33,770 nt of DNA from Shackletoniella antarctica (GTDB lineage Bacteria; Cyanobacteriota; Cyanobacteriia; Phormidesmidales; Phormidesmidaceae): the NCBI GenBank assembly GCA_003241845.1, contig QBMN01000027.1, forward strand, positions 1 through 33,770. The letters run 5' to 3'. Each line of letters opens with the position of its first letter. Within the stretch, counting starts at the first letter, position 1. Below are positions 1-33,770 of this stretch, piece after piece. Below the pieces are notes generated by a model. It was given only the letters and a program-made list of their open reading frames with translations. It made no database searches and had not been told where the DNA came from. Made by a program: the position numbers and the translations under genes.

Positions 1-164
1 TGAATTCATCTCTCTGTTAAACCAGATTTTGCCTCTTTGCGCAATCCCTAGGGCCTGTCTTTACCAGCGGTGATTGAGAAATTGCATTTAATCAAGGATA
101 TTTCCTCTGAGGAACAGCTTGGCAAAACTCACAATCCCTGCCATTTTCTTAAATAATCATGTTT

Positions 165-1157
165 TCAAAATCTCGCCTTCCAAGTTTCAAGGGCTAGGCT
201 AACCAATTTAGATGGCAAGCAAACTTTCCCATCAGCACTCATGACTTTTTTATATAGCCTTAAGCTGTCCTTGTAACGAATTCTTTTCATGTATTCAATG
301 CATTGCGGAAAATTCCAAACCCTTCTAATTTTTGTTGAAGAAGGCGAATAGCCGATGGCAGCAACTTTTTTCCAAGTTTTATCAATTCCTAGTTGCATAC
401 GAAGTACATGAGGTTTATCCTCTAGATCTGGCAACCATAAAAATAGTGCTGGCTCTTTATCATTAATGAACTTGATCATCCTGATTTCTGCACATGGCTT
501 GGTTTTTCCTCTACCATAAATAATCCTCTGAGGCTCGACGATCTCTTTCATGCGTGAGTCAAAGCTAAGGATTTGCTGACGAGACTGGAGAAAGCCATCA
601 AACTCTGATTTAGAGCTATGCGATAGCCAATTCAAGAGCTTTCGTGGCGGCTCTGGTATTTCGGTAGTGGCCGAAGATTTTGAGGAATCAGGTATTTGAG
701 AAAGCCGAATCGATCTGGATTCATTCAATTTGCTATGGTTCAATTGCAGTCTTAACGCATTATTTTTGGATGCAATATTGAAAGTGTATAACTCAAATTC
801 CAGAGCATTGTATTTGCAGTCAACAAGCGTGTCTCTATGAAAAATAGGGGCGATCGCAATTAGGCGGATTGGCGCTTCTAGGTTCACGTCTGACTGAAAC
901 GGTTTCTCTTCCCGTAATGCATCATAGTATCGGGTAAGCTGCTGAACCACGTATCGGTCTTCCGTATTTTTCAGCTCAATGATGACTAAGCGCTGTTGGG
1001 CATCTAAAGCTAAAATATCGCAGAATTGGCCTCTGACAGAATATTGGCGTTTGAAAGGTGTGAGGTTCAGCAGAGTCTTGAGGTTCTTCCAAACCGTTTC
1101 CTCAAGTTCATACTCACTGCTAAACTGCCAACTTCCACCAGATTGGATGATCGCCAT
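165..1157 (-). CDS. NucS-like PD-(D/E)XK endonuclease domain protein (DUF91-type)
   Basis: Protein of 330 residues. The first ~125 residues fit the NucS/DUF91 branch of the PD-(D/E)XK nuclease fold: an early glutamate helix (SSEYELEETVW), then FCDILALD, then VIIELKN followed by a Q-x3-Y helix (VQQLTRYY). The Asp, the E-x-K pair and the glutamine match the expected metal and DNA sites. Residues ~190-330 form a second, basic domain that I do not recognise. The family cleaves DNA; substrate and role here are unknown, with repair, defence or mobile-element functions all possible. Base composition is clearly richer in A/T than the downstream genes, which suggests acquisition. It stands alone, divergent from the next gene. 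The ATG at 1155-1157 fits the domain start. Fold assignment is fairly sure, biological role is not. Confidence 0.75.
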   Translation of the reverse strand: MAIIQSGGSWQFSSEYELEETVWKNLKTLLNLTPFKRQYSVRGQFCDILALDAQQRLVIIELKNTEDRYVVQQLTRYYDALREEKPFQSDVNLEAPIRLIAIAPIFHRDTLVDCKYNALEFELYTFNIASKNNALRLQLNHSKLNESRSIRLSQIPDSSKSSATTEIPEPPRKLLNWLSHSSKSEFDGFLQSRQQILSFDSRMKEIVEPQRIIYGRGKTKPCAEIRMIKFINDKEPALFLWLPDLEDKPHVLRMQLGIDKTWKKVAAIGYSPSSTKIRRVWNFPQCIEYMKRIRYKDSLRLYKKVMSADGKVCLPSKLVSLALETWKARF

Positions 1158-1355
1158 GCTCTATTTATAAAATGACTCAAGTCAACTTTGGGAAATGTCG
1201 GCAGCGAATCATTGCTTCACTGTTCTTCAAGGCTGTAACTGTTTTAGGTTTCCCACCGAGGCAAAGTGCCCACCATCTGGTGCTCTTCCATTACGCAAAC
1301 TTCAGCGTTTCGCGTGGCTTACACTAAGGGATAGTTCTTCCCATGCGTGGACGCT

Positions 1356-1814
1356 ATGCCAAACCTTCAGCTCCAAACATCGCTGCGTCAGCTTTATGAA
1401 GAGGATCTTGTCCGCTGGGCGGAGGCTACGGTTGCCTGTCTGAAGAGTAGAGACACTCAGCAGCTTGACTGGGAAAGGCTGATTGAGGAGATTGAAGACT
1501 TGGGCAAATCGGCCAAACGAGAGCTAGAAAGCCGCCTGAGCGTATTGCTGGTTCATTTGCTCAAGCGCTGCTATGTGAATTTGCCCGACAACTATCGCGG
1601 CTGGCAGCTTATCATTCTGGAGCAGCGAAACGCCTTCAAGCTCTTGCTAAAGCAATCTCCCAGCCTCAAAACCTACTTGCAGGACGTGCTGGATGAGGTC
1701 TATCAGGATGCTCTAGCAGAAGCCTCAACCGCCTACCCAACTAGCGAATTCCCCGCCTTATACCCCTTTAGCCAAGAGCTACAAGCTCTGCTAGCAGAGG
1801 AATTTTGGCATTAA
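1356..1814 (+). CDS. DUF29 family protein
   Basis: Protein of 152 residues with the DUF29 pattern common in cyanobacteria: an N-terminal LYEEDLVRWAE helix, a central WERLIEEIEDLGKS helix, then a helix with LLVHLLKRCY and the GWQLIILEQR segment. It looks all-helical and soluble. I start at ATG 1356 (MPNLQLQ) because it matches the usual short DUF29 N-terminus; an in-frame GTG at 1347 would add three residues. DUF29 proteins have no established biochemical function and are often multicopy. The gene lies between the nuclease and a response regulator with no sign of co-transcription: the 45-base gap to the regulator is pyrimidine-rich. Family assignment is good, function unknown. Confidence 0.85.
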   Translation: MPNLQLQTSLRQLYEEDLVRWAEATVACLKSRDTQQLDWERLIEEIEDLGKSAKRELESRLSVLLVHLLKRCYVNLPDNYRGWQLIILEQRNAFKLLLKQSPSLKTYLQDVLDEVYQDALAEASTAYPTSEFPALYPFSQELQALLAEEFWH

Positions 1815-1859
1815 AGACACGTCACCCCCTACCCTCTCCCCGCACCCGCCACCGTCCCC

Positions 1860-2534
1860 ATGAGAATTTTGCTGGTTGATGACGAAGTCGAACTCACCGA
1901 CCCGCTCAGTCGCCTGCTCACCCGTGAGGGCTATGCCGTAGATGTGGCCACAGAGGGAGAGGCGGGCTGCACCTTAGCCAGCCAGGGCAGCTACGATCTG
2001 CTGATTTTAGACTGGATGCTGCCTGGGTTGAGCGGTTTAGAGATCTGTCGGCAGGTGCGATCGCGCCAAGACAGCACCCCCGTGCTCTTTCTCACCGCCA
2101 AAGACACCCTCAATGATCGCGTCGATGGCCTCGACGCCGGAGCCGACGATTACCTCGTCAAACCCTTTGAGCTGCGCGAGCTGCTGGCCAGGGTGCGGGC
2201 ACTGCTGCGGCGATCGCCCAACCTAGAGCCATCCTCGCCCCGCCTCGCCTACGACGATCTCACCCTCGACGAAACCAACCAGCTAGCCCACCGTCAGGGC
2301 CAACCCGCCGAACTCTCTGAAAAAGAAACCCGCCTGCTGGCCTACCTGCTGCGCCACGCCCACCAGGTGCTCACCCACGAGCAAATCTACCAGGGCGTTT
2401 GGGGCGATCAAGAGGCCCCCAGCAGCAACGTGGTCGCCGCTCAAATGCGCCTGCTGCGCCGCAAGATTGAGCCTAAGGGCACGCTGCCGATCATTCACAC
2501 CGTCTATGGCAAGGGCTATCGGTTGGGGAGTTGA
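1860..2534 (+). CDS. OmpR/PhoB-family response regulator, RppA-like
   Basis: Two-domain response regulator of 224 residues. The receiver domain (about 1-115) has the acidic pair D7/D8, phospho-acceptor D51 in LLILDWMLP, T79 and K101 in DDYLVKPF. A winged-helix DNA-binding domain follows (about 125-222), ending in the typical YGKGYRLGS. It would be phosphorylated by a histidine kinase and bind promoter DNA. The N-terminus resembles cyanobacterial proteins named RppA, which have been linked to photosynthesis-gene and metal responses, but I cannot separate it from close paralogues by eye. No histidine kinase lies next to it, so it is an orphan in this window. A strong hairpin follows 13 bases after the stop. 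Confidence 0.92.
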   Translation: MRILLVDDEVELTDPLSRLLTREGYAVDVATEGEAGCTLASQGSYDLLILDWMLPGLSGLEICRQVRSRQDSTPVLFLTAKDTLNDRVDGLDAGADDYLVKPFELRELLARVRALLRRSPNLEPSSPRLAYDDLTLDETNQLAHRQGQPAELSEKETRLLAYLLRHAHQVLTHEQIYQGVWGDQEAPSSNVVAAQMRLLRRKIEPKGTLPIIHTVYGKGYRLGS

Positions 2535-2547
2535 GACGCCTTGGTTG

Positions 2548-2575
2548 GCGGTGGAATGTTGAAACGTTCCACCGC
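2548..2575. terminator. Hairpin terminator between convergent genes
   Basis: GCGGTGGAA at 2548-2556 pairs with TTCCACCGC at 2567-2575. The stem continues inward (T57-G66 wobble, G58-C65, T59-A64) to a 12-pair stem with a 4-base loop. It sits between the plus-strand regulator ending at 2534 and the minus-strand DUF924 gene ending at 2586, so it could terminate both. There is no clear U-run on either side, so it may be Rho-independent only in part, or mainly a 3'-end stabiliser. Confidence 0.6.
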
Positions 2576-2585
2576 TGAAACCCGC

Positions 2586-3170
2586 TTAAAACCTCGACCC
2601 TGGCTGCTGCAAAAACTCTGCCTCCTCGGGCGTTGTCTCTCGACCCAAGATCTCGTTGCGGTGGGGGAAGCGGCCAAACCGCTGAATCACCTCGCGGTGG
2701 CGCAGAGCGTAGTCGAAGATGGTGTCGAATTCAGGGTGGGCAGCGTGGAGCGATCGCGCCAGCTCCACCGAGCGATCTTGATCCGCCAAATTCTCGCTGT
2801 GTTCCAGCGGTAAATAAAAGAAGATGCGCTCTACGGGCAGCACCTGCTGGTCATAGCCCCGATCAAGGGCGTGGTAGGCGGTGGCTAGGGCAGCGCGATC
2901 GGCCGCAAAGCTGCGCCCCTCACCCCGAAACAAATTGCGCGGAAACTGATCCAGCAGCAGCAGCAGCGCCAGGCAGGGGCGCGGCTGGTCTCGCCAGGCT
3001 CCCAGCGCACCGCCCATGGCCTGTTCGACATCCCCCCAAAACTGTTGGCGAATGGTGTCATCAAATGCCGGATCTTTCTTAAACCACACCTGACGCTGCT
3101 GGCCATATTCCCCCGCTGCATCCTCCGGGTTGCCAAACCAAAACCGCAGAACCGCCGCCGCCCTTTCCAT
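2586..3170 (-). CDS. DUF924 family protein
   Basis: Protein of 194 residues, the normal length for DUF924. Diagnostic motifs are visible: VLRFWFG near the N-terminus, LDQFPRNLFRG at 73-83, FFYLPLEHSEN at 117-127, and GRFPHRNEILGR towards the C-terminus. The fold is all-helical and TPR-like; the molecular function is not established. It lies 27 bases downstream of the metallophosphoesterase on the same strand, so the two are probably co-transcribed. The ATG at 3170 gives the usual family start (MERAAAVLRFWFG). Family assignment is firm, function unknown. Confidence 0.9.
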   Translation of the reverse strand: MERAAAVLRFWFGNPEDAAGEYGQQRQVWFKKDPAFDDTIRQQFWGDVEQAMGGALGAWRDQPRPCLALLLLLDQFPRNLFRGEGRSFAADRAALATAYHALDRGYDQQVLPVERIFFYLPLEHSENLADQDRSVELARSLHAAHPEFDTIFDYALRHREVIQRFGRFPHRNEILGRETTPEEAEFLQQPGSRF

Positions 3171-3197
3171 TGGCTATCTCCTACTCACCCACCCACC

Positions 3198-4778
3198 CTA
3201 GCTCAGCACCAGCGGCTCCAACGCATACTCCTCCCACCCCTGGTGAAAGCGCTCTGAAATGTAGGGGGTCAGCACAAACTGGGGCGACTCATCCCCTGTC
3301 ACGTCTATGCGCACAAACGAATAGGGCCGCCGCCGCTCGGCTTTGTGGCCTGTCAGCCCCGTATACAGCTGCGATTTTGCCACCAGCTTAAACTCCGTCT
3401 GTCCGTCGGTATCAGTGGCCCAAGGCTCGTAGAGCACAGTGCCCTCGGGCCGCTGTCGCCGCAGACTCAGGCCGCTGCCGCCGCAGACCACGCAGTTCAT
3501 GTGGCTATCGGCGTGGCCGGTGTCTTCAGTCTTGAGATATTCAAAACAGTGGGCGTGGCCGTTGAGCACCAGGTTTACCGGCGGGCGGTGGGTGCCAATC
3601 TCGGGCACCGCCGCCGCCACCTGGTCGAGCACCCAGCGCAGGTTCTGGCGAATGGCCAGGGTTTGGCCCTGGGCCCACTTCGTCGCCTCGGTCACATAGG
3701 GCGGGTGGTGAAAGAATATGATGCGCCCGCGCACCGACCGATCTTGCCACGAGGCAATTAGCCCGTCTCGCAGCCACAGCAGCTGCTCCGTATCTGTCAG
3801 GGCCGTGGGGGCGGGGTTAATCTGTTTCTCAAGATCGAGCAGCATTTCCTCCATCTGCTCCACCTTTGCCTGGAGGTCGTCTAGGCGTTCCTGGGCGTGG
3901 GGATCGGTGCTCTGGAGCTGGAGCGCTTCATCTCTGACCTGCTGCTGCTGGCGCTGAACGACCTCTCGCTGGGCGATCAGCCGCTGGCGATTGGCGCTCC
4001 CCGCCGGGTGTTCGGCGATCGGCGTCGGGTCATTAAACGTGCTGCTGTCGAGGGCAAAAAAGTCGATGCCGCCGTAGCGAAAGGTGTAATAGCGGTTGGG
4101 CAGCCGGGTAAACTGCCCTGGCTGATAGCGCAGCCCTTGAGTTTTTTCATCCCAGGGGCCGTAGTGGCGGTCGAGGTGGGCGGCAATCTGGTCCTTAGGC
4201 AGACCCTTTAGATAATCTAAAAAAGCGCGGGCGTAGGCGTCGCCCACCCCAGAGCCGCGCCAGCCTACGTTGGGGTTGAGGTTTAGCCCCAGCAGCTTGC
4301 GCACGGGCCGACTCACTTGCACCAGGGCGCTGTAAAGCAGAGGTAGGTTGTAGTAGTCGTGGTTGCCCGGCACCGCCAAAAACGGAAAGCGAAACAGCAT
4401 ATCGTCAAAGGCAATCTGGTCGGGGCGATCGCCCCCCACCAGCCATTCTCGGTAGGGCTGAATGAAGTTGCCCGGATACTGCTCGCTAGAGCCGACCTGG
4501 TAGACCATATCGCCCGTGTGCAGCAAAAATCGGCAGTCTTGCAGGTGGGGCACCATCTGCTCGGCAATGCGCCGCTGGGGGTGGTGGTCGGTGTGTGGCC
4601 CAGAGCCGCTGTCGCCAATCACCAAAAACGAGAATTCTGAATCGCTGCTGCGGCCATCGTCTAAAATTAGCCGGGTCTGATCAATGCGGCGCTCCACCAG
4701 GGGCGGCTGTTGCCAACAGACACGCTCCTTCATTTTGGCGACTTTGGTCAAAATGGGCGGGTCAAGAATGGAAGCCAT
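3198..4778 (-). CDS. Calcineurin-like metallophosphoesterase with internal coiled coil
   Basis: Protein of 526 residues with the full set of calcineurin-like metal-binding motifs: GDSGSG at 55-60, HTGD at 87-90, GNHD at 138-141, FFHHPPY around 355-361 and NGHAH at 406-410. These residues coordinate a dinuclear metal centre that hydrolyses phosphoesters; the substrate cannot be read from sequence. No signal peptide is evident, so it is probably cytoplasmic. Between the GNHD and HH motifs is a Gln/Glu-rich helical stretch (about 263-321) that looks like an inserted coiled coil. The protein is therefore longer than a minimal phosphoesterase. It is probably co-transcribed with the downstream DUF924 gene and divergent from the DUF721 gene. 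Confidence 0.88.
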   Translation of the reverse strand: MASILDPPILTKVAKMKERVCWQQPPLVERRIDQTRLILDDGRSSDSEFSFLVIGDSGSGPHTDHHPQRRIAEQMVPHLQDCRFLLHTGDMVYQVGSSEQYPGNFIQPYREWLVGGDRPDQIAFDDMLFRFPFLAVPGNHDYYNLPLLYSALVQVSRPVRKLLGLNLNPNVGWRGSGVGDAYARAFLDYLKGLPKDQIAAHLDRHYGPWDEKTQGLRYQPGQFTRLPNRYYTFRYGGIDFFALDSSTFNDPTPIAEHPAGSANRQRLIAQREVVQRQQQQVRDEALQLQSTDPHAQERLDDLQAKVEQMEEMLLDLEKQINPAPTALTDTEQLLWLRDGLIASWQDRSVRGRIIFFHHPPYVTEATKWAQGQTLAIRQNLRWVLDQVAAAVPEIGTHRPPVNLVLNGHAHCFEYLKTEDTGHADSHMNCVVCGGSGLSLRRQRPEGTVLYEPWATDTDGQTEFKLVAKSQLYTGLTGHKAERRRPYSFVRIDVTGDESPQFVLTPYISERFHQGWEEYALEPLVLS

Positions 4779-4939
4779 GCAGTTTTATAGACTAATATGC
4801 CAAACAGTCAACGGCCAGCTTAAGCAAAAGTGCCCTAACTTAGGGTAATCTGTGTGCTCAAAAATTGCCGAGCTGCTGCTGGTTATCAGGCTGTCACCGT
4901 TGAGCGCACCGGGGCATCCGCAATCATAATGGATTGTCT

Positions 4940-5521
4940 ATGCCTCTTGATTCAATCCGCAACGTCATTCACCAGTTTGAACAGCAGCCCCGCTGGCGGA
5001 GTCGGGGTGACTATCGTCGGGTGCTAAATAGCTGGGCTGCTGTGGTAGGAGATGGGGTGGCCCGCCAAGCCGCCCCCGTGCGGCTCGATCAAGACGTGCT
5101 TCATGTGGCGGTGGTCAACCCCATGTGGGCGCAAACCCTGACCCTAGAGCGGGTACGAATTCTCGCTAAGCTCAATGATCGCCTCCACCTAAACCTGCGC
5201 GACATCCGCTTTTCTAGCGGCGATTGGTATCGGCAAAACCGGTCGGCCCAGCCCGCAGCTTCTGCGTCAGAACTGCCCGAGTGGCTGCGGCTGCACCCCA
5301 GCTTTGAGCCTCGGGCTATACCGATCGTCAATCAGCGACCCCAAACCGCCGCAGAGAGTTTCGAGCGCTGGGCCACCATGACGCAGAACCTCGCCGCCCA
5401 GCAGCCCCTCTGCCCCCAGTGCCATTGCCCCTGCCCCACGGGCGAGCTCAAGCGCTGGGGCCGGTGCAGCATTTGCGCTGGCCAGGGGCTTAAAGGCCCG
5501 GTGGGAAGACATTCTGTATAA
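4940..5521 (+). CDS. DUF721 (DciA-like) protein with C-terminal cysteine cluster
   Basis: Protein of 193 residues. The N-terminal ~95 residues match DUF721/DciA: a W-x-VVG-like segment (LNSWAAVVGDGVARQAAPVRL), then LHVAVVNPMWAQTLTLE and LRDIRF. DciA proteins load or stimulate the replicative helicase DnaB in bacteria that lack DnaC; a similar role is an inference here. The C-terminal part carries CPQCHCPCP and later CSIC, which could form a zinc-binding knuckle. I chose ATG 4940 (MPLDSIR); the in-frame TTG at 4934 adds only two residues. The gene end overlaps the convergent lipB end by 32 bases. Confidence 0.82.
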   Translation: MPLDSIRNVIHQFEQQPRWRSRGDYRRVLNSWAAVVGDGVARQAAPVRLDQDVLHVAVVNPMWAQTLTLERVRILAKLNDRLHLNLRDIRFSSGDWYRQNRSAQPAASASELPEWLRLHPSFEPRAIPIVNQRPQTAAESFERWATMTQNLAAQQPLCPQCHCPCPTGELKRWGRCSICAGQGLKGPVGRHSV

Positions 5522-6209
5522 CGGGCTGGCTGGACAGATGTGTGTATGGATGGATCACAGGGCTAACGCCAAACACCTGGGCAAAGCTGTCTACTACCAC
5601 AGGGCGCACCGCCGCCACCGTCACCCCTGGGCAAAATTGGGCCAGGGTGCCCACGGGCTTGTCGGTAATGCCACAGGGGGCGATCGCCTCAAACCCACCC
5701 AAGTCTGGGCAGACATTTAGCGCAAAGCCGTGCATCGTCACCCAGCGGCTGACCTTAATGCCGATCGCCGCCAGCTTGTAGTCGCCCACCCACACCCCAG
5801 TCAGCCCCAGCTGACGGCCCGCCTCTACCCCAAATTTTGCGAGAGCAAGTATCAGCACCGCTTCGAGCTGGCGCAGGTACCAGTGCAGGTCGCTCTGGTG
5901 CCGCTTCAAATCGAGAATCGGGTAGCCCACTAGCTGTCCGGGGCAGTGGTGGGTGACCTCGCCGCCCCGCTCGGTGCGAAACAGCGGGTAGGACAGCTCT
6001 GCTTCTGGCAGCTTGAGGTGAGCCAGGGTTGAGCCTTGCCCCAGGGTATATACGCCGGGGTGCTCGACCAGCAGCAGGCGATCGGGCTGGGGCTGCTCGC
6101 GGTGACGCTGCACCAGCGCCTTTTGCAGTGTCCAAACATCGGCAAAGGGCGCTAGCCCCAGATCATATATTTCGCAGTGGAGGGGAGATTCCTGATGGGT
6201 TTGGGCCAT
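5490..6209 (-). CDS. lipB: Octanoyl-[ACP]:protein N-octanoyltransferase LipB
   Basis: Protein of 239 residues. LipB transfers octanoate from acyl carrier protein to a lysine of lipoyl domains, the first step of lipoate synthesis. Visible motifs are EHPGVYTLG at 49-57, RGGEVTHHCPGQ at 81-92, the DYKLAAIGIK segment with the active lysine K145, and PCGI with the acyl-thioester cysteine C179. The THHCPGQ variant of the more familiar TYHGPGQ is, as I recall, usual in cyanobacterial and plant LipB. The ATG at 6209 gives a normal start. It is divergent from the hibernation factor and convergent with the DUF721 gene, with which it shares 32 bases of coding sequence. Confidence 0.95.
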   Translation of the reverse strand: MAQTHQESPLHCEIYDLGLAPFADVWTLQKALVQRHREQPQPDRLLLVEHPGVYTLGQGSTLAHLKLPEAELSYPLFRTERGGEVTHHCPGQLVGYPILDLKRHQSDLHWYLRQLEAVLILALAKFGVEAGRQLGLTGVWVGDYKLAAIGIKVSRWVTMHGFALNVCPDLGGFEAIAPCGITDKPVGTLAQFCPGVTVAAVRPVVVDSFAQVFGVSPVIHPYTHLSSQPVIQNVFPPGL

Positions 6210-6362
6210 ATTTTGTCAACCGTGAGTTAACCCAAATAGTTTCGACAATGGTTTCAACAAGAGACTTCTGCAATCAAGAATTATCAACCCATGCAAAGGA
6301 TTCTAACGGACGATGTTGGGCAGAATACAAGGTGTTAGGGTGAAGCCATGAGGCGACGTATC

Positions 6363-6368
6363 AAGGAG
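6363..6368 (+). promoter_or_regulatory. Strong ribosome binding site of lrtA/hpf
   Basis: AAGGAG lies 8 bases before the ATG at 6377 and is one of the clearest Shine-Dalgarno sequences in the window. Most genes here have none. The leader from the divergent lipB start is up to 167 bases long. In Synechococcus a long lrtA leader is known to matter for dark stabilisation of the transcript; nothing further can be shown from this sequence. Confidence 0.7.
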
Positions 6369-6376
6369 TCTGCTTT

Positions 6377-7027
6377 ATGAAATTGGTTATCCACGGCAGA
6401 AATATCGAGATCACAGACGCGATTCGGGAGCATGTAGAGCAAAAAATCCTCAAGGCGGTGAGCCACTTCAAACACCTGACCAACGAGGTTGATGTCCATC
6501 TGTCCGCAGCACGCAATCCTAGAATTGAGGCCAGCCAGTCTGCAGAAGTCACCCTATTCGTAGACGGGGCCGTTGTTAGAGCCGAAGAAAGCAGCGAAAA
6601 TCTCTACGCCAGCATTGACCTCGTGGCCGACAAAATCAGCCGCCAGCTGCGCAAGTTTAAAGAAAAGCGCAACACCCGTATGCAGGGCACCCTGGGCAAA
6701 ACTACCGAAGCCTATCTCAACGAAGCCCCGGCCACCGATGTCACCCATGTGCTCACCACCAGCGAGCCTCAGCTCCCCGAAGAGGTCATTCGCTCTAAGT
6801 ACTTTGCCATGGCCCCGATGACCGTAGCCGATGCCCTAGAGCAGCTGGCCTTGATTGACCACGATTTCTACATGTTTCTCAACGCAGAAACCCAGGAAAT
6901 CAACGTGATCTATGAGCGCAATCACGGCGGCTACGGGCTGATTCAGCCCCGTAAGCCCAGCCAAAATGGCCATAGCCAAAATGGTACCAAGGCTAGTAGC
7001 TCGGTTGAGGCCCCTGCCCACAGCTAG
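6377..7027 (+). CDS. hpf: Long-form ribosome hibernation promoting factor (LrtA)
   Basis: Protein of 216 residues. The N-terminal S30AE/HPF domain (about 1-105, MKLVIHGRNIEITDAIREHV to LRKFKEKR) binds the ribosomal decoding region. A linker follows, then the C-terminal dimerisation domain of long HPF (about 130-195; SKYFAMAPMTVADALEQL, DHDFYMFLNAET and INVIYERNHGGYGLI). Long HPF forms inactive 100S ribosome dimers during dark or starvation periods; the cyanobacterial homologue is called LrtA, light-repressed transcript A. The start is supported by AAGGAG 8 bases upstream. An intrinsic terminator follows at 7097. The tail after ~200 is low-complexity Asn/Ser/Gly. Confidence 0.95.
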   Translation: MKLVIHGRNIEITDAIREHVEQKILKAVSHFKHLTNEVDVHLSAARNPRIEASQSAEVTLFVDGAVVRAEESSENLYASIDLVADKISRQLRKFKEKRNTRMQGTLGKTTEAYLNEAPATDVTHVLTTSEPQLPEEVIRSKYFAMAPMTVADALEQLALIDHDFYMFLNAETQEINVIYERNHGGYGLIQPRKPSQNGHSQNGTKASSSVEAPAHS

Positions 7028-7096
7028 GCCCTGGTGGTAATCCCCCAGCTAGAGACCCGGTTGCTTGTGTGGAGCACGCAGATCATCTCTGTTTTG

Positions 7097-7119
7097 CCCA
7101 GAAGAAACTGGGTCTTTTT
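7097..7119 (+). terminator. Intrinsic terminator of lrtA/hpf
   Basis: CCCAG (7097-7101), a 6-base loop, CTGGG (7108-7112), then TCTTTTT (7113-7119). A G-T wobble can lengthen the stem by one pair. It lies 70 bases after the stop of the hibernation factor and just before the convergent glutaredoxin gene end. Confidence 0.7.
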
Positions 7120-7136
7120 ATATCTTGTACAGAGTT

Positions 7137-7409
7137 CTAGCCAGCAGAAGCTGCCGACAGCATTGGTTCTACGCCGCCCTTGGCATCGAGAGCAAAAAGG
7201 TCGTCGCAGCCGCCGACGTGGTGGTCGTTGATGAAAATCTGGGGCAGCGATCGCCGTCCGTCAGCCCGCTTAGACATCTCGCTACGAGCCGCTTCATCGC
7301 CGTCGATGGCGTATTCGGTGTATTCAATGCCCTTTTGGTCAAGCAGTCGCTTGGCACGAATGCAGAAGGGGCAGCTGCTCCAGGTGTAGATTTCGACGGT
7401 GGGGGTCAT
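7137..7409 (-). CDS. grxC: Glutaredoxin 3 (GrxC type)
   Basis: Dithiol glutaredoxin of 90 residues, the usual length. It has the redox motif C13-P-F-C16, the cis-proline segment SLPQIFIND, and the GGCDDL glutathione-binding turn. It reduces protein disulfides and glutathione mixed disulfides in the cytoplasm, using glutathione as the electron source. The ATG at 7409 is the family start (MTPTVEIYTW). The gene lies 97 bases downstream of radA on the same strand, but a long inverted repeat sits at the radA end, so co-transcription is uncertain. Confidence 0.93.
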   Translation of the reverse strand: MTPTVEIYTWSSCPFCIRAKRLLDQKGIEYTEYAIDGDEAARSEMSKRADGRRSLPQIFINDHHVGGCDDLFALDAKGGVEPMLSAASAG

Positions 7410-7448
7410 GGCACGCCTCCGATATGTTTAAGGTTCTTTACATGTTAA

Positions 7449-7512
7449 CCGTAGCGTGGGTCTCTCCCCAATCTCCGCTAAACCCCGCCCCCCTATGAGA
7501 CCCACGCTACGG
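7449..7512. repeat. Perfect 16-bp inverted repeat at the radA 3' end
   Basis: CCGTAGCGTGGGTCTC (7449-7464) and its exact reverse complement (7497-7512) enclose 32 pyrimidine-rich bases. The right arm covers the radA stop codon. It may be a transcript-end hairpin or a remnant of a small palindromic repeat element. Confidence 0.75.
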
Positions 7513-9021
7513 GTTGCCCTTTAAGGCGTGGGCGATCGCATCCACCACCCGCGACACCTCCACGATCTCTAGACCATCTACCTTCACCGACTGCCCCTTG
7601 GGCACGATCGCCCGCTTAAACCCCAGCTTCGCCGCCTCCTTCAGCCGCAGCTCAAGCTGCGAGATCGGCCGCACCTGGCCGCCCAGTCCCACTTCGCCAA
7701 TCAGCACGAGTTCGGGGTCTACCAGGCGATCGCGAAAGCTAGCCACCACCGAGATCGCGATCCCCAAATCCGCCGCCGGTTCCCCCACCGCCAGCCCCCC
7801 CGACGAGGCCACGTAGGCATCGAGCTTAGAGAGGGGAATGCCCACCCGCTTTTCTAGCACCGCCAAAATTTGCAGCAGGCGGTTGTACTCTACCCCCGTA
7901 GTGGAACGCCGGGGCGAGCTGTAGCTGGTGGGGCTGACCAGCGATTGCAGCTCCACCACCAGAGGCCTGGTGCCCTCGCAGGCCACAATGGTGGCAACCC
8001 CCGGCACCTGCTCATCGCGATTGCCGAGAAATAATGCCGAGGGGTTGCTGATCTCTGCCAGGCCGTGATCGACCATCTCAAACACCCCCAGCTCGTGGGT
8101 GGCCCCAAACCGATTCTTGACGGAGCGCAATAATCGGTGGCTGGCATAGCGATCGCCCTCAAAGTACAGCACTGTGTCTACCAGGTGCTCTAGCACCTTC
8201 GGGCCGGCGATCGCCCCCTCCTTAGTCACATGCCCGACGATGAATAGAGAAATATTCGACCGCTTTGCCAGCTGCATCAGCGCCGACGTACATTCTCGCA
8301 CCTGCGACACCGACCCCGGTGCTGAGGTCAACGCCGCGTAGTACAGCGCCTGAATACTGTCGATGATCGCCACCGTCGGCTTCAGCGACTCCAGCTCCAT
8401 CAAAATTGTCTCTAGGTCAATCTCCGGCAGCAAAAACAGCTGGCTATCCACCGCCTCTAATCCGGCGGTCTCTGCATCCTCCAAATCCTCTATCTCTTCC
8501 TCTTTCGTCTTCTGCCTTTTGCTTTCTGTCTTCTCTCCTCTACTCCCTTCCCCCTCGCTCCCCACATCTCCCACCGGCCCCAGCCGCTGCCACCGCAGCT
8601 TTACCTGCTGCCCCGACTCCTCCGCGCACACGTACAGCACCCGCTGCCGCGCCGCCATCTGGTTCGCCACCTGCAACAGCAGCGTCGATTTGCCAATGCC
8701 GGGGTCGCCCCCCAGCAGCACCAGCGACCCCGGCACAATGCCGCCCCCCAGCACCCGGTCTAGCTCCCCATAGCCCGAAGGCAGCCGCGCCTGGGGGTGG
8801 TCTTGAATCTGGTTGAGGGTCATCGCTAGCCGGGGCTGGCTGGCTTTAGCGGTAGTCGCCCGACCGCGCCCCAGTGCCGCTGCCCGAGGGGTGGCATCCT
8901 TGGCGGGCTGGGCCTGCTCTACCATTGAGTTCCAGCTGTTGCAGGTGGGGCAGCGGCCAAAGTACTGGGGCGACTCAGCCCCGCATTCGTTACAGACAAA
9001 AAATGAGCGCGATTTAGCCAT
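7507..9021 (-). CDS. radA: DNA repair protein RadA
   Basis: Protein of 504 residues. RadA is a DnaB-like ATPase that promotes branch migration of recombination intermediates. In order: a zinc finger (C10, C13, C24, C27), a Walker A motif GGDPGIGKST at 104-113, a Walker B region VAIIDSIQ at 217-224, the diagnostic KNRFG at 302-306, and a C-terminal Lon-protease-like domain from about 345. I start at ATG 9021 (MAKSRSFFVC), the standard RadA N-terminus; an upstream in-frame ATG at 9051 would add ten atypical residues. Residues ~152-187 form a charged low-complexity insertion rich in Glu, Lys and Ser that raises the length above the usual ~455-460. The gene ends inside a 16-bp inverted repeat. 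Confidence 0.95.
   Translation of the reverse strand: MAKSRSFFVCNECGAESPQYFGRCPTCNSWNSMVEQAQPAKDATPRAAALGRGRATTAKASQPRLAMTLNQIQDHPQARLPSGYGELDRVLGGGIVPGSLVLLGGDPGIGKSTLLLQVANQMAARQRVLYVCAEESGQQVKLRWQRLGPVGDVGSEGEGSRGEKTESKRQKTKEEEIEDLEDAETAGLEAVDSQLFLLPEIDLETILMELESLKPTVAIIDSIQALYYAALTSAPGSVSQVRECTSALMQLAKRSNISLFIVGHVTKEGAIAGPKVLEHLVDTVLYFEGDRYASHRLLRSVKNRFGATHELGVFEMVDHGLAEISNPSALFLGNRDEQVPGVATIVACEGTRPLVVELQSLVSPTSYSSPRRSTTGVEYNRLLQILAVLEKRVGIPLSKLDAYVASSGGLAVGEPAADLGIAISVVASFRDRLVDPELVLIGEVGLGGQVRPISQLELRLKEAAKLGFKRAIVPKGQSVKVDGLEIVEVSRVVDAIAHALKGNP
8461..8568. repeat. Pyrimidine-rich repeat-like tract inside radA
   Basis: On the plus strand this stretch is almost pure C/T with units such as TCTTCTGCCTTTTGCTTTCTGTCTTCT-like runs (fragments TCTTCTGCC, TTTTGCTTTCTG, TCTTCTCTCC, CTACTCCC). 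It resembles the short tandem repeat tracts usually found between genes in cyanobacteria. Here it is read through in frame as radA residues ~152-187. Confidence 0.5.
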
Positions 9022-9069
9022 GATCTTTCTATGAACGGCTCCCCTCTGCATAGAAGGTCTTCAGTAACC

Positions 9070-9123
9070 CGGTTTCTGTATGTTTGGCCCAACGGCGCGG
9101 GTAATGGCCTGGGCAAGAAACCG
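9070..9123 (-). other. Candidate structured leader element of radA
   Basis: CGGTTTCT at 9070-9077 pairs exactly with AGAAACCG at 9116-9123. Inside, TGGCCCA (85-91) can pair with TGGGCA (110-115) with one bulged G. The element is 48 bases upstream of the radA ATG. It could be a 5'-leader structure or a processed small RNA; no known family is recognised. Confidence 0.3.
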
Positions 9124-9495
9124 AACTTATAGTATCTCTGATCTAATGGCACAATTAGTGATCGGGGCAGGCGCCAGAGCGTCATCAACCTGAGAAACCT
9201 GCGGCTGTCTCGCAATAAACCTTAAAAAAGCCTGAAGCATAGAGATTCCACGCTTGCGGCATGAATCAATACCCATAGAATAAGCAGACGTCGTCGTCCC
9301 TACTTTCGCGGCGTTTTAGGAGACTGCCCCGGCAATATCCGCGATTGTGCAGCGCCATCGACTATACCAACTCCAGATCGGGATCTTTAGCTGCCCCACA
9401 GGCAGGACTCAACCGCTGAATCTGGAGGGAATTTAATTAGCTTCAAAAAGTTAATCATTAAACGTTGCGATTGTTTATAGAATATGACGTTATGT

Positions 9496-9501
9496 AGGGA
9501 G
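9496..9501 (+). promoter_or_regulatory. Ribosome binding site deciding the rpaB start
   Basis: AGGGAG ends 2 bases before TTG 9504, which is too close, and 11 bases before TTG 9513. An in-frame ATG at 9492 runs straight into TAG. The spacing favours TTG 9513 as the start. Confidence 0.5.
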
Positions 9502-9512
9502 CCTTGAGAGCC

Positions 9513-10241
9513 TTGGAAAACAACAAAGAAAGAATTCTGGTGGTCGACGACGAGGCCAGCATTCGCCGCATTCTTGAAACCCGCCTGTCGATGATTGGCT
9601 ACGACGTGGTCACCGCCGCCGATGGCGAAGAAGCCCTAGAGACCTTTCGTAACACCGATCCAGACCTGGTGGTGTTAGACGTGATGATGCCCAAGCTCGA
9701 CGGCTACGGCGTCTGCCAGGAGCTGCGCAAAGAGTCTGATATTCCTATTATTATGCTCACCGCCCTGGGCGACGTGGCCGATCGCATCACCGGCCTAGAG
9801 CTGGGGGCCGACGACTACGTGGTCAAGCCCTTCTCACCCAAAGAACTCGAAGCCCGCATTCGCTCGGTGCTGCGCCGGGTCGATAAAACCGGCATGACCG
9901 GCATCCCCAGCTCTGGCGTGATCTCCGTCAACACCATTCGCATCGACACCAACAAGCGCCAGGTCTACAAGGGCGACGAGCGCATTCGCCTTACCGGCAT
10001 GGAGTTTAGCCTGCTAGAGCTGCTGGTCAGCCGCTCCGGGGAGCCCTTCTCGCGCTCCGAAATTTTGCAGGAGGTGTGGGGCTACACCCCCGAGCGTCAT
10101 GTCGATACCCGTGTGGTCGATGTCCACATTTCTCGCCTGCGGGCCAAGCTCGAAGACGACCCCAGCAACCCTGAGCTGATTCTCACCGCCCGAGGTACCG
10201 GCTATTTGTTTCAGCGCATAGTGGAACCCGGCGAAGAATAG
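9513..10241 (+). CDS. rpaB: Response regulator RpaB
   Basis: OmpR/PhoB-type response regulator of 242 residues, very close to cyanobacterial RpaB (Ycf27 of algal plastids). RpaB represses high-light-inducible genes and activates photosystem genes, and works with the sensor kinase NblS/Hik33. The receiver has D12/D13, phospho-acceptor D56 in LVVLDVMMP, T83 and K105; the winged helix ends in ARGTGYLFQR. The start is not ATG: TTG 9513 gives MENNKERILVV, matching the known RpaB N-terminus (TTG 9504 adds three residues). The kinase is not in the window. plsX begins 51 bases downstream on the same strand, so read-through into lipid genes is possible. Confidence 0.95.
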   Translation: MENNKERILVVDDEASIRRILETRLSMIGYDVVTAADGEEALETFRNTDPDLVVLDVMMPKLDGYGVCQELRKESDIPIIMLTALGDVADRITGLELGADDYVVKPFSPKELEARIRSVLRRVDKTGMTGIPSSGVISVNTIRIDTNKRQVYKGDERIRLTGMEFSLLELLVSRSGEPFSRSEILQEVWGYTPERHVDTRVVDVHISRLRAKLEDDPSNPELILTARGTGYLFQRIVEPGEE

Positions 10242-10292
10242 TCGGTGGGGTAGTCTGCTAGAATTTGCTCAGGTTTTTAACAGATTTAACCG

Positions 10293-11327
10293 ATGGGCTT
10301 TAACCGGGCACGCATTGCCATTGACGCCATGGGGGGAGACTTCGCCCCCGGCGAGATTGTTGCCGGTGCCATTCGCGCCAAGGCCGAGCTAGAGGTCGAT
10401 GTCGCCCTGGTGGGTGATATTGACCAAATTAAGGCGTCAACGGCTAGCCCTGACCAGCTGATAGGCATTGAGCTGGTGTCCGCCGAGGGCAGCATCGAAA
10501 TGCACGAAGAGCCGCTTAGCGCCCTGCGCAGAAAGCCCCAGGCCTCTATCAATGTGGCGATGGATTTGGTCAAGCGCAACGAGGCCGATGCGGTGGTGTC
10601 GGCGGGGCACTCAGGGGCGGCGATGGCGGCAGCGCTGCTGCGTCTGGGGCGGCTCAAGGGCATTGATCGCCCGGCAATCGGGGCCGTATTTCCTACCGTA
10701 GTGGCCAATAAGTCGGTGCTGATATTAGATGTGGGGGCCAACGTAGACTGTCGCCCCAAGTATCTAGAGCAGTTTGCCATCATGGGCACCATCTATTCTC
10801 GCTACGTGCTGGGGGTCGAGCACCCTCGAGTCGGGCTAATTAACATTGGCGAAGAACCCAGCAAGGGCAACGACGCCGCCCTTCGCGCCCACCAGCTGCT
10901 CGAAGAAAACCCCAACATTCCCTTTGCGGGCAATGCCGAGGGGCGCGACATTCTCTCGGGGCAGTTTGATGTGGTGGTGTGCGATGGCTTTGTGGGCAAC
11001 GTGCTGCTCAAGTTTGCCGAGGCCGTGGGCGAGTCGGTGCTGCAAATTTTGCGCGAAGAGCTGCCCCAGGGCGTGCGCGGCAAAATTGGCGCGTCGATTC
11101 TCAAGCCCAACCTACGCCGCATTAAGCAGCGAGTTGACCATGCCGAGCACGGCGGCGGCCTGCTGCTGGGGGTCGCCGGGGTAACGGTGATTAGCCACGG
11201 CAGTTCCCAAGCGCCCTCGGTGTTTAACGCCATTCGCCTGGCTAAAGAGGCGGTCGAAAACCGCGTTCAAGACCGCATTCAGGCGCAGTACCAGCGGGTT
11301 GCTATGCCCGCAGCAGACGGAGAATAA
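10293..11327 (+). CDS. plsX: Phosphate acyltransferase PlsX
   Basis: Protein of 344 residues. PlsX converts acyl-ACP and phosphate to acyl phosphate, the donor for the first acylation of glycerol-3-phosphate. Family motifs are visible: the N-terminal IAIDAMGGDFAP, SAGHSGAAMAAALLRLGRLKGIDRPAIG, LDVGANVDCRP, and the LINIGEEPSKGND segment, followed by VVCDGFVGNVLLK. It is soluble and membrane-associated in other bacteria. It is followed after 3 bases by fabH, and the plsX-fabH-fabD order is a common bacterial lipid operon. The N-terminus (MGFNRARIAIDAMGGD) supports the ATG at 10293. Confidence 0.96.
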   Translation: MGFNRARIAIDAMGGDFAPGEIVAGAIRAKAELEVDVALVGDIDQIKASTASPDQLIGIELVSAEGSIEMHEEPLSALRRKPQASINVAMDLVKRNEADAVVSAGHSGAAMAAALLRLGRLKGIDRPAIGAVFPTVVANKSVLILDVGANVDCRPKYLEQFAIMGTIYSRYVLGVEHPRVGLINIGEEPSKGNDAALRAHQLLEENPNIPFAGNAEGRDILSGQFDVVVCDGFVGNVLLKFAEAVGESVLQILREELPQGVRGKIGASILKPNLRRIKQRVDHAEHGGGLLLGVAGVTVISHGSSQAPSVFNAIRLAKEAVENRVQDRIQAQYQRVAMPAADGE

Positions 11328-11330
11328 CCC

Positions 11331-12326
11331 GTGGAACAGTTTATGCCCGGTGTGTCACTGGTGGGCAGTGGCTCGGCTTGCCTAAGCGTACCGCTCACCA
11401 ACGACGGCCTCAGCCAGCGGGTGGACACGTCCGATGAGTGGATTGCAACCCGTACCGGCATTCGCCAGCGGCACATCGCAGCCCCGACCGATTCCCTCAC
11501 CTCCCTGGCGACCGAAGCGGCCCGCAACGCACTGGAGATGGCCCAGGTGGGGGTGGACGAAGTGGATTTAATTCTGCTGGCCACCTCGACCCCCGACGAC
11601 CTGTTTGGCAGTGCCTGCCGGGTACAGGCAGCCCTGGGGGCGACCCGCGCCGTGGCCTTTGACCTGACCGCCGCCTGTTCAGGGTTTGTGTTTGCCCTGG
11701 TGACGGCGGCGCAATACATCCGCACCGGGGTGTTTAAGACCGTGGTGGTAATCGGTGGCGATGTGCTCTCGCGGTGGACTGATTGGAGCGATCGCACTAC
11801 CTGTGTGCTCTTTGGCGACGGGGCCGGGGCCGTGGTGCTGCGGGCGGCGGAGCGCGATCGCCTGCTCGGCTTTGAGCTGTGTAGCGATGGCTCCCTCAAC
11901 CACTCCCTCAACCTCGCCTACCAGCCCGAGTCAGCGCCGTTAGTAGACGGCATCACTGTGCAGAAGGGCAGCTTCGCCCCCATCACCATGAATGGGCGCG
12001 AGGTCTATAAGTTCGCCGTCAACCGTGTGCCCGAGGTGATCGAAAAAGCCCTCTTTCGCGCCAATCTCACCACTGCTGATATTGACTGGCTGGTGCTGCA
12101 CCAGGCCAACCAGCGTATTCTCGACGCCGTAGCCGCTCGACTCGGTGTGCCCTCCGAGCGGGTGGTCAGCAACATGGCCCGCCACGGCAACACCTCTGCG
12201 GCCTCTATACCCATCGCCCTCGATGAAGCGGTGCGGGCGGGCAAGGTGCAGCCGGGGGATGTAATTGCTACCGCTGGATTTGGGGCTGGGCTTACCTGGG
12301 GCGCGGCCATCATTGAGTGGGGCTAG
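11331..12326 (+). CDS. fabH: Beta-ketoacyl-ACP synthase III (FabH)
   Basis: Condensing enzyme of 331 residues. It joins acetyl-CoA to malonyl-ACP to start fatty-acid synthesis. The Cys-His-Asn triad is visible: C116 in [10 protein letters not shown]257 in VLHQAN, and N287 in [12 protein letters not shown] 11331 lies 3 bases after the plsX stop and gives [17 protein letters not shown] 11343 is an alternative four codons later. It is translated just behind plsX and so almost certainly shares its transcript. An 8-bp inverted repeat begins at the stop codon. Confidence 0.96.
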
Positions 12327-12376
12327 GCGAGTTTAGACTGATGATTTTTGACATTGTGCTGGGGTTTCACTCGCCT
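12325..12376. repeat. Inverted repeat after fabH
   Basis: AGGCGAGT (12325-12332) and ACTCGCCT (12369-12376) are exact reverse complements around 36 bases. The left arm touches the fabH stop. No U-run follows, so this is at most a weak terminator or a processing structure within the 163-base fabH-fabD gap. Confidence 0.35.
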
Positions 12377-12489
12377 TTCAAGCGCCAGTTCACCGACTTT
12401 GCCCTGGGCTAGGCCAAGCCCGGTCTACCCTGTTTCAGGCAATCATTTTGTGAGACAGTATTGCTTGGCAGAGTTAGTCAGGTAATGGC

Positions 12490-13380
12490 ATGGCAAAGGC
12501 AGCGTGGGTATTTCCTGGGCAGGGTTCTCAGGCGATCGGCATGGGCGCAGATCTGGCCACCGTTCCGTTTGCCCAAGAGCGCTTTACCGAGGCCGAGTCG
12601 GTGCTGGGCTGGTCGGTGCTAGATGTGGTGCAAGACGCCGACGATAAGGTCTCAAGCACCCTCTACACCCAGCCCTGTCTGTACGTGGTAGAGAGCATTC
12701 TGGCCGATTTGCTCAAAGCCAAGGGCCACCAGCCCGCCGTGCTCGCAGGCCACAGCCTGGGTGAGTATGTAGCACTCTACACGGCTGGAGTCTTTAGTTT
12801 TGCCGCTGGGCTAGCTCTGGTGCAGCGCCGGGCCGAGCTGATGGCCCAAGCGTCTGACGGCATGATGGCGGCCATGCTGGGGTTTGATGCTGACGAGCTA
12901 GCGGCCAAAATTGCAGCTACCCCCGGGGTGGTGCTGGCCAACGACAACAACCCCGGCCAGGCGGTGATTTCGGGCACGCCGGCAGCCGTCGCCGCCGTGA
13001 TGGAAGGTGTGAAGGCCAAGCGAGCGGTGAAGCTCAACGTTAGCGGGGCCTTTCACTCGCCGCTGATGGCCGATGCCGCCGCCACCTTCGAACAAGTCCT
13101 GGAGCCGATCGCCTTTGCCACCGCCCAGGTGCCGGTGCTCTCTAATGTAGACCCCGCCACCGCCACCGATGGCCCTGTCTTAAAGCAGCGTCTGGTGCAG
13201 CAGATGACGGGCTCTGTGCGCTGGCGCGAGATCACCCTAGCGCTGCCGGAGCTGGGCATTGATACGGTAGTAGAAGTCGGGCCGGGGAACGTGCTCACTG
13301 GGCTAACCAAGCGCACCTGCCGCGATCTGGCTCTAGCGAACGTGGGCAACTTGGCGCAAGTAGACGGCTTTACGAGCTGA
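12490..13380 (+). CDS. fabD: Malonyl-CoA:ACP transacylase (FabD)
   Basis: Protein of 296 residues. It loads malonyl groups onto acyl carrier protein for fatty-acid elongation. The active serine S89 is in GHSLGEY, R114 lies in VQRRAEL, and H189 is in GAFHSPLM; the N-terminal AWVFPGQGSQAIGMG is also typical. The ATG at 12490 gives a normal N-terminus. It follows fabH after 163 bases that hold an inverted repeat, so it may have its own promoter. plsC follows after 68 bases. Confidence 0.96.
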   Translation: MAKAAWVFPGQGSQAIGMGADLATVPFAQERFTEAESVLGWSVLDVVQDADDKVSSTLYTQPCLYVVESILADLLKAKGHQPAVLAGHSLGEYVALYTAGVFSFAAGLALVQRRAELMAQASDGMMAAMLGFDADELAAKIAATPGVVLANDNNPGQAVISGTPAAVAAVMEGVKAKRAVKLNVSGAFHSPLMADAAATFEQVLEPIAFATAQVPVLSNVDPATATDGPVLKQRLVQQMTGSVRWREITLALPELGIDTVVEVGPGNVLTGLTKRTCRDLALANVGNLAQVDGFTS

Positions 13381-13410
13381 GGGAAACTCTGGTTCCAAGA
13401 CCTTCCTATG

Positions 13411-13442
13411 AATCCAAAACCCAAAATCCCTAATCCAAAATT
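13411..13442. repeat. Short tandem repeat tract (AATCCAAAA type)
   Basis: Three degenerate copies of an AATCCAAAA/CCCAAAATCCC unit fill the gap between fabD and plsC. Such heptamer-like intergenic tracts are widespread in filamentous cyanobacteria. It ends 6 bases before the plsC ATG, so it forms part of the plsC leader. Confidence 0.5.
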
Positions 13443-13448
13443 GCTCTG

Positions 13449-14087
13449 ATGCGCCGCGATCGCGAACCCCCTATCAACCTGCTGTGGTACCACCTGTTCA
13501 AATGGTCGGTGGTCAGCCCCATGCTGAGCCTATATTTTCGGGGCCGGGTCTATGGCGCTGGCCAGGTACCAAAAATCGGGGGGCTAGTGGTAGTGGCCAA
13601 CCACGCCAGCGACTTTGATCCACCGCTGCTCTCCGCTGCCGTGCGCCGCCCGGTGTCTTTTATGGCTAAAGAAGAGCTGTTTAAGGTGCCGGTGCTCAGT
13701 CAGGCCATTCGCCTCTACGGGGCCTACCCGGTAAAGCGAGGCAGTGCCGATCGCAGCGCTATTCGTGAAGCGCTCAAACAGCTCGATCAGGGTTGGGCGG
13801 TGGGCATTTTTTTGCAGGGCACTCGCACCCGCGATGGCCGCATTCCCGACCCCAAAATTGGCGCAGCGCTGATCGCCGCTAAGGCCCAGGTGCCCCTGCT
13901 GCCCGTCAGCCTCTGGGGCAGCCACCGCGTGTTCACAAAGGGTTCTTCGGTTCCCCGCTCCGTGCCCCTCACCATTCGCATTGGTGCCCCCATCGCCCCG
14001 CCCCCTACCGCCGCCCGCGAGGGGCTAGAGGCCATCACCGCCCAATGCGCCACCGAAATTCACCGCCTGCACGACCTAGGTCGTTGA
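13449..14087 (+). CDS. plsC: 1-acyl-sn-glycerol-3-phosphate acyltransferase (PlsC)
   Basis: Protein of 212 residues. PlsC acylates lysophosphatidate to phosphatidate, the second acylation of membrane-lipid synthesis. The catalytic NHASDFD (H52-x4-D57), the MAKEELF segment and AYPVKRGS are present. The usual FPEGTR block reads FLQGTR at 121-126, so the glutamate is Gln. The N-terminal segment (WYHLFKWSVVSPMLSLYF) would lie at the membrane. Close to the Synechocystis PlsC-type protein by the N-terminal and YPVKRG blocks. It follows fabD and completes a plsX-fabH-fabD-plsC lipid set. Strong family call; the FLQGTR change needs a check of activity. Confidence 0.93.
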   Translation: MRRDREPPINLLWYHLFKWSVVSPMLSLYFRGRVYGAGQVPKIGGLVVVANHASDFDPPLLSAAVRRPVSFMAKEELFKVPVLSQAIRLYGAYPVKRGSADRSAIREALKQLDQGWAVGIFLQGTRTRDGRIPDPKIGAALIAAKAQVPLLPVSLWGSHRVFTKGSSVPRSVPLTIRIGAPIAPPPTAAREGLEAITAQCATEIHRLHDLGR

Positions 14088-14158
14088 GCGATGCCCTCCA
14101 TCCCTTCAGCGCTCCATCTGGTAGCCTGTAGAAAGTCTGCGATCGCCCCTTCAAGCCC

Positions 14159-14464
14159 ATGAGCCAAGACCTAAAGCAAGAACTCTCAGCAATGCTTGCC
14201 CCCGCCGACTGGGCCTGGATCAGCCCCCACGCCAATCGAGGGGCAGTGGTGGTGGTTGACCCACAGCTAGATTTGGTCGAGGTGGGGGTGGCGATCGCCA
14301 CCGACGATGCCATCGCCGTCAACCGCTGGATTGCCGAGGAGCTGATTACTAAACCCTCACCCCTACAGCTTGAAGCATGGGATCAAGCCGCCAAAAAGCG
14401 GTTTCATTCGCTCATTGTGCAACCCTTTGTGCTGGTGCAGGCTACCCCCACCCATGAAAACTGA
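14159..14464 (+). CDS. DUF2288 domain protein
   Basis: Small soluble protein of 101 residues that fits DUF2288 across its whole length: DWAWISPHANRGAVVVVDPQLDLVEVGVAIA, then WI-x-ELI and the ending RFHSLIVQPFVLVQ (given here in pieces of the same motif run). DUF2288 is common in cyanobacteria and some proteobacteria and has no known activity. It follows plsC after 71 bases, and its end overlaps the next gene by 11 bases, which suggests translational coupling to the AI-2E family membrane protein. Confidence 0.85.
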   Translation: MSQDLKQELSAMLAPADWAWISPHANRGAVVVVDPQLDLVEVGVAIATDDAIAVNRWIAEELITKPSPLQLEAWDQAAKKRFHSLIVQPFVLVQATPTHEN

Positions 14465-15548
14465 GGAGCCTAAATCAGAAACAGTGCTTCAGGCCGAAGG
14501 CAAAGGTGCAGGAACCCTCTGGGAGACCTTGAGTACTCATAGTCTGGTGCGCTTCCTGCTGTTGTTTGCCAGCGGCTGGGCGACAGTTCGACTGTTGGCC
14601 TACTTTGATGTATTGGTGGTGGTGTTTGTTACCGCGATGGTCTTAGCGTTTTTGCTCAACTATCCAGCCACCTGGCTCAGCCAGTGGATGCCGCGCGGGG
14701 TAGCCGCTACAACGGTTTTTCTAACCTGCCTAGGGCTAGTCAGTGGTCTTTGCCTCACCCTGGGTATTACGGTGGTGAACCAGGGGCAGCAGCTAGCCCT
14801 CAGCCTGCAAGACTTTTCTAATTCGGTTGTGCCCTGGCTGGGCAGCGTCGAACGCCTCTTAGAGACCTGGAATTTGCCCGTTGACCTCCAGGGTTTAGAA
14901 CCGCAACTCCAAAATCAGGCTGCGACGCTTTTGACGACGGGGCTGGGACTAATTCAGTCAACCCTGGCAAACCTGGTATTGGTAATTTTGATTGCAGTCG
15001 TCACGCTGTTTATGATGCTGGACGGAGCCAGGATCTGGTGGTGGCTGCTCAATGCGTTGCCGATCTATCACAAAGAGCGGTTTAACACGGTCATTCAAAA
15101 AAACTTGCTTGGTTTCTTTTGGGGGCGGATGTTGCTCGGTATTATCATCGGCGTCTCTACCTTCGTGGTGCTGTCTATCCTGCGGGTACCCTATCCCGCG
15201 TTTTTAGCCCTGACGGTCGGTCTGTTCGACCTGATCCCTGGCGTTGGCGCGACCTTGGGCATTGGACTAGTTTCACTACTGCTGCTCTCCAACAGCGTAG
15301 GGCTGGCTCTCAAGGTACTGGTGGTGTGTGTCGCCATGCAGCAGGTCGAAGAAAATTTGCTGCTGCCCTACATTATGAAAGACTCGCTAGATATTAACCC
15401 CGTAGTAATGTTCTTTGCGCTGATTGTGGGGGCTACGGTAGCGGGGGTGCTGGGCCTGTTTCTGGCGGTGCCCGTGGCAGGGGTGATCATCACCTGGCTC
15501 GATATTGACTCAATGCGGGGCAGTTTGAGCGATAGCTCAGAAATTTAG
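14454..15548 (+). CDS. AI-2E family transporter / PerM-like membrane protein
   Basis: Integral membrane protein of 364 residues with about eight hydrophobic segments, including VVVFVTAMVLAFLLNYPATWL, TTVFLTCLGLVSGLCLTLGI and a C-terminal cluster of helices. The motifs DLIPGVGATLG and VEENLLLPYIM are characteristic of the AI-2E transporter (UPF0118/PerM) family. Members have been linked to export of autoinducer-2 or to ion/proton antiport; the substrate here is unknown. ATG 14454 (MKTEEPKSE) is inside the last codons of the DUF2288 gene; a further upstream ATG at 14370 would give an N-terminus that merely shadows that gene. Confidence 0.88.
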   Translation: MKTEEPKSETVLQAEGKGAGTLWETLSTHSLVRFLLLFASGWATVRLLAYFDVLVVVFVTAMVLAFLLNYPATWLSQWMPRGVAATTVFLTCLGLVSGLCLTLGITVVNQGQQLALSLQDFSNSVVPWLGSVERLLETWNLPVDLQGLEPQLQNQAATLLTTGLGLIQSTLANLVLVILIAVVTLFMMLDGARIWWWLLNALPIYHKERFNTVIQKNLLGFFWGRMLLGIIIGVSTFVVLSILRVPYPAFLALTVGLFDLIPGVGATLGIGLVSLLLLSNSVGLALKVLVVCVAMQQVEENLLLPYIMKDSLDINPVVMFFALIVGATVAGVLGLFLAVPVAGVIITWLDIDSMRGSLSDSSEI

Positions 15549-15608
15549 CTGCATTGCGGGTAGATCACCCGATAAGCTAGAACAGCCCTGGCAAACAATC
15601 GTTAACCT

Positions 15609-16607
15609 ATGCCCAACGCTGCCCCGACCAACGCTTCGATGCCCCTCGAAAATCGCCTTCGGTTTAGCCAAGCTCCCCGGCCCTGGCTTTACGCCCTATG
15701 GAAGTTTTGGCGACCGCACACGGTTATCGGCACCAGCCTTAGCGTTATCGGCATCGCCGCCATTGTGTTGGCCGATCTGGGGTGGGGAAACATCCCCGCG
15801 TCAGGCCCACTGCTGGGGGTGATAGGCACGGCCCTAGTCGCCTGCCTGCTGGGCAACCTCTACATCGTGGGGCTAAACCAGCTTGAAGATATTGCTATTG
15901 ATCGCATTAACAAGCCCCACCTGCCCCTGGCTGCCGGAGAATTTTCGGTTACCGATGGCCGCTGGATTGTGGGATTGGCCGGTCTGGGGGCCTTGGGTCT
16001 GGCTCTAATCGCGGGCCCTTGGCTACTGGCGACCGTGGGTCTGAGTCTTGTGATTGGCACAGCTTACTCGCTGCCGCCGGTGCGCCTCAAGCGGTTTCCG
16101 TTTTGGGCCTCAGTGTGCATTTTGGCGGTGCGGGGGGCGATTGTGAATCTGGGGTTGTTTCTGCATGTGAGCGATCGCCTCGGTCTGCCCCTCACGATTC
16201 CAGGGCGGGTCTGGGCGCTGACGGCGTTTATCTTGCTGTTTAGTATTGCGATCGCTCTCTTCAAAGATATTCCTGACATTGAGGGCGATCGCCGCTACGG
16301 CATCAGCACCCTTTCGCTCAAGCTGGGCCAGCGCACCGTGTTCAATCTGGCCCTGGGCATTCTCACCGCCTGCTACCTGGGCATGGCGCTGGTAGCCCCC
16401 TGGCTGGCGGGGGTCAATCGGCTGTTTCTGGCCGGGTCACACCTGCTGGCCCTAGCCCTGCTGTGGTGGATGAACCGCCGCATGCCCCGCCCCGGACAGG
16501 CCATGACACCGCAGAAAAACCTCGCCTACCCCCGGTTTTACCAGTTCATCTGGAAGCTATTTTTTCTGCAATACCTGATGTTTCCCCTAGCCTGCTGGCT
16601 GGCCTAA
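15609..16607 (+). CDS. hpt: Homogentisate phytyltransferase
   Basis: UbiA-family prenyltransferase of 332 residues with about nine membrane helices. It joins homogentisate to phytyl diphosphate, the committed step of tocopherol synthesis. The two Asp-rich magnesium/diphosphate motifs are present: NQLEDIAIDRINKP from residue 90 and KDIPDIEGD at 219-227. The N-terminal LWKFWRPHTVIGTSLSV block is typical of cyanobacterial slr1736-type and plant VTE2 enzymes. ATG 15609 is followed by a short polar tail before the conserved core, so a start at M11 is possible. The next gene begins only 11 bases after the stop and is in the geranylgeranyl reductase family. Confidence 0.92.
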   Translation: MPNAAPTNASMPLENRLRFSQAPRPWLYALWKFWRPHTVIGTSLSVIGIAAIVLADLGWGNIPASGPLLGVIGTALVACLLGNLYIVGLNQLEDIAIDRINKPHLPLAAGEFSVTDGRWIVGLAGLGALGLALIAGPWLLATVGLSLVIGTAYSLPPVRLKRFPFWASVCILAVRGAIVNLGLFLHVSDRLGLPLTIPGRVWALTAFILLFSIAIALFKDIPDIEGDRRYGISTLSLKLGQRTVFNLALGILTACYLGMALVAPWLAGVNRLFLAGSHLLALALLWWMNRRMPRPGQAMTPQKNLAYPRFYQFIWKLFFLQYLMFPLACWLA

Positions 16608-16618
16608 AGTAAAATACT

Positions 16619-17761
16619 ATGTACGACTGCATTATTGTCGGAGCCGGCCCCGCCGGAGCCACCGCCGCCTACCACCTCAGCAAAGCGGGCCACCAGGTGC
16701 TGCTGCTTGACGCCGCCAAACTGCCCCGCTACAAGCCCTGCGGCGGCGGCGTATCGCCCCAGGTGGCCCAGTGGTTTGACTTTGACTTTTCTCCGGCGAT
16801 CTCCGTTAAGGTGCGCAAGGTGCGTTATACCTTCAACCTGGCCGATCCTGTCGAAGCCGAGCTGCCCGCCGACAAAGCTCTGTGGATGGTGCGCCGCGAT
16901 GAGTTCGACCACTTCATCGTGCAGCAGGCCCAGAGGCAGGGAGCGACCCTACGGGATGGCACCAAAGCCAAAGGTATAAAAAACCAGGGAGATCATTGGG
17001 ACGTCAATACCAGTCAAGGCCCTGTGCAGGGGCGCTTTCTGATTGCAGCCGATGGAGCCCGGGGGATGATGGCCAAGTGGCTGGGTTTTAGCCAGCGTAA
17101 ATACAAACTAGGTGCGGCTCTGGAAGCCGAGCCTCGCTTAGAAGTGCCCGAAGAACCGATAGTATATTCTGACCTGGGGCTACTCAAACAGGGTTATCTT
17201 TGGAACTTTCCCAAGGCCGATGGCTACTCTATCGGCGGCGGCGTGTTTCGCACTGGCCCTAAACAAAAGTATGACCTGCGTACCCCAGTCACAGACTACA
17301 TAGCCACTTTCGATCTCGATACGGAAGCAGCTCAGCACTTCGGCCATCCAATTTTGCTCTGGGATGGTGATCAAGAGCTCCACACCCACCGAGCTGTGTT
17401 AGCTGGAGAAGCAGCCTGCGTCGTTGATCCATTCACGGCTGAGGGGATTCGACCCTCGATCTTTAGCGGGCTAAAGGCTGCCCAAGCAATTTCCCAAGCA
17501 ATCCAAGCGACTGATGGGCCGAGTTGCGATCGCGCCCTTGCAGCCTACACCCAAATTATGAAGGAAGAATGGGGTGAAGAAATGCGGTGGGCTAGGCGCA
17601 TCGCTCGCCTGGTTTACCAAGCTCCCGCTCTAACCTACCGGGTCGGCGTTAAGCGCCCCTCTAGCACCCTCACCCTGGTCAACATCTTCTGTGGAGAAGT
17701 TAGCTATGCGCAGGTTGCCAGCCGGGCAATTAAGCGTCTCAGTGGTGGATTACTCTCTTAA
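16619..17761 (+). CDS. Geranylgeranyl reductase family FAD-dependent oxidoreductase
   Basis: Flavoprotein of 380 residues. The N-terminal Rossmann motif GAGPAG (8-13), PRYKPCGGGVS (37-47), the LIAADGARG region and the FAD-binding VVDPFTAEGIRPS block identify the geranylgeranyl reductase/ChlP superfamily. ChlP makes phytyl groups from geranylgeranyl groups for chlorophyll and tocopherol. This protein differs from canonical ChlP in its N-terminal and active-site wording (CGGGV rather than CGGAI), so it is a paralogue whose substrate is uncertain. Its position 11 bases after hpt suggests a joint transcript and a role in prenyl-tail supply; this is inference. A hairpin follows at 17787. Confidence 0.88.
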   Translation: MYDCIIVGAGPAGATAAYHLSKAGHQVLLLDAAKLPRYKPCGGGVSPQVAQWFDFDFSPAISVKVRKVRYTFNLADPVEAELPADKALWMVRRDEFDHFIVQQAQRQGATLRDGTKAKGIKNQGDHWDVNTSQGPVQGRFLIAADGARGMMAKWLGFSQRKYKLGAALEAEPRLEVPEEPIVYSDLGLLKQGYLWNFPKADGYSIGGGVFRTGPKQKYDLRTPVTDYIATFDLDTEAAQHFGHPILLWDGDQELHTHRAVLAGEAACVVDPFTAEGIRPSIFSGLKAAQAISQAIQATDGPSCDRALAAYTQIMKEEWGEEMRWARRIARLVYQAPALTYRVGVKRPSSTLTLVNIFCGEVSYAQVASRAIKRLSGGLLS

Positions 17762-17786
17762 AACTTGTGGATTTTATAAGAAACAA

Positions 17787-17812
17787 TGGCCAAGGTAGAC
17801 TTGCCTTGGCCA
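17787..17812. terminator. Bidirectional hairpin terminator
   Basis: TGGCCAAGG (17787-17795) pairs with CCTTGGCCA (17804-17812) around an 8-base loop. It lies between two convergent gene ends. In the minus-strand direction it is followed by T-rich TTGTTTCTTATAAAA, so it best fits termination of the pilus operon; the plus side has no U-run. Confidence 0.6.
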
Positions 17813-17860
17813 CAAACTAAGAGTTTCACAGGGAAACAAAAGCCCCAGAGCCATCAATCC

Positions 17861-19081
17861 CTAACCGATCGAATCCATAATCTTAAACATCGGTAGATAC
17901 ATCGACACTAGAATCGCTCCAACCATGCCCCCCAGTACCATAATCATGATCGGCTCCATCACGCTGGTGAGCGCCTTCACGGCCTGTTCTACCTCATCTT
18001 CATAGAAGTCGGCCACCTTCATTAGCATCGCGTCTAGCTCCCCTGTTTCTTCCCCAATGCTGATCATCTGAATTGCCATCGTTGGAAACACGGCGTGCTT
18101 TTGCAGTGCAATGCTGATCATGCCGCCGGTCTGTACCTCTTTCCGGGCCTCATCTACAGCCTCAGCAATAACCTGATTCCCCGCCGTATCCCGCACAATT
18201 TCCAGCGAGGTCAAAATGGGCACCCCAGATTTTGACAGAGAACCAAAGGTTCGGCAAAAACGAGCCGTAGCGGTTTTTTGAATCAAATCGCCGAACAGTG
18301 GCATTTTGAGAGACAGTCGGTCAATCACTCGGCGACCGTTGAGGGTGGCATAGTAGCGTCGGTAGGCAAAACCTGCTGCCGAAATCGCCGCAAACATAAA
18401 TACCCAGTTCAACGGCTGGCGTAAGACTCGACTGATCAGCATCATCACCTGGGTGAATACCGGTAGTTCAGCGCCCAAATCATCAAACATGTCGGCAAAG
18501 ATCGGCAGCAGAAATACCGTCATACCAACAAAGATGATTACAGCTAAGGATCCTACCGTTACCGGATAGGCCATGGCCGACTTGATTTGATTTTGCAAAC
18601 GAGCCAGGTCTTCCAATAGCTTTGCTAGACGGTTGAGCACCTCGTCTAGCACCCCGCCCACCTCCCCCGCCTGAATCAGGGCCACGTAGAGGTTGTCAAA
18701 ACAGGCCGGGTGCTTGCGCATGGCGTCTGACAGGTTAGTGCCCTGCTGCACGTCAGCATTAATCGCCATCAGGGCCTTTTTGAGCTTGGGGTTTGAGCAG
18801 TCGTCGGCCAAAACCCCAAGCCCCCGCACCAGGGCTACCCCAGCGTTAACCAGGGCCGCAAACTGCCGAGAAAAGATCGCCTTATCCTTGACCGTCACCT
18901 TGGTCATGGACGTTTTGATGCTTTCGAAGTCGATGTTAAACCCCGACTCCTCCCTCAAATCCATCACAAAGAGACCCTGATTCTTCAGCAGGCTGCGGGC
19001 CTCGCCAGGGTTCTCTGCGGAAACTCGTTCTTTGCGCTGGGTTCCGCTTGTATCGCGACCAATGGCAACGTAGGTAGGCAT
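17861..19081 (-). CDS. pilC: Type IV pilus inner-membrane platform protein PilC
   Basis: Protein of 406 residues with the two T2SS/PilC F-domain copies: one from about 70 (FSRQFAALVNAGVALVRGL) and one from about 270 (RFCRTFGSLSKSGVPILTSL). Three hydrophobic segments are visible (near 170-195, 215-235 and 375-398), the last in MEPIMIMVLGGMVGAILVSM. PilC forms the inner-membrane platform on which PilB and PilT act. It is downstream of pilT by 139 bases on the same strand, in the usual cyanobacterial order pilB-pilT-pilC. The N-terminus MPTYVAIGRD supports the ATG at 19081. Confidence 0.95.
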   Translation of the reverse strand: MPTYVAIGRDTSGTQRKERVSAENPGEARSLLKNQGLFVMDLREESGFNIDFESIKTSMTKVTVKDKAIFSRQFAALVNAGVALVRGLGVLADDCSNPKLKKALMAINADVQQGTNLSDAMRKHPACFDNLYVALIQAGEVGGVLDEVLNRLAKLLEDLARLQNQIKSAMAYPVTVGSLAVIIFVGMTVFLLPIFADMFDDLGAELPVFTQVMMLISRVLRQPLNWVFMFAAISAAGFAYRRYYATLNGRRVIDRLSLKMPLFGDLIQKTATARFCRTFGSLSKSGVPILTSLEIVRDTAGNQVIAEAVDEARKEVQTGGMISIALQKHAVFPTMAIQMISIGEETGELDAMLMKVADFYEDEVEQAVKALTSVMEPIMIMVLGGMVGAILVSMYLPMFKIMDSIG

Positions 19082-19220
19082 AGCTCAATGGCTCAATAGC
19101 TTAAAGGTACTGAAATTATAGCGACGGGTTCAGGTTGTCGAACCCGCTAGATCTACCCGAGAGACTGTTTGCAAATGAATTTTCCCTGAGGACACTAACC
19201 TATATGGCACCTCCAGATCT

Positions 19221-20342
19221 TTAGTGGCGTCCTGCTGCGGCCCCTTGGCGGGCAGCAGCGGGAGCCTGCCCTGGCCCGATCAGCCGCTGAAGCTCGTCGG
19301 GGCGAGAGGTTTTAGACATAGCCGCCTCAAAGGAAATGGTACCGGCTTTGTACAGGTCGGATAGTACCTTTTCCAGGGTTTGCATGGCCAGTTTGCCGCC
19401 GGTCTGAATAGCGCCATAGATCTGAGGAGTTTTGCCTTCCCGAATCATGTTGGCGATCGCCGGGGTGATCACCATGATTTCTTGGGCCATAATGCGGCCA
19501 AATTCACCGGGTTTGGGGTTGGCCTTGGGCACCAGAGTTTGACTCAAGACCGCCACTAGCGAACCTGAGAGCTGCACCCGGATCTGCTGCTGTTGTGTGG
19601 GAGGAAAAACATCGATCATCCGGTCAACGGTTTGGGATGCCGAGCTAGTGTGCAGGGTGCCAAACACTAGGTGACCCGTTTCTGCCGCCGAAATGGCCAG
19701 GGAAATGGTTTCTAAGTCACGCATCTCCCCCACCAGAATGACGTCTGGGTCTTCCCGCAGGGCGGCACGTAGGGCGTTGGCAAAGCTCTTGGTGTCTTCG
19801 CCAATCTGGCGCTGGTGAATCAGGCTTTTGATCGGTTCATAGACAAACTCAATCGGGTCTTCGACGGTGAGAATGTGCTCGGGCCGAGTCAGGTTGATGT
19901 TGTTGATCATCGAGGCCAGGGTGGTCGATTTCCCTGACCCCGTTGGCCCAGTCACCAAAATTAGCCCCCGAGGCTTTTCTGACAGCTCTCGGACAATGTT
20001 GGGTAGGCCCAGGGTGTCCATGGAGGGAATTTTGGAACTCAATGCCCGCAAACAGGCGGCGTAGGTACCCCGGTCTTTATAAACATTGACCCGAAACCGG
20101 GCCAGACCTTTCACCCCATAGGAGCAGTCGAGTTCCCAGGTTTGCTCTAGCTGCTTGCGCTGGGTATTGTTGAGCATACTAAAGATGAGCCGCTGGCATG
20201 ACTCAGAGGTCATAGGCTCGTGCTCAGTGGGGGTGAGTTTGCCGCTGATGCGGATGTAGGGCGGCAGCCCTGCTGACAGGTGCAGGTCGGAGCCGCCCCG
20301 CTCAATCACCTCTTCCATCAAGTCTTCGATCATCAATTCCAT
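19221..20342 (-). CDS. pilT: Type IV pilus retraction ATPase PilT
   Basis: Hexameric AAA-like ATPase of 373 residues that retracts type IV pili for twitching motility and DNA uptake. Walker A GPTGSGKS at 132-139, Asp box around 160-165 (VEDPIEF), Walker B DPDVILVGEMRD at 198-209, His box near LHTSSA at 230-235, and the AISAAETGH segment, the counterpart of the AIRAGE motif region, are all visible. The tail is Ala/Arg-rich. The ATG at 20342 gives MELMIEDLMEEVIERGGSDLHLS in the family form. pilB lies 186 bases upstream on the same strand. Confidence 0.95.
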   Translation of the reverse strand: MELMIEDLMEEVIERGGSDLHLSAGLPPYIRISGKLTPTEHEPMTSESCQRLIFSMLNNTQRKQLEQTWELDCSYGVKGLARFRVNVYKDRGTYAACLRALSSKIPSMDTLGLPNIVRELSEKPRGLILVTGPTGSGKSTTLASMINNINLTRPEHILTVEDPIEFVYEPIKSLIHQRQIGEDTKSFANALRAALREDPDVILVGEMRDLETISLAISAAETGHLVFGTLHTSSASQTVDRMIDVFPPTQQQQIRVQLSGSLVAVLSQTLVPKANPKPGEFGRIMAQEIMVITPAIANMIREGKTPQIYGAIQTGGKLAMQTLEKVLSDLYKAGTISFEAAMSKTSRPDELQRLIGPGQAPAAARQGAAAGRH

Positions 20343-20528
20343 AAAACTACCTCATGGGGATGGAGAAACTGGAGAAATGTCGGGGGTAAAAGCCTGGAAC
20401 CAACCTAGAAAGCCACGGGTGCCAAACTACCTATGGCTGCTAACAACGTGCCCACCTGCGGGCAAAATGCTGTCAATCTTATAGAAGAGCAAGCATCACA
20501 AGAGAAAAGGACAACGGGAAAAGGCTCG

Positions 20529-22532
20529 TCAATCGTGGAACCTGGCGGTGAGACAGTAGGGGCAGTCAAGCCAATCCTGCTGTAGCTCGGCTCCACAGCA
20601 GGAGCAGGTGAGGGATGCCTTACGTTTAGATTTGAGTTCAGCCTCTAGACCAGTATCAGTAAAGGTCACACGCTCTACCTCATCTAAGGTAGTATGCCCG
20701 TCGCGCACTAGGTCGAGACTGTAGGAGAGCAGGGTCTGCATGCCGTCCTCTACAGCAGCTTCTTTAATGAGCTCGGTGGGTGCCCCCTCAGAAATTAGCT
20801 TTTGGAGGCGTTCGGTAACGCGCAAGATTTCGTACACCCCAACCCGGCCTTTGTAGCCACCACCCTGACATTTGGGGCAGAGGGTGTTGTTACCTTTAGC
20901 GGCTGCCAGTTCTTCTACCGTAAGGGTGTTGGCCTTGTAGAAGGTGATGTCAGACTCCGAAGAAGCGCTGAGACCAAAGTGGGCCAGTTCTTCGACGGAG
21001 GGATGATAGGCAATGCGGCATTCGGAGCACACCCGCCGGACGAGGCGCTGGGCCAGGACGCCAATCAGGGCGCTAGATACCATGAATGACTCGACGCCCA
21101 TTTCATCGAGACGGGCGATCGCACCAGCGGCATCGTTGGTGTGCAGGGTGGTGAGTACCAGGTGGCCCGTGAGAGCGGCCTCAATGGCGGTTTTGGCCGT
21201 CTCCGGGTCGCGGGTTTCACCCACCAGAATAACGTCGGGGTCTTGGCGCAAAAAGGCCCGCAAAATAGAGGCAAAGTTCATGCCCTTTTCGCGAATCACC
21301 TGTACCTGGGTCAGACCGGGCAGGGTGTATTCAATCGGGTCTTCGGCGGTGCTGATGTTGATGCCGGGGTCATTGCGCTCCGACAGCACCGAGTAGAGGG
21401 TAGTGGTTTTACCTGAGCCAGTGGGGCCAGTTACCAAGATCAGGCCAAAAGGCCGTGAGGCCATGTCTTGAACGATCTTGAGGGAACCAGGGTCGGTAAT
21501 CAGTTTGTCAAGGCCGAGCTGGGTGGAGGCATTATCCAAGATTCTCAGCACGACTTTTTCACCGCAGCGGCTGGGAATTGTGCTGACCCTAAAGTCTATC
21601 TTACGGCCCTGAAATACCCGTCGAATGCGGCCATCCTGGGGCATCCGGCGTTCGGCGATATCTAACTCAGAGATAATTTTAAAGCGAGCCGTAACGGCGG
21701 GGATGATTTTCTTGGGCATCTTGGGAAATGCCTCGGTGAGTACGCCGTCTTTGCGGAACCGTACCCTGAGGTATTCTTCCTGAGGCTCAATGTGAATATC
21801 TGAGACGCCTTCTTGAAGCGCCTTGGCCAGAATCTTGTTGACCAGGGCGATGACCGGGGCGGCCCCGGCATCTTTGAGAGCCATGCCCAGGTCGGCCTCT
21901 TCGTCGATGACGTTTTCTAGGCTGCCTTCGCCGAAGTCTAATTCTTCTAGGCTGGTGCTGACATCAACGGCGGCGTCTAGCTCTTCTTTCTTCTGCTTAG
22001 CTACTGCCTCGTCTAAGTAGGAGGACATCAGCCGTTGAAAATCTTCAACGGTGATCACCATGCGCTTGAGGGCTAGGTTTTGGGGCCGCAGAATGCGGTT
22101 TAGATCGTCTTGGGCCTCTAGGTTTTCGGGGTCAACCATGGCGACCAGCGCCGAGGGGTTTTCCTCGCCATGCTTCGATAGGGGCACTAGGCGATGGCGA
22201 CGGCAGATGTCGACGGGCACCAGGGTGTCGATCAGGTGGCCGATCTGAGCTGGAGAAATGTCGTTGAGCTCTGGGTCGAGGGACTCAACGCCGTAGAGAA
22301 TTTTAAGCTCAAAGAGCTGCTGTTTTTTGTACTGGCGCAGCAGCTCGGGGGAGAGCTGCTGCCCGGTCAAAGACTCGAGTACGTCGGTTAGGGACTGCCC
22401 GCTTTTGCGGCTCTCCGCCAGGGCCTTTTGCATTTGCTCAGAGTCGACGTAGCCCGATTGAATGAGCTGGTTGCCAAAGGGTGAGAAGCTCCGCTGGAGT
22501 ACCAGAGCTCGTCGGGAGGAGGAATTAGTCAT
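20529..22532 (-). CDS. pilB: Type IV pilus extension ATPase PilB, with C-terminal cysteine finger
   Basis: GspE/PilB-type ATPase of 667 residues that powers pilus assembly. In order: MshEN-like N-domain (about 15-170), a Glu/Asp-rich linker (180-215), the SDIHIEP motif near 244-250, Walker A GPTGSGKT at 369-376, Walker B DPDVILVGETRD at 431-442, LHTNDA at 463-468, and a tetracysteine zinc site (C502, C505, C552, C555). An extra extension after ~635 carries C643, C646, C657 and C660, a probable second zinc ribbon. It is the first gene of the pilus set and divergent from grpE across a 428-base gap. Confidence 0.95.
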   Translation of the reverse strand: MTNSSSRRALVLQRSFSPFGNQLIQSGYVDSEQMQKALAESRKSGQSLTDVLESLTGQQLSPELLRQYKKQQLFELKILYGVESLDPELNDISPAQIGHLIDTLVPVDICRRHRLVPLSKHGEENPSALVAMVDPENLEAQDDLNRILRPQNLALKRMVITVEDFQRLMSSYLDEAVAKQKKEELDAAVDVSTSLEELDFGEGSLENVIDEEADLGMALKDAGAAPVIALVNKILAKALQEGVSDIHIEPQEEYLRVRFRKDGVLTEAFPKMPKKIIPAVTARFKIISELDIAERRMPQDGRIRRVFQGRKIDFRVSTIPSRCGEKVVLRILDNASTQLGLDKLITDPGSLKIVQDMASRPFGLILVTGPTGSGKTTTLYSVLSERNDPGINISTAEDPIEYTLPGLTQVQVIREKGMNFASILRAFLRQDPDVILVGETRDPETAKTAIEAALTGHLVLTTLHTNDAAGAIARLDEMGVESFMVSSALIGVLAQRLVRRVCSECRIAYHPSVEELAHFGLSASSESDITFYKANTLTVEELAAAKGNNTLCPKCQGGGYKGRVGVYEILRVTERLQKLISEGAPTELIKEAAVEDGMQTLLSYSLDLVRDGHTTLDEVERVTFTDTGLEAELKSKRKASLTCSCCGAELQQDWLDCPYCLTARFHD

Positions 22533-22960
22533 AGCGCTGATGCCAGAGTACCGATAAAACAGGACTGATAAAACAGATCCAAACCCAACCTAACAAGGGC
22601 AGTATGCCCTGAACCGAGGGACTAAGCTCGCCATTGGCGCGATCGCAAGCCCCCCGCATGCTAACCCCGTAGTCTCGATAATACCCTCATCTAATTTATC
22701 TGCACCACGGCGGCACCGCCGCTTGTTAAGCTATCGCTACAGACTAAAAGCACCTCTGGCACGCTCAACTTTTACGAATAGTAGGTAGCCAAGGGATGGC
22801 CAGTAGATAGGTGGTCTCAACTGGCAGCGGTGAAACAGGCAATCCACGATAGAATTGGAGCCAATGCCGAGAGCAGGTCTCTACGGTGGCGCAAGTTTCC
22901 GCTGGAATAGGGCTGGCCAGGGCTAGATTGTTGCATTTACCCGTCGGGTTACGTATAAGC
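22533..22960. other. 428-base divergent intergenic region, pilB to grpE
   Basis: No gene or RNA family recognised. It must hold promoters for the pilus operon and for grpE. I looked for a CIRCE operator (TTAGCACTC inverted repeat) and found none. A short GC-rich palindrome, CGGCGG-CA-CCGCCG, lies at 22708-22721, and a HIP1 octamer is near 22640. TATAAG at 22954 is too close to the grpE ATG to be its -10 element. Confidence 0.45.
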
Positions 22961-23656
22961 ATGGTTGACGATATTCATCAAACCGAACATGATCCTTCCT
23001 CTGAGCCGGAGGAAATTGAAGAGATCCTTCAAGAGGACGCCGTTGACATTGACTTTGATGAGGTAGTCGAAGCCGCTGCGGCCACTGTTGAGGTGGCTGA
23101 AGATGAAGATGCTAGCCTCCCGACCGTCGATGCGGCAGCCCTGGCTGATCTGGAGCGCCAGGTGGCAGGGTTAAAGGCCCAGCTTGAGGATCGGGCCAAC
23201 CAGTCGATGCGCATTGCCGCTGATTTTGAAAACTATCGCAAGCGCACCAGTAAAGAAAAAAACGACCTGGCAGTTCAGATCAAGGGCGACACCGTAATTG
23301 AGCTGTTGCCAGTAGTCGATAACTTTGAGCGGGCGCGATCGCAGATCAAGCCCCAAACCGAAGCCGAGATGACCATTCATAAAAGTTATCAGAGCGTCTA
23401 TAAGCAGCTAGTTGAAGGCCTTAAGCGGCTCGGGGTTTCGGCCATGCGCGCTGAAGGTCAAGAGTTTGACCCGCTGCTGCACGAAGCAGTAATGCGCGAA
23501 CCCACGGCTGACCACCCAGAAGGAAGTGTGATCGAAGAGTTTGTACGGGGCTATCAACTGGGTGATCGGGTGTTGCGTCACGCTATGGTGAAGGTGGCTG
23601 CTCCGCCAGAAGATGCTCCCAGTGACGCTGATAGTGGGGAAGGGGCGGCTGAGTAA
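22961..23656 (+). CDS. grpE: Nucleotide exchange factor GrpE
   Basis: Protein of 231 residues. GrpE releases ADP from DnaK. The acidic N-terminal tail and coiled coil (about 55-120, with ADFENYRKRTSKEK) are followed by the beta-wing domain (EGQEFDPLLHEAVM, VIEEFVRGYQLGDRVLRHAMVKV in parts). I start at ATG 22961 (MVDDIHQTEHD), because the ~25 residues encoded upstream are hydrophobic and unlike GrpE. No Shine-Dalgarno is visible. It lies 205 bases before dnaK on the same strand, as in the sll0057-sll0058 pair of Synechocystis. Confidence 0.94.
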   Translation: MVDDIHQTEHDPSSEPEEIEEILQEDAVDIDFDEVVEAAAATVEVAEDEDASLPTVDAAALADLERQVAGLKAQLEDRANQSMRIAADFENYRKRTSKEKNDLAVQIKGDTVIELLPVVDNFERARSQIKPQTEAEMTIHKSYQSVYKQLVEGLKRLGVSAMRAEGQEFDPLLHEAVMREPTADHPEGSVIEEFVRGYQLGDRVLRHAMVKVAAPPEDAPSDADSGEGAAE

Positions 23657-23861
23657 GCCAGTATTTAATCTGCCAGGGGTGCTTACTTTGAACAAACCTT
23701 CCTGCTGCCCCAGGAGCCTAAATTGGCACATTTCATAAATTGCTAGGGCAAACGATAACTTCCTGAGAGCAAGCGGGCAACCTAGTCACAGTTAGCTCGG
23801 GTTTAGGCCTGAGCTGATTTCAGAAGGGTACGGCGAACGATTAAGTTGAGCACCGCGGACT

Positions 23862-25814
23862 ATGGGTAAAGTAATCGGCATTGACTTAGGAACAACTAAC
23901 AGCTGTGTCGCCGTGCTTGAGGGCGGTAAACCAGCTGTTATTTCTAGCACTGAGGGGGGTCGCACGGTGCCCAGCATTGTTGGCTTTGGCAAAAACGGTG
24001 AGCGTCTGGTGGGGCAGTTAGCCAAACGGCAGGCGGTCACCAATGCCGAAAACACGGTCTACAGCATCAAACGGTTCATTGGCCGCCGCTGGGAAGATAC
24101 CGAGGCCGAGCGTAGCCGGGTGCCCTACGTCTGCGTCAGCGGCCGCGACAATACCGTAGATGTGCAAATCCGCGGTAAGGCATTTACGCCTCAAGAAGTC
24201 TCCGCCATGATTCTTCAAAAGCTTAAGCAGGATGCCGAGGCCTACCTGGGCACAGAAGTTACCCAGGCGGTGATTACCGTGCCTGCCTACTTCACCGATG
24301 CCCAGCGCCAGGCGACCAAAGATGCGGGCACTATCGCGGGTTTAGAGGTGTTGCGCATTATCAACGAGCCTACGGCTGCGGCACTCTCCTACGGTCTAGA
24401 CAAGCAAGATCAAGACCAGATGGTGCTGGTGTTTGACCTGGGCGGCGGCACCTTCGATGTCTCCATTTTGCAGCTGGGAGACGGTGTTTTTGAGGTAAAA
24501 GCCACCGCTGGCAACAACCACCTGGGTGGCGATGACTTTGACAACTGCATTGTCGAGTGGATGACCGCCGCCTTTCGGGAGCAGGAGGGCATCGACCTGA
24601 CCGCCGATCGCATGGCGCTGCAGCGCATTCGAGAAGCGGCTGAAAAGGCCAAAATTGAGCTGTCGAGCATGCCCTCAACCTCCATCAACCTGCCCTTTAT
24701 TACCGCCGATGAGTCAGGCCCTAAGCACCTGGAAATGGCTTTGACCCGGGCGCAGTTTGAGCAGTTTGCCTCAGAGCTGGTGCAGGCTACCCTAGAGCCG
24801 GTAAAACAGGCTCTCAAAGACGCTGATCTTAGCCCCGAAGCCATTGATCGCATTTTGCTGGTGGGCGGGTCTACCCGCATCCCGGCGGTGCAGCAGGCGA
24901 TTAGCGCCTACTTCAACGGTAAAGCGCCCGATCGCTCCGTTAACCCCGACGAGGCTGTCGCCCTGGGGGCATCCATTCAGGCTGGGGTGCTGGGGGGCGA
25001 GGTCAAAGATCTGCTGCTGCTCGACGTTACCCCCCTGTCCTTGGGCATTGAAACCCTAGGAGAGGTGTTTACCAAAATTATTGAGCGAAACACTACCATC
25101 CCCACCAGCAAGTCCCAGGTGTTTTCCACCGCCAACGATGGCCAAACGTCGGTGGAAATTCACGTGCTCCAGGGTGAACGGGCCATGGCCCGCGACAACA
25201 AGAGCCTGGGCAAGTTTGAGCTGACCGGTATTCCTCCGACTCCTCGGGGAGTGCCGCAGATTGAGGTGTCCTTTGAAATCGATGCCGACGGCATTCTCAA
25301 GGTGGCGGCGCTCGACAAGGGCACGGGCCGCGCTCAGAGCATCTGCATTACCAACACGGGTGGCCTCAGTAATGATGAGGTCGACCGCATGCGCATTGAA
25401 GCTGAGACCTATGCGGGTGAAGATGATCGTAGGCGACAGCTGGCGGAGCTGACGAACCGGGCCGACAACCTGTTTTATAGCTATGAGGCCACCCTACGTG
25501 ACCACGGCAGCCTGCTCGATGAAGGTGCCCGAGCTGATCTAGAAGGAAAGGCCAATGAACTGAGGGCAGCCACCCATACCCCGAGCATTGATGTGGTCAC
25601 CTTCCAGGGCTGCATTGATGCGCTACAAACGGCTATCTTTGAGGTAGGGGCTAACTTCTACCGCGAGGCTGACCTTGGGGCCGACGTGGATCTAGATATC
25701 CCGACATCGGCCTTCGCTAGCGTTGATGGCGATGATGCTGACGCCGACTACGATGATGCCGACGATATGGAGCTAGATGCCACCGTTACCGCTGACTATG
25801 AAGCGATTGACTAG
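23862..25814 (+). CDS. dnaK: Chaperone DnaK (probably DnaK1-type)
   Basis: Hsp70 of 650 residues. It folds clients through ATP cycles with DnaJ and GrpE. The three Hsp70 signatures are visible: GIDLGTTNS (5-13), [12 protein letters not shown] near 193-204, and [14 protein letters not shown] near 333-346. The substrate domain follows ([15 protein letters not shown]). The C-terminal tail is strongly acidic ([18 protein letters not shown]). Cyanobacteria carry several DnaKs; the grpE neighbourhood and the wording of the N-terminal domain point to DnaK1 rather than the major DnaK2, but that is inference. dnaJ follows after 147 bases. Confidence 0.95.
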
Positions 25815-25961
25815 GCCTAGACACACGATGCATAGGCGCACGAGGTCTAGACCCATCAGTCCTAGCATTAGAAGGGCGGGTATCACCCCTGGTCAAAGTG
25901 GGCACTCCTTTTAGAATGGTTTAATGTTTGATTGTTGCTGGAGTAGTCTAGGTAGCCCCCT

Positions 25962-27083
25962 ATGGCCCGTGATTTCTATGACCTGCTTGGTATTTCGCGC
26001 AACGCTGATCAAGACGAGATCAAGCGGGCCTATCGCCGCCTAGCTCGCAAGTACCACCCGGATGTCAACAAAGATCCTGGGGCAGAGGATGCTTTCAAAG
26101 AAATCAATCGTGCCTATGAGGCGCTGTCTGAGCCTGAGGCCCGTGCCCGCTATGACCGGTTTGGGGAGGCTGGCCTAGGGGCTGGGGCCGGTGGCTACCA
26201 AGACTTTGGCGACGCGGGCGGCTTTGCCGATATTTTTGAGAGTTTCTTCAGTGGCTTTTCCGGGGGGGCGGGTCAGGGCACTCGTAGGCGAGGACCCACC
26301 CGAGGTGACGACCTTCGCCTCGATCTGCGTCTTGATTTCAAAGAGGCGGTATTTGGTGGCGAAAAAGAAATTAAAATCAGCCACCTCGAAACCTGTGGTA
26401 CCTGCACCGGCAGTGGTGCTAAAGTTGGCACTCGCCCGACCACCTGCGGTACCTGTGGCGGCACGGGTCAGGTGCGACGAGCTACGCGCACTCCCTTTGG
26501 CAGTTTTACTCAGGTGTCGGCTTGCCCAACCTGTAGCGGCACTGGCGAAGTAATTGAAGACCGCTGCGAGGTCTGTGGCGGCAGTGGTCAGACTCAAGAG
26601 ACCAAGAAGCTCAAAATTACCGTGCCAGCGGGGGTCGATAACGGCACCCGGCTGCGGGTGTCCAGCGAGGGCGATGCCGGTCTGAGGGGCGGCCCAGCGG
26701 GCGACCTGTACGTTTACTTGTTTGTGGCTGAAGATGCAGCCTTTAAGCGCGACGGCATCAATATTCTCTCTGATTTGAAAATCAGCTATCTCCAGGCGAT
26801 TTTGGGCTGCAAGCTCCCTATCGACACCGTGGATGGGCCGGAGGAACTGGATGTGCCGGCGGGCACCCAGCCCGGTACTGTGCTCACCCTAGACAGTCGC
26901 GGTGTACCCAAGCTGGGCAACCCCGTTAGCCGGGGTGACCACCTGATTACTGTGCAGGTCGATATCCCCACCCGCATGAAGCCCGAAGAGCGCGAGCTGG
27001 TTGAAAAGCTGGCGGAAATTCGCGGCGAAAAGGTGAATCGAGGCGGCATTGAGGGCTTTTTAGGGGGGCTATTTCGCGGATGA
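25962..27083 (+). CDS. dnaJ: Chaperone DnaJ (type I)
   Basis: Full-length type I J-protein of 373 residues. The J domain (1-70) has HPD at 32-34. A Gly/Phe region follows (about 70-105). The zinc domain has four CxxCxGxG repeats (C145/C148, C162/C165, C188/C191, C202/C205), then the C-terminal peptide-binding domains. It delivers clients to DnaK and stimulates its ATPase. No Shine-Dalgarno is visible at ATG 25962. Its stop overlaps the next start as ATGA, so the following TusA-like gene is translationally coupled. Confidence 0.96.
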
Positions 27084-27328
27084 CTAGTGTTACGTCTACT
27101 CCGCCCAGCGATCGCCTCGATTTGCGCGGCACTCCCTGCCCGATAAACTTTGTCCGCACCAAGCTACGCCTAGAGAAGATGGCTCCTGGTGCCCTACTCG
27201 AGGTGTGGCTCGATGCCGGGGAGCCGGTGGAACAGGTGCCTGACAGCCTGATCATGGAGGGCTACGTTATCGAGCATCTAGAAGCCTGTAGCGACTACTT
27301 TACGCTGCACGTTCGTCGTCCTGCCTAG
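27080..27328 (+). CDS. TusA-like sulfur-carrier family protein
   Basis: Small protein of 82 residues with the TusA fold pattern: [19 protein letters not shown] then the LLEVWLD strand and a final SDYFTLHV strand. Cys20 is in the position of the sulfur-carrying cysteine of TusA. The usual CPxP is CPIN here. TusA relays persulfide sulfur for tRNA thiolation and cofactor synthesis; whether this member does so is uncertain. ATGA overlap with dnaJ and immediate continuation into rsgA (its stop is followed directly by GTG/ATG) mark a tight operon. Confidence 0.88.
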
Positions 27329-28465
27329 GTGATGCCACCCGACGATTTTGGGGCAGGGGTGTCTGAGGAGGAGGGCTCTGGCCCTTGGGGTGTAGTAGTG
27401 GCCATTCAGGCCAACTACTACCGGGTGCGGCTGGATGCCGATGACCCAGGTGCGCCGCAGCAGGTTTTGCTGTGTACTCGCCGGGCGCGGCTGAAGAAGA
27501 CTGGGCAGCTGGTGATGGTGGGTGACCGAGTGCAGCTAGAGGCAATTGACTGGGCCGACGGGCGAGCGGCGATCGCCGCCCTAGGCCCCCGCCAAACCCT
27601 CCTTGACCGGCCACCCGTGGCCAATGCCGACCAGATACTGCTGGTGTTTGCCCTGGCCGAGCCTGACCTTGACCCCCAGCAGATGGGGCGATTTTTAGTG
27701 AAGGCTGAGGCGACTGGGGTGCCTGTGACGCTGTGCCTGAATAAGCAAGACCTAGTGAGTGCCGAGACTTGGCGCTACTGGCAAGACCAGCTGCACCAGT
27801 GGGGCTACTCGGCCACCTTAATGAGCGTTGAGGGCGAAGAGTCGCTGGCTGGGCTGAAAGCGCAGCTGCGCGATCGCACCACGGTGATCTCTGGGCCATC
27901 GGGGGTGGGCAAATCCAGCCTGATCAATCGGCTCATTCCCCAGGCGAGGCTGAGGACGGGGGCTGTGTCGGGCAAACTGGGGCGAGGCCGCCACACGACT
28001 CGCCATGTGGAGTTGTTTGAGCTGCCAGGGGGCGGTTTTTTAGCCGATACGCCTGGTTTTAACCAGCCTGATCTGGCCCTAGCGCCGCTGGTTCTGGGCC
28101 GATGCTTTCCAGAAATTCGCCAGCGACTGACCCTGGGCACCTGTCGGTTTAACGACTGTCTGCACCGGGGCGACCCTGGCTGCGCCGTAGGCCCAGACTG
28201 GCTGCGCTACCCGTTTTACCTCACCCTGCTGGGGGAAGCCATTGAGTATCAGGAAGGGGTGCTCCAGCAGCGAGACCCCGATGCTGCCCTCAAGGTCAGG
28301 GTAGGGGAGAAAGGGCAGCGCCACCACGAACCTCGGCTGCAGACCAAAAAGTACCGCCGCCCTTCTCGCCGTAGTCAAAAGCAAGATTTAGACGCACTGC
28401 GCCAAGGCCTTGATACTCAAGACTCCTTTGATCCCCAGCTTGATGAAGAGTCGTTGCTAGACTAG
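27329..28465 (+). CDS. rsgA: Small ribosomal subunit biogenesis GTPase RsgA
   Basis: Circularly permuted GTPase of 378 residues that matures the 30S subunit. An OB-fold domain (about 18-90) comes first. The G motifs then appear in permuted order: NKQD (G4) at 138-141, GPSGVGKSS (G1) at 189-197, DTPG (G3) at 240-243. A zinc site follows with C272, C277, H279 and C285. The start may be GTG 27329, which directly follows the TusA-like stop, or ATG 27332; they differ by one residue. It ends the dnaJ-tusA-like-rsgA run. No terminator hairpin follows closely; a 17-base palindrome lies at 28503. Confidence 0.95.
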   Translation: MMPPDDFGAGVSEEEGSGPWGVVVAIQANYYRVRLDADDPGAPQQVLLCTRRARLKKTGQLVMVGDRVQLEAIDWADGRAAIAALGPRQTLLDRPPVANADQILLVFALAEPDLDPQQMGRFLVKAEATGVPVTLCLNKQDLVSAETWRYWQDQLHQWGYSATLMSVEGEESLAGLKAQLRDRTTVISGPSGVGKSSLINRLIPQARLRTGAVSGKLGRGRHTTRHVELFELPGGGFLADTPGFNQPDLALAPLVLGRCFPEIRQRLTLGTCRFNDCLHRGDPGCAVGPDWLRYPFYLTLLGEAIEYQEGVLQQRDPDAALKVRVGEKGQRHHEPRLQTKKYRRPSRRSQKQDLDALRQGLDTQDSFDPQLDEESLLD

Positions 28466-28502
28466 CGGGGCGCTGCTGATCTTAGGTTTTAAATGATGTT
28501 TG

Positions 28503-28519
28503 GATCCTGAATCAGGATC
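28503..28519. promoter_or_regulatory. 17-base palindrome after rsgA
   Basis: GATCCTGA-A-TCAGGATC is a perfect 8-bp inverted repeat with one central base. It has no usable loop, so it is more like a dimeric protein's binding site than a terminator. It is 37 bases after the rsgA stop. No regulator is identified. Confidence 0.35.
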
Positions 28520-28685
28520 GTAAATCTCCTTAAAATCACGGTCGTATTTGCGATGTTTAGTGCTGTGAATGCCCCTTTACCTGGGTGGCAGATGGCGACG
28601 GCTCAGCCAGACAGGAGCGCCGCCAGAGAAACTACTGAAAAATTGCAGCCTGGCTGGATTTTATATTTTCTTTTCTTTTTCATAA

Positions 28686-28730
28686 GGTTTTCCCCAGGGT
28701 TTTCCCCAGAATTTCAGGGGTTTTCCCCAA
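28686..28730. repeat. Three copies of GGTTTTCCCCA(G/A)
   Basis: GGTTTTCCCCAG occurs as two perfect tandem 12-mers (28686-28697, 28698-28709), with a third GGTTTTCCCCAA at 28719-28730. The core TTTTCCCCA differs by one base from the cyanobacterial DnaA box TTTTCCACA. A TTATTCACA, which does fit a DnaA-box consensus, lies at 28777-28785. Confidence 0.6.
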
Positions 28731-29073
28731 GATTTAGCGGTGACATAAGGATTTGTTCCATCTCTGGGGATTGTCGTTATTCACAGGTACACCCGATCTG
28801 CTGCGTGACGGCGGCTACAGATTGAAAACGTGGGGATCGCTGAAACCCCTGATGCCTCGTTTGAGGTTAGTTTGGACTAGCGGATTGGGGCAACCTTGGC
28901 AAGATTGACATCCCTCGGCACTGTAGTGACAATGGTGCGACCAGCTTACACAGCGCTTCTGTTCAAACCCGATCAGCAGTCCTAGGATTCCCTTTCAGCA
29001 AGGGATCCAGCCTGCTCGAAAGGCTAGAGGGGGCGGTGTTTTGGTGTCTAATTTTCAGATTGGGGAAGTGGCA

Positions 29074-29298
29074 ATGAGTGAGCAGTCAATGGCAGCAATG
29101 GCGTCGAGAATTAGCCTGAGTGTAGAGGTGCCGGAGGAGTTGTTTGAGGCGATGCGAGGCTACGTGGAGACCCATCCGTCCTGGAGTCAGCACCGGGTCT
29201 TTTGTGCAGCGCTATCGCTCTTTTTGATGCAGAATGGCGTCAGCGATCGCCGCATCAACCGCTTATACCTAGACGCGGTGTTTGACTACGCCGCCTAA
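29074..29298 (+). CDS. DUF2811 domain protein
   Basis: Protein of 74 residues with the DUF2811 pattern I associate with cyanobacteria: ISLSVEVPEELFEAMRGYVETHP, then WSQHRVFCAALSLFLMQNG and a final DRRINRLYLDAVF. Function is unknown; small alpha-helical character and the EVPEELFEAM opening recall ribbon-helix-helix-like proteins, but no regulator role is shown. I start at ATG 29074 because GGGGAAG lies 6 bases upstream; the earlier TTG 29041 gives an atypical N-terminus. A long hairpin lies at 29430. Confidence 0.7.
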   Translation: MSEQSMAAMASRISLSVEVPEELFEAMRGYVETHPSWSQHRVFCAALSLFLMQNGVSDRRINRLYLDAVFDYAA

Positions 29299-29429
29299 GA
29301 TGAACTGTCTTGGGTGCAATGGCCCAGGTTGAGGCATAGAGGTTTCTGGCGCTGGACTTTTTAGAATTGGTCGTTTCAGGATTTGGGCTTTAGGAGCGAG
29401 TCCATCAGCATGTAAACAAAGTATGCGCC

Positions 29430-29470
29430 AGCAACAAGGGCACCCGGCTTAACCGGGTGCCCTTGTTGCT
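29430..29470. terminator. Long hairpin between convergent genes
   Basis: An 18-bp perfect stem (29430-29447 with 29453-29470) closes a CTTAA loop. It lies between a plus-strand gene ending at 29298 and a minus-strand gene ending at 29501, so it could stop transcription from both sides. No U-run follows on either side. Confidence 0.7.
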
Positions 29471-29500
29471 ATGGGTTGTCATGGACTGTTGTTGTGGACT

Positions 29501-30718
29501 TTAAGAAGCTGGCTCTAGGCGCACTAGACGCCCGTTGGCAGCGTCGGTGAGCACGTAGAGAAAACCGTCTGGCCCCTGGCGCACATCGCGCACCCGCTGG
29601 CCAATGGGGATGGGGGTCTGGTTCACCACATTGCCGCTGGCATCGACCTCAATGCGTTTGACATCCTGGGAGACTAGCCCACCGGCAAAAAGCTGCCCCT
29701 GCCACTGAGGATAGCGATCGCCCCGGTAAACTGCCAGCCCTGAGGGGGCTATGGATGGAGTCCAATAGGTGATTGGATCGACCATGCCGGGACGAGATTG
29801 CTCTGTGGAAACAGGGCCGCCTGAATACTCATCGCTGTAGGTCACGACTGGCCAGCCGTAGTTTTCACCGGGTTCTAGCTGATTGAGTTCGTCGCCGCCT
29901 CTAGAACCATGCTCGGTAGACCATACCTGACCGGTTTCGGAATCAAGGGCAAGACCCTGAATATTTCGGTGGCCGTAGCTCCAGAGCAAGGGATTTGCCT
30001 CAGAGTCGCCGACAAAGGGGTTGTCGTTTGGGGCATTGCCTGCATCGGTTAGGCGAACTACAGAGCCCAAAAGGGTACGACGATTTTGGGCTTGATTGCG
30101 AATTAGATCGCCGTCAAGCTCGAGGGGAGGATTGCCTCCGTCGCCAATAGCCACCAGCAGAGTGCCATCGGGGAGCCATAATAGCCGCGAGCCAAAGTGC
30201 TGGCCACCAGACTTTTCGCGATTGTTGGTGAAAACTATAGTCCAGTCGGTCAGGCGATTGCCTTCTAGCCGGGCGCGGGCGACCTGGGTGCGGTTGGCCT
30301 GCTGGGTGCCGTCGGCATAGGCTAAGTAGACTAAGCTATTTTCTTCGAATTGGGGATGCAGAGTGATATCTAGCAGCCCCCCCTGGCTAAAGGCGAGCAA
30401 ATCAGGGACTCCAGCGATGGGGGTGGGGTCTAATACTCCATCGCTGATTCGGCGCAGACGACCCGGTCGCTCGGTCACTAGCAGATCGCCGTCAGGTAGC
30501 CAAGCCATGCCCCAGGGGTGCTCGAGGCCGTCTACCACGGTGACTGGTTCAACGCTATCGACTATGACCGGCTCCTCGGTATCGGCTACGGCTTCAACTT
30601 GGGCTGCTTCGGGTGGGTCACCGCTGCTGGGGGGACTGGAGACTGAGGCGGCGCAGCTGCCGAGGGCCAATAGAATCGCCAGGGGAGCCAAGGCGGGAAT
30701 AAACCGGGTAAATATCAT
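29501..30718 (-). CDS. PQQ-dependent sugar dehydrogenase family lipoprotein
   Basis: Protein of 405 residues of the soluble glucose/sorbosone dehydrogenase (GSDH) family. The six-bladed beta-propeller core shows VDGLEHPWGMAWLPDGDLLVTERPGRL, LLDITLHPQF, WSTEHGSRGGDELN, GENYGWP and IAPSGLAVYRGD in parts. Members use pyrroloquinoline quinone to oxidise sugars, though the electron donor and substrate here are unknown and some members do not use PQQ. I start at ATG 30718, because MIFTRFIPALAP...LALGSC is a lipoprotein signal with lipobox L-G-S-C22; an in-frame ATG at 30778 would add 20 atypical residues before it. After C22 comes a Ser/Pro/Glu-rich linker, suggesting an envelope-tethered enzyme. 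Confidence 0.85.
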   Translation of the reverse strand: MIFTRFIPALAPLAILLALGSCAASVSSPPSSGDPPEAAQVEAVADTEEPVIVDSVEPVTVVDGLEHPWGMAWLPDGDLLVTERPGRLRRISDGVLDPTPIAGVPDLLAFSQGGLLDITLHPQFEENSLVYLAYADGTQQANRTQVARARLEGNRLTDWTIVFTNNREKSGGQHFGSRLLWLPDGTLLVAIGDGGNPPLELDGDLIRNQAQNRRTLLGSVVRLTDAGNAPNDNPFVGDSEANPLLWSYGHRNIQGLALDSETGQVWSTEHGSRGGDELNQLEPGENYGWPVVTYSDEYSGGPVSTEQSRPGMVDPITYWTPSIAPSGLAVYRGDRYPQWQGQLFAGGLVSQDVKRIEVDASGNVVNQTPIPIGQRVRDVRQGPDGFLYVLTDAANGRLVRLEPAS

Positions 30719-30882
30719 AGGAATGAAATCAGATCTAACGGCAATTAAAGAATCAGGTAGACCCAGCCGTGGGGACAAGTCAATGGGGCACTAAATTTTA
30801 CCTGAGCGCGTTTTATGGCCTGCGCCATCTGTCTCAAGGCATAGCCCCCAGGGCGTGCATAAGTCTGTTCATGCTCCATTGC

Positions 30883-31536
30883 CTAGCTGTCGGAGCCGTT
30901 GCCGGCCCAGGGGCGGCGCAGGTGGGGGGGTAGATGGGTACAGTCGTTGAGATGACGCACAAAGGGGCCGTACTCCAGCATCTCAACTAGGGAGAGGGCG
31001 GTGACGGGCATGGCCAGGCGATCGCGATACCGACCAACATCGATGCCCAGCAGGGTGCAGAGCATGATCCGCAGGGTGGCCTTGTGGGAGACCACCAGCA
31101 CGTTGCCGTCGGGGTAGGTGTCTTCGATTTCGGCCAGTATGTCGGAGCTGCGGCGGGCTACCTGCATAGCCTTTTCGCCATCGGTGGGGGTGTTCCAGGC
31201 GGGGTCGGCCAGCCAGCGAATGTAGTCGTCATGGAAGGCGAGGTTGACCTCCGCTGGGGCCATGCCCTCCCATTGGCCAAAGGCAAGTTCCCGCAGGTTA
31301 TGCCGCTGCTGCACTGGTAGTCCGGTAATTTGGCAGAGGGGGGCGACGGTGGCGGCAGCATGGTTGAGGGGGCTGCAAAAAATGGCCTTCCAGTCGAGGT
31401 GGTGGTAGGCCTTGGCAAAATAGTCGGCCATTTGCCGTCCCGAGGCCGTTAGCGCCACCCCATCCCGGCTACAGTAGCGGCCGGTGCGGCAATAATCGGT
31501 TTCGGCGTTGCGGAGCAGGTAGAGCCTCAGGGGCAT
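30883..31536 (-). CDS. Histidine phosphatase fold protein lacking the catalytic histidine
   Basis: Protein of 217 residues in the histidine phosphatase (phosphoglycerate mutase-like) superfamily. The phospho-accepting motif RHG is RNA: N10 stands where the next gene has H10. The arginine of the S-P-L-R-R-A motif is also lost (SPLNHAAAT). E83 in LRELAFGQWEG and the second histidine H151 (VVSHKAT) remain. It is therefore probably not a normal phosphatase or mutase. The open reading frame is intact, with a start 12 bases after the intact paralogue, which argues for a retained, altered role. The tail (WAGNGSDS) is short. Not a pseudogene by reading frame. Confidence 0.85.
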   Translation of the reverse strand: MPLRLYLLRNAETDYCRTGRYCSRDGVALTASGRQMADYFAKAYHHLDWKAIFCSPLNHAAATVAPLCQITGLPVQQRHNLRELAFGQWEGMAPAEVNLAFHDDYIRWLADPAWNTPTDGEKAMQVARRSSDILAEIEDTYPDGNVLVVSHKATLRIMLCTLLGIDVGRYRDRLAMPVTALSLVEMLEYGPFVRHLNDCTHLPPHLRRPWAGNGSDS

Positions 31537-31548
31537 AGGGTGCGGGCC

Positions 31549-32193
31549 TCAGGTGCAGGGTAGCGATCGCAGCTGGTCGCTCAGGTGAGAGCGATCGCCA
31601 ATGGTGTGAAACAGCGGCCCCCGCTGGCTCAGCTCGACCACGCTGACGGCGGCCACGGGCATATCCATGCGATCGCGGTAGCGACCCACATCAATGCCCA
31701 GCAGGGTACAGAGCAAAATCCGAATGGTGGCCTTGTGGGAGACGATCAAAATATGGCCGCTGGGGTAGGCGCGCTCAATTTCATCGAGTACCTGGGCTGA
31801 GCGGCGGGCAATATCCACCGCCCGCTCGCCCCCCACCGGGGCATACCAAGCCGGGTCGGTGAGCCAGGCCACATACTCGTCGTGGTGCTCTCGGTCGACC
31901 GCCGTGGGGTGCATACCCTCCCAGCGGCCATACATGACTTCGCGCAGGCCGTCGCGCAGCTGCATCTCTAGCCCCAGAGACTCGCACAGGGGCCGGGCGG
32001 TTTCTACCGCCCGCCGCAGGGGGCTGACGTAGGCAGCGCTCCAGGGCAAGTGGGCATAGGTATCGGCAAATTCCTGGGCCATGGCCACCCCCTCGGGGGT
32101 CAGACCAGGGTCGTTTTCGGGCATGCCACAGTAGCCACCCGTGAGGCTATAGGCGGTTTGGCCGTGGCGCAAAAAGTAGAGAAAAACTCCCAT
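31549..32193 (-). CDS. Histidine phosphatase family protein (intact catalytic set)
   Basis: Protein of 214 residues. The catalytic residues of the superfamily are all present: R9-H10-G11 in FLRHGQT, the arginine of SPLRRAVETARP, E85 in LREVMYGRWEGM, and H153 in IVSHKAT. Substrate is not readable; related cyanobacterial and bacterial proteins include broad-specificity phosphatases and phosphoglycerate mutase-like enzymes. It is the upstream member of a two-gene unit with the degenerate paralogue 12 bases downstream; both share DPAW and TLLGIDVGRYRDR blocks, so they arose by tandem duplication. recR lies upstream on the same strand after 253 bases. Confidence 0.9.
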   Translation of the reverse strand: MGVFLYFLRHGQTAYSLTGGYCGMPENDPGLTPEGVAMAQEFADTYAHLPWSAAYVSPLRRAVETARPLCESLGLEMQLRDGLREVMYGRWEGMHPTAVDREHHDEYVAWLTDPAWYAPVGGERAVDIARRSAQVLDEIERAYPSGHILIVSHKATIRILLCTLLGIDVGRYRDRMDMPVAAVSVVELSQRGPLFHTIGDRSHLSDQLRSLPCT

Positions 32194-32266
32194 CGGCTCC
32201 TGACGGTGAGAAAAGGTCAGTGGTTCCCAGAGCAGTAGCCCCCTGGTAGAGGGCTATTTACCCCTA

Positions 32267-32333
32267 ATCTAACCTACGGCCTAGGTCAGCCAAAACAGGT
32301 TCAAAATTGGATAAGCCTTGGCTAAGGTTAGAT
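32267..32333. repeat. Two-armed imperfect inverted repeat
   Basis: ATCTAACCT (32267-32275) pairs with AGGTTAGAT (32325-32333), and inside AGCCAA (32288-32293) pairs with TTGGCT (32318-32323), with a 12-base bulge on the left. It lies in the 253-base gap between recR and the histidine phosphatase and could terminate recR or act as a leader structure for the phosphatase pair. Confidence 0.35.
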
Positions 32334-32446
32334 CTGTGCCGAGGCCAGCCAGGGATCCATAGCTTTTCCCAGGGGCTGTAGCTTGCTCCCAGGAGCGGTA
32401 TCCTGGTCAAGTTCGCCCGGTAGCCTAGGCCGATCGGGTATTGGTT

Positions 32447-33025
32447 TCAAGTCAGATCGCGCCGCCCTTCTAGGGCACGGGCCAGGGTGACCTCGTCGGC
32501 GTATTCTAAATCGCCCCCCATGGGCAAACCAAAGGCGATGCGAGTGACCCGCGTGAAGGGCTTGAGCAACTGCCCGACGTAGAGGGTGGTCGTGTCACCC
32601 TCAATACTGGGGCTAATGGCCATGATCACCTCCTGGGTGCTCTCCTGGCTGACCCGGTGCACCAGGGGGCCAATGTTGAGCTGCTCAGGGCCAACGCCGT
32701 CCATGGGCGAGATCAGCCCCCCCAGCACGTGGTAGCGGCCCCGATACTCGCGGGTTTTCTCAATGGCGATTACGTCCCGTGAGTCGGCTACGACGCAGAG
32801 GGTGTGTGGGTCGCGGCTGGGGGCTCGACAGATCTCGCACACCGGGTCTGCCGACAGGTGAAAGCACACTGAGCACTGGCCCACCTGGCTCTTGGCATCG
32901 AGCAGCGCTTGGGCTAGGGCCTGCACCTCGCTCTGGGGGCGCTTGAGAATGTGCAGCGCTAGACGCTGGGCCGACTTGGGGCCAACCCCCGGCAGCCGCT
33001 GAAATTCTTCGATTAGTCGTGCCAA
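32447..33025 (-). CDS. recR: Recombination mediator RecR
   Basis: Protein of at least 192 residues. RecR helps load RecA on gapped DNA with RecF and RecO. The helix-hairpin-helix [17 protein letters not shown], the four-cysteine zinc finger (CSVC ... CEIC), the Toprim region ([27 protein letters not shown] in parts) and [15 protein letters not shown] are visible. The first standard start in frame is TTG 33025. The codons just upstream read Y-T-R-P-L before ARLIEEF, which matches the usual RecR N-terminus, and AAGGAG lies 9 bases before an in-frame ATC at 33040-33038. The true start may therefore be that ATC. It is divergent from the hypothetical gene at 33156. Confidence 0.94.
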
Positions 33026-33049
33026 GGGACGGGTGTAGATGGGGCCAGG

Positions 33050-33055
33050 CTCCTT
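33050..33055 (-). promoter_or_regulatory. Shine-Dalgarno of recR pointing to an ATC start
   Basis: Read on the minus strand this is AAGGAG. It lies 9 bases before ATC (33040-33038) and 24 bases before TTG 33025. Normal spacing favours initiation at or near the ATC. Confidence 0.5.
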
Positions 33056-33072
33056 GCACTGCTCTCTGTCTC

Positions 33073-33121
33073 AATTGTACGGGCAAGGCTGTTATGTGGG
33101 GAATTGTACGGGCAAGGCTGT
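33073..33121. repeat. 20-bp direct repeat in the recR/hypothetical gene promoter region
   Basis: AATTGTACGGGCAAGGCTGT occurs at 33073-33092 and again, exactly, at 33102-33121, a 29-base period. It lies between the divergent recR start and the plus-strand gene start at 33156. Its AATTGTA-x-GGGC core recurs after that gene. Confidence 0.75.
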
Positions 33122-33155
33122 ACGGAGCAGGGATGCCTATGGCAGACTTGTGCCT

Positions 33156-33527
33156 ATGACAGACCTGAGCGGCATGTGGCTGGGCACCTACTGGCAGCGG
33201 GAGACGCCAACCCGCTTTGAGACGACGCTGGTGCAGGGGGGCAACACCCTCAGCGGCAGCGTGCTTGACGATGGCTATCTGGGGGAGGCACAGCTCAGCG
33301 GTACGGTGACGGGTCGTCAGGTGCGGTTTGTGAAGCGATATATTGCCCAGAGCGTGCCCTCCATTGACTACATCGGTACAGTCTCAGAGGACGGCGATCG
33401 CATCACCGGGCAGTGGAGTATTGCTGGGTTTGACAGCGGCCCCTGGGAAGCCCACCGCAGCGAAGACGACCTCACCATCAGCTGGCAGAACGTTATGGCG
33501 CGAGACCTAGTGTCTACCTCTAGCTAG
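33156..33527 (+). CDS. Hypothetical protein, lipocalin-like beta-rich
   Basis: Protein of 123 residues that I cannot assign to a named family. It starts MTDLSGMWLGTYWQRETPTRF and has an alternating pattern of short strands and turns (FETTLVQGGNTLSGSVLDD, LSGTVTGRQVRFVKRY, YIGTVSEDGDRITGQWSI), suggesting an all-beta barrel. I chose ATG 33156, because the residues encoded upstream overlap the direct repeats and the recR leader. No signal peptide or membrane segment is seen. The repeated S-G-x-W/G and D-G-D-x-I-x-G-x-W phrasing is also found in cyanobacterial proteins of unknown function, from memory. It is flanked by related short repeats on both sides. Confidence 0.7.
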   Translation: MTDLSGMWLGTYWQRETPTRFETTLVQGGNTLSGSVLDDGYLGEAQLSGTVTGRQVRFVKRYIAQSVPSIDYIGTVSEDGDRITGQWSIAGFDSGPWEAHRSEDDLTISWQNVMARDLVSTSS

Positions 33528-33553
33528 AGATCGGCCACCGATTTTACAGGGGG

Positions 33554-33600
33554 CAAATTGTAGAGGCCAAATTGTAGGGGCCAAATTGTAGGGGCCAAAT
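33554..33600. repeat. 14-bp tandem repeat CAAATTGTAGGGGC
   Basis: Three copies (33554-33567 with one mismatch, 33568-33581, 33582-33595) and a partial CAAAT. It sits 27 bases after the stop of the hypothetical gene. The core AATTGTAGGGGC differs by one base from the core of the direct repeat upstream of that gene. Confidence 0.8.
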
Positions 33601-33689
33601 AGCACTCGCCCAGAGGAACTGGGGGTAACCAAAAGAATTTAGCGCAAGTTGAGGTTCTGTGCCTAGACTGGCATTTTTTTTAGCTAGAA

Positions 33690-33770
33690 ATGCCTAAAAT
33701 TCGCCGTATTCATGGCAGCCGTATTCATGACGACTTGAGCGCTGTGGATGTTGTGGGCGGGGTGCAGGGG
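33690..33770 (+). CDS. Start of an unidentified gene, cut by the window edge
   Basis: From ATG 33690 the frame is open to the window end (27 codons, MPKIRRIHGSRIHDDL...). No family is recognisable from so little. There is no clear Shine-Dalgarno, and the TTTTTTTT run before it may be leader sequence. It may be only a chance frame. Confidence 0.3.
   Translation, partial: MPKIRRIHGSRIHDDLSAVDVVGGVQG

Follow-up and report, generated by a model that had tools for sequence, protein, structure and literature searches.

A histidine phosphatase homologue with fixed pocket substitutions encoded directly behind an intact relative in cyanobacteria

Described relatives and the tandem locus

Hydrogenobacter thermophilus PspA (iPSP1; structure 4ij5, with 4ij6 for its H9A mutant) is a phosphoserine phosphatase that carries R-H-A and the core arginine, and the histidine at its position 85 is presumably important. 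Chiba et al. reportedly described H. thermophilus iPSP2, in 2012, as a PspA/PspB heterodimer in which one subunit is without activity of its own. Aquifex aeolicus HFP (9mmh), which acts on a riboflavin intermediate, has a phosphate pocket made up of R8, H9, N15, R58, E82 and H149, and both HFP and iPSP1 are dimers in solution (available portion of PMC12051542). The available portion of a further source (PMC10728186) describes flea acid-phosphatase-like salivary proteins from which the RHG histidine has disappeared and which now bind biogenic amines and leukotrienes, and it gives a less than 10-fold loss for the His to Ala change in rat fructose-2,6-bisphosphatase; thus, activity may survive the loss of this histidine.

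The window analysed here is the whole stretch of 33,770 nucleotides from Shackletoniella antarctica (contig QBMN01000027.1), and it holds two histidine phosphatase homologues in tandem (Table 1), which we call UP (the upstream copy) and DN (the downstream copy). Both match Pfam His_Phos_1 (PF00300) over its full length, UP with 186.5 bits and DN with 161.8 bits against a cut-off of 21.7. The first-pass annotation of this DNA credited the upstream copy with a full set of core residues, and its motifs and Pfam score agree that UP is intact. Neither protein reaches the cut-off of an NCBIfam equivalog; the PspA equivalog (cut-off 350 bits) gives 107.1 bits for DN and 95.6 for UP, and CobC alpha-ribazole phosphatase (TIGR03162, cut-off 162.9 bits) gives 110.3 for DN and 118.2 for UP. 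The substrate, like the partnership and the ligand discussed below, is something that we infer.

Table 1. Positions of genes, codons and other features of the UP-DN locus in the window
Feature	Position	Strand	Description
UP	31549..32193	-	Intact branch-1 histidine phosphatase, 214 aa, stop codon included; R9-H10-G11, S16, SPLRR with core R61, E85, H153
UP-DN intergenic gap	31537..31548	-	12 nt, UP stop to DN start
DN	30883..31536	-	Histidine phosphatase fold with rewritten phosphate pocket, 217 aa, stop codon included
Asn10, codon AAC	31507..31509	-	Replaces nucleophilic His; N in 28/28 DN, H in 161/161 distinct relatives
Ala11, codon GCC	31504..31506	-	A in 28/28 DN; G in 155 and A in 6 of 161 distinct relatives
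Cys16, codon TGC	31489..31491	-	Pocket position of Aquifex HFP N15; C in 28/28 DN, S in 161/161 relatives
Ser23, codon AGC	31468..31470	-	S in 28/28 DN, G in 161/161 distinct relatives
His59, codon CAT	31360..31362	-	Replaces core Arg; H in 28/28 DN, R in 160/161 relatives, the other masked
DN-specific C-terminal tail, residues 208-217	30886..30915	-	GNGSD plus one residue in 27/28; the 28th meets a contig edge
recR	32447..33025	-	Same-strand upstream neighbour of UP, outside the UP-DN system

The gene recR lies near the pair in 18 of 22 loci examined (one a contig-end fragment), and a glucose/sorbosone dehydrogenase-like gene lies downstream of DN. Divergent from recR is a 162-aa open reading frame (window 33039-33527) that is conserved (61-88%) beside recR in 14 of the 22 loci and has no match to Pfam or NCBIfam.

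PspA is the closest solved relative of DN by sequence (4ij5, E 3e-26) and also by structure, since the DN model superposes on it with a Z of 24.1 and an rmsd of 3.2 over 198 residues, as expected of a common fold, and the phosphate-pocket architecture is the same. The branch-1 fold is likewise common to DN and Aquifex HFP (Z 21.5). Mean pLDDT of the DN model is 75.5, with residues 85-92 and 103-125 below 50; the UP model is poor (mean 66.3). Alignment to 4ij5 places F86 of DN and Y88 of UP at PspA H85, so neither has a PspA-type histidine there, and DN has N10 and H59 where PspA has the nucleophile and the core arginine.

The DN pocket and its conservation

DN reads R9-N10-A11, S55-P-L-N58-H59, E83 and H151. 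We compared the 28 DN copies with 191 rows of relatives including repeats (161 distinct); column counts were made without the UP of locus L081 (truncated, 158 aa) and without the partial L110, and the residue-by-residue reading covers part of the profile-search matches. R9, H10, S16, G23, E83 and H151 are present in all 161 distinct relatives, and R9, E83 and H151 are present in all 28 DN. Transfer of the Aquifex HFP pocket residues through the alignment to PspA (4ij5) places that pocket at DN positions 9, 10, 16, 59, 83 and 151, and it is at three of these six that DN differs from HFP; compared with active cyanobacterial relatives, DN likewise keeps three and has replaced three, whereas UP agrees with those relatives. 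Of the features expected of a branch-1 member, the second core histidine and the acidic proton donor are present in DN, and the nucleophilic histidine and the pair of core arginines are not. UP has H10 in all 27 complete copies (the 28th is truncated) and has both core arginines.

The replacements are concentrated in the pocket. Sixty-five columns are at least 95% conserved in the active rows, and DN differs at 8 of these, namely 3 of 6 pocket columns versus 5 of 59 others (Fisher p 0.021). Within DN the deviating columns 10, 11, 16, 23 and 59 are each invariant, whereas 64, 80 and 199 vary; G80, near E83, is relaxed in DN. DN retains 54 family-wide residues.

The first-pass annotation had described an Asn in place of the nucleophilic His with E83 and H151 kept, and had named the recurrence of N10 and of the arginine loss in orthologues as the point to check. 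All 28 DN carry N10, E83 and H151, and H59 accompanies N10 in every one. It had also read Asn-His in place of both core arginines, of which the change of R59 to His stands; loss of both is ruled out, since DN retains R9, and position 58 lies outside the core set, with K, R, Q, H, S, N and others there in active relatives. That annotation did not mention three more fixed changes in or beside the pocket (A11, C16, S23), nor that H59 is invariant or that DN has an additional tail at its C terminus.

Selection on the pair was estimated from pairwise dN/dS. The DN median is 0.092 (290 of 378 pairs usable), and the UP median is 0.057 (273 of 351 pairs usable, from 27 sequences, the truncated UP of L081 being excluded); values for C-type relatives were set aside because two paralogues are mixed there. 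The DN reading frame is intact in all 28 copies, and at about 0.10 its dN/dS, which had been suggested as a check on this gene, shows no drift towards 1. DN has therefore lost catalytic residues under purifying selection, as a pseudoenzyme does. Because the substitutions are fixed, 54 family residues and a new tail are kept and dN/dS is low, the DN pocket, judged from sequence comparison, is one that was rewritten and then conserved, and not one in decay.

Distribution and origin of the pair

When the 63 genomes of the window's order were searched with a profile, 28 proved to have DN: 25 of the 26 genomes with the window's genus code and all 3 from two other genera. Strong UP orthologues occur in exactly these 28 genomes (27 above 440 bits and one, truncated, at 326), and the remaining 35 genomes of the order have neither DN nor a strong UP match. 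One genome of the window's genus code (G421) lacks DN, and a strong UP match is absent from it too. In locus L081 (genome G413) the UP gene upstream of DN is cut to 158 aa with its start disrupted, through either a draft-assembly frameshift or a real loss. In searches at wider scope at most seven candidates were scored per genome. Among 386 genomes of the phylum (E 1e-60) no match outside the DN group scored above 306 bits, versus 431-477 for DN, and across 388 genomes of the class (E 1e-92) all 26 matches fell inside this group. A remote Bifidobacterium match (L031; 33% over 115 residues) was left out.

We also collected 22 orthologous loci from records named Nodosilinea, Leptolyngbya, Phormidium and related cyanobacteria (72-91% identity), and N10 and H59 are present in all 22, which are largely the same assemblies as the 28. 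The peptide patterns used for that scan covered the N10 region and so bias it towards N10 carriers; the whole-genome profile searches were pattern-free.

UP is followed by DN on the same strand in 28 of 28 pairs, with a gap of 7, 11, 12, 13 or 15 nt. The first-pass annotation had the downstream copy 12 bases away and in frame; the 12 nt hold in the window, whereas among the 28 pairs the spacing (7-15 nt) and the frame vary, and these gaps rule out a conserved in-frame arrangement that might have hinted at fusion. The partial correlation of DN with UP distances given RecR is 0.44 (18 sequences each), a value reached in none of 2000 label shuffles. This is weak evidence for coupling of UP and DN, because adjacency and shared descent can yield such a correlation and label shuffles keep the phylogeny. 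UP's nearest relatives in family f9 occur without such a neighbour: in the three genomes of this family that were read, the UP-type gene has neither A nor DN inside about 1.5 kb, and each of these genomes has one match at E 1e-60 in the whole genome. Thus, UP-type enzymes can work alone, and the f9 pattern counts against an obligate UP-DN partnership.

In trees of 160 and 91 rows all DN sequences fall into one clade (100% support), whose branch has a length of about 0.8 changes per site; the UP sequences also form a single clade, which joins active B-type enzymes from families f6 and f9. The place of DN is beside the active A-type enzymes of f6, at low support (65/82), and since the midpoint root of the careful tree falls on this long DN branch, the placement may be pulled by branch length. 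Joining DN and UP in a single clade costs 12.7 log units (p-AU 0.097), and so is disfavoured, not rejected. Family f6 itself has A and B in tandem on one strand at 25 of 30 loci, with A upstream and a gap of 3-71 nt, and both keep the nucleophile and core-arginine motifs intact. This tandem resembles the UP-DN unit in that B groups with UP and A is nearest DN in the tree, at the low support given; it differs in that both members are live by motif and in gene order, A being upstream of B whereas DN is downstream of UP.

Read in this way, a recent duplication of UP probably does not explain DN, and an A-type origin of DN is favoured, not proved. The pair likely descended from two live enzymes, A and B, of which the A member would have lost catalysis once, in the stem of the three genera. 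The first-pass idea of a conserved, altered partner of a live enzyme is supported and needs amending in one respect. Conservation and adjacency stand (28/28), whereas DN is probably not simply a paralogue of its neighbour, since UP goes with the B type and DN lies near A. Since family f6 keeps two live neighbours, the likely states before and after conversion to a pseudoenzyme can be compared.

Other close homologues were seen alongside. The window's genome has, elsewhere, an intact C-type phosphatase, a third close relative (contig C278, L001). Two C-type genes stand in tandem in 9 of 20 loci fetched (L091-L110), 61-97 nt apart and with motifs intact in both. Contig C264 of the same genome (L002, L006) carries an open frame of 467 residues in which two histidine phosphatase domains, each with RHG, are fused, and at contig C111:75338-75901 (L005) a histidine phosphatase match is interrupted by a single TGA, which may mark a pseudogene or an assembly error.

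Possible roles of DN and comparison with known systems

The observation made in the first-pass annotation is confirmed and is stronger than first reported; its interpretation is partly supported. In this group of filamentous cyanobacteria the DN pocket is changed in a fixed, conserved way and the DN gene always directly follows that of a related intact phosphatase, a combination that points to a non-enzymatic partner or sensor and not to a decaying copy. We favour, with moderate confidence, the reading that DN is a conserved branch-1 pseudoenzyme that acts as a non-catalytic subunit or ligand-sensing regulator of the live UP and whose gene comes second in their two-gene unit. With the nucleophile (H10N), one phosphate-binding arginine (R59H) and the polar side chain of position 16 (S16C) gone from its pocket, DN would be unable to form the normal phosphohistidine intermediate. 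Its partner would be UP, probably in a heterodimer comparable to the dimers of this family, and DN would either stabilise UP or adjust its activity, the latter through a phosphorylated or another small ligand bound where the pocket has been rewritten. A partner role is the simplest because DN is conserved, fold-competent, nucleophile-less, directly behind a live homologue and, among the genomes searched, never without UP. It is from co-occurrence, strict adjacency and the modest partial distance correlation that we infer a role for DN as regulator, scaffold or ligand sensor.

The same fixed and non-random pocket substitutions would also be expected if DN were an independent ligand-binding sensor or carrier with a reused pocket, co-transcribed with UP through membership in a pathway and not bound to it. 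The flea branch-2 proteins that lost the catalytic histidine and became binders (available portion of PMC10728186) give this a precedent, albeit from another branch and kingdom, and the strict co-occurrence and adjacency with UP (28/28) fit a partner somewhat better; we regard an independent binder as possible, at a clearly lower probability. That DN is still a phosphatase of altered chemistry, with H59, H151 or C16 as nucleophile or with low activity in the absence of H10, seems rather improbable, given that the nucleophile and one core arginine are gone together. Such a phosphatase would nevertheless account for the invariance of R9, E83 and H151 and of the new His59 and Cys16 in the pocket, and the rat fructose-2,6-bisphosphatase mutant shows that activity may survive the loss of the histidine (available portion of PMC10728186). 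More speculatively, the side chains of C16, H59, H151, E83 and N10, if they converge as the pocket positions of homologues imply, might form a rebuilt transition-metal or redox-sensitive site, or H59 might be a relocated phospho-accepting histidine, so that DN would switch UP in response to a metal, the redox state or a metabolite; this is a long shot. A catalytic residue that has moved is known from the WNK kinases, with their relocated catalytic lysine.

Decay and error fare much worse. DN does evolve faster than UP by median dN/dS, and G80 is relaxed, as might be expected of a decaying duplicate under relaxed constraint. However, dN/dS far below 1 rules out neutral decay, and with 28 of 28 frames open, five replaced sites each fixed and a new tail conserved, a decaying duplicate is very improbable. 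The probability of a single-strain mutation or a sequencing error is negligible; 28 assemblies agree, which rules this candidate out, and the identical residues span three genus codes and recur in the 22 named-record loci, largely the same assemblies.

Among known systems, iPSP2, reportedly a hetero-oligomer of two related histidine phosphatases, would be the nearest functional analogue of UP-DN, and we offer it as a lead. The flea proteins resemble DN in belonging to the histidine phosphatase superfamily without the RHG histidine; they differ in being branch-2, animal and salivary proteins that have lost both catalytic histidines, whereas DN is a branch-1 bacterial protein whose gene has an intact-enzyme partner. 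Pairs of live and dead enzymes are well known among kinases and protein tyrosine phosphatases. Our search of the open-access literature, with most subscription journals outside its scope, turned up no account of such a live-dead tandem among branch-1 bacterial histidine phosphatases. The UP-DN system has few defining substitutions and its product is a small, probably soluble protein that is easily tested. Here a pairing of a known kind, that of a probable pseudoenzyme with an active homologue, occurs in the branch-1 bacterial histidine phosphatases.
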